Source of the DNA: Streptomyces lonarensis
Lineage (GTDB): Bacteria; Actinomycetota; Actinomycetes; Streptomycetales; Streptomycetaceae
Reading direction: 5' to 3'
Assembly (NCBI RefSeq): GCF_012033735.1
Contig: NZ_JAAVJD010000025.1
Location: 1 to 38,689 of the forward strand
DNA length: 38,689 nucleotides
The position numbers and the translations under genes are program-made. The notes under the pieces are model-generated. The model was not told the DNA's origin. It worked only from the letters and a program-made list of their open reading frames with translations, and ran no database searches. Positions 1-38,689 of the stretch are shown here, one piece after another. Positions within the stretch are counted from its first letter, which is position 1. The number at the start of each line of letters is the position of its first letter.

Positions 1-88
1 ACTACGAGCGCTTCGTCGCCGAGCGCGCGCCGGTGGAAGCCGCGGAGGACGCCTGATGTGGTTCACCCAACTGGTGGTGCGCAACCGC
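1..88. repeat. Left-end inverted duplication of 1595-1682
   Basis: Bases 1-88 are the reverse complement of 1595-1682 with one mismatch (position 78 against 1605). They carry an inverted copy of the end of the ACP gene and the first codons of the ligase gene; the mismatch would change Glu to Val in the ligase. Identity stops at 88/89 next to a short shared stretch (GCGGTTGCGC). A matching fold-back sits at the other end, so this is most likely an amplification or assembly chimera and should not be read as a gene. Confidence 0.9.
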
Positions 89-142
89 TCCAGGGATGCG
101 GTCGCGCCGTCGGCGCCGGTGCCCGCCGGGCGCACCGCCGAC

Positions 143-1627
143 TCAGGCACGCAGCAGCTTCTTGACGATCTTGCCGGCCGGGTTGCGCGGCACCTGGGCC
201 AGGAACTCGAAGCGGGTGGGCCGCTTGTAGGGGGCCAGGTTCTCCCGCGCGTGGGCGAGGAGATCGGCGGCGGTGGTGCCCTCGGTCGCCACCACGTAGG
301 CCAGCGGCACCTCCCCGTAGTCGTCGTCCGGCGTCCCGACCACGGCGGCGTCGAGGACCGCCGGGTGCTGTGTCAGCACCCGCTCGATCTCCGAGGGGTA
401 GACGTTCTGACCGGCGCGGATGATGAGGTCCTTGCTGCGGTCCACCAGGTGGATGCGGCCCTGGCCGTCGAAGAAGCCGAGGTCCCCGGTCCTGATCCAG
501 CCGTCGAGCGTGATCTCCGCGGTGGCGTCGGGCTCGTTCCAGTACCCCTGCATCACCCCCGGGCCGCGGACGACGATCTCACCGATCTCGCCGCCGGGCA
601 CCTCGCGGCCCGCGTCGTCGACCGCGCGGGCCGACATCCCGGGCACCACGCGGCCGCAGGGGATACGGGCGTCGACCTGCCCGGGCGCGGGATGCTCCTC
701 GGGGCCGAGGGTGACGAACGGGCCGCCGACCTCCGTCATCCCGTAGACCTGCCGGAACCCGCACCCCAGGCGTTCCACCGCCTCGGTGTACACCTCCGGC
801 GGCATGGGCGCCGCGCCGTAGAGGATCTCCCGCAGCGAACCCAGATTCGCCGTGCGGGAGGCCTTCGCCTGCAGCATGAAGCGCACCATCTGCGGCACCA
901 TCCACATGTGGGTGGCGCGGTGCCGCTCCACGGCGGCCACGGCCCGCTGCGGCGTGAAACCCGGCATCAGCACGATGGTCGTGCCGGCGGCCATGTACGT
1001 CAGGGAGACGACCATGCTGCCGTGGTAGAGCGGGCAGCAGTTGACCATCACCATGTCGTCGGTCGGCCGCGCCGACACCAGCCAGCCCAGCGCGATGGCG
1101 CGGAACGACGCCGCGTCGACGGTGACGCCCTTGGCACGGCCGGTGGTGGCCGAGGTGTGCAGCACGGCCACCGGATCGGTGTCCGCGACGTCCGGCAGCG
1201 CCGGGCGGGGCTCGGGCGCCTCCGTGCCGAGCGCCTCGAAGACCGGCTGGTCCAGCGCCACCCGCAGCCGCACCGAGGCGGGCAGCTCGGGGTGGCGGTC
1301 GAGGAGTTCGGTCTCGCCCACCACCGCCACCGCGCCGACGCGCTCGATGATCTCGGTCGCCTCGGGAGCGGAGAGGCTGTGGTTCAGCGGAACGAAGAGC
1401 GCCCCGATGCGGGCCAGGGCGAAGTAGCTCTCCAGCACCTCGATCCGGTCCTGGGAGAGGATCGCCACCCGGTCGCCCCGGTCGATCCCCAGGGCAGCGA
1501 ACCCGTGGGCGAGCTGCGCCGTCCGGTCGTGGAACTCGGCCCAGGTGACGCTGCGCCGTGCGTCGGCCACGGCGGTGCGGTGGGGGTGGCACTGGCGGTT
1601 GCGCTCCACCAGTTGGGTGAACCACAT
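143..1627 (-). CDS. AMP-forming acyl/aryl ligase (class I adenylate-forming enzyme)
   Basis: A 494-residue ANL-superfamily ligase that would activate a carboxylic acid as its adenylate and pass it to CoA or a carrier protein. Visible motifs are the P-loop-like LHTSATTGRAKG, YGMTEVGG, the TGD motif, the hinge DRSKDLIIRAGQNVYPSEIE and a C-terminal NPAGKIVKK with the catalytic Lys. Overall it resembles medium/long-chain or benzoate-type CoA ligases rather than phenylacetate-CoA ligase PaaK. Its ATG shares one base with the stop of the ACP gene, so the two are co-translated, which favours the ACP as acceptor (inference). It diverges from paaABCDE. The substrate is unknown. Its 3' end lies 54 bases from the chimeric left end. 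Confidence 0.9.
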   Translation of the reverse strand: MWFTQLVERNRQCHPHRTAVADARRSVTWAEFHDRTAQLAHGFAALGIDRGDRVAILSQDRIEVLESYFALARIGALFVPLNHSLSAPEATEIIERVGAVAVVGETELLDRHPELPASVRLRVALDQPVFEALGTEAPEPRPALPDVADTDPVAVLHTSATTGRAKGVTVDAASFRAIALGWLVSARPTDDMVMVNCCPLYHGSMVVSLTYMAAGTTIVLMPGFTPQRAVAAVERHRATHMWMVPQMVRFMLQAKASRTANLGSLREILYGAAPMPPEVYTEAVERLGCGFRQVYGMTEVGGPFVTLGPEEHPAPGQVDARIPCGRVVPGMSARAVDDAGREVPGGEIGEIVVRGPGVMQGYWNEPDATAEITLDGWIRTGDLGFFDGQGRIHLVDRSKDLIIRAGQNVYPSEIERVLTQHPAVLDAAVVGTPDDDYGEVPLAYVVATEGTTAADLLAHARENLAPYKRPTRFEFLAQVPRNPAGKIVKKLLRA

Positions 1628-1875
1628 CAGGCGTCCTCCGCGGCTTCCACCGGCGCGCGCTCGGCGACGAAGCGCTCGTAGTCGCCGATCGTGTGCAGCT
1701 CCTCCATGTCGTCGGCGGTGATCTCCACGCCGGTGCGCTGCTCCACCAGCAGCACCAGGCGGACCAGGTCGCCCGAGTCGATGCCGCTTCCGGCCAGGTC
1801 GACGTCGTCGCCGATGCTCTCGGCGTACTCGGCCGTACCGGTGAGTTCGACCAGCATGCCCCTGACGGTGCTCAT
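1627..1875 (-). CDS. Stand-alone acyl carrier protein
   Basis: An 82-residue acidic protein with ACP architecture. The predicted 4'-phosphopantetheine Ser is residue 34 in GSGIDSGDLVRL, followed by the helix LVLLVEQRTGVEITADDMEEL. The usual DSL reads DSG. The start at 1875 is chosen because GAGGAG lies just upstream, and the length fits the family. It is the first gene of a leftward two-gene operon with the ligase, divergent from paaABCDE across 327 bases. It probably carries the acid activated by the ligase, perhaps as substrate for the diiron monooxygenase next door (inference). Confidence 0.85.
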   Translation of the reverse strand: MSTVRGMLVELTGTAEYAESIGDDVDLAGSGIDSGDLVRLVLLVEQRTGVEITADDMEELHTIGDYERFVAERAPVEAAEDA

Positions 1876-2202
1876 GGTTGCTCCTCTCGCTGTGCCGCGG
1901 CCGTGCGCCGCCCGGCCGGCCGCCCCGCCGTCGGGGGAGCGGCGTGCCGTCGAGGAAGAAGAGGCGGCAACCGGGGGCGGCACTCCGCCACCACCCCTGT
2001 GATGTTCGTCACATGAATGATCAGGGGGTTGCCCCGGATAGCGGAGCGCCTCCCGCCCCTCTCTATTCCATGAGTGCCGGGCCCGCGGTGTGCGGGGACG
2101 AACCGGCAAGCGGCCGCAGGTCGAGGAGTTGATGCAGGTGCCCGGGGAGTGCACGCGAGAGGGCCCCCGCCCGCGCCCCGCGCCCGGAGCGGCGGTGCCG
2201 CG
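1876..2202. promoter_or_regulatory. Divergent promoter region between ACP-ligase and paa operons
   Basis: This 327-base stretch separates two divergent operons and has no plausible gene. It is less G+C-rich around 1995-2070, where promoters are expected, and contains the CRP-like palindrome listed separately. I could not assign -35/-10 elements with confidence. Confidence 0.6.
1998..2013. promoter_or_regulatory. CRP/FNR-type palindromic operator
   Basis: The sequence TGTGATGTTCGTCACA is a perfect TGTGA-N6-TCACA dyad. This is the classical CRP consensus, and actinobacterial Crp proteins recognise GTG-N6-CAC. It lies 123 bases upstream of the ACP start and 190 bases upstream of paaA, so it could act on either promoter. 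Binding is inferred. Confidence 0.65.
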
Positions 2203-3279
2203 ATGAGCGCCACGGCCCCCACCGGTCCCCGCGCGGCCGATGCCCCCGCGGACGGCGGTGCACCGCAGGAGGCGGAGCGGGCGGCGGAGTTCGAGGCGCT
2301 GGTCGCGGCGGGCGAGAGCGTCGAACCGCGCGACTGGATGCCGGACGGCTACCGCCGGATGCTCATCCGTCAGATCGCCCAGCACGCCCACTCGGAGATC
2401 ATCGGGATGCAGCCCGAGGGCGGCTGGCTCACCCGCGCCCCCTCCCTGCACCGCAAGTCCGTGCTGATCGCCAAGGTGCAGGACGAGGCCGGCCACGGCC
2501 TGTACCTGTACTCCGCCGCCGAGACCCTCGGCGTCGACCGCGCGGACCTGCTCGACGCACTGCACCGGGGCCAGCAGCGCTACGCCGCGACCTTCAACCA
2601 CCCGGCGCTCACCTGGGCTGACACCGGCGCCATCGCCTGGCTCACCGACGGAGCCGCGGTCACCAACCAGGCACCGCTCTGCCGGACCTCCTACGGCCCC
2701 TACGCCCGCGCCATGCGCCGGATCTGCCAGGAGGAGGCCTTCCACGTCCGGCTGGGGTTCGACATGCTGCTCGCGCTGTGCGAGGGCACCCCGGAACAGC
2801 GCGCGATGGCGCAGGACGCCGTCGACCGCTGGTGGCTCCCGGCCGTGGCCCTCATGTTCGGCCCGCCCGACACCGAGACCGCCGGGACCCGCGAGCCCGC
2901 GGCGGCGCTCGGCGCCGCCGTCTCCCGCCGCGCCATCGCCTGGGGCATCAAGCACCACACCAACGACGAACTCCGGCAGCGCTTCGTCGACCACGTCGTC
3001 CCGCAGGCGGAACAGCTCGGACTCACCCTCCCCGACCCCGGCATCCGCTGGAACGACGAACGCGGCCACTACGACTTCGGGCCGATCGACTGGGAGGTCT
3101 ACCGCGGCTCGCTGGAGGAGGACTCCCACACCGCGCGGCGCCGGATCGCGCACCGCGTCGCCGCCCACCGCGACGGCGCCTGGGTGCGCGAGGCGGCCGC
3201 CGCGTACGCCGAACGGCCCACCGCGCCGGACGCCGCGCCGGACCGGACCACCGCCGGGGAAGGAAAGCCGACCGGATGA
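2203..3279 (+). CDS. paaA: Phenylacetyl-CoA 1,2-epoxidase catalytic subunit PaaA-like
   Basis: A 358-residue diiron oxygenase alpha subunit of the phenylacetyl-CoA epoxidase complex, which converts an aryl-acetyl thioester to its ring 1,2-epoxide. Ferritin-like iron ligands appear as ExxH pairs at E95/H98 ([20 protein letters not shown]) and E178/H181 (ICQEEAFH). Long stretches match remembered E. coli PaaA, for example DWMPD.YR, IRQI.QHAHSEI and [12 protein letters not shown]. The ATG at 2203 was chosen over an upstream in-frame ATG at 2074 because PaaA similarity begins after it. The stop overlaps paaB by 4 bases. The true substrate may not be phenylacetyl-CoA, since no phenylacetate-CoA ligase or downstream catabolic gene is nearby. 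Confidence 0.93.
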
Positions 3280-3578
3280 GCCAGGACCAGCAGACCACGA
3301 CCACCTCGTGGGAGGTGTTCCTGCGCCCGCGCCGCGGCCTCGCCCACCAGCACGTCGGGTCGGTGCGCGCCACCGACCCCGACATGGCGCTCGCGCACGC
3401 CCGCGACCTCTACACCCGGCGCGGCGACCCGCTGTCGCTGTGGGTGGTCCGCTCCGACGGGGTCCACGCCGCCTCCCCGGCGGAGCGCGACCCCTTCTTC
3501 AGCAATGCGCGGCACAAGCCCTACCGCTACCCGGAGCACTTCGCGCCCCTCACCCGGGGGGAGCAGGACGATGCGTGA
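3276..3578 (+). CDS. paaB: Phenylacetyl-CoA epoxidase subunit PaaB-like
   Basis: A 100-residue PaaB-family protein. In the known complex PaaB is the small non-catalytic subunit that bridges PaaAC heterodimers. Typical features are [20 protein letters not shown] near the N-terminus, [13 protein letters not shown] in the middle and the FF..AR.K.YR.PE motif near the end. The start codon overlaps the paaA stop (ATGA) and the end overlaps paaC by 8 bases, so the subunits are translationally coupled. Confidence 0.92.
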
Positions 3579-4380
3579 CCCCGCCACCACCGCCCGCCCG
3601 GCGGCCCCCGGCGCCCGCGGCACCGCCCCCGGTGACGCGCTCGCCCGCCACGTCCGCCGGCTCGGCGACGACGCCCTGATCCTCGGCCAGCGCCTGTGCG
3701 AGACCGTGACCCGCGCTCCGACGATCGAGGAGGACCTGGCACTGTCCAACATCGCGCTGGACCTGATCGGCCACGCCCGCGTCCTGCTCACCCGCAGCGG
3801 ACAGCTCGACGGCAGCGGCCGCTCCGAGGACGACCTCGCGTTCCGGCGCACCGAGCGGGAGTTCGAGAACGTGCTGCTGGTGGAGCTGGAGCGCGGCGAC
3901 TTCGCCGTCACGATCGCGCGCCAACTGGTCTTCAGCCACTACGCCGTCCTCCACTACACGGCGCTCGCCGACGCCGCGGACCCGGAACTCGCGGCGTTCG
4001 GCACCCGTGCCGCCCGGGAGAGCGCCTACCACCGCCACCACGCCGACCGCTGGACCGAGCGCCTGGGGCGGGGAACCGCGGAGAGCCACCGCCGGATGCA
4101 GGCCGCGGTCGACCGAGTCTGGCCGTACACGGCGGAGCTGTTCGAGGAGGACGAGCTCTCCCGCACCCTGGTCGCGACCGGCGCCGTACCGTCCGTCGCC
4201 GCCCTCCACGACGACTGGGCGGCAGCGGTCACCGCCGTCCTCGATCGCGCCGGACTGACGGTGCCCGCCCTCGGCCCGCAGCCCCGCGGGGGCCGGGACG
4301 GGCTGCACACCGAGGACTTCGCCCCGCTGCTCGCCGAACTCCAGTCCGTGCACCGGCAGTACCCTGGAGGCAGCTGGTGA
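3571..4380 (+). CDS. paaC: Phenylacetyl-CoA epoxidase structural subunit PaaC-like
   Basis: A 269-residue ferritin-fold protein of the PaaC family, which pairs with PaaA but binds no iron. Recognisable blocks include LGDDALILGQRLCETVTRAP, EEDLALSNIALDLIGHAR and the DLAFRRTEREFENVLLVEL segment. The N-terminus carries about 20 extra low-complexity Ala/Pro/Gly residues compared with the E. coli protein; the ATG at 3571 gives the expected overlap with paaB. The stop overlaps the GTG start of paaD by 4 bases. Confidence 0.92.
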   Translation: MRDPATTARPAAPGARGTAPGDALARHVRRLGDDALILGQRLCETVTRAPTIEEDLALSNIALDLIGHARVLLTRSGQLDGSGRSEDDLAFRRTEREFENVLLVELERGDFAVTIARQLVFSHYAVLHYTALADAADPELAAFGTRAARESAYHRHHADRWTERLGRGTAESHRRMQAAVDRVWPYTAELFEEDELSRTLVATGAVPSVAALHDDWAAAVTAVLDRAGLTVPALGPQPRGGRDGLHTEDFAPLLAELQSVHRQYPGGSW

Positions 4381-4910
4381 CGCCGCGACAGGAGCCCGCG
4401 TACACGGCACCGCCGCCCGGCCCCGACGCGCCCCTGCCCGCGGAGGAGGTCGCGGCCCGGATCGGCGCGCTGCCCGACCCCGAACTGCCGATGATCACCC
4501 TCGCCGACCTCGGCGTGCTCCACTCCGTCGGCATCACCGACGACGGCCGCCTCGACGTCGCCCTCCTCCCCACCTTCCTCGGCTGCCCCGGACTGGAGTC
4601 GATGGCTGCCTCGGCCCGCGCGGTGCTCGCCGAGTGCGGCCACCCCGACGGCCGGGTCCGGCAGGTGCTCGCACCGGCCTGGACCACCGACCGCATCACC
4701 GAGGCAGGCCGTGCCAAGCTCGCCGCCCACGGCATCGCCCCGCCCGGCCCGGCGGGCGACGGGCCCGTCCCCGTGGAGCTGACCGCCGCCTGCACCCACT
4801 GCGGCTCCGCCGCGACGCGGCCCCACAGCCCCTTCGGCCCGTCCCGGTGCCAGGCGGTGCAGTGGTGCACCTCCTGCCGCGAGACCTTCCCCGCCATGAC
4901 GGTGATCTGA
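4377..4910 (+). CDS. paaD: PaaD-like Fe-S assembly/maturation protein
   Basis: A 177-residue protein with an N-terminal MIP18/DUF59 domain (about residues 20-125, including LPDPELPMITLADLGVLHSV and FLGCPG) and a C-terminal cysteine cluster with C139-x2-C142 and C164-x2-C167. PaaD is needed for in vivo function of the epoxidase and is thought to help mature the metal centres. The GTG start overlaps the paaC stop, and the gene sits in the usual position between paaC and paaE. Confidence 0.92.
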   Translation: MTPRQEPAYTAPPPGPDAPLPAEEVAARIGALPDPELPMITLADLGVLHSVGITDDGRLDVALLPTFLGCPGLESMAASARAVLAECGHPDGRVRQVLAPAWTTDRITEAGRAKLAAHGIAPPGPAGDGPVPVELTAACTHCGSAATRPHSPFGPSRCQAVQWCTSCRETFPAMTVI

Positions 4911-4919
4911 GGTGACGTC

Positions 4920-6044
4920 ATGACCACCCACCGCCCCGCGTCCCCCACGCCCCCGGCCGAGCCCCCCGTCGCACCGCCCCGCGGCTGGCACCGCCTCGCC
5001 GTCGCGGAGGTCGACCGGCTGACCGCGGACACCACCGCCGTCACCCTCCGGGTACCGCCGGAACTGCGCCCCGTCTTCGCCCACCGGCCCGGACAGCACC
5101 TCGTCGTCCGGCACCGCCAGGAGGGCCGGGAGCTGCGCCGCAGCTACTCGCTCTGCCCGCCGCCCACCGACCCTGCCGGCCTCCGGCTGGTGGTCAAGCG
5201 CAACACCCCCGACGGCTTCGGCGCCCATGCCGCCACCCGGCTGGCCAGTGGGGACACGCTCGAACTGTCGCCCCCCACCGGCAACTTCGGCCTCCCGGCA
5301 GCACCGGCCGACCACCACGTGCTGATCGCCGGCGGCTGCGGCGTCACCCCGCTCGCCCCCATGGCAGCCGCCGCGCTGCGGGAGGACCCCGGCTGCCGGG
5401 TCTCCCTGGTCCACGCCGTGCGCACCGCCGGGGACGCGCTGCTCGCCGACGAACTCGCCGAGCTGAAGGACGCGCACGTCGACCGGTTCACCACCGTCCA
5501 CGTCCTCTCCCGGGAGCAACAGGGCAGCGACCTGCTCACCGGACGCCTCGACCCTGCCAGATTGAGCCGCGTCCTGGACCTGCTGGAGGCCCGGCCGGGG
5601 GAGGGGACCACCTACTCGCTGTGCGGCCCCCACGGACTGGTGGCCACGGCGCGGACGCTGCTCGCCGAGCGGGGTGTGCCCGCGGACGCCGTCCGCTGGG
5701 AGCTGTTCTCCGCCGACGGGCTGCCCGGCGACCCCGAGCCCGCCGACCGGGCCCCCGCGGACGGGGAGCGCCGCATCACCGCGGTGCTCGCCGGCCGCAC
5801 CAGCCGCACGGTGATGGGCCCGGAGGACCGCGTCGCCCTCGACGCGGTGCTGCGGGTGCGACCCGAAGTGCCCTACTCCTGCCGCGAAGGGGTCTGCGGC
5901 AACTGCCGCGCCAAGGTCGTGCGGGGGGCCGTCGCCCTTGCCCCGCAGCACGCCCTGGACCCGCGCGACCGCGCCGCCGGCTACACCCTGGCCTGCCGCG
6001 CCCGGCCCCGCACCGACGACCTCACCCTCGACTTCGACGCCTGA
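4920..6044 (+). CDS. paaE: Phenylacetyl-CoA epoxidase reductase PaaE-like
   Basis: A 374-residue NAD(P)H-dependent flavoprotein reductase that feeds electrons to the diiron centre of PaaA. Domain order is an FAD-binding barrel with RSYS at residues 74-77, an NAD(P)-binding domain with GGCGVTPLAPM near 138 and SLCGPHGLV near 233, and a C-terminal plant-type [2Fe-2S] ferredoxin with C321, C326, C329 and C359. All cofactor motifs are intact. The gene follows paaD by 9 bases, completing a full paaABCDE set. Confidence 0.92.
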   Translation: MTTHRPASPTPPAEPPVAPPRGWHRLAVAEVDRLTADTTAVTLRVPPELRPVFAHRPGQHLVVRHRQEGRELRRSYSLCPPPTDPAGLRLVVKRNTPDGFGAHAATRLASGDTLELSPPTGNFGLPAAPADHHVLIAGGCGVTPLAPMAAAALREDPGCRVSLVHAVRTAGDALLADELAELKDAHVDRFTTVHVLSREQQGSDLLTGRLDPARLSRVLDLLEARPGEGTTYSLCGPHGLVATARTLLAERGVPADAVRWELFSADGLPGDPEPADRAPADGERRITAVLAGRTSRTVMGPEDRVALDAVLRVRPEVPYSCREGVCGNCRAKVVRGAVALAPQHALDPRDRAAGYTLACRARPRTDDLTLDFDA

Positions 6045-6077
6045 CCTCCACCCCACGGAACCAGCACAGGAGAGAAC

Positions 6078-6854
6078 GTGACCACCACCGAACGCCTCGC
6101 CGGCCGCACCGCACTCGTCACCGGCGGAAGCCGCGGCATCGGCCGCAGCATCAGCGGGCGTCTCGCCCGCGACGGCGCCCTCGTCGCCGTGCACTACGGC
6201 CACGACCACGAGGCCGCGCAGCGGGCCGTCAAGGAGATCGAGACCGCGGGCGGCCGGGCGTTCGCCGTCCACGCCGAACTCGGCGTCCACGGCGACGCCG
6301 CCGCGCTCTGGCAGGAGTTCGACGCCCGCCTCGCCGACCGCGGCGAGGAGCCGGGGCTGGACATCCTCGTCAACAACGCGGGGATCAGTGTGCCGGGCAC
6401 CGTGGCGGACGTGACGGAGGAGAACTTCGACCGGCTCGTCGCCGTCAACGCGCGGGCGCCGTTCTTCCTCGTCCAGCACGCGCTCGGCCGGCTCCGCGAC
6501 GGCGGGCGCATCGTCAACGTCTCCTCGGCCGCGACCCGCACCGCGTTCCCCCAGATCACCGCCTACAACATGAGCAAGGGGGCCCTGGACACGCTCACCC
6601 CCGACCTCGCCAAGCAGCTCGGGCCGCGCGGCATCACCGTCAACACCGTCGCGCCGGGGTTCACCGACACCGGCATCAACCCCACGCTGGCCGACCCGCA
6701 GGTCCGCCAGGCGTACGCCGCGGCCTCCGTCTTCGGCCGCGTCGGCACCCCGGACGACATCGCGGACGCCGTCGCCTTCCTTGCGAGCGACGACGCCCGC
6801 TGGGTCACCGGGCAGTGGCTCAACGCCAGCGGTGGCGTGGTCCTCGGCCCCTGA
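6078..6854 (+). CDS. SDR-family oxidoreductase (FabG-like)
   Basis: A 258-residue classical short-chain dehydrogenase/reductase. It has the NAD(P) motif TGGSRGIG (15-22), NNAG near 99, active-site SS near 150 and the YNMSK catalytic pair at Y163/K167. The GTG start at 6078 has AGGAGAG upstream. It follows paaE by 33 bases and is probably in the same operon. It is not a standard member of phenylacetate catabolic clusters, so it may act on the product of the epoxidase or on a carrier-bound keto/hydroxy intermediate (inference). Confidence 0.85.
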   Translation: MTTTERLAGRTALVTGGSRGIGRSISGRLARDGALVAVHYGHDHEAAQRAVKEIETAGGRAFAVHAELGVHGDAAALWQEFDARLADRGEEPGLDILVNNAGISVPGTVADVTEENFDRLVAVNARAPFFLVQHALGRLRDGGRIVNVSSAATRTAFPQITAYNMSKGALDTLTPDLAKQLGPRGITVNTVAPGFTDTGINPTLADPQVRQAYAAASVFGRVGTPDDIADAVAFLASDDARWVTGQWLNASGGVVLGP

Positions 6855-6938
6855 ACCGCGCCCCCGCCGCCCGGCCGGCGGACACCGCCCCGCCGGCGGC
6901 CGCGACGCAGATCCGGCAGCCACAGCCTTGGAGCCATC

Positions 6939-7787
6939 ATGAACAACGGCACGTCCCGCCTGGCGGACCCGGGCGTGGACTCCACCCTCACCCGGCCCTT
7001 CACCGGGCCCAGCCCCTACGACGACTACGTCCGCGCCTCCGTCCTCAACTCGTTGCAGCATCCGCTCACCGAGGCCGCGGACGAGATGGGCTTCCTGGTC
7101 ACGACGCAGGTCATGGAGTTGTGGTTCACGCTCGTCGCCCACGAGTGGCGCGCCGCGCGGGACGCACTGGCGCAGGACGACCTCGACGCCGCCGGCGACG
7201 CACTGGTCCGCAGCCGCCGGGCGCTCACCGCGCTGGTCGCCTCCTGGGCACCGATCGCCGCGCTGACGCCGGCGCAGTTCAACGGCTTCCGGGCGGCGTT
7301 CGGCCGTGCCTCCGGCTTCCAGTCGGCCATGTACCGGCATCTGGAGTTCCTGCTCGGCGACAAGTCGGAGTCCATGCTCCGCTCCCACCAGGGCGACCCG
7401 GCCGTCCACGCGGAGCTGCGGCAGGCGTACCGGGAACCGTCGCTGTACGACGAGGTCCTGCTCTACCTGCACCGGCACGGGTTCGAGGTGCCCGAGCGCG
7501 TGCGGGAGCGGGACGTCACCGCCCCGTACACCTCCGACCCCGGCGTGGTGGAGGCCTGGCGGCAGATCTACGCCGGGCCGCAGCACCACCCGCTGCTGGT
7601 CCTCGCCGAACGGCTGACCGACATCGCCGAACTCGTCGGCCGCTGGCGGGAGGACCACCTGCGCGTCGTGCGCCGCGCCATGGGGACACGGCCCGGCAGC
7701 GGTGGGTCGGCCGGTCTGGCCTGGCTGGAGGGCCGCGCCGCCCGCCCGGTCTTCCCCGAGCTGTGGGAGGTCCGGGGTGTCGTCTGA
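6939..7787 (+). CDS. Tryptophan 2,3-dioxygenase-like haem protein
   Basis: A 282-residue TDO-superfamily protein; family members open the indole ring of tryptophan to N-formylkynurenine with haem and O2. Matching motifs are the FR...ASGFQSAMYRHLEFLLG block (R118 is the equivalent of the carboxylate-binding Arg), the proximal haem ligand H240 in WREDHLRVVRR, and a GSGGSAG loop near the C-terminus. The distal-pocket segment reads FLVTTQVMELWF where canonical bacterial TDOs have His before Gln (QHQ), so the distal His is Thr here. The loop Thr of GTGGS is Ser. Altered chemistry is therefore possible. The start has TGGAG upstream. The gene overlaps the next one by 11 bases. Confidence 0.85.
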   Translation: MNNGTSRLADPGVDSTLTRPFTGPSPYDDYVRASVLNSLQHPLTEAADEMGFLVTTQVMELWFTLVAHEWRAARDALAQDDLDAAGDALVRSRRALTALVASWAPIAALTPAQFNGFRAAFGRASGFQSAMYRHLEFLLGDKSESMLRSHQGDPAVHAELRQAYREPSLYDEVLLYLHRHGFEVPERVRERDVTAPYTSDPGVVEAWRQIYAGPQHHPLLVLAERLTDIAELVGRWREDHLRVVRRAMGTRPGSGGSAGLAWLEGRAARPVFPELWEVRGVV

Positions 7788-8631
7788 CCGCATCTCCGCC
7801 TTCGCGGCCGAGGAGGAACGCCGCGTGCTGAGCCTGCGCCCGGTCCTCGCGCCCCGTCACGGCTCCTACGGCGACCATCCGCACCAGGTCTACGACGCCT
7901 GGCCCGCCGAGGACCCCGACGCGCCGCTGGTGATCCTGCTGCACGGCGGCTACTGGCGCTACGACCGGATGCACCTCACCCCGTTCGCCGCGTACCTGGC
8001 GGCCCAGGGCTTCCACACGCTGCTGCCGGGGTTCCGACGCTCGGGAGGAGCCGGCGGGTACCCCGAGACCTTCGACGACGTCGCCCTGCTGGTGGACACG
8101 CTGCCCGCGGGCAGGCCGTACGTGCTGGCGGGCCACTGCTCGGGCGGCCACCTGGCGCTCTGGTGCGCCGCCCGGGCGCTGCTGCCGCCGGGGTCGCGCT
8201 GGCACACCGAGGCGCTGCCCGACAGCGTCCTCGCCCTGGCGCCGCTCACCGATCTGGCCGCCACCCGGCGCGACCGCCTCAGCGACGACGCCGCGCTGCA
8301 ACTGCTCGGCGGCGAGGAGAACTTCGCCGAGCGTCTCCCGCCGGTCGACCCGGTGACCCTGCTGCGCCTGTCCGGCACCACCGGGGTCCGCACCGTGCTG
8401 CTGCACGGCGAGGTCGACGAGGAGGTCCCGCTCAGCCAGTTCGGCGACTACGCCGCCGTCCACCGCGACCTGGAGACGGTGGTCCTGCCGGGTACCGGCC
8501 ACTACACGCTGATCGAGCCGGGCGCGCCCGCAGCTGCGGCGGTCGCCGGGACGCTGCGCGCCCTCTCCGCCGGCCACCCGCTGCCCGCACCCGCGGCGCT
8601 CCTCGCCCCGGCCCCCGCCGCCGGCGACTGA
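7777..8631 (+). CDS. Kynurenine-formamidase-like alpha/beta hydrolase with Cys nucleophile
   Basis: A 284-residue alpha/beta hydrolase. The HGGYW oxyanion motif (56-60) and the elbow AGHCSGGHLAL are those of the animal/fungal-type kynurenine formamidase group, which hydrolyses N-formylkynurenine. The elbow is normally GHSAG; here the third position is Cys (C121, codon TGC). D214 and H242 (GTGHYTLIE) complete a plausible Cys-Asp-His triad. The GTG start at 7777 was chosen for its GGGAGG Shine-Dalgarno and its 11-base overlap with the TDO gene, which couples the two. Pairing with TDO supports action on a formylated ring-opened product. Confidence 0.8.
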   Translation: MSSDRISAFAAEEERRVLSLRPVLAPRHGSYGDHPHQVYDAWPAEDPDAPLVILLHGGYWRYDRMHLTPFAAYLAAQGFHTLLPGFRRSGGAGGYPETFDDVALLVDTLPAGRPYVLAGHCSGGHLALWCAARALLPPGSRWHTEALPDSVLALAPLTDLAATRRDRLSDDAALQLLGGEENFAERLPPVDPVTLLRLSGTTGVRTVLLHGEVDEEVPLSQFGDYAAVHRDLETVVLPGTGHYTLIEPGAPAAAAVAGTLRALSAGHPLPAPAALLAPAPAAGD

Positions 8632-8769
8632 CCCGACCGCTGCGCCGCGCCCCCGCCCTCCACCGCCCCGCGAACCGCTGAACGGGGGCGTGTGGAGCGC
8701 GCGGACGGCGGCGCGGTCGAACCCGGCCTCGCCGGACGGGCGCGCCTCCGAGCGGCATACGGTGAGCCG

Positions 8770-10005
8770 ATGAGTCGGATCTACGCCTTCCTGCGCCGCC
8801 ATCCCGCCCCGGCGGACGCGGGGTGGAGTCTGCCGGTCGTCGGACTGAGCCTGCTGCTGGTGTTCGGCTACGACAGCCCCTACTACCCCGGCGGGCCGGT
8901 GTGGGCGGGCGTTCTCGTCACAGCCACCGCGTGGGCCGCCGTCACCCTGCGCCGCACCGCGCCAGGCCCCGCGATGTGGCTGACGGTCGCCACGGTGGTG
9001 CTGCACGTCCTGGGGGCGGTCCTCCTCCTGCCGACCGCGCTGCTCCTCCTGGTGGTCGTCGGCACCGCGGCCGCCGGCCCGCTGCGCTGGGCCTCCCGGA
9101 CCGCGCTGGCCCTCGTCCTGGCGGGGCCCTGGCTGCACGGCTCCCGCTGGCTGGCCGAGGGGGACCCGGCCAGCTTCGTGGTCGAGGCGTGCCTGCTGAC
9201 CCCGGTGACCCTCATCCCGTGGGTCCTCGGCGACGCGGCGCGGACCCGCCGCGCGTACTTCGCCGCGTTGGAGGAGCGGGCCGCCCGGCTGGAGCGCGAG
9301 CAGGAACTGGAGGCCCGGGTGGCGGTGGCCGCCGAGCGGACCCGTATCGCCCGCGAGCTGCACGACGTCGTCGCCCACAGCGTCTCGGTCATGGTCGTCC
9401 AGGCCGACGGGGCGCTCTACACCATCCCCGACCACCCGGACCGGACGCGGGAGGCGGTCCGGGCGGTCAGCAGCACCGGCCGTCAGGCGCTGTCGGAGAT
9501 GCGGCAGCTGGTGGGCGTGCTCCGCGACACGGCGGGGGAGGGGACGGCGGGCGACCCGGCCGCCGCGTCGCAACCCGGACCGGAGCAGGTGGCGACCCTG
9601 GTGGACGAGGTGCGTGCCGCCGGACTGGAGGTCGACTGGAGGCTGGAGGGCGAGCCCCGCGCCCTCCCGGACGGCGTGGCGCTCACCGTCTACCGGATCG
9701 TGCAGGAGGCGCTCACCAACACCCGCAAGCACGCCGGGCCGGGGGCCACCGCCCGCGTGATGCTCCGTTACACCGACACGGCCGTGGAACTCGTCGCGGA
9801 GGACGACGGACGCGGGCCCGCCGTGCGGGGCGTCGGACGGCGGGCCGACGGCGGCGGCAACGGCCTGGTCGGGATGCGCGAGCGGGTGGCGCTGGTCGAA
9901 GGCACCGTCTCGTCGGGGCCGCGGCCCGGCGGCGGGTACCGGGTCGCCGCGGTCCTGCCCGCCCCGGTGCGCCTGCCCGAGCGGGACGGGCGCGACGACG
10001 GCTGA
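8770..10005 (+). CDS. Orphan sensor histidine kinase (NarL/HisKA_3 type)
   Basis: A 411-residue membrane sensor kinase. Roughly five hydrophobic segments occupy residues 20-155, followed by a coiled region and the HisKA_3 box ERTRIARELHDVVAHSVSVM with phospho-acceptor H198. A HATPase domain includes the N-box EALTNTRKHA, DDGRG and GLVGMRERV. An in-frame GTG at 8692 would add 26 residues; the ATG at 8770 is preferred because the membrane domain starts soon after. No response regulator gene adjoins it, which is unusual for this class. The 138-base gap from the hydrolase leaves co-transcription open. Confidence 0.85.
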   Translation: MSRIYAFLRRHPAPADAGWSLPVVGLSLLLVFGYDSPYYPGGPVWAGVLVTATAWAAVTLRRTAPGPAMWLTVATVVLHVLGAVLLLPTALLLLVVVGTAAAGPLRWASRTALALVLAGPWLHGSRWLAEGDPASFVVEACLLTPVTLIPWVLGDAARTRRAYFAALEERAARLEREQELEARVAVAAERTRIARELHDVVAHSVSVMVVQADGALYTIPDHPDRTREAVRAVSSTGRQALSEMRQLVGVLRDTAGEGTAGDPAAASQPGPEQVATLVDEVRAAGLEVDWRLEGEPRALPDGVALTVYRIVQEALTNTRKHAGPGATARVMLRYTDTAVELVAEDDGRGPAVRGVGRRADGGGNGLVGMRERVALVEGTVSSGPRPGGGYRVAAVLPAPVRLPERDGRDDG

Positions 10006-10024
10006 GGGCACGGACCCGGGGTCT

Positions 10025-10067
10025 CTGCCCGGCGGCCCCTCGACGCCTCGGCGGCGCCACCGGGCAG
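10025..10067 (+). terminator. Hairpin terminator after the histidine kinase
   Basis: Arms CTGCCCGGCGGC and GCCACCGGGCAG (11 of 12 paired) begin 20 bases after the kinase stop. There is no U-tract, as is common in high-G+C genomes. Confidence 0.5.
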
Positions 10068-10437
10068 GCTTGCGGGACGGGGCCGCTGTCGGCGCCCTCG
10101 CCGGGCCCGGACCGGCAGCCGGGTGCCGTTCGGCGACAACGGCCCTCGCGCGGCTCGGCTGCGGCTGCCGGTCCCGTCGACCGAGGCGCCGGCCCGGTGG
10201 ACGCGCCGCCGTGGGATGCGGCGGGCCGGGGCCACCGGTACTCCGGCGGAGTGCGGTCGGTGGGCGGCTCAGCGCATGGGGGAGACCCGGCGTCGCCGGT
10301 TGGCTCGCGCCATCGGATGCGGTCAGCTGCACCGCCGAGGGGCGCTCTCGCACCGGGTTGCACGCGGGCGTTCCCGGTGACTCGGCAGATGGCCGCATCC
10401 GATGTCGCGGGCCCGGTGCGGGGCCTCCCACCCGCTC
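10068..10437. other. Non-coding gap between convergent HK and LysR genes
   Basis: This 370-base gap holds no reading frame with actinomycete-like third-position G+C and start signals. No response regulator that could pair with the upstream kinase is present. I see no other feature in it. Confidence 0.5.
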
Positions 10438-11151
10438 TCAGCCCTCCGCTGCCGCGGCCAGCGGCGGTCGGGCGAGCCCGCGGGCGAGCGCCACCAGCCG
10501 GTCGACCTCGGCCGGGCTCGCCCACTCCGGCCAGCTCAGCCTCAGCCGGTGGACCACGGGTGCGCCGCCCTCTTCCGGCGCCGCACGGAGTGTCACGTCC
10601 GCGGTGCCCAGGCCCCGCGGGTCCGGGCCGTTGTCCGCGGGGCGCACTCCGAGCACCGCCCCGCCCTCGCGCAGTGCGCGCAGGTGCTCCTCGCGTGTGT
10701 GCCGGACGACTCGCACCCCGGCGCGGAACAACTGCTCCCCGGCCAGGGCGCCGAGCCCCGCGACGAACGCCTCCGGGGCGCTGTCCCCGTGCGGCACGTG
10801 GCTCAGCACCAACGGCGAACGGCTGCCGGCGCGGCGCCGGGTTGCGTCGGTGGTCTCGTCCAGCGCCCGGACCGCTGCCCGCGACCCCCGCAGGAACTCG
10901 CGGCCGGCCGGCGTCAGCCAGACGGCGCGGTTGGTGCGGAGCAGCAACGGGGTGGCGAGGTCCTTCTCCAGGCGGGCGATCTGCTGGCTCAGCGCGGGCT
11001 GACTGATGTGCAGCCGCTGGGCCGCGCGCCCGAAGTGCAGTTCCTCGGCGAGGCAGATGAAGGACCGCAGGCGGCTGAGGCCGAGGTCGGCGGGCCGGCG
11101 CTCCGCGGCGCGGTCGGGTGTTCCCTCTCGTACCGTGTCGGTGATCGACAT
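10438..11151 (-). CDS. LysR-family regulator with short effector domain
   Basis: A 237-residue LysR-type transcription factor. The N-terminal winged HTH is clear (LSRLRSFICLAEELHFGRAAQ, then HISQPALSQQIARLEKDL, to about residue 90). The C-terminal part is only about 145 residues, against about 200 for a usual periplasmic-binding-like effector domain, and lacks a clear second half. The ATG at 11151 was chosen because the HTH follows closely; upstream in-frame sequence is low-complexity. It faces region A and lies before the gap to region B, so it could control either. The shortened effector domain suggests altered ligand sensing. Confidence 0.82.
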   Translation of the reverse strand: MSITDTVREGTPDRAAERRPADLGLSRLRSFICLAEELHFGRAAQRLHISQPALSQQIARLEKDLATPLLLRTNRAVWLTPAGREFLRGSRAAVRALDETTDATRRRAGSRSPLVLSHVPHGDSAPEAFVAGLGALAGEQLFRAGVRVVRHTREEHLRALREGGAVLGVRPADNGPDPRGLGTADVTLRAAPEEGGAPVVHRLRLSWPEWASPAEVDRLVALARGLARPPLAAAAEG

Positions 11152-12246
11152 GTCGTTCCCCCCACGAGTGGTGATGAACGCCCCTGACCGCGCGGACGGA
11201 AACCGGGGAGGCGACGGGACCGGCGGCCGCGGAGAGGTCGGTGTTCCGCGGCGGTCCGCCGTTCCGTGCCGTTCCGGAATGCGCGGTCGGGCCCGAGGCG
11301 TGTTCCTGCAGTGGCTTTCGGTGGATTCGCCCGGGAGCGGCCCGGTCGTCGGTCGTCCGGCGCCGCTCGCGCGTTCCGGCGGTCCCGCGGAACACCTCCG
11401 TGATCGGCAACCGGAAAAGGAGCGAGTGCCGGCACATGCCTGTGCACGGATTGGCGGCGGTTGGTGCTGTCGGGAACTGGCTGGTCGTTTTCCGTTTCCC
11501 TCCGAACGGGTCGAGTGCGGGTCCACCGGTCCAGGGTCGGGAGCCTAGCGGGGAGGTGTTTCGGTGGGGGAGTGAGTGCGGGGACAGCGGTGGGTGAAGA
11601 GGCGGAACACGCCGATCCGAATGTCGTGCCGTTTCTCCGCCGGTACCGGGGACGCGGTGCGGAAGGAACGGCGGGGGCGAGCGCGCGACGCCCGGAGCGG
11701 GCACACCGCTCCCGCCGACGGTGCGCGCGGTCGTCCGCTGGTCGTTGCTGTTCCCGGCCGGTCCGGCACGGGCCGGTTGGCCCTTCGACCGTGGTCCGGG
11801 TGCGCGACGGCGACACGGCGTGCCACGGGGCGGGGCCGCTGTCGCGTGCCACGGTGGAGGGAGGTTCTCGGCCGTCGACCGGAAGACCGGGGGCGGCGGG
11901 CTCCCGCGGGGATGGCTGTAAAACGCTCCCTGCGTGCGGAGGCGCCGGCGCTCCCCGGCCGCTTCGGGCGCGTGCGGCCGTGCGGTTCCGCGCGGGATGC
12001 GGTCCCTCTGCCGCCGGTGGGCCGGGGACCCGTCCGCCCGGTGAGCACCGCGCTCGGCGCCACAGGGAGGGTCGCACCGCGAACGCGTCCGGTTCCGTCC
12101 TGGCCTTCACGGCCGACCGAGCGCACGAGCGAGGGCGCCTCCGGCGCACGCGACGCCGGGCGAATCCGGCGCCGGCCCGCGGTGATAAACAAAACGAATG
12201 ACCGAAGCGGCCGCGTTCCGCGTCGCCGACTGTAGTCTCACGAACC
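11152..12246. other. Unusually long 1.1-kb intergenic region
   Basis: Nearly 1.1 kb separates the divergent LysR and ACP genes. All frames have mixed third-position composition and no recognisable domain, unlike the flanks. It contains a direct repeat of GCGTGCCACGG (11818-11828 and 11844-11854), an AAAAGGAG followed by a short frame (11426-11548) that I do not accept as a gene, and an A-rich patch just before 12200. It may be a large regulatory region, an untranslated RNA or a decayed gene; nothing identifies which. Confidence 0.5.
12233..12238 (+). promoter_or_regulatory. -10 element for a leaderless ACP transcript
   Basis: TAGTCT fits the actinobacterial TANNNT -10 consensus and ends 8 bases before the ATG at 12247, with no Shine-Dalgarno between. 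This geometry is typical of leaderless transcripts starting at the initiation codon. No good -35 is visible. Confidence 0.5.
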
Positions 12247-12543
12247 ATGGATGCGCCCGAGCTCGATTCCTATATACGCCGGAAATTCGCGGAGCACGCG
12301 GAGGTACCCGAGGACGAACTCTTCCAGAGCGGCGTCACGCTGGCGGACGTGGTCGGCCGGAGCCCGCGCATGACCAACAGCATCGACCTCATGGAGTCGT
12401 TCGCCCGGACCGCGAATTCCCTCCGCAAGGACCACGGCATACGGGTCCGCCTGCCCGCGCTCCCCCTGGACACGCCGCTGACGGAGGTCGTCGCGCTCTT
12501 CCTCGCGGAATGCGAGCGGCAGCAGCCGGGGGCGGTCGCATGA
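12247..12543 (+). CDS. Second stand-alone acyl carrier protein
   Basis: A 98-residue acidic protein with an ACP-like layout. The candidate phosphopantetheine Ser is S45 in RMTNSIDLMESF, followed by RKDHGIRVRLPALPLDTPLTEVVALFL, which matches ACP helices II-IV. The usual Asp before Ser is Asn. The N-terminal half is longer than in FAS ACPs. It opens region B and overlaps the desaturase-like gene by 4 bases (ATGA). A holo-ACP synthase and a fatty-acyl-AMP ligase in the same operon support a carrier role. It resembles dedicated ACPs of lipid-modifying clusters rather than the housekeeping AcpP. Confidence 0.75.
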   Translation: MDAPELDSYIRRKFAEHAEVPEDELFQSGVTLADVVGRSPRMTNSIDLMESFARTANSLRKDHGIRVRLPALPLDTPLTEVVALFLAECERQQPGAVA

Positions 12544-13478
12544 GCACCGTCACCCCGGGCACCGGCACCCGCGGCGCCCGCCCCACCGCGTCGCAGCCCG
12601 CGATCATCACCGACCTCTGGGACGCGCTGACCGACCGGGGCATGTCCCTGGTCGACGTCACCTGGGAGCAGCACCGCCTGCACGAGTCCCGCCGGTGGAG
12701 CGTCATGGAGATGCTCGCGGCGGTCGACATCGACAGCCTCACCCCGCGCGACCGGATCCTCGTCTGGAACGCCGGCCGGGCGGAGTTGACCACCAAGCCG
12801 GGCGCCGACCGCCTCGAACGCCAGGCGGAGGCCGAGACCCGCCGCTGGGGACCGACCGACCCGTCGGTGGCCGCGGTGATGGAGGCGTGCGGCACGTGGA
12901 GCCGCTACTGGAACGAGGAGGAGGCGCACCACGAGACCGTCTTCATCCGCCTCGCCCAGTCGGCCGGGATGGAGCCCATCTCGGACGAGACCTTCATCCA
13001 GTTCCGCCAGGTCTTCCCCGACGACGACATGCTGCGCACGCTCGTGCTGCTGGCGATCTCCGAGATCACCGCCGCCGTCAACTACGGGCAGTGCCAGCAC
13101 GTGGTGGAGGACGCCGGCCTGCGCCGGATCTTCAAGCAGGTCGCCGCCGACGAGATCCAGCACCGCAACTACTTCGTCTCGTTCGCGAAGGCGCTGGTCG
13201 ACAGCGGTGCCTACCACCGCAAGGACGCCTTCGCCGTGGCGCATCTGTTCCTCCGCGAGGACGGCGAACTCCAGGGCAGCGCGCGGGAGCAGCGGGAGAG
13301 CCGCGGCACCCACGTCAACTGGTGGGACCACCTGGAGACCAGCGGCAGCGACTTCCGGCCCGAGGCGATCGAGAAGAAGGAACAGCTGATCTGCGGCGCC
13401 CTCAAGAAGATCACCGGCATCGCGGTCGGCTCCCGCGAAGAGGTCGAGGACACGTGGATGGACCTGCTGGACAGCTGA
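12540..13478 (+). CDS. Type 2 (soluble) acyl-ACP desaturase-like diiron protein
   Basis: A 312-residue ferritin-like protein of the stearoyl-ACP desaturase superfamily, whose members use a diiron centre and O2 to oxidise an acyl chain bound to ACP. Ligand motifs align with the plant enzyme: a candidate first Glu at E82, E128/H131 in YWNEEEAHHE (EENRH in plants), E175 in AISEITAAVNYGQC, and E205/H208 in AADEIQHRN (DEKRH in plants). All expected ligands are present. The N-terminal 25 residues are flexible. Its place directly after an ACP gene suggests that this ACP delivers the substrate. Desaturation, acetylenation or hydroxylation are all possible outcomes; electron donors are not encoded nearby. 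Confidence 0.83.
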   Translation: MSTVTPGTGTRGARPTASQPAIITDLWDALTDRGMSLVDVTWEQHRLHESRRWSVMEMLAAVDIDSLTPRDRILVWNAGRAELTTKPGADRLERQAEAETRRWGPTDPSVAAVMEACGTWSRYWNEEEAHHETVFIRLAQSAGMEPISDETFIQFRQVFPDDDMLRTLVLLAISEITAAVNYGQCQHVVEDAGLRRIFKQVAADEIQHRNYFVSFAKALVDSGAYHRKDAFAVAHLFLREDGELQGSAREQRESRGTHVNWWDHLETSGSDFRPEAIEKKEQLICGALKKITGIAVGSREEVEDTWMDLLDS

Positions 13479-13930
13479 TCGCCGTCGGCCACGACCTCCA
13501 GGCAGTCGCCCCGCTGCGCACCGCTGTCGCCCTGCGCAGCCCCGGCGTCTTCTTCACCGCGGCCGAACTCGCGCGGTTCGCGTCGGCGGTCGTACCCCTG
13601 CAGAGCACCGCCGCCGGGTTCGCCGCCAAGGAGGCGTTGTTCAAGGCGCTGCCGCCCGCGCCCGAGCCCTGGTTCTGGACCGATGCCGAACTCGCGCACG
13701 ACCGTCACGGCGCGCCCCGGTTCCGCGCCCGGGGTGCGCTGGCGCGTCACCTCGGCCGCCGGGGCCTGCGCGTCGCCGTCTCGCTCTCCCACAGCGGTGA
13801 CTACGTCTCGGCGGTGGTCGTGGTCTCCGCCGTGCGGACCGTGAACCGGACCCACCCCACCAGGACAGGACGGACCGCTCCCCGTGTACTCCGACGAATC
13901 GCAGCTCGACCTGCCGGTCCGCCCCGGTGA
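13454..13930 (+). CDS. Holo-ACP synthase (AcpS-type phosphopantetheinyl transferase)
   Basis: A roughly 158-residue AcpS-family protein that transfers 4'-phosphopantetheine from CoA to an ACP Ser. Visible motifs are AVGHDLQAV with Mg-binding D14, FFTAAELARF, FAAKEALFKALP with E60, and VSLSHSGDYVSAVVV. The GTG at 13454 lies inside the end of the desaturase gene (25-base overlap). The C-terminal 30 residues after the family's normal end overlap the thioesterase gene. A dedicated AcpS in the operon implies that the adjacent ACP, perhaps with its unusual NSI motif, is not served well by the general enzyme (inference). Confidence 0.82.
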   Translation: MDGPAGQLIAVGHDLQAVAPLRTAVALRSPGVFFTAAELARFASAVVPLQSTAAGFAAKEALFKALPPAPEPWFWTDAELAHDRHGAPRFRARGALARHLGRRGLRVAVSLSHSGDYVSAVVVVSAVRTVNRTHPTRTGRTAPRVLRRIAARPAGPPR

Positions 13931-14315
13931 CCTGGACGCCCTGGGCCACGTCAACCACGCCGTGGCCCTCGCCTACCTGGAGGCGGGGCGGCGGCACTGG
14001 CTGGAGAGCCGGGCCCCGGTCAGCAGCACCGAGGCGGTCGCCGTGGTCTCCCGGGCCGAGGTGGACTACCGGGCGGAGCTCCCCTACGGACCGCTGACCG
14101 TCCGCACCCTGCTGACCTCGCCCTCGGCCGCGGACCTCGCCGCCGGCGACATCACCTACCGTGCCGTCTTCCGGCAGCGCATCGTCCCCGGGCGCGCGAC
14201 CGCCCCCGCCGTCGAGGCCCTGATCACCGTGGCGTTCCTCGACACCCGGCTGCGCCACCTGATCCCGCTGCACGCGTACCTGGCGGCGGTGCACCCCGCG
14301 CAGGAACGGCCCTGA
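13884..14315 (+). CDS. Hotdog-fold acyl thioesterase (4HBT family)
   Basis: A 143-residue single-hotdog protein of the 4-hydroxybenzoyl-CoA thioesterase family. The N-terminal VRPGDLDALGHVNHAVALAYLEAGR contains the catalytic Asp/GHVNH signature, followed by the VDYRAELPYG segment. It would hydrolyse an acyl-ACP or acyl-CoA thioester. The GTG start at 13884 overlaps the end of the AcpS gene by 47 bases. In mycobacterial and Streptomyces isonitrile-lipopeptide clusters a hotdog thioesterase also accompanies an acyl-AMP ligase and an ACP, so releasing or editing the carrier-bound acyl group is a reasonable role. Confidence 0.82.
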   Translation: MYSDESQLDLPVRPGDLDALGHVNHAVALAYLEAGRRHWLESRAPVSSTEAVAVVSRAEVDYRAELPYGPLTVRTLLTSPSAADLAAGDITYRAVFRQRIVPGRATAPAVEALITVAFLDTRLRHLIPLHAYLAAVHPAQERP

Positions 14316-14344
14316 CCGCCGCCGGTTCCGGAGAAGGAGAGCCC

Positions 14345-15259
14345 ATGAGCACCGCCGCCGAAGCGGAGCGCACCCCGCACAGGGTGCCGACGTCCGACGG
14401 ACACCAACTCCACCTCGAACGCGTCGCCCCGCCGACGGCGTCCGACGGAGCTCCCGGCGTCCTGCTCCTCCCGGGGCTCTTCTCCGACGAGAGGTTCTTC
14501 CTCGGCCCCGACGGCCGCGGCCCCGCCGCCGCTCTCCTCGCCGAGGGCCACGTCTGCTACCTCGCGTCCCTGCGGGGCCACCGGCCCGGCGGCCCCGGCC
14601 CCGGCCGCTCGGCCGATTGGAACTTCGACACCTACGTCCGCCACGACGTGCCCGACCTCCTCCGCGCGGCCGGCCGGCTGCACAGCGGCCCGCTGTTCCT
14701 CCTCGCGCACAGCATGGCCGGGTACGCCGCGCTGGCCGCCCTGGCCGTCGACCCGGAGCTGCAACGACGGCTCACCGGCGTCGTGACCGTCTCCTCCGCG
14801 GTCAACGACCACAGCGACGGTGGCCTCGCCAAACGCGTTCAGCTGACCTTCGCCGCCGTGGTCTCACGGCTGCTCGGGAGGTTCCCGGCCCGGGCGCTCC
14901 GCCAGGGCCGCCACGACGAACCAGCCGGACTGATGCGGCAGTTCGCCGACTGGGCGCCGCAGGGCGCCTTCCGCAGCGCCGACGGCCGCACCGACTACTG
15001 GAGCGAACTCGCGGCGGTCACCCTCCCGGTGCTGGTCGCGGTCGGAGCCGCCGACACCTTCCACGCCTCGCCCGCCCGCGCCCGCAAGCTCGCCGACCAC
15101 CTGGGGGAGAAGGCGGAACTCTCCGTCCTCGGCCGGCTCTCCGGGCTCAGCTGGGACCCCGGCCATGTGGACGTGGTGCGCGGCCCCCGCGCCGAGTCCG
15201 AGGTGCTGCCCCGGCTGACGGCGTGGATGCGCGACGCCGCCGCCCGCGGCGGGGAGTGA
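14345..15259 (+). CDS. Alpha/beta hydrolase
   Basis: A 304-residue alpha/beta-hydrolase-fold protein. Key segments are LLLPGLFSDERFF (oxyanion strand), the elbow LLAHSMAGYAAL with nucleophile S123, a helical cap around 160-200, PVLVAVGAADTFH with the acid residue, and DPGHVDVV with the catalytic His. The elbow is AHSMA instead of the usual GHSMG. The start at 14345 has a strong AAGGAG. The substrate is unknown; it could be a lipase/esterase, a second thioesterase or an acyltransferase for the product. No signal peptide, so cytoplasmic. Confidence 0.75.
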   Translation: MSTAAEAERTPHRVPTSDGHQLHLERVAPPTASDGAPGVLLLPGLFSDERFFLGPDGRGPAAALLAEGHVCYLASLRGHRPGGPGPGRSADWNFDTYVRHDVPDLLRAAGRLHSGPLFLLAHSMAGYAALAALAVDPELQRRLTGVVTVSSAVNDHSDGGLAKRVQLTFAAVVSRLLGRFPARALRQGRHDEPAGLMRQFADWAPQGAFRSADGRTDYWSELAAVTLPVLVAVGAADTFHASPARARKLADHLGEKAELSVLGRLSGLSWDPGHVDVVRGPRAESEVLPRLTAWMRDAAARGGE

Positions 15260-15265
15260 GGGGCC

Positions 15266-16894
15266 GTGGTCCTCGACGCCATCACCGACGCCCACCGCCG
15301 CCCGCCCGGGAGGGGCCTCCACTTCTACGAAACGTTCGACGGCACCCCGCACTCCCTGGACCACCGCGAGCTGCCCGAGCGGATCGCCGGCCACGCGGCC
15401 TTCTTTCTCGACCACGGGGTGAGGCCGGGCGCCCGCGTCCTCCTGCCGTTCGAGACGTCGGTGGGGACGATCGTCTCCTTCCTCGCCCTCATCGAGATCG
15501 GTGCCGTGCCGCTCTCGGTCCGACCGTTCGTGCTGAGCACCCCGCGCCAGGCCTACCAGGACTTCCTCGGCCGCGTCGCCGCCGAGTACCGGGCGACGCA
15601 CGTCCTGCACGTCCCCGGCCTCGCCCCCGTCGACCTGCCGGTCCCCGCGCTGCCGCTGCCCCCACCGGACGCCCGCACACCCGGCGGTCGGCTGCGCGCA
15701 CCCCACGACGGCGAGATCGCGTTCGTCCAGTTCTCCTCCGGCTCGACCGCGTTCCCCAAGGGGATACCCGTGCGGCACGGACCGCTGCGGGCCAACCTCG
15801 CGATGATCACCCGCACCGACGGCCGCCGACCCGACGACCGGGTCAGCAGCTGGCTCCCGCTCTACCACGACATGGGCCTCGTCGGAGGGTTGCTGTCCTG
15901 CCTCGCCGTCGGCTGCGACCTGCTGCTCGCGGACCCCGCCACCTTCCTCTTCGACGCACGCGGCTGGTGGGAGCACATGGCCCGGGAGCGAGTCATGGGC
16001 ACCGTGATCCCCAACTTCGCCGTCGACTACTCGCTCCGGCTCATGGGCGCGATGGAGCCGGAGGAGTGCGCCGCCCTCGACCTCTCCGCCGTCCGCGCCG
16101 TCTACCTCGGCAGTGAACCCGTCAACCTGACCCACCTGCGGGCCTTCACCACGCTGCTGGCCCCCGCCGGGCTGCGACCGGACGCCTTCATGCCCTGCTA
16201 CGGCATGGCCGAGGCTGTGCTGCTGGTCTCCGCCCGGCCGCCCGGCGCGGGCATCCGCACGGTCGCCTCCCCCTCCGGCGTCGAGGCCCTCTCCGTCGGG
16301 CGGCCCATGCCCGAGTTCACCGTGCGCGTCCGCGACGAGGCGGGCGTGGTGTGCGGCGAGAACGAACTCGGCGAGATCGAGATCGCCGGCGGCAGTCTGG
16401 CCGACCACTACTTCGACCGCGAGGCCCCTCTGGCCTCGCCCGACGGCTTCTACGCCACCGGTGACATCGGCTTTCTCGATGACGGTGAACTCTTCGTCAC
16501 CGGCCGCGCCGGCGACCGGATCAAGGTGAACGGACGGAGCCTCTTCGCCGTCGACTTCGAACAGGAAGTGGAACGCCTGCCCTTCGTCCGGTCCGGCCGC
16601 TCGGTCGTCGCGCAGCGCAACGGGCGCGTCCTCGTCCTGCTGGAGGCGGACCGCACGGCGCGCACCGACCCGGAGGGCGCCCGCGACCGCGTCGTCACCC
16701 AGCTGGTCCGGACGCTCGGAGTCGCCGTGCAGGTCGGGGACGTCCACCTGCTGCGCCCCGGTCAGCTGCCCCGGACCAGCAGCGGCAAGCTGCGGCGCCG
16801 CGACGCCGTCGAGGCCCACCTCCGGGGGGAGCCGGCTGCCGCCGCCCCGACCGCTGCCGCCGGGCCCGAGAACTCCGGCGGGGCGGTCCGATGA
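15266..16894 (+). CDS. Fatty-acyl-AMP ligase (FAAL-like)
   Basis: A 542-residue adenylate-forming enzyme that would activate a fatty acid as acyl-AMP and load it onto the dedicated ACP. It looks like a FAAL rather than a CoA ligase by FVQFSSGSTAFPKG (153-165), SWLPLYHDMGLVGG, the PCYGMAEAVLLVS motif and the TGDIGFLDDGELFVTGRAGDRIKVNGR segment. The C-terminal SSGKLRRR supplies the catalytic Lys. The Pro/Ala-rich tail after residue 525 is probably disordered. The GTG at 15266 follows the hydrolase by 6 bases. It is the last clear lipid gene of region B and gives the pathway its entry step. Confidence 0.87.
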   Translation: MVLDAITDAHRRPPGRGLHFYETFDGTPHSLDHRELPERIAGHAAFFLDHGVRPGARVLLPFETSVGTIVSFLALIEIGAVPLSVRPFVLSTPRQAYQDFLGRVAAEYRATHVLHVPGLAPVDLPVPALPLPPPDARTPGGRLRAPHDGEIAFVQFSSGSTAFPKGIPVRHGPLRANLAMITRTDGRRPDDRVSSWLPLYHDMGLVGGLLSCLAVGCDLLLADPATFLFDARGWWEHMARERVMGTVIPNFAVDYSLRLMGAMEPEECAALDLSAVRAVYLGSEPVNLTHLRAFTTLLAPAGLRPDAFMPCYGMAEAVLLVSARPPGAGIRTVASPSGVEALSVGRPMPEFTVRVRDEAGVVCGENELGEIEIAGGSLADHYFDREAPLASPDGFYATGDIGFLDDGELFVTGRAGDRIKVNGRSLFAVDFEQEVERLPFVRSGRSVVAQRNGRVLVLLEADRTARTDPEGARDRVVTQLVRTLGVAVQVGDVHLLRPGQLPRTSSGKLRRRDAVEAHLRGEPAAAAPTAAAGPENSGGAVR

Positions 16895-16940
16895 GCCGCC
16901 GCATGCGCGGCCGCTGCCGCGCCGGCGTTCGGGGCCGCCC

Positions 16941-18587
16941 GTGACCGCCGGCCCTCCGATCGTCCGGAACCCCGTGCTGCCCGGGTCGCACCCCGACCCC
17001 TCCGCGGTGGTCGTGGGCGGCCGCGTCCACCTCGCGACCTCGACCTTCGAGTGGAGCCCCGGGGTGCGTCTCCACCGCTCCGCGGACCTGGTCCGGTGGG
17101 AGCCGCTCGGCGGTGTCCTCGGCGAGGAGCGGCTGCTGCGCTTGGAGGGCTCCCCCGACTCCGGTGGGGTGTGGGCACCCAACCTCACGTGGGCCGACGG
17201 CCTGTTCCACCTGGTCTACAGCAACGTCTCCACCTACGCGGGCGGGTTCACCGACTGCCCCAACCAGCTGACGGTCGCCGCGGACCCCGCGGGGCCCTGG
17301 TCGGACCCGGTGCCGCTGCACGCACGCGGCTTCGACCCGTCGCTGTTCCACGACGGCCCGACCAGCTGGCTCCTCAACCTCGTCCACGACTGGCGGCCGG
17401 GGCGAGGCGGCAGCGCGGGACTCGAGATCACCCGCTACGACCGCGCGGCACGCCGCCTTGTCGGGGAGCCGCAGCCCGTGCGGCTGCGGGACCGCTCCGG
17501 GTGGGTGGAGGGTCCGCACCTGTTCCGCCGCGGCGACCACTACTACCTCGTCACCGCCGACGGGGGGACGGGGAGGGACCACCGCGTGGTCGTCGCCCGC
17601 TCCCGGCAGGTGACCGGCCCCTACACAGCCGACCCCGCGGGGCCGCTGCTGACCGCACGCGGCGACCCGGACCTCCCGCTGCAACGGGCCGGGCACGGCA
17701 GCTTCTTCACCATGCCGGACGGACGCAGCTGGCTGGCGTACCTGGCCTCCCGGCCGCTCGGCCCCCGCGGCTCCAGCATCCTCGGGCGCGAGACCGCGGT
17801 GGCGCCGGTCGTCTGGACCGCCGACGGCTGGCCGCGCGTGCCCGGAGGGCGGCCCGCCGTGACCGTCACGCATCCGCTTCCCGCCCCGGTCGCCTCCCCG
17901 GCGAAGAGCGCCGCACCGTCACCACCGCCGGCGCCCGCCGCGGCGGCCGTCGAGGTGGACGACTTCGACGGCCCCCGGCTGGGGCCGCAGTGGTCGACGC
18001 TGCGACGCCACGCTGACACGCGCTGGCTCTCGCTGACCGCGCGCCGGTCCCATTTGCGCATCAGCGGCGGACGGTCCCCGCAGAGCCTGGTCGGTCCCAG
18101 CCTGGTGGGCCGACGTGTCCCCGCGCCCCGCGCCGTCTTCGAGGCCCGCGTCGAGTTCCGCCCCCTCGGATTCCAACACCTCGCCGGGGTCACGCTCTAC
18201 TACAACACCCGCAACTGGTACTTCCTGCACCTCACGGCGGACGACGCCGGCCGCACCGTCGTGCGCAGCGCTGCCTGCGACCGGGGCGTCACCTCCACCG
18301 GAGAGGACCTCCTCGCCCTCGACGGGGCGGAGGGCCCGGTCGACCTCGCCCTGGAACTGGACGGGCCACTGCTGCACACCCGCGCCCGGGCAGCCGGCCG
18401 GCGGCACGGTCCCGGGCTGCCGCTCGACGCGACGGTGACCTCCGACGAGCACGTCGAGGAGACCGACCGGGGCGGCCTGCGCACCCTCGGCTTCACCGGC
18501 GCCTTCTTCGGGCTCTGGGTGTGGGACCTCACCGGCGCGGGGCGCAGCGCCGACATCGACCGGGCCGCCCTGCGGACCTGCGACTGA
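16941..18587 (+). CDS. GH43 beta-xylosidase/arabinosidase-like glycosidase
   Basis: A 548-residue two-domain glycosidase. The N-terminal five-blade propeller (to about 320) has the GH43 catalytic set: D19 (HPDPS, general base), D132 (FDPSLFHD, pKa modulator) and E190 (WVEGPHLF, general acid). A Pro/Ala linker leads to a C-terminal concanavalin-like beta-xylosidase domain (about 340-545). No signal peptide is visible, so it is cytoplasmic and would cut short xylosides or arabinosides. It starts 46 bases after the FAAL gene and is probably co-transcribed, although no sugar transporter or LacI regulator accompanies it. Confidence 0.87.
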   Translation: MTAGPPIVRNPVLPGSHPDPSAVVVGGRVHLATSTFEWSPGVRLHRSADLVRWEPLGGVLGEERLLRLEGSPDSGGVWAPNLTWADGLFHLVYSNVSTYAGGFTDCPNQLTVAADPAGPWSDPVPLHARGFDPSLFHDGPTSWLLNLVHDWRPGRGGSAGLEITRYDRAARRLVGEPQPVRLRDRSGWVEGPHLFRRGDHYYLVTADGGTGRDHRVVVARSRQVTGPYTADPAGPLLTARGDPDLPLQRAGHGSFFTMPDGRSWLAYLASRPLGPRGSSILGRETAVAPVVWTADGWPRVPGGRPAVTVTHPLPAPVASPAKSAAPSPPPAPAAAAVEVDDFDGPRLGPQWSTLRRHADTRWLSLTARRSHLRISGGRSPQSLVGPSLVGRRVPAPRAVFEARVEFRPLGFQHLAGVTLYYNTRNWYFLHLTADDAGRTVVRSAACDRGVTSTGEDLLALDGAEGPVDLALELDGPLLHTRARAAGRRHGPGLPLDATVTSDEHVEETDRGGLRTLGFTGAFFGLWVWDLTGAGRSADIDRAALRTCD

Positions 18588-18640
18588 CCCCGCGGCCGCG
18601 GCCTCTCCGCACGCCCGGCGCTCCGCGCGGGAACCCGCCG

Positions 18641-19423
18641 TCACACGGTGGTGTAGCCGCCGTCCACCAGGTGGTAGCTGCCGTGCACGAACGACGCCCG
18701 CGGCGAGAGCATGAACGCGATCACCTCGGCGACCTCCTCGGGGGTTCCCAGCCGCCCGGCGGGGTGGAGCCCGACCAGCCCGTCGTACTGGTCGCGGTCC
18801 ATCTCCCGCAGCAGCGGGGTCTCGATGAAGCCGGGCCCGACGACGTTGACGCGGATGTCCTTCGCGGCGTACTCGGCCGCGGCGGTCCGGGTCAGCCCGA
18901 CCACCCCGTGCTTGGCCGCCACGTAGGCGGCCGATCCGGGCGAGGCCACGCTCCCCAGGATGGAGGAGACGTTGACGATCGCCCCGCCGGCCCCGCCCGC
19001 CTCGATCGCGGGCAGCTCGTGGCGCAGGCAGTGGAAGACCCCGTCCAGGTTGGTGCGGATCACCCGGTTCCAGGCGTCGAGGTCGTACTCGCCGGTCGGC
19101 GTCACGGGACCGCCGACCCCGGCGTTGTTGACGGCCAGTCGCAGTCCGCCGAAGGTGTCCGCGACGAACTCGACGGCCCGCCGGACCGACTCGGGATCGG
19201 TGACGTCCATGGTCACAGCGGCGGCCACTCCGCCCGCGGCCCGCAGCTCGGCGGCGGCGCGCTCGGCTCCGTCGCCGTCGTGGTCCGCGATCACGACCGG
19301 GGCGGCCCCCGCGCTCAGCCGGCGGGCGGTGGCCAACCCGATGCCGGAGGCCGCTCCGGTGACCAGCGTCGGCAGGCCGGCGAACTCGGTGGCGTAGTCG
19401 GGAACGGCAGTGGTGGTGCTCAT
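18641..19423 (-). CDS. SDR-family oxidoreductase controlled by TetR neighbour
   Basis: A 260-residue classical SDR with TGAASGIG near residue 22, NNAG, an active-site Ser in IVNVSSILG, and the YVAAK catalytic motif. The C-terminal HLVDGGYTTV is typical. Its ATG overlaps the stop of the tetR gene by 4 bases, so it is the second gene of a two-gene operon and the likely target of autoregulation by that TetR. The substrate is unknown; such pairs often handle xenobiotic alcohols, ketones or quinones. It converges on the GH43 gene. Confidence 0.87.
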   Translation of the reverse strand: MSTTTAVPDYATEFAGLPTLVTGAASGIGLATARRLSAGAAPVVIADHDGDGAERAAAELRAAGGVAAAVTMDVTDPESVRRAVEFVADTFGGLRLAVNNAGVGGPVTPTGEYDLDAWNRVIRTNLDGVFHCLRHELPAIEAGGAGGAIVNVSSILGSVASPGSAAYVAAKHGVVGLTRTAAAEYAAKDIRVNVVGPGFIETPLLREMDRDQYDGLVGLHPAGRLGTPEEVAEVIAFMLSPRASFVHGSYHLVDGGYTTV

Positions 19424-20136
19424 GGCGTTGCTCTCTCTGCTGGGACGTGCGGGGTTCCCCCGGCCGGGGAGGCGAGGGCCGCCTCCTCGACGAGGGCGTC
19501 GTAGGACCGCTCCACCAGAGCGGTCAGTTCGGCGACGGCGGCGTGCCCCCCGCGGCTCGGGCGGCGGGACCACAGCCGCAGCGCGGCGGTCAGCACGCCG
19601 GCGGCGGTGTCCACCACCACGGCCGGGCGGGGGTCGGCGGCCGGGTCGACACCGAGGCGCGCCGCGACGATGGCGACCGACTCCTCCTGCGCGTCGACCC
19701 GGATGCGCTGGTAGGCGGCGAACAGCCCCGGATCGGTGTCCACCCGGGCCAGCAGCGCCCGTATCTCGGGGCGGTGGTGGGACGCCGGGGTGTCGACATC
19801 GGTGAGCCACTGGGCGACCGCGCGTCGGTAGGCGGCCAGCGGGGGTTCCTCGGCAGGCCGGTTCCGCAGCAGCGTGTTGATGCGGCTGCCGTCGTCCCGG
19901 ACGAAGTCCAGCGCGGCCTCCTCCTTGCCGGCGAAGTGGCGGCTGAAGGTGCGCCGGGTGACGTCGGCCCGGTCGGCCACGGCCGCCACCGTCACCGCCT
20001 CCGGCCCGTCCCGCACCACGAGGTCGAGCGCGGCGGCGGCCAGCGCCTCCCGGGTCCGGCGCGCCTTGCGGCGCCGGCCGTCCTCGCGGGGGGCGGGGAC
20101 CGTGGGCGCGTCTCCTTCGACTCCTTCAACCGTCAT
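19420..20136 (-). CDS. TetR-family transcriptional repressor
   Basis: A 238-residue TetR regulator. The basic N-terminal arm (REDGRRRKARRTREAL) precedes the HTH (VTVAAVADRADVTRRTFSRHFAGKEEAALDFV), followed by an all-helical ligand domain with AVVVDTAAGVLTAALRLW in the C-terminal part. It is co-transcribed with the SDR downstream. A 17-bp palindrome lies 40 bases upstream of its start, a convincing autoregulatory operator that could also affect the divergent membrane-protein gene. Confidence 0.88.
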   Translation of the reverse strand: MTVEGVEGDAPTVPAPREDGRRRKARRTREALAAAALDLVVRDGPEAVTVAAVADRADVTRRTFSRHFAGKEEAALDFVRDDGSRINTLLRNRPAEEPPLAAYRRAVAQWLTDVDTPASHHRPEIRALLARVDTDPGLFAAYQRIRVDAQEESVAIVAARLGVDPAADPRPAVVVDTAAGVLTAALRLWSRRPSRGGHAAVAELTALVERSYDALVEEAALASPAGGTPHVPAERATP

Positions 20137-20175
20137 ACGGTCGACGGTACACCCGGTGATGTCTCAGCGGGACAC

Positions 20176-20192
20176 ATGTCTCAAGGAGACAT
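20176..20192. promoter_or_regulatory. TetR-type operator palindrome
   Basis: ATGTCTC-AAG-GAGACAT is a perfect inverted repeat with 7-bp arms. A third copy of the half-site (ATGTCTC at 20159-20165) lies 11 bases before it. The palindrome sits between the tetR start (20136) and the divergent gene at 20314. Confidence 0.7.
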
Positions 20193-20313
20193 CAGCACCG
20201 GAGATGCGTCCGATCGGCGGCGCGCTACGCTGCCCCGGCGCCCGGCCGGTGGCCCGGCGCCGCGCCGGGACCGCGCCCGCGACCGGGCGCACCGCCGCTC
20301 ACGGAGAGCCCGC

Positions 20314-20592
20314 ATGCTGATCGCCGTCCTGGTGCTGTACGTCGTGCTGTTCCTGGCCGCCCTCTGGGCGTCGGTGACCGTCACCGAGCTCCCGGGGCTG
20401 CCGGCCTGGCGTCGCTGGGCGGCGCTCGCGCTCTTCCTGGTCGGGGTCGGTCTCAACCTGCTGCGCTTGTTCGACCTGCCGGAGATGGCCACCGTGCTCG
20501 GGTTGGCCTTCCACGGCGCCGCGGTCGCCCTCGCGGCGGGGGAGATCGGTGGGGCGCGTGACCGGAAGGCGGCGGCGGGCGCCCGCTGGTGA
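20314..20592 (+). CDS. Small integral membrane protein
   Basis: A 92-residue hydrophobic protein with three likely membrane segments (about 2-24, 35-52 and 60-80) and a basic C-terminus (ARDRKAAAGARW). The ATG at 20314 has GGAG 8 bases upstream. I do not recognise the family. It diverges from the TetR/SDR operon and shares the region with the palindromic operator, so it may belong to the same regulon. Confidence 0.65.
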   Translation: MLIAVLVLYVVLFLAALWASVTVTELPGLPAWRRWAALALFLVGVGLNLLRLFDLPEMATVLGLAFHGAAVALAAGEIGGARDRKAAAGARW

Positions 20593-21043
20593 CCGTTTCC
20601 CCGGCCCTGTCCCAGCCGACCCCTTGCGGTCCCGCCCGCCCCGGTCGGCGATCGATGCTGACGGGTCCGGCCCACTTCCTGGTGACGTCGGCGCGCGGCG
20701 GCACGCGCGGGCGCGGTCCGCCGCCTCCGGGCGAGCTTCCGCAACGACAGCCGAAATTCGACCGCTTGTGCCAGCTCGGCGCCGCTCCCGCACGCGGGGC
20801 CGGCGACGGCCGGCCCCCTGGCCCCGCCGGGACGGCCGCCGTACCGGTGCCGCCCCGGCAACGTTCCCGACGGCTGCCGCCACCCCGGCTCTTTCGGCCG
20901 ATCCACGCCGTTGCAGCGCGAGTTCCGGAACTCCACGCACTGGACGCGGGACCTTCACGACTCCTACGCTCCCACCGGGTTCGAGAGCGCTCCCGGCCTT
21001 CGCTGTTCCACCCCACTGAGGGAACAAAAGAAGGGCACTCCCC
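20593..21043 (+). promoter_or_regulatory. Upstream region of the S1 protease with 14-bp palindrome
   Basis: This 451-base stretch has no plausible gene. It contains a perfect palindrome GAGTTCCGGAACTC at 20920-20933, 110 bases before the protease ATG, that may bind a regulator. An A-rich stretch just before the start includes the ribosome-binding GAAGGG. Confidence 0.45.
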
Positions 21044-22213
21044 ATGTCTCGCACCATGTCCCGTGGCAGGCTCACACGCCGCTCCGTCGGCGCCGGTTTG
21101 TCCACGCTGCTCCTCGCCGCCGGTCTGGCCACCGTCGGCACCTCCACCACCGCCGCCGCCGCGGCAGAGGAGCCGGCGTCGCCCGGTCTGCTCGCCGCCA
21201 TGCAGAGCGACCTCGGCCTGACCGAGGACCAGGCGGTCACCCGCCTCGCACAGGAGGCGGAAGCCACCGAGATCGCCCCGCTGGCCGAGGAGGCCGCCGG
21301 CGACACCTTCGCCGGCAGCTGGTTCGACCCGGATTCCGGGGACCTGACCGTCGCGGTCACCGACGCCGACGTCGTCGAGGCGGTCGAACGGACCGGCGCC
21401 GCCACCGAGATCGTCACCCACAGCGCCGAGGAACTCGACGCCGTCAAGGCCGGGATCGACGCGCTGACCGACGAGGCCCCGGCGGGCGTCGCGGGCTGGG
21501 GGGTCGACATCACCACCAACCAGGTGGTGGTGCAGGTCGTCGAGGAGAACGCGGACGACCCGGCGGTGCAGGCGTTCCTGACCGCGGCCGGGGAGGCCGG
21601 GCCGGTGGGGGTCGCCACCCTCGACGAGCCGATCTCCACCGAAGCGGCGGGCATCGTCGGCGGTGACCCCTTCTACGTCGGCAACTCCCGCTGTTCCATC
21701 GGCTTCTCGGTCCGCGGCGGCTTCGTCACCGCCGGGCACTGCGGCACCACCGGCAACGCCGTCCGCGGCTGGGACAACACCCACATCGGCCACGTCCAGG
21801 GCCGGGTGTGGCCCGGCAGCGACATGGCCTGGGTGAACGTCGGCAGCGGCTGGTGGACCGAGCCGGTCGTCCTCGGCTGGGGCTCCATCTCCGACCGGCT
21901 GGTCCGCGGCTCCAACGCCGTGCCGGTCGGCTCCTCGATCTGCCGCTCCGGGTCCACCACCGGCTGGCGCTGCGGCACGCTGACGGCGGTCAACCAGACC
22001 GTCCAGTACTCCAGCGGCCAGGTCGCCAACGGCATGTCGTTCACCAACGCCTGCAGCGCGGGCGGTGACTCCGGCGGCTCCGTCATCGCCGGCGACCAGG
22101 CGCAGGGCGTGCACTCCGGCGGCAGCGGCAGCTGCGGCTCCTCCAGCATGACCGTCTTCCAGCCCATCAACCCCATCCTCCAGCGCTACAACCTCACGCT
22201 GCACACCGTCTGA
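21044..22213 (+). CDS. Secreted chymotrypsin-like serine protease (streptogrisin/alpha-lytic type)
   Basis: A 389-residue preproprotease of the S1E group. A signal peptide with twin Arg (LTRRSVGAG, then a hydrophobic stretch) ends near residue 41. An acidic pro-region runs to about 203, and the mature enzyme starts near IVGGDPF. The triad is H232 (TAGHCG), D260 (GSDMAWV) and S343 (GGDSGGS). Six Cys fit the usual three disulfides (217/233, 300/310, 337/364). CRSGSTTGWRCGT is characteristic of the streptogrisin/Nocardiopsis protease group. An alternative ATG four codons downstream cannot be excluded. Role: extracellular protein digestion. Confidence 0.92.
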   Translation: MSRTMSRGRLTRRSVGAGLSTLLLAAGLATVGTSTTAAAAAEEPASPGLLAAMQSDLGLTEDQAVTRLAQEAEATEIAPLAEEAAGDTFAGSWFDPDSGDLTVAVTDADVVEAVERTGAATEIVTHSAEELDAVKAGIDALTDEAPAGVAGWGVDITTNQVVVQVVEENADDPAVQAFLTAAGEAGPVGVATLDEPISTEAAGIVGGDPFYVGNSRCSIGFSVRGGFVTAGHCGTTGNAVRGWDNTHIGHVQGRVWPGSDMAWVNVGSGWWTEPVVLGWGSISDRLVRGSNAVPVGSSICRSGSTTGWRCGTLTAVNQTVQYSSGQVANGMSFTNACSAGGDSGGSVIAGDQAQGVHSGGSGSCGSSSMTVFQPINPILQRYNLTLHTV

Positions 22214-22256
22214 CGGGCCGGCACACCACGCCGCGCACCGGCGGCCGCGCGGCCGT

Positions 22257-22288
22257 CCCGGCCCGGCCCCTCACGGGGCCGGGCCGGG
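22257..22288. terminator. Strong bidirectional hairpin terminator
   Basis: A perfect 14-bp stem (CCCGGCCCGGCCCC and its complement) closes on a TCAC loop, between the convergent S1 and S8 protease genes. It has no U-tract on either strand. Confidence 0.8.
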
Positions 22289-22316
22289 GTGCGCGGTGAA
22301 CTCCCGCGCCCGCGGG

Positions 22317-23555
22317 TCAGAGACCGCCGGTGTGGAGCAGCCGGTCGGGCGAGCCCTCGGTGTTGGACACCACGGTGTCCTTGGTCGACGCCCCGACGAG
22401 CCACTCGCCGACGCTCGCCGGGTCCGCAGCCGGGCGGGTCTCCTTGTACAGGGCCGCGACCCCGGCGGTGTGCGGTGCCGCCTGCGAGGTCCCGCTCATC
22501 GCGACCGTACCGCCGCCCGCCCGGGCCGAGACGATGTCCACGCCCGGCGCGAACAGCTCCAGGCAGCGACCGAAGTTGCTGAACCCCGCCGGCCGGTCCT
22601 CCCGGTCGGTCGCCCCGACCGTGAAGACCCGGTCGGCGCCGGCGGGCGAGGCGTTGCAGGCGTCCCGCGTGTTGTTGCCGGCCGAGACGACCGGGAGCGT
22701 GCCCCGGGCCGCCACCGCGTCGAACGCCTCGTCGATCGTGCGCGAGGCCCCGCCGCCCACCGACGCGTTCAGCACCGCCGGCTGCTCGGCGTTGGCCGCG
22801 ACCCAGTCGAGGGCGGCGAGCACCCCCGCCGTGCTGCCCGTGCCCTCGCAGTCCAGAATCCGCACCGAGACGAGGTCGACCTCGCGGGCCACCCCGTGGG
22901 TGGCGCCTCCCACGATCCCGGCGACATGGGTCCCGTGACCGTGGCAGTCTTCCCCGGCCCGGCCGTCGTCGACGGCGTCGTACCCGGAGACCGCCCGGCC
23001 CCCGAACTCTTCGTGGTCGAAGTCGAGCCCGGTGTCGACGATGTAGGCCGTCACCCCGCGGCCCGTTCCGGTCACCTCGTACCGGCCGTCCAGCGGCAAT
23101 TCCCGCTGGTCGATCCGGTCCAGCCCCCAACTCTCGCCCGCCGGCACGGCCCCGGCCCACTCTGCCGCGCCAAGTCCTGCCGCCGGGGCGTCGGCCCTCG
23201 TGAGGTCGGCGGGCGGGGCGGGACCGGCCTCCACCACGGTGTTCTCCTCGACGGCCGACACCGCGGGCGCTGCCCGCACCGCCCGGAGCTGGTCGGGGGA
23301 GAGCTCCGCGGCGAAACCGTTGCGGACCGTGTCGTACACGAACAGGGGCGCCACGCCCAGCTCCGCGAGGAGTTCGGCCACCGGCACCCCGGGGTCAAGG
23401 GTGACGACGTACTGCCCCGGGATGACCCGGGGGGACCGCTCCGCCGCCGTCTCGGCGGCGGGCGGCGCGGCGGCGGCGCCACCGGCGCCACCGGCCACCG
23501 GCAGCACGAGCAGCAGAGCCAACGAGACGTGGCGGACCAAGGGGCGTGTGCACAT
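22317..23555 (-). CDS. Secreted subtilisin-like protease (S8) with I9 propeptide
   Basis: A 412-residue preprosubtilase of the proteinase K/aqualysin type. The signal peptide spans about 1-30, an I9 inhibitor propeptide about 40-115 (PGQYVVTL...AVSAVEENTVV), and the catalytic domain follows. The triad is D174 (YIVDTGLD), H207 (GHGTHVAG) and S357 (MSGTSQAAP), with oxyanion Asn in SAGNN. The ATG at 23555 was chosen because the signal peptide follows directly and GGAG lies 5 bases upstream. It is convergent with the S1 protease and shares its terminator. There is no C-terminal extension. Confidence 0.92.
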   Translation of the reverse strand: MCTRPLVRHVSLALLLVLPVAGGAGGAAAAPPAAETAAERSPRVIPGQYVVTLDPGVPVAELLAELGVAPLFVYDTVRNGFAAELSPDQLRAVRAAPAVSAVEENTVVEAGPAPPADLTRADAPAAGLGAAEWAGAVPAGESWGLDRIDQRELPLDGRYEVTGTGRGVTAYIVDTGLDFDHEEFGGRAVSGYDAVDDGRAGEDCHGHGTHVAGIVGGATHGVAREVDLVSVRILDCEGTGSTAGVLAALDWVAANAEQPAVLNASVGGGASRTIDEAFDAVAARGTLPVVSAGNNTRDACNASPAGADRVFTVGATDREDRPAGFSNFGRCLELFAPGVDIVSARAGGGTVAMSGTSQAAPHTAGVAALYKETRPAADPASVGEWLVGASTKDTVVSNTEGSPDRLLHTGGL

Positions 23556-23741
23556 ACGGACTCCGGAGCGGTCGGCGCGGACCGGCCGCGGGTACGCGCG
23601 CACCCGCGGCCGGCGGACCCCTCCTGCTTCGGCCCCGGGCGGCGGGCCCTTGAGCACCGTCACCGCACCGGACGGCGCCGGGGTGCGGATCACGGTCCGA
23701 TCGGGTGACCACCGCGGCCGCGCCCGCGACCGGGTGGGCCA

Positions 23742-24461
23742 TCAGCGCCGCGGTTCCCAGCGGAACAGCCGGGAGGCGAGCGCGACGGCGGCGAGGACCC
23801 AGCCGAGCGTCGGCGCCAGCAGCAGAAGCGACTCCGACGCCGGCGTGCCGCCGTTCCAGGCCGCCAGCACCAGTTCGGTGGCGGAGCCGCCCGGGACGAG
23901 TCGCTGCCACGCCGTCGACTCGGCCGTGCCGGTGAGTCCGACCCAGTTGGTGACGGCGACCGTGCCGAGGCTGACGGGAAGCGCGGTCACCTGCGCGTGT
24001 TCCGGCGAGGTGGTCAGCCCCGCGACGGCCGCCCCGAACGCCAGCATCATCGCCACCACCGCCACCACCGCGACCCCGAGCAGCGCCGGGTGCGCCGGCC
24101 CGCCCGCCACCCCGGCGAACACTGCCAGCATCACCGCCACCTGCACCAGCGCCAGGGCGACCACCGGAAGGACGAGCCCGGTGAGGACGGCCGAGTCCGA
24201 CGCCGGGGTGGAGCGCAGCCGCTTGAGGAACAGGGTCTGCCGCCGGGAGGCGAGCGTGGTGACCGTCGAGGCGTGGACGCCGAACGCCCCCACGGTGAAC
24301 AGCACCATCGCGGCGACATAGCCGGCACTGCCGAGCTCGGCGAACAGCTCGTGCCGGGAAACGAAGAACACGCAGGCGGCGACGGGGCTGAGGAAGCTGG
24401 TGACGAGCACCAGGCGGTTGCGGAACAGCTGGATCAGTTCGCTGCGGGCGATGACGAGCAC
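23742..24461 (-). CDS. ABC-2 type exporter permease
   Basis: A 239-residue membrane protein with an N-terminal amphipathic start (ARSELIQLFRNR) and about six transmembrane segments, as in ABC-2 permeases such as the LnrM/YvfS group. The LASRRQTLFLKRLRSTPAS loop is the typical cytoplasmic coupling segment. It lies 134 bases downstream of its ATPase gene, across a tandem repeat. Exporters of this type next to DesK/DesR-like systems often confer resistance to membrane-active or polyene-like compounds (family knowledge; substrate not shown). Confidence 0.85.
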   Translation of the reverse strand: MLVIARSELIQLFRNRLVLVTSFLSPVAACVFFVSRHELFAELGSAGYVAAMVLFTVGAFGVHASTVTTLASRRQTLFLKRLRSTPASDSAVLTGLVLPVVALALVQVAVMLAVFAGVAGGPAHPALLGVAVVAVVAMMLAFGAAVAGLTTSPEHAQVTALPVSLGTVAVTNWVGLTGTAESTAWQRLVPGGSATELVLAAWNGGTPASESLLLLAPTLGWVLAAVALASRLFRWEPRR

Positions 24462-24480
24462 GGGCGCGTCTCCTCCGGTC

Positions 24481-24534
24481 GGGGCGGTCGGGGCGGTCGG
24501 GGCGGTCGGGGCGGTCGGGGCGGTCGGGGCGGTC
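24481..24534. repeat. Six tandem 9-bp repeats
   Basis: Six exact copies of GGGGCGGTC lie between the ATPase and permease genes, with a partial copy on either side. On the transcript (minus strand) they read as GACCGCCCC. The array ends about 20 bases before the permease start and may be a slippage-prone spacer. Confidence 0.9.
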
Positions 24535-24595
24535 GGGCAGTGGCCGGGCTCGGTACGAGGCGTCGGACGCGGCCCCGGCCGGTCGACGCCGCGGT

Positions 24596-25480
24596 TCAGG
24601 TGCCGTCGAGCGAGCGGAGGACGTCGTCGAGCCGCGTCGGCCCGGCCTCCAGCCCCAGCAGTTCGACCCCGTGCCCGCCGGCCCAGGTGAGCAGCGCCCG
24701 CAGCTCCCGCTGGAGTGCGAAGGTCTCGACGACGAACCCCCCACCGGGGCGCGCGACCGCCGGTGGACGCGGGGTGGGAGCCCCCGGCGCCAGGGAGAAC
24801 CGGATCGTCGCCGGGAGAGCCCGCGTCAGGTCGGCGACCGATCCCTCCCGGTGGAGCGAGCCCCGGTGCATGAGCCCGACGCGGTCCGCGCGCTGCTGGG
24901 CCTCCTCCAGGTAGTGGGTGGTGAGCACCACCGTGGTGCCCGCCGCGCGCAACCGGTCCACCGCGTCCCAGAGGGCGTCCCGGGACCTGATGTCCAGCCC
25001 GGCCGTCGGCTCGTCCAGGAAGAGCAACTCGGGCCGTCCGTAGACGGCGGCGGCGAAGTCCAGCCGGCGCTTCTCCCCGCCGGACAGCTGCGACACCCGT
25101 GTCCCGGCCCGACGGGTGAGGTCGACGAGGTCGAGGACGCGCCCGACGCGGTCCTCCCGGTGGGAGAGGGCGCCCATCAGCGCGACGGACTCCCGGACGG
25201 TCAGGTCGGGGGAGAAGCCGCTCTCCTGCAGCATGATGCCGACCCGGTGGCGCACCGCCCGCCGGTCGCGGGGGGAGCGGCCGAAGACACGCACCGTCCC
25301 GGAGGTGGCCCGGCGGTGGCCCTCGACGACCTCCAGGGCGGTGGTCTTCCCCGCCCCGTTGGTGCCGAGTAGCGCGTAGAGCTCCCCTCTCGCGACACGG
25401 AAGGAGAGGTCCTTCACGGCGTGGAAGCCGCCGTATCGGAGGGTGAGGCGGTCGACGTCAATGACGGGGGTCGAGGTCAT
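24596..25480 (-). CDS. ABC transporter ATP-binding protein
   Basis: A 294-residue ATPase of an ABC-2 exporter. It has Walker A (GTNGAGKTT, 39-47), a Q-loop in GIMLQESGF, the signature LSGGEKRRLDFA, Walker B LLFLDEPTAGLD and the switch His in TTHYLEEA. The C-terminal 80 residues form the usual regulatory tail of the DrrA/LnrL type. The ATG at 25480 has GGGGGAG close upstream on the coding strand only weakly. It is the first gene of a leftward operon with the permease, divergent from the two-component genes. Confidence 0.9.
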   Translation of the reverse strand: MTSTPVIDVDRLTLRYGGFHAVKDLSFRVARGELYALLGTNGAGKTTALEVVEGHRRATSGTVRVFGRSPRDRRAVRHRVGIMLQESGFSPDLTVRESVALMGALSHREDRVGRVLDLVDLTRRAGTRVSQLSGGEKRRLDFAAAVYGRPELLFLDEPTAGLDIRSRDALWDAVDRLRAAGTTVVLTTHYLEEAQQRADRVGLMHRGSLHREGSVADLTRALPATIRFSLAPGAPTPRPPAVARPGGGFVVETFALQRELRALLTWAGGHGVELLGLEAGPTRLDDVLRSLDGT

Positions 25481-25557
25481 GGGGGAGATTTCACCCCCGG
25501 CACGTCCGGCCCGGCAGGGGCGCGGCGTCACACGCCGCCCGTGACATCCGGCGGCGG

Positions 25558-25582
25558 CACCCATGACGTGGTGTCACTGGTG
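25558..25582. promoter_or_regulatory. 25-bp dyad, probable response-regulator site
   Basis: The arms CACC-NN-TGAC and GTCA-NN-GGTG are perfectly symmetrical about a 5-base centre. The dyad is 78 bases upstream of the ATPase gene, in the divergent interval with the sensor kinase. It is the obvious candidate for binding by the adjacent DesR-like regulator. I see nothing else in 25481-25782. Confidence 0.6.
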
Positions 25583-25782
25583 CCGGCCGCCGCGCCGGAC
25601 GGATACTGCGGGTCGGCCACCCGCCCCGCCATCGGAGCACGCATGAACCCTCAGCCCCCGCGCGGCCGCCCGGCGCCGCCCGCTTCGTCACACCCGGTGG
25701 GCCCCGCCCTCGCACCGAGCCGTCCGCCCCGCTCGCCGGCAGCAGACCGCCTGAGCGTTCGACGCTCCGCGGCGGGTCGGGC

Positions 25783-26949
25783 GTGACCCGGCCGCGTCCC
25801 GACGCCGCCGTTGACCGGCCGCCGCCGACCACCCGCCGGCGGGTGCGCCGATGGAACCTCGTGGCGCTGGCCCTGCCGCTGGGCGTGGTGGGCGCGGCCC
25901 TGGTGGCCACGCAGGCGCGCACCTGGTGGGACGGGCTGGTGCTGGGCGCGGGGCTGCTGGCCGCCCTGGTCGTCCTCGAACGCTGGACCGCGGACGACTT
26001 CTCCCGGGTCGCGACCGCCGGGCTCGCCGTCACCGCGGCCGTCTGGCCCTACGGGGCCCTGGTCGGCGACAGCGCCACCGCGTTCTACGGCCTCGCGGTC
26101 GCCGGCCCGCTGGCCGTGCCGCGCCTGTCGGCCCACCGCCGGGCGGCCGCCGCAGCTCTCACGGCCTACGTGGCCGCGGCGGGCGCCGCGCGGCTCCTCC
26201 GCCCCCATCAGGACTCCGTGGCCGTCCTGGTCGAGTACGTTCTGCTGCCCACGTCCGTCGTGCTGGTCGCGATCGGTTTCAACTTCGCCAACCACGCCTT
26301 CTACCGCATCATGGAGCAGGGACGGCAGCAGGAGGCCGAGCTCGCCGTCTACCGCGAACGCGTCCGGTTCGCAGGTGACCTGCACGACATCCAGGGGCAC
26401 ACCCTCCACGTCGTCAAGCTGAAGGTGGCGCTCGCGGAGCGGCTCGTGCGCAGCGACGCCGCCCGCGCCGAACGCGAACTGCGCGAGGTCCGGGACCTGG
26501 TGGGGGACACTATCGCCCGCACCAGGGAACTCGCCCACGCCCAGCGCCGGCTCAACCTGTCCGTCGAGCTGGAGAACGCGAAGAACCTCTTCGAGGCCGC
26601 CGGTATCGAGGTGGCCGTCGACCGCGACGGCGAAGCCGGCCACGACCTCGACGAGCGGATCGGCGGCCTACTGGGCCAGGTGCTCCGCGAGACGACCACC
26701 AACATCCTCCGCCACAGTCGGGCCACCCGCGTCCGCCTGACCCTCACCGCCACGGGCATCGGTATCGTCAACGACGGCACGCCGGACGGCCCGCGGCCCG
26801 CCCTCGGCGGGCTGGCCGCCCTGCGGGAGCGCATCGCCGCGGAGGGCGGTGAGCTGACCGCGGACCAGCGCCACGGCGAGTTCCGCACCGCCGCCGCGTT
26901 CCCCCGGCAGCCCGCGGACCGCGCACGACGACAGGAGGAAGCACCGTGA
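25783..26949 (+). CDS. DesK-like sensor histidine kinase
   Basis: A 388-residue membrane histidine kinase. Residues 24-170 hold five or six membrane helices, followed by a linker coil and the HisKA_3 motif RFAGDLHDIQGHTLHVVKLK with H201. The HATPase domain contains LRETTTNILRHS and a reduced GIVNDGT region. It resembles DesK/YvfT kinases that sense membrane state or membrane-active drugs. The GTG at 25783 has no strong Shine-Dalgarno. The stop overlaps the response regulator by 4 bases. Confidence 0.88.
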   Translation: MTRPRPDAAVDRPPPTTRRRVRRWNLVALALPLGVVGAALVATQARTWWDGLVLGAGLLAALVVLERWTADDFSRVATAGLAVTAAVWPYGALVGDSATAFYGLAVAGPLAVPRLSAHRRAAAAALTAYVAAAGAARLLRPHQDSVAVLVEYVLLPTSVVLVAIGFNFANHAFYRIMEQGRQQEAELAVYRERVRFAGDLHDIQGHTLHVVKLKVALAERLVRSDAARAERELREVRDLVGDTIARTRELAHAQRRLNLSVELENAKNLFEAAGIEVAVDRDGEAGHDLDERIGGLLGQVLRETTTNILRHSRATRVRLTLTATGIGIVNDGTPDGPRPALGGLAALRERIAAEGGELTADQRHGEFRTAAAFPRQPADRARRQEEAP

Positions 26950-27548
26950 TCACCGTGGTGCTCGCCGACGACGAGGCCCTCCTACGCAAGGCGTTGGCGG
27001 CCCTGCTCGACCTGGAGGGCGACATCCGGGTGTTGGCCGAGGCCGCCGACGGCGCCGGCGCCGTACGGGAGACCCTGCTCCGCCAGCCGGACGTCCTGGT
27101 GATCGACCTGGAGATGCCCGGCCTCGACGGCCTCGGCGCCGTGGCGGAGATCCGCCGCGCCCTGCCCGAACAGCGCGTCCTCATGGTGACCCGCCACGCC
27201 AGGCCCGGGGTGCTGCGCCGGGCACTCGGCCTCGGGGTGCAGGGCTTCGTCAGCAAGTCCGCCGACCCGGCGCACATCACCAAGGTGATCGCCGCCCTCC
27301 ACGCGGGGCGGCGATGGATCGACCCGGACGTCTCCGCGCTCGCCGTGATGGACGACTGCCCCCTCACCGGGCGGGAGCTCGACGTCCTGCGCGAGACCGG
27401 CGAGGGGTACTCCGTCGCCGAGATCGCCGCCCGGCTCCACCTCGCACCCGGGACCGTCCGCAACTACCTGTCCAACGCCATGCAGAAGACCCGGACCCGC
27501 ACCCGCCACGAGGCCGCCCGCTACGCCCGCGAACACGACTGGCTCTAG
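26946..27548 (+). CDS. DesR/NarL-family response regulator
   Basis: A 200-residue response regulator with a receiver domain (acidic DDE near 8-10, phospho-acceptor D54 in VIDLEMPG, Lys in SKSADPAH) and a LuxR-type HTH (LTGRELDVLRETGEGYSVAEIAARLHLAPGTVRNYLSNAMQKT). It is translationally coupled to the kinase. The likely target is the divergent ABC exporter operon, through the dyad at 25558-25582. Confidence 0.92.
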   Translation: MITVVLADDEALLRKALAALLDLEGDIRVLAEAADGAGAVRETLLRQPDVLVIDLEMPGLDGLGAVAEIRRALPEQRVLMVTRHARPGVLRRALGLGVQGFVSKSADPAHITKVIAALHAGRRWIDPDVSALAVMDDCPLTGRELDVLRETGEGYSVAEIAARLHLAPGTVRNYLSNAMQKTRTRTRHEAARYAREHDWL

Positions 27549-27567
27549 ACCACCGCTGCCCACGCAC

Positions 27568-27590
27568 CGGCACCGGTGCGGCCGGTGCCG
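27568..27590. terminator. Hairpin between convergent RR and MFS genes
   Basis: A 9-bp perfect stem (CGGCACCGG and complement) with loop TGCGG lies 20 bases after the response-regulator stop. Confidence 0.5.
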
Positions 27591-27636
27591 ACCACCCGCG
27601 TCGGCTCGGCCGGCTGCGGTCGCCGGTCCGCTCCGG

Positions 27637-28854
27637 TCACACGCCGGCCGCCGGTCCGCCGCCGGCCGCCCGGCGCCGCGCCCCCGCCACCGACCCGAGC
27701 GCGACGAGCCCCGTGGCCAGCGCCAGCACCGCTGCTCCCCCGCCGAGGGCGATCGTCGTCCCCGTGACGGCGAGGAGCCCGCTCACGGCGATGACCCCCA
27801 GCGCGTTGGCGGTCCGCATGAGGGCGAACACCTCCGCGCGCCGGTGCGGGGGCGCCAACCGGTCGAGGACGAGCGAGAAGTAGGTGCCCAGCGGCGGCAG
27901 GAAGAAGCCCACCGCCGTCGCACCGAGCAGCGTCACCCAGATCGGCCCCTGGTACGCCACCGTGGCCGCGCCGGCGGTGGCGGCCGCCAGGAACCCCAGC
28001 ACCTGGGAGCGCTCCGGCATCCGGTTGCGCACGCTCACCCACACCCCGCCGGTGATCGACCCCAGGCAGAGCGCCAGGGCGAAGACGAAGCCCCACCCCG
28101 CCTCCAGGCCGTACCGCAGGGCCAGCGACACCGCCCCCACCTCGACGGCGGCGACCGCCGCCGACATCGCGGCCGTGCAGAAGAGCCACAGGTACACCGG
28201 GGCCCCGAACCGCGCGGGACGCCCGACCGGGGGCGGGGGCGTCCGCAGCCCGGCCGTCGCGGGGACGAGCAGGATCGGCGCCGTGCCGGTGAGGGCGAGC
28301 CCCACGACGGCCCAGACCGGGGAGAAGGAGCCGGCGACCGACGCGACGACGGGGGCCGCCGCGAAGGTCACCTCGTTCAACGTCGCCGCGATCCCGAGCG
28401 CACGGGGGAGGGCGCCCGGCGCCACGAGGTGGTTGAGCAGCAGCCGCAGGTACCCGTACGCCGCCCCGTTCACGGCGCCCGCCGAGGCCGCCGCGGCCAT
28501 CAGCAGGACGAACGGCGCTTCCGCGGCGGCGAGCACCGCCACCAGCACCAGCCCGACGGTCCGGACACCGATCAGCACCCGCAGGTAGCTCCCCGCGTCG
28601 AACCGCGAACCGAGCCGCGAGAGCGGCAGCGCGGCCAGCACCTGGGCGGTCGTCATGGCGGCGACGAGCGCCGCACCGTGGGAGGCCGAGCCGGTCAGCG
28701 GCAGGGCGAGCAGCGCGAAGGCGATGGGCGCTGCCGCCTGCGGGACGCCGAAGGTGCCGTACCCCGCCAACCAGCGGACGAGAGCGGAGCGGCCGGCCGG
28801 GCCGGGCCGCCCGTCGACCGACAGCTCCGGCCCCGTATCGTTGCGCTGCGTCAT
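27637..28854 (-). CDS. MFS transporter (12-TM exporter-like)
   Basis: A 405-residue major facilitator protein with about twelve hydrophobic segments. Residues in LPLSRLGSRFDAGSYLRVLIG fit the loop 2-3 signature in modified form, and a symmetrical LDRLAPPHRRAEVFALMRTANALG appears in the C-terminal half. It belongs to the loosely defined MFS group of actinomycete efflux proteins. It diverges from an XRE-cupin regulator that probably represses it. The substrate is unknown. Confidence 0.85.
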   Translation of the reverse strand: MTQRNDTGPELSVDGRPGPAGRSALVRWLAGYGTFGVPQAAAPIAFALLALPLTGSASHGAALVAAMTTAQVLAALPLSRLGSRFDAGSYLRVLIGVRTVGLVLVAVLAAAEAPFVLLMAAAASAGAVNGAAYGYLRLLLNHLVAPGALPRALGIAATLNEVTFAAAPVVASVAGSFSPVWAVVGLALTGTAPILLVPATAGLRTPPPPVGRPARFGAPVYLWLFCTAAMSAAVAAVEVGAVSLALRYGLEAGWGFVFALALCLGSITGGVWVSVRNRMPERSQVLGFLAAATAGAATVAYQGPIWVTLLGATAVGFFLPPLGTYFSLVLDRLAPPHRRAEVFALMRTANALGVIAVSGLLAVTGTTIALGGGAAVLALATGLVALGSVAGARRRAAGGGPAAGV

Positions 28855-28959
28855 CCCGCCCCTTCACGCCGCATCGGTCCGTACCCACGGCCCGACGGCC
28901 ATCAGTACCACGCTGCGCACTATATTGCCCACTTGGGTGACGGGTCCCCTGGAGGAGGA
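28855..28959. promoter_or_regulatory. Shared promoter/operator of MFS and XRE genes
   Basis: The 105-base divergent interval has an AT-rich block (TATATT, 28921-28926) followed by the small dyad CCCACTTGGG (28928-28937). This is the natural place for the XRE regulator to control both genes. Confidence 0.45.
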
Positions 28960-29523
28960 GTGACCGAGAAGCTGAACCCCGGCGTCGCGCGCGACATCGG
29001 CCGCCGTGTCCGTGCCCTGCGGGAGGCGGCCGGCATGAGCGTGACCCGGCTGGCCCAGGTCAGCGACGTCAGCCGCCGGATGCTGACCCAGGTCGAACTC
29101 GGCCAGGCCAACCCGAGCATCGGGACGGTCGACAAGGTCGCGGCCGCCCTCGGGACCACCTTCCCGGGACTCCTCGGCGTCGTCGACCACGCGCCCCCCG
29201 CGGGAGTGCAGATCTGGTCCACCTCCGACGACAGCTGGGCGTACCTGCTCCGCGCCGTCGAGACCCCGGACCTCTCCGTCGAGCTGTGGCGACTGCGACT
29301 CGTGGGGGAGGAGGGCCACCGCGTGGGACCGACGGCCGGTGCGCCGGACTCCATGCTTCACGTGCTGGAGGGGACCGTGCGGGTGGCCACCGGTGGCGAT
29401 GTGGCCTCGGTGGCCGAGGGGCGCTCCGGCACCCTCGCGGCCGACGTCGAACACCGCATCACGGCGATCACGCCCGTCGCCGCGTTCCTCCGCGTGGTGA
29501 TGGTCCCCCGCTCGCACCGCTGA
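28960..29523 (+). CDS. XRE-family regulator with cupin sensor domain
   Basis: A 187-residue HTH_XRE/cupin_2 regulator. The HTH spans about residues 12-65 (GRRVRALREAAGMSVTRLAQ, then VSRRMLTQVELGQANPS), and a single cupin barrel covers about 100-183 (DSMLHVLEGTVRVATGGD, then LAADVEHRITAI). The GTG at 28960 directly follows GGAGGAGGA, which fixes the start. Such proteins often sense a small metabolite and repress a divergent exporter, as the gene order here suggests. Confidence 0.88.
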   Translation: MTEKLNPGVARDIGRRVRALREAAGMSVTRLAQVSDVSRRMLTQVELGQANPSIGTVDKVAAALGTTFPGLLGVVDHAPPAGVQIWSTSDDSWAYLLRAVETPDLSVELWRLRLVGEEGHRVGPTAGAPDSMLHVLEGTVRVATGGDVASVAEGRSGTLAADVEHRITAITPVAAFLRVVMVPRSHR

Positions 29524-29820
29524 CCGGGTGCCGAGGTCGCGCGGCCTGCCGTGTCCGGCGGCAGAGGTGCGACGACCCTTCGGCGTCACGCCGGGCGCGC
29601 GCCCCGGGGCCCGGCCCACCCACCGATGCGCGGCGGCCCCGGCCGGGAGGGGCGGGTCCGTCCCAGGGGCGGGGAAACAGCGGCGGGTGAGGCCGGCCGC
29701 GACCGCGGCTCGCCGCACAGCCCGCTCCCCGGCCTACCTCCGGGTGATGGCAGCCCGCCGCGGCCGGGGTGCAGGCGGCACGGAGGGCGGTGCGGTGACC
29801 GCCCCGTCGTGGGTGCCGGG
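29524..29820. other. Non-coding gap between convergent XRE and VapC genes
   Basis: I see no gene, strong hairpin or repeat in these 297 bases; only a weak 6-bp G+C stem near 29788. Confidence 0.4.
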
Positions 29821-30213
29821 TCAGGCGACCGCCACGCCCGGCAGGTCGTCGAATCCGGCCTTGCCGTCGGTGGTCAGCACCGCGCGAGCGGTGCCGGCCG
29901 CCGTGGCGGCGATGATGAGGTCGTGCGCGCCGCGCGGGCGCCCCTCCGCGCGGACGTGGGCCAGGAGCCGGGCGTGCGCGCGGGCGATGTCGAGCGTGTA
30001 GTCCTCGACGGGGATGACGGCGAACACCAGGTCGGCGAACTCCTGCCGCCGCTGCCGCCGCTGAGGGGTGTCGGCCCGCTCGACCCCCGTGAGGAGTTCC
30101 GCGCCGGTGACCGCGGCTATGGCGAGGTCACCGTTGCGGTTCAGCCGGTCGAGGTCGAGTCGGCCGCGCTCCGCCTCGATCAGTATCCCGGTGTCCAGGA
30201 TCAGTCGCTCCAC
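29821..30213 (-). CDS. vapC: PIN-domain ribonuclease toxin (VapC family)
   Basis: A 130-residue PIN-domain protein, the toxin of a type II system; VapC proteins cut specific RNAs. The acidic residues expected for Mg2+ binding are D7 (LILDTGILIEAE), E39 (TGAELLTG), D98 (GAHDLIIAATA) and D116 (LTTDGKAGFDDLPGV). The GTG start lies within the antitoxin gene (13-base overlap), so synthesis depends on translation of the antitoxin. Confidence 0.9.
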   Translation of the reverse strand: MERLILDTGILIEAERGRLDLDRLNRNGDLAIAAVTGAELLTGVERADTPQRRQRRQEFADLVFAVIPVEDYTLDIARAHARLLAHVRAEGRPRGAHDLIIAATAAGTARAVLTTDGKAGFDDLPGVAVA

Positions 30214-30461
30214 GGATCGTCCTGCGTCAGCAGCTCACGGGAGCCGAGGACGTCGTCCTCGTATGCCGGGTCGTCCTCGGGGTGCCGCGCCCGGAAGGCC
30301 GTCAGCGCGTCGCTGAAGTCGCCGCCGTTGGCGACGGGCGCCGGGCCGATGAGTGCGAGCCGTCGCCCGCCTCGGGTGATCACGATGGTCTCCCCGTGTT
30401 CCGCTCTGTCGAGGACACTCGCGAAGTTCCGCGACGCCTCGGAGGCCGTCATCAGTCGCAT
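30201..30461 (-). CDS. Phd/YefM-type antitoxin
   Basis: An 86-residue antitoxin. The N-terminal MTASEASRNFASVLDRAE and HGETIVITRGGRRLALIGP form the Phd/YefM DNA-binding fold; the acidic C-terminal tail (HPEDDPAYEDDVLGS) would wrap the VapC active site. Initiation could be at the ATG at 30461 (leaderless geometry) or three codons later at 30452, the usual family start. It precedes and overlaps vapC. Confidence 0.88.
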   Translation of the reverse strand: MRLMTASEASRNFASVLDRAEHGETIVITRGGRRLALIGPAPVANGGDFSDALTAFRARHPEDDPAYEDDVLGSRELLTQDDPWSD

Positions 30462-30464
30462 GCC

Positions 30465-30480
30465 ATCAGAATATCAGAAT
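30465..30480. promoter_or_regulatory. Tandem operator repeats and -10 of the toxin-antitoxin operon
   Basis: Two exact ATCAGAAT copies abut directly upstream of the antitoxin. On the minus strand they contain TATTCT (30473-30468), a TANNNT -10 ending 6 bases before the ATG at 30461. Overlap of -10 and repeats fits autorepression by the antitoxin. Confidence 0.6.
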
Positions 30481-30519
30481 CGTGCTGTTGGGGCCGGGGC
30501 GTGGCCTGTCGTTCCGGCA

Positions 30520-30554
30520 CTCTGGGGGCGGCCGGTTCGCGGCCGCCCCCAGAG
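30520..30554 (-). terminator. Strong hairpin terminator
   Basis: A perfect 15-bp stem (CTCTGGGGGCGGCCG and complement) with loop GTTCG sits 4 bases beyond the stop of the leftward gene ending at 30559. It also insulates the toxin-antitoxin promoter. Confidence 0.85.
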
Positions 30555-30558
30555 CGCG

Positions 30559-30807
30559 TCAGGGGCTGTCCCCGGCCCAGTCCCACCGCGCGGGCTCGCC
30601 CGGCCTCGGGCGGTAGTGCGCCCGCCCGCCGGCCCCGAACTGCCCGATCTCCGTGGTCAGCGCCGCGCCCTCGGCGAGGCGGTCCGCCTCCCGGTCGGTC
30701 ACGTCGAGCAGCAGGCCGTCCAGCGGGCCCGCGCACAGTTCGACGTACCGCCGCCCCGTCTCGGGCGCGGCGTCCTCGTGGTCGCTGCCGTACACGCGTC
30801 GCTCCAT
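30559..30807 (-). CDS. Small hypothetical protein
   Basis: An 82-residue protein with no membrane segment. The core GRRYVELCAGPLDGLLLDVTD and the C-terminal AHYRPRPGEPARWDW recall small uncharacterised actinomycete proteins with a YVEL.GGPLDG core. The ATG at 30807 was preferred to an in-frame one 25 codons upstream because that extension is compositionally different. A strong terminator follows the stop. Function unknown. Confidence 0.65.
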   Translation of the reverse strand: MERRVYGSDHEDAAPETGRRYVELCAGPLDGLLLDVTDREADRLAEGAALTTEIGQFGAGGRAHYRPRPGEPARWDWAGDSP

Positions 30808-30841
30808 ACCGGCATCGTCGCAGCGAGCACTGACAGCGGAC

Positions 30842-31039
30842 TCACAGACCGGGCAGCGCGTCCTGCTGGACGCCGCCGACACGCGGGGTCGGGGCCTCCC
30901 TGATGTGCAGCTTCTCCCGGCAGCCCTCGCCGAGCTGCCACTGCCGCGCGACGGTCGTCGTGAGCCGCCTGCCGCAGAGCCGGCACACGGCGGGCGGCCG
31001 GGGGTCGCCCGGCGGTACGTCGAGGAGGGGATCTGTCAT
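30842..31039 (-). CDS. DUF6011-like small zinc-ribbon protein
   Basis: A 65-residue protein with CRLCGRRLTTTVARQWQLGEGCREKL, the pattern of DUF6011: a CxxC knuckle, then G-x-G-C about 17 residues later. It probably binds zinc. The C-terminus carries PTPRVGGVQQDALPGL. Proteins of this type occur in actinomycete accessory regions. It ends 34 bases before the hypothetical gene downstream and may be co-transcribed with it. Function unknown. Confidence 0.7.
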   Translation of the reverse strand: MTDPLLDVPPGDPRPPAVCRLCGRRLTTTVARQWQLGEGCREKLHIREAPTPRVGGVQQDALPGL

Positions 31040-31242
31040 GGCACCGGTTTAGCAGAGCCCACGGACCGTGCGGTGCGCACGGGACCCTTCCGTGGCGCGT
31101 CCGGACGACCGCCGGAGCGTCATACAGGTGAGGACCCCGATGCATGCCGTCCGTCGGACGCCGGCGCTGCGGTTGCCGTATCGTCCTTGCGCCGGGGGCG
31201 GCCCGCCCCCGGCGCCGACCGCCCACCCCGAACGGAGCTGCC

Positions 31243-32025
31243 GTGATCGATCCCCGGCTCGCGGGCCGGACCGTCCTCGTGACGGGCGGTGCCGCCGGCA
31301 TCGGAGCGGCTGTCGGGCGCGCGTTCGCGGCCCAGGGCGCACGGGTCGCCGTCCACCACCTCGGCCCGACACCGACCCTGACGGCTGACGCCGTCCGGGA
31401 GCACGCGACCCCTTCGGCCGAGGCGGCCGAGGCGCTTGCCGGTGAACTCGGCAACGACTCCTTCGCCCTCGCGGCAGACCTCTCCGACGCGGACGCACCC
31501 CGGCACCTCGTCGAGGCCGTCGTCCACCGGACCGGAGCCCTCCACGTCCTGGTCAACAACGCGGCCCACTGCGAATCCCCGGACACGGTGGGCACCCTGA
31601 CCCACCGCTCCCTGCACCGGCACTTCTCGGTGAACGCGGTCGCACCCGCACTCCTCACCTCCGAAGCGGTCGGGCGGCGCCGGGACGGCCACCCCCTGTG
31701 CGTCGTCAACATCAGCACCGACGCCGCGCGCGCCTTCCCGGGCCAGACGGGCTACGGCGCCTCCAAAGCAGCGCTGGAGGCGCTGACACGCTCCACCGCC
31801 CTCGACCTCGCTCCTCTCGGCGTCCGGGTCAACGCCGTCGCACCGGGCCCGGTGCAGACCGGTTGGATGGACGACGACCTGCTCGCGCAGGTCGAACGTG
31901 CTGTTCCCCTGGGGGGCGCCGGCACGCCCGCCGACATCGCCGACGCCGTCGTCTTCCTCGCCTCGCACCAGGCACGGTGGATCACCGGTCAGGTGCTGCA
32001 GGTCGCCGGCGGCCACGCGCTGTGA
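31243..32025 (+). CDS. SDR-family oxidoreductase
   Basis: A 260-residue classical SDR with TGGAAGIG near residue 15, NNAA, an active-site Ser in VVNISTDAA and the YGASK catalytic motif; it ends in TGQVLQVAGGHAL. The GTG at 31243 has GGAG 6 bases upstream. A second SDR follows after 135 bases on the same strand. The substrate is unknown. Confidence 0.85.
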   Translation: MIDPRLAGRTVLVTGGAAGIGAAVGRAFAAQGARVAVHHLGPTPTLTADAVREHATPSAEAAEALAGELGNDSFALAADLSDADAPRHLVEAVVHRTGALHVLVNNAAHCESPDTVGTLTHRSLHRHFSVNAVAPALLTSEAVGRRRDGHPLCVVNISTDAARAFPGQTGYGASKAALEALTRSTALDLAPLGVRVNAVAPGPVQTGWMDDDLLAQVERAVPLGGAGTPADIADAVVFLASHQARWITGQVLQVAGGHAL

Positions 32026-32160
32026 GCACCCGACGCCCCCTCGCGCAGACGGCCACGCCGTCGCGTCGTAGGCTCGGGGCAAGCGAGCCGCAACACCGCC
32101 GCGCGGCGGGCCGGTCGGGCCCGCACACGTACCCCGCCGACGAAGCAGAGCGAGGACCGA

Positions 32161-32894
32161 TGCACCACGTACTGACCGGGCGACGGGTCGTCATCACGTC
32201 GGCCGGGCGCGACTTCGGCCGCACCCTGGCGATCGAACTCGCCGGCAGGGGCGCTGAGATCTTCCTGTCGGCCCGGGACCCCGCAGCGGCCGAACGCGTC
32301 CGTGACGAGATCCGGGGCCGCGGGCACGGGGCAGTCCACGCCTTCCCCTGCGATCTCCGGGACCCCGGCTCCATCCGCGACTTCGCGCGCGGCGTCTCCG
32401 ACGTGACCGACCGGGTCGACCTGCTCGTCAACAACGGCGCCCGGTACCTCGACGGCGCGGACCTGCTGTCCGCCGACGACGCCGACATCACCGACACCAT
32501 CGCCTCCGGCGCCACCGGCACCGTACTGGCGGTCAAACACTTCCTGCCGCTCCTGCTCCGCTCGGAGACACCGGACATCGTCACCATGGTCTCCACCTGC
32601 GGAACCGCCGGGCACCACCGTTCCGAGGCCCACGACGCCTTCTACGCGGCCAAGAGCGCACAGGCGGGCTTCTCCGAGATCCTCTCCAAGCGGCTGCGGC
32701 CGCAGGGCGTGCGGGTGATCTCGCTCTACCCGCCCGACTTCGACAACGCCGACCCGTTGTCCGAGGAGTGGCAGAACACCCCGCGCCGGGCCGAGGACGC
32801 CCTGACCGCCCAGTCGTTGGTCGAGTGCGTCCTGTTCGCCGTCGGACAGCCCCGCGACTGCTTCATCAAGTCCTTCCACTTCGAGCAGGTCTGA
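32161..32894 (+). CDS. Atypical SDR-family protein
   Basis: A 244-residue SDR-fold protein in which several hallmarks are changed. The glycine-rich motif reads ITSAGRDFGRTLA instead of TGxxxGIG, and NNGA replaces NNAG. The catalytic segment reads DAFYAAKSA: the residue four before the Lys is Phe, with Tyr one place late. The Ser in TMVSTCG is kept. The start has GAGGA upstream. It may still use a shifted Tyr, or it may be a non-catalytic or altered enzyme. A strong terminator follows. Confidence 0.8.
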
Positions 32895-32926
32895 CCGCCG
32901 CTCGGCCCGTGCCGACGGACCGGACC

Positions 32927-32964
32927 GAGCGGCTGCGGTGCACGCTAGGGCACCGCAGCCGCTC
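32927..32964 (+). terminator. Strong hairpin terminator after the SDR
   Basis: A perfect 15-bp stem (GAGCGGCTGCGGTGC and complement) with an 8-base loop begins 33 bases after the SDR stop. The following 285 bases up to 33250 hold no recognisable feature except the Shine-Dalgarno of the next gene. Confidence 0.85.
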
Positions 32965-33249
32965 GCATCCCCGACGCCTCGCGGCGCACACCGCTCTCCG
33001 CTCCCGCGCCGACATGACCGTGCCGCCGAGACCGACCGAAAACCACGCCCCTGACGCGGGGGTGCCGGGGTAGGCGAGAGCCGGGCGACGGAAGCCAGTC
33101 GCTCCGCGCGGCCACCGGGTCGTCGGACGGGGTACCGCACGGCGCCCCGCCCCACTGCCGCACGGCCCGCACCCGGGCTCCTGCGCGGCGGGCAACCGCC
33201 CGCTCGCGCCCGGCCCGTCGTCCGGAACCGGAGAGAGCGAGACGAGGTC

Positions 33250-33516
33250 ATGAAGAAGAGGACATGGATTGCCGGCGGCGTCGTCGTTGCGAGCGTGGCC
33301 ATGGCGGTGCTGCTCGCCAACGAGACCTACGACTCCACCGCCTTCGTCGTGCTGGCCCTCATCGCCCACGCCGTGGTGGCCGTGGTCGGGCTGCGCCTCG
33401 CGCGCCGTTGGAGGGCCGACAGGTCCGCCGCGAAGTCGTCGGGCGGGACGGCACCGGCGGAGACCGCTCCGGCGCAGCCGGCGCCGCAGCCCGAGAAGAG
33501 CGGGCGCGTCGGGTAG
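33250..33516 (+). CDS. Small membrane protein
   Basis: An 88-residue protein with a short basic start (MKKRTW), two transmembrane helices (about 6-23 and 31-48), a basic stretch LARRWRADR and a disordered Pro/Ala-rich cytoplasmic tail. The ATG has GAGG upstream. The family is not recognised. The stop codon lies in the loop of a hairpin terminator. Confidence 0.65.
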   Translation: MKKRTWIAGGVVVASVAMAVLLANETYDSTAFVVLALIAHAVVAVVGLRLARRWRADRSAAKSSGGTAPAETAPAQPAPQPEKSGRVG

Positions 33517-33526
33517 CCGACGCGCC
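33503..33526 (+). terminator. Hairpin terminator enclosing the stop codon
   Basis: A perfect 10-bp stem (GGCGCGTCGG and complement) with loop GTAG, which contains the TAG stop of the small membrane protein gene. Confidence 0.6.
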
Positions 33527-33650
33527 GATGCGGACGGGGCCGACCGCCCGTCGGCACGAGCCGGGCCTTCGTGCCGAAAGCGGTCTGTTCACCGGAGGGA
33601 GCACTTGGCACGATCGGCGCGACACCCGTTGTGCGCCGGGAGGACTACCT

Positions 33651-34220
33651 GTGCTGCCGAACTACTTCAACACCAAACCGCTCGCCGACTACATGCGCCA
33701 CGACCTGAACATCCCGGCCGACAGGGAGGCCGGCAGCCTCTCGGCAGGACGCGTCGGGCGGATCGCCGCCCTCGCCGCGGCCTCTTCCGCGGCCTACGCC
33801 GCGACCGGCCACCTGCTGGCGCTCCTGGCCCTGCTGCCGGCACCCGCGCCGGCGGAGGAGGGGGATGAGGACCGCCGGACGTTCTGGACCGACCTGCGCC
33901 GGGCGTCCGGGGCGTCCGCGCTGCTGCCGGCCAACCTCAGGATCGGTGTGGTCGCGGCCCTGGACGGGCACGGCGCAGGGTTGGCCACGCGGCTGCTGGG
34001 GGCCTTCGGCGGCATGAGCACCGATCAGCGTGTCGCCACGGCTCTGCTCGTCGGCGAGCACCTCACGAACGGTGACGACTTTCCCGGACCGGCGAGCACG
34101 ACCGGTGAACTGTGGCTGCGGGACGTCGAGCTGACCGCCTGGCAGATCATCCACCACCACCGCCGGCCCCCCACCCGACAGGCCCGCGAACAGTTCCGCG
34201 AGGCATGGAACCGGCTCTGA
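33651..34220 (+). CDS. Hypothetical protein
   Basis: A 189-residue protein of unknown family. A polar start (NYFNTKPLADYMRHDLNIPADR) is followed by an Ala/Leu-rich helical segment (about 35-65) that could be a membrane helix or buried helix, an acidic stretch (EEGDEDRR), and an amphipathic C-terminal half ending RQAREQFREAWNRL. The GTG at 33651 has GGGAGG upstream. It is unclear whether it is linked to the small membrane protein before it. Confidence 0.6.
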   Translation: MLPNYFNTKPLADYMRHDLNIPADREAGSLSAGRVGRIAALAAASSAAYAATGHLLALLALLPAPAPAEEGDEDRRTFWTDLRRASGASALLPANLRIGVVAALDGHGAGLATRLLGAFGGMSTDQRVATALLVGEHLTNGDDFPGPASTTGELWLRDVELTAWQIIHHHRRPPTRQAREQFREAWNRL

Positions 34221-34614
34221 CAGCGACGATGCGAGGGGTGGTTCCGCCGATGAGTCCGACTCGGCCTCCGGCTGACATCGCAGGCCCTGTTCGGGATGTG
34301 TCGGCTCGTGGGCGGGACCACCACGCATGCGGCCGGACGGGCGCGACGGGCGTGGCCCGCCTCCGAGGCGCGGTCCGCCCCTTCCGGGGTTGCCGTCGTC
34401 CGTTGCCCCGGCGGCATCTCCCGGTCGGCTCGTCAGGGTCACCATCGACGGGGCGGAACACGCCATGATCGACATGCCGGGCCGGTGGACGCCCCCGCAC
34501 GGGTCGCGCCTCCTGACGAGCCACGACCGGAGCGCGCGGTAGCATCGCGGCCCGAGCGCACCCGCGTGCGCGTGACGAGGAGTCGGGGACCGACCGGCGG
34601 ACATCGGAGGCGGC
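34221..34614. other. Non-coding region before the GNAT gene
   Basis: These 394 bases show no convincing gene. TAGCAT near 34541 fits a TANNNT -10 for the acetyltransferase transcript, leaving a leader of about 65 bases. No riboswitch-like structure is evident. Confidence 0.4.
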
Positions 34615-35136
34615 GTGATTCGAGCGGCGCGGGACCAGGACATCCCCACTCTGCGAGCGATCGAACGGGACGCCGGCAGGGTGTTCACCACCCTGGGCAT
34701 GGCGGAGATCGCCGAGGACGAACCGCCCTCCGCCGGAACGCTCCGCCGCTACGTCGAGCAGCAGCAGGCCTGGGTCCACACGGCCGATGGGAGGCCGGTC
34801 GCCTATGTGCTGGTCGACATCGTCGACGGATGCGCCCACATCGAGCAGGTCTCCGTCCGCTCGGCCCACGCCGGCCGCCGCGTCGGAGCGGGCCTCATCG
34901 AGCACGTCGACGCGTGGGCCGCCCGTGGCGGCGCGGCGGCGCTCACCCTCACCACCTTCACCGACGTCCCGTGGAACGGGCCGTACTACGAGCGGTGCGG
35001 ATTCCGTCGGCTGTCCGACGCCGAGGTCACCCCGGGGTTGCGGGAACTCCGCAGGGCCGAGGCCGAGCACGGGCCTCGACCGCTGGCCCCGTGCGTGCAT
35101 GCGGCGCGAACTGCGGGCCGCCCCGCACCCCGGTGA
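34615..35136 (+). CDS. GNAT-family N-acetyltransferase
   Basis: A 173-residue acetyltransferase with the GNAT fold: MIRAARDQDIPTLRAIERDA at the start, a central strand IEQVSVRSAHAGRRVGAGLI containing the acetyl-CoA pyrophosphate loop (R-x-x-G-x-G/A as RRVGAG), and FTDVPWNGPYYERCGFRRL near the end. It resembles small-molecule or amine acetyltransferases of actinomycetes. The C-terminal 30 residues after LRELRRAEAEHG are probably disordered. Substrate unknown. Confidence 0.87.
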   Translation: MIRAARDQDIPTLRAIERDAGRVFTTLGMAEIAEDEPPSAGTLRRYVEQQQAWVHTADGRPVAYVLVDIVDGCAHIEQVSVRSAHAGRRVGAGLIEHVDAWAARGGAAALTLTTFTDVPWNGPYYERCGFRRLSDAEVTPGLRELRRAEAEHGPRPLAPCVHAARTAGRPAPR

Positions 35137-35270
35137 CGCAGCGACGCCGAGCCCCGGCCGAGACGGCAGGGCCGCCACGTCGTGACGGCAGGACCGGACC
35201 CGTCGGCCCTGCACGTGAGCCGCGACGCCGCCCGCCACGCTGCGGCCCGCGCCGCTCCTCCTACCGGTCG

Positions 35271-35324
35271 GCACGCCCCGGACGCAGACCGCCCGAGGAG
35301 GGCGTCCCTGCGTCCGGGGCGTGC
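35271..35324. terminator. Large convergent hairpin terminator
   Basis: Arms GCACGCCCCGGACGCAG and its exact complement (17 bp) flank a 20-base loop that can itself pair (GCCC/GGGC). It lies 10 bases beyond the stop of the leftward toxin-like gene and also closes the GNAT transcript. Confidence 0.85.
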
Positions 35325-35334
35325 TGCCGGGCCG

Positions 35335-36684
35335 TCAGGAGGGATGGGCGAGGCGTCGGAAGCGGTCGTCCTCATAGCTGACCGCGGGGATGCGCAGCAG
35401 GTCGTCCACGCCGGGGAAGCCCGCGCCGTCCTCGAACGGGGTGCCGTGCAGCGACGCGTCCTTCGGCTGGTCCGTGTACATGCCGGTGTGCCGGCTGCCG
35501 AGTTCCATCAGGTACCGCTCCTCGGCCACGGCCGAGGAGCGGCGCCGGTCATGGGAGACGACCTGGGCCGCGTAGGTGTTCATCCCGGCCACGCGTGCGA
35601 AGAGGTCGTTCGCGGGCATCGGCGGCCGACGGGCGGGCCGGCCGTCGAGCCCCCTGACCCGGACCCCGTGCGTCCGGGCGGCTTCCAACACCGCTCGTAG
35701 GCCCGTCGTCCCCAGGCCCATGGAGCTGTCGTACCGGGTGACGAACGCCAGCAGCCCGGGGCTCATCTCCTGGCCGGCGAGGTAGGAGTCCACGTCGGCC
35801 TGATAGCTGTCGTCGCGGACGCTCTCCAGGTAGAGGGTCTGCACCCCGGCCGCGCGCAGCTCCGCCATGTGGGCGTGCAGGAACTGCCACGTCTGCGAGC
35901 CGGAGTGGCCGCCGCCGATGGCCACTCCCTCGAACCGGGCCAGAAGGGAACGCAGGTCGTCCATGGCGTCCGAGGACTCCGGGCTCCGCAACGCGCTGTC
36001 GACGGTGTCGTGACGCTGCCGACGCTCCTCCGGTGTCTCGGTGTAGGAGTGCCGTGCGGCTCGCGCGTCGCGGCCCAGCCGACGGTCCCGCGCGTCCTGC
36101 CCGCTCCAGTAGCCGCGCGTGGCCCCGTCGGCGCGGCCCATCCCTTCCAGCACCGCGTTGCGCCCGGCAGTGTCGGGGATGTCGGGGGCCAACCGCCGGA
36201 CGGAACCCAGGCTGTAGTGAAGCGCCGGGTCGGCCTCCTGGAGCGTCTGAGGGTCCTGGTCCACCGTCAGACGCTGTTTGTGGCTCGCACCCCGGACCTG
36301 CGCAGGGAGCTGCTGCCACTCGTCCTCCCGCAGCTCGTTGCGGGTGCGGTCCTGCTTGCGGGACGGCCGGGGGCCGCGTACCCGCAGCGAAGGGCCGGCG
36401 GGGTGCCGGTGGAGTTCGTCGTACTCCGTCCGCTGCACCGCCGCAGTGCCCCCGGACGCCGCCGCGGGCCGTCCAACCGGCGTGAGGCCCCGGCCCGCGG
36501 TGGACGGCACGACGCCCTGTTCGGCCACCAGGCGGGAGACCGCCGAGTTCCCCGCGAGCCCTTGGAGCCGCAGCAGCCCGCCGGTCGCCGCGTCCTGCTC
36601 CGCCCGCGGTGGCACCCCTGCCCTCGCCGCACCCTGCCGCGGCGGACCGTGCCGCCGCTCGTCGCCTCGCTGCTGCTCCCGCAC
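35335..36684 (-). CDS. Predicted eCIS-type cargo/toxin with TIKI/EreA-like C-terminal domain
   Basis: A 449-residue protein. Residues 37-53 (LLRLQGLAGNSAVSRLV) match the LQ..AGN.AV.RL motif found near the N-terminus of actinomycete proteins thought to be loaded into extracellular contractile injection systems or exported as polymorphic toxins. A disordered Arg-rich middle follows. Residues 250-400 (FEGVAIGGGHS, AAGVQTLYLESVRDDSYQAD, RVAGMNTYAAQVV, YLMELGSRHTGMY) resemble the TIKI/EreA-like domain of large secreted toxins such as the C-terminal region of Pasteurella toxin relatives. The usual GExH is GGGH here. The GTG at 36684 was chosen because AAGGAG lies 5 bases before it; an ATG 5 codons upstream lacks this. 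No injection-system gene is in the window. Confidence 0.6.
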   Translation of the reverse strand: MREQQRGDERRHGPPRQGAARAGVPPRAEQDAATGGLLRLQGLAGNSAVSRLVAEQGVVPSTAGRGLTPVGRPAAASGGTAAVQRTEYDELHRHPAGPSLRVRGPRPSRKQDRTRNELREDEWQQLPAQVRGASHKQRLTVDQDPQTLQEADPALHYSLGSVRRLAPDIPDTAGRNAVLEGMGRADGATRGYWSGQDARDRRLGRDARAARHSYTETPEERRQRHDTVDSALRSPESSDAMDDLRSLLARFEGVAIGGGHSGSQTWQFLHAHMAELRAAGVQTLYLESVRDDSYQADVDSYLAGQEMSPGLLAFVTRYDSSMGLGTTGLRAVLEAARTHGVRVRGLDGRPARRPPMPANDLFARVAGMNTYAAQVVSHDRRRSSAVAEERYLMELGSRHTGMYTDQPKDASLHGTPFEDGAGFPGVDDLLRIPAVSYEDDRFRRLAHPS

Positions 36685-37215
36685 GCGTGCTCCTTGCATC
36701 AACCTGCATGGGATGTTCAGTCTCACCGCCCGCATCCACCAGCACGGCCGGCCGCCGCGGTTCCCGGCCTGTGGACAGCCCGACACACCGCGCGAGATGA
36801 CTCTTTCGTGCTGTGTGCCTCAGGAAACACAACACCTCCGAACGAGTGACCCGCGTTCGGCGCCCACCGCACCGGCCTCTCCTCGGTCGTGAGGAGGGCC
36901 GGGCTCGCCCGAGAACGGCGGTGCGGCTCGCCGGCGGCGCACCCCGCCCGCTACGGTGGCCCCGTTGAGGAGGCGCTCTGCGCTCGAGGCGCGGATTCGG
37001 TGCTCAGCGCCGTGCGCCGACGCGGCGCAGCGCTTCCCGTGCTCGCGGCCCTGGCTCCCGGCCGGTCACGCCTTCTTCTCCTCCCGCAGCGCCGCCTCCC
37101 GTCGGAGGCGTTCTGTGGCTGCATCCTTCCCCCCCCGGTGTCTCGAGCCGCCGTACGTCCGTGCGGCGGCGGCAAAACAGCGCCCCAAGGGCAGCCCGAG
37201 GAGGAGAGAGTGCTC
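36685..37215. other. Divergent intergenic region, toxin-like gene and MFS
   Basis: These 531 bases separate two divergent genes. The part at 36740-36850 is less G+C-rich (GAAACACAACACC and neighbours) and should hold the promoter of the toxin-like gene. An 8-C tract lies near 37130. No gene or clear operator is seen. Confidence 0.45.
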
Positions 37216-38689
37216 ATGTTGCGACGCCACGAGAAGCGCGACGGCGGTGCGCCACCGGCTACCGCCGGTCAACGGTGGGCGCTGCTCGCCGTGTGTACCG
37301 GCGTCTTCTGCATCCAGCTCGACGCCTTCGGCCTGGTGCTCGCCCTCCCGGAGATCGGTCGCGACCTCCACGCGGACGCCGCCGGCCCGCCGTGGGTGAT
37401 CAGTGCCTACCTCCTGGCCACCGGCGCGCTGATGCTGGGAGCGGGGCGGTGCGGCGACCTGCTCGGCCGCCGGCGACTCCTCCTCGCGGGGTTCGCCGTC
37501 TTCGGCGCGGCGTCGGTGGCCTGCGCACTCGCCCCGGCCCTGCCGTTCCTCGTCGGCGCGCGGGTGGTCCAGGGAGCCGGGGCCGCGATGATCATGCCGG
37601 TGGGGCTGTCCCTGCTGACCGCTGTCCATCCGGACGAGTTGCGGGGGCGGGCCATCGGCTGGGCTCTCGGGGCCGGGGGAGTCGCCACGGCCTGCGGTCC
37701 GTTCGTCGGCAGCGCGCTGACGGCCTCGGCGTCCTGGCGGGCGCTGTTCTGGGTCAACCTCCCGCTGACCGTGCTCGGCGCGCTCTGCGCGTCGAGGGCC
37801 GCCGAGAGCCGCGGGTACCCTGCCTGCCGCAGCATCGACCTGCGTGGTCTTGCCGGTGTCACCGCGGCGCTCGCGGCGCTCTGCGTCGTCGTCCACCGCG
37901 GACCGCGGTGGCCCTGGCCCGCCGTGTCGGCAGCGGTGATCGTCGCGGCAGCCCTGCTGGTCCTGTTCCTGCGGCGGCAGCGGTCCGCGGCCCACCCGCT
38001 GGTCGATGCCGGCCTGCTGCGCAACGGGCCGTTCGTGGCGGTCACCCTGGCCGGTGCCGCGGCCAACGCCACCACCGTGACGTTCCTGGTCGTCGTACCG
38101 CTGGCTCTGCAGGGTCGCTGGGGGCTCCCGGTCGGCCACGCGGGCGCCGCGTTCCTGGCTCCCGCGCTGGCGATGGCGCTCGCCGGGCCGGTCGCCGGAA
38201 GGGTGCCACCGGCGGTCGCGGTGCGGCTGCTGGCGGCGTGCCTCTGCGGCGGAGCGCTCGCGCTGGCATCGCTGTCCCGGGCGTCCTCCCTCCCCGCGTA
38301 CCTGGCCCTCGCCACGCTGGGCGGGGCGTTCCTCGGCACGGCCAACGCGCTGACGCTCATCACCACCCAGGCCGTGATCCGACCGGAGCGGGCCGGCGAG
38401 GCCTCGGGGGTCACCAAGACGATCGTCACTGTGGCCGCCGGCCTCTGGCTCGGGCTCAACGGGTCCGCCGTCGGCCCGGAAGCCGGCGCGGGTGCCCCGG
38501 GAGCCACCGGCCCGGCGCTCTCCACGGCGGTGGGCGCCCTGGGCGCGGGCGTGCTGCTGGCAGCCTGGAGCCGCAACGCCTCCGCGCCGGCCCCGACGTT
38601 GCGGACGGGCGGAGAGCCGCGGCGGAGCGGCGAACGTTCCCGCGCGAGCCGTAGGCGTCGAGCTGGATGCAGAAGACGCCGGTACACAC
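37216..38689 (+). CDS. EmrB/QacA-type (DHA2) MFS drug exporter, 3' end lost
   Basis: An MFS protein of at least 477 genuine residues, open to the window edge. It has LLAVCTGVFCIQLDAFGLVLALPEI (helix 1), LGAGRCGDLLGRRRLLLAG (loop 2-3 signature), VVQGAGAAMIMPVGLSLL and WRALFWVNLPLTVLG, all typical of the DHA2 family, and about 13-14 hydrophobic segments. The ATG at 37216 has GAGGAGAG upstream; a GTG two codons earlier is possible. From 38648 on the sequence is an inverted copy of this gene's own 5' part, so the last residues are not real. The true stop probably lies just beyond. Proton-driven export of a drug or natural product is likely. Confidence 0.87.
   Translation, partial: MLRRHEKRDGGAPPATAGQRWALLAVCTGVFCIQLDAFGLVLALPEIGRDLHADAAGPPWVISAYLLATGALMLGAGRCGDLLGRRRLLLAGFAVFGAASVACALAPALPFLVGARVVQGAGAAMIMPVGLSLLTAVHPDELRGRAIGWALGAGGVATACGPFVGSALTASASWRALFWVNLPLTVLGALCASRAAESRGYPACRSIDLRGLAGVTAALAALCVVVHRGPRWPWPAVSAAVIVAAALLVLFLRRQRSAAHPLVDAGLLRNGPFVAVTLAGAAANATTVTFLVVVPLALQGRWGLPVGHAGAAFLAPALAMALAGPVAGRVPPAVAVRLLAACLCGGALALASLSRASSLPAYLALATLGGAFLGTANALTLITTQAVIRPERAGEASGVTKTIVTVAAGLWLGLNGSAVGPEAGAGAPGATGPALSTAVGALGAGVLLAAWSRNASAPAPTLRTGGEPRRSGERSRASRRRRAGCRRRRYT
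38648..38689. repeat. Right-end inverted duplication of 37291-37332
   Basis: The last 42 bases are the reverse complement of 37291-37332 with one mismatch (38652 against 37328, Phe to Tyr in the MFS protein). Identity stops sharply at 38647. It mirrors the left-end fold-back, so it is probably an artefact. Confidence 0.88.

Follow-up and report, generated by a model that had tools for sequence, protein, structure and literature searches.

A recurring bacterial gene cassette with a predicted small carrier, an acyl-adenylating ligase and a desaturase-like diiron protein, probably a line for editing carrier-bound fatty acids

In the CylA/CylB/CylC starter modules of cylindrocyclophane, columbamide and chlorosphaerolactylate, a fatty acyl-AMP ligase (FAAL) and a carrier are joined by a dimetal-carboxylate enzyme whose target is the acyl chain, according to the available part of the source (PMC8406957). 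The polyyne core of caryoynencin and protegencin consists of JamABC-like proteins together with two desaturases, a thioesterase and a rubredoxin, and a published alkyne/polyyne screen requires IPR009081 carriers and IPR005804 desaturases (PMC8406139, available part). The AFC-BC11 cluster of Burkholderia is described as having the FAAL AfcA, the single carrier AfcK and the acyl-ACP-desaturase-like proteins AfcN and AfcD (PMC12186527, available part), while BioE of biotin synthesis, an acyl-ACP oxygenase of the ferritin-like kind that carries four Glu and two His residues, is described as cutting acyl-ACP at C7-C8 (PMC12915131, available part). The words “diiron,” “iron” and “ferritin” are absent from the main text of a review of FAALs (PMC11837247).

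We analyzed a window of 38,689 nucleotides (the whole stretch of DNA under study) from Streptomyces lonarensis. ORF calls and profile searches placed every gene named in an earlier sequence-only reading at the position, within 12247 to 16894, and on the strand given there (Table 1). Together the six genes probably constitute a line for loading a fatty acid onto a carrier, oxidizing it in carrier-bound form, with a C=C bond as the most likely outcome, and releasing it. The presumed substrate, a free fatty acid, would be attached to the predicted carrier by the ligase; oxidation of the bound chain would fall to the predicted soluble diiron enzyme (DII), and its release, presumably as a free acid, to the thioesterase (TE). 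The alpha/beta hydrolase (ABH), or a crotonase-like gene, may carry out the final step, which would vary with the lineage.

Table 1. Genes of the cassette and the adjoining regulator-like gene, in positions of the window
Feature	Coordinates	Strand	Remarks
Predicted small carrier protein, 98 aa	12247..12543	+	family with NS(I/V)DLME; predicted phosphopantetheine site Ser45
Soluble ferritin-like, predicted diiron protein (DII), 312 aa	12540..13478	+	divergent from acyl-ACP desaturases
AcpS-type phosphopantetheinyl transferase, GTG start	13454..13930	+	PF01648 above cut-off
Hotdog (4HBT-type) thioesterase (TE)	13884..14315	+	4HBT_2 and 4HBT above cut-off
Alpha/beta hydrolase (ABH), optional member	14345..15259	+	Hydrolase_4 above cut-off
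FAAL-like acyl-adenylating ligase without the FAAL-specific insertion	15266..16894	+	AMP-binding and DIP2-like C-terminal domain
Divergent LysR-type regulator	10438..11151	-	HTH_1

The carrier and DII genes meet in an ATGA overlap, and the AcpS gene shares 25 nt with DII and 47 nt with the start of TE. Across 31 loci the DII/AcpS overlap is 25 nt in 21, 7 nt in 9 and 22 nt in 1, an agreement that arises partly by construction, as the script picked gene starts near the window's own. A promoter and terminator scan was uninformative, with no promoter-like element and four terminator-like elements (1.3 expected). Because no electron donor is encoded among the six genes, the line would have to draw on a ferredoxin system of the host. 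The LysR-type gene, whose start was picked by eye, possibly regulates the cassette; homologues adjoin it also in loci L009 (62%) and L029 (74%).

Using two DII peptide words, a search biased toward closer relatives, we found 36 loci by DII alone in Actinomycetota, Myxococcota and Cyanobacteriota. The sequence-only reading had proposed counting the partners adjacent to DII: a carrier is present in 34 of the 36 loci, AcpS in 31, TE in 34 and the ligase in 34. All four accompany DII in 28 loci, more often than by chance, several loci being near-copies and 12 myxobacterial ones (L016 to L026 and L041) sharing much of their neighborhood. The block of five to six genes keeps almost the same order in distantly related bacteria. 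The scan detected no AcpS in 5 of the 36 loci and an ABH in just 17, so neither is essential to the cassette type. L027 has the carrier and DII only, L013 stops at a contig edge within TE, so that any ABH or ligase there would lie outside the sequence, and L038 stops within the ligase. Two loci look broken: L030 has a stop within DII, a short ligase and no carrier found, and L034 has no carrier found and a ligase match of 218 aa. Both were left out of the alignments used for residue conservation and distances, as were truncated or stop-containing proteins.

In a second lineage, whose DII is 34 to 37% identical, all five same-genus loci keep this order of carrier, AcpS, TE and ligase, and both lineages support the idea of a distinct recurring cassette. 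The cassette also occurs on 3 of 72,556 plasmid records, two from Nostoc and one from Xenorhabdus, the latter with no AcpS annotated. Among the 40 largest of 174 neighbor clusters, those spanning phyla were the cassette genes, probable overlapping frames and one acyl-CoA-dehydrogenase family, a loose one of about 25% identity. Pairwise distances of the cassette parts correlate with r of 0.88 to 0.97, a value that shared ancestry alone also raises. A myxobacterial CoA-transferase (12 of 14 loci labelled Myxococcota) and a Streptomyces-type co-operon (five loci) were rejected as alternative partners because both are lineage-specific. The cassette is rare, being found in 7 of 392 same-genus genomes, with both lineages counted and at most five candidates per genome scored in the first pass, and in 1 of 119 genomes across the phylum.

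Desaturases of the IPR005804 family are of the membrane type, and DII showed no Pfam match to a membrane desaturase family. Against PF03405, DII scores 20.9 bits, below the Pfam cut-off of 22.7; 66 of 70 DII relatives match this family at E ≤ 0.01 (best 2e-6). In line with the earlier description of a desaturase-like protein with all metal ligands, DII has the six carboxylate/His ligands of acyl-ACP desaturases (E, ExxH, E, ExxH) for a predicted diiron center. The putative ligands E82, E128, H131 and E175 are kept in all 70 aligned relatives and E205 and H208 in 69, the exception being L040, a MAG with an in-frame gap in this region. With the structure model of DII (pLDDT 91.4), the first 13 Foldseek rows were acyl-ACP desaturases (E 2e-3 to 2e-2), and in a second fold comparison acyl-ACP desaturases, R2lox and VlmB tied. 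Three residues after the helix-6 Glu, where the castor desaturase has Thr, presumably Thr199, all 70 relatives have Ala (Ala178 in DII). A profile alignment of DII with DesA2 brings the EExxH and DExxH motifs into register and puts Gly at the Thr199-equivalent position of DesA2; Thr is thus not universal in the acyl-ACP desaturase family. One apparent DII-AcpS gene fusion (P0330) was not used, its middle reading like a shifted frame.

We give desaturation roughly an even chance of being the diiron reaction. It is somewhat unlikely that the same line performs instead a hydroxylation, a BioE-like oxidative C-C cleavage or a CylC-like halogenation. The invariant Ala and the tie with R2lox and VlmB speak for such a step, as do BioE, which cleaves acyl-ACP (PMC12915131, available part), and CylC, which acts beside a FAAL and an ACP (PMC8406957, available part). 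Against this, the leading Foldseek rows are desaturases, DesA2 itself departs from Thr, the crotonase-like partner found in some loci suits a C=C bond, and the ligand spacing of DII (46, 47, 30) differs from that of BioE (27, 72, 30).

The small protein had been called a carrier on the strength of a motif, a name that its predicted fold favors, with weak scores, but that profile searches do not return. The window's protein has no Pfam and no NCBIfam match (NCBIfam was searched with this protein, Pfam with its relatives as well), none of 52 carriers of the family matches PP-binding at E ≤ 1, and the family has no significant PDB-sequence match. In the structure model, Ser45, invariant in 52 of 52 carriers, lies at the start of a predicted helix (45 to 63), the fold matches that bear a title are almost all carriers, and UniRef titles one relative (P0193) “Carrier domain-containing protein.” We predict a carrier-like fold with Ser45 as the attachment site, armed by the cassette AcpS.

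The ligase matches AMP-binding at 154.8 bits (Pfam cut-off 29.9). Among NCBIfam models it scores highest with one for fatty acyl-AMP ligases (268.8 bits), followed by a CoA-ligase-named model (258.2 bits). The ligase of L042 likewise scores best with a FAAL model, those of L016 and L028 with a CoA-ligase-named one, and all these scores lie below cut-off. Its best PDB matches are FAALs, headed by EcFAAL (3PBK, E 5e-55), and the adenylation motifs are invariant in 31 cassette ligases. The FAAL-specific insertion is absent: the stretch from YGMAE to GRP has 28 residues, 18 fewer than in 3PBK, and the segment measures 27 to 28 residues in the 32 cassette ligases compared, partly counted by eye. 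The surroundings of the EcFAAL stretch T252-R258, named in PMC8460268, align with the window ligase without gaps.

The missing insertion, the CoA-ligase-named models of L016 and L028, and the profile-invisible small protein with its weak fold scores would also suit a ligase that makes acyl-CoA beside a structural or regulatory partner that bears no phosphopantetheine. We regard this as improbable, given the gap-free T252-R258 alignment, the invariant serine at a helix start, the carrier fold matches, the naming of P0193 and the AcpS in 31 of 36 loci. One could also take DII for a housekeeping acyl-ACP desaturase that serves membrane lipids and lies here by chance. Its weak PF03405 similarity and database labels of “acyl-ACP desaturase” on some relatives suggest this, yet it is highly improbable. 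Such an identity, which the sequence-only reading had named as what would refute it if DII occurred without this neighborhood, is contradicted by a separate canonical PF03405 protein in the genome (239.8 bits versus 20 for DII), by the rarity of the cassette and by the partner genes that travel with DII.

The remaining members are recognized by Pfam. AcpS scores 31.2 bits against PF01648 (cut-off 25) and is one of six matches to that family in the genome; its D14, E60 and K64, which we take to be catalytic residues, are invariant in 28 sequences. TE scores 37.5 bits against 4HBT_2 (cut-off 25.5), with D18 and GHVN invariant in 32 sequences, and ABH scores 41.2 bits against Hydrolase_4 (cut-off 27), with S123, D237 and H274 invariant in 18. 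In some loci a crotonase-like gene takes the place of ABH. We read it as isomerase-like from a residue comparison and general residue roles, and its presence as a partner in five loci fits an unsaturated thioester.

The statement that no PKS/NRPS is needed agrees with the 29 selected neighbor proteins scanned, none of which has a PKS/NRPS domain. On the other side, a long AMP-binding gene lies about 9 kb from the cassette on the Xenorhabdus plasmid, and the start of a gene in L068 reads ketosynthase-like by eye. If this reading is right, the cassette can readily escape notice, since no Pfam model recognizes its carrier and its oxidase scores below the family cut-off. The earlier suggestion that mining rules may miss it is supported by the absence of PP-binding matches but tempered by the carrier-domain name that UniRef gives to P0193; if correct, it marks a blind spot of mining that demands standard carrier and desaturase domains. 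Should the proposed line be real, a soluble diiron enzyme would oxidize carrier-bound fatty acids within a compact, transferable unit that does not depend on a PKS/NRPS cluster, and the cassette could yield a new class of acyl-carrier oxidases for biocatalysis. Five genes are few enough for full reconstitution.

It is tempting, if only tentatively, to go further and see a mobile, self-arming editor with a private carrier lineage, in which AcpS and the insertion-free ligase would serve this carrier only and DII would represent a new Ala-for-Thr diiron oxidase subfamily. Such an editor would stand apart from the fatty-acid synthesis of its host and would have spread, in two deep lineages, over at least four phyla, and its oxidized fatty acid might be a signal, a defence compound or a starter unit.

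A description of the cassette was not found in the open-access literature searched. Its nearest precedents are CylABC, with a soluble dimetal halogenase, and the polyyne core of FAAL, carrier, desaturases and TE. The view that FAAL and ACP precedents use membrane desaturases or a different oxidase has to be revised, as CylC is a soluble diiron partner (PMC8406957, available part). Like the cassette, the Cyl modules combine a FAAL, a carrier and a dimetal-carboxylate enzyme; unlike it, they sit in PKS/NRPS-type clusters, and the available part of PMC8406957 does not mention an AcpS-TE pair. DII and CylC are compared here by description; no CylC-type structure is among the PDB matches listed for DII, which is not evidence against a relation. 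Polyyne clusters already unite FAAL, carrier, desaturation and TE (PMC8406139, available part). They differ in having three desaturases, of the IPR005804 family, an IPR009081 carrier and their own rubredoxin (same source and extent); by Pfam on DII and the carrier, the cassette lacks the core arrangement of an IPR005804 desaturase beside a FAAL and an IPR009081 carrier. BioE resembles DII as a six-ligand diiron protein acting on acyl-ACP but departs from it in ligand spacing (E-27-E-72-E-30-E), and the available part of PMC12915131 describes no ligase, carrier, AcpS and TE cassette around it. The soluble acyl-ACP desaturases of castor, ivy and DesA2 share the ligand motifs in register and the first Foldseek rows with DII; they are lone genes, in contrast to the cassette, and castor has Thr199 instead of Ala, with DII lying under the Pfam cut-off. 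AFC-BC11 likewise combines a FAAL, a single carrier and acyl-ACP-desaturase-like proteins, but its product is an N-acyl tetrapeptide, made with the help of far more genes, and “thioesterase” is absent from the main text as far as available (PMC12186527). New observations are the carrier invisible to Pfam, the ligase free of the insertion and the crotonase-like gene in place of ABH.

Relatives of the cassette (window positions 12247 to 16894), whose six genes are packed head to tail on one strand, were sought with its soluble ferritin-like diiron protein as the sole query. A scan of 84,980 genomes, each representing one species, yielded 36 loci, and a protein search 364 clusters. The sequence-only reading had described a self-contained operon and proposed counting how often carrier, AcpS, and ligase genes adjoin the diiron gene; by tblastn with the window's proteins, they do so at 34, 31, and 34 of the 36 loci, respectively, as does the hotdog thioesterase at 34, and all four partners are present at 28. 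These comparisons are strong sequence-level evidence that the cassette is a real, little-noticed unit. Gene order differs at L040, where the ligase stands in front; in this MAG, the diiron gene (9902 to 10762) has an in-frame gap across the last metal-binding helix, which may be a true loss or an assembly error.

The alpha/beta hydrolase is present in 17 of the 36 cassettes (6 Actinomycetota and 11 Myxococcota). A crotonase-like gene lies within or adjoins the cassette at five actinobacterial loci; the hydrolase was not found at four of these (L008, L012, L014, and L015), while the L013 contig ends before its position. Neither gene was found at the 11 cyanobacterial loci. A CoA-transferase family III gene lies upstream of the carrier at 12 myxobacterial loci (L016 to L026 and L041).

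Nearest relatives, by protein search and diiron protein tree, are from Streptomyces, and "same genus" is read accordingly in our genome counts. The window's own genome (5.95 Mb, 482 contigs) was the single positive in both the order and the phylum samples (1/119 each), and the cassette was absent from the 20 relatives searched; its distribution is thus rare and patchy. Among 80 other same-genus genomes, one encodes a diiron protein 36% identical to the window's, at a locus with carrier (NSIDLLDAF), diiron protein, AcpS, thioesterase, and ligase ordered as in the window. Same-genus positives (7/392) comprise the window's genome, one further first-lineage genome, and five of this second lineage, all five with the five genes in order. 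A protein search for the second lineage gave 103 clusters, Labilithrix and Kofleriaceae among them. Some 7 kb away from one second-lineage cassette are an additional ligase-like gene, weakly matched by tblastn, and a gene start that looks ketosynthase-like by eye (L068, 17736 to 19900). Two proteins, P0328 and P0329, form a third diiron protein lineage, with Thr in place of Ala178, the residue standing where the castor acyl-ACP desaturase has Thr.

In the diiron protein tree, Actinobacteria and Cyanobacteria each form one group, Myxococcota are split, and Xenorhabdus is a long branch. Three cassettes are plasmid borne: those of Nostoc C057 and Nostoc ATCC 53789, on conjugative-type plasmids with an integrase gene a few genes ahead, and that of Xenorhabdus TH1, on a plasmid typed as non-mobilizable, with no AcpS annotated. 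Two conserved hypothetical genes precede the Nostoc cassettes at L032 (6345 to 7519), L043 (5530 to 8064), and L044 (5921 to 8109), accompanied in the latter two by an annotated integrase, hinting at a mobile unit.

When the flanking LysR and GH43 genes were checked as partners at the 36 loci, a LysR homologue recurred at L009 and L029, with a weak 62-aa match at L008, and GH43 at none. Elsewhere in the window, phenylacetyl-CoA epoxidase genes encoding PaaA, PaaC, and a PaaE-like reductase lie at 2074 to 6044, and a tryptophan 2,3-dioxygenase-like gene that scores under its NCBIfam cut-off precedes an alpha/beta hydrolase gene (6939 to 8631), the two perhaps being a kynurenine formamidase pair. 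At five Streptomyces-type loci (L006, L007, L008, L010, and L012), the cassette adjoins a divergent operon encoding a second FAAL (with insertion), a ThiS-like protein, an unknown 278-aa protein, two acyl-CoA-dehydrogenase-like proteins (the longer with 806 aa in L066), a standard ACP, and an MFS exporter. This operon could use the cassette's product and may be a cassette-fed thio- or unsaturated-fatty-acid pathway.

Features within and beside the cassettes
Feature	Locus	Position
Crotonase-like gene	L008	13403-14062
Crotonase-like gene	L012	13523-14185
Crotonase-like gene	L013	8755-9414
Crotonase-like gene	L014	2340-2999
Crotonase-like gene	L015	13125-13784
Divergent operon	L006	3-7984
Divergent operon	L066	5154-14194
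LysR-type gene	Window	Upstream of cassette, divergent
Phenylacetate and tryptophan degradation genes	Window	Upstream of cassette, beyond LysR-type gene
GH43 glycosidase	Window	Downstream of cassette

The ligase had been read as a fatty-acyl-AMP ligase, which holds for its adenylation motifs, invariant across 31 sequences, and its top PDB matches, which are FAALs, but not for its FAAL-insertion segment, which falls 18 residues short of that in 3PBK. As a control, the other ligase at L006, encoded in the co-operon, has the longer segment by eye. The best NCBIfam models, all below cut-off, are FAAL for the window and L042 and CoA-ligase-named for L016 and L028. According to one account (PMC8460268), other elements outweigh the FAAL-specific insertion in rejecting CoA, so that acyl-carrier formation by the insertion-free ligase is plausible.

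In the simplest chain employing every conserved part, AcpS would arm the carrier, the ligase would load a free fatty acid onto it, the diiron protein would oxidize the acyl chain with O2 and host electrons, and the thioesterase would free the oxidized acid. Desaturation is our leading guess for the oxidation because of the protein's fold and its crotonase-like partner; hydroxylation, cleavage as by the acyl-ACP oxygenase BioE (PMC12915131), and halogenation as by CylC, which acts alongside FAAL and ACP (PMC8406957), are less probable alternatives.

In its mode of action, the cassette would resemble the opening steps of CylABC-type pathways as well as the polyyne core. It has, however, a soluble oxidase that scores with another family, a non-standard carrier, its own AcpS, and an insertion-free ligase, and we therefore class neither the diiron protein as an acyl-ACP desaturase nor the ligase as a canonical FAAL.
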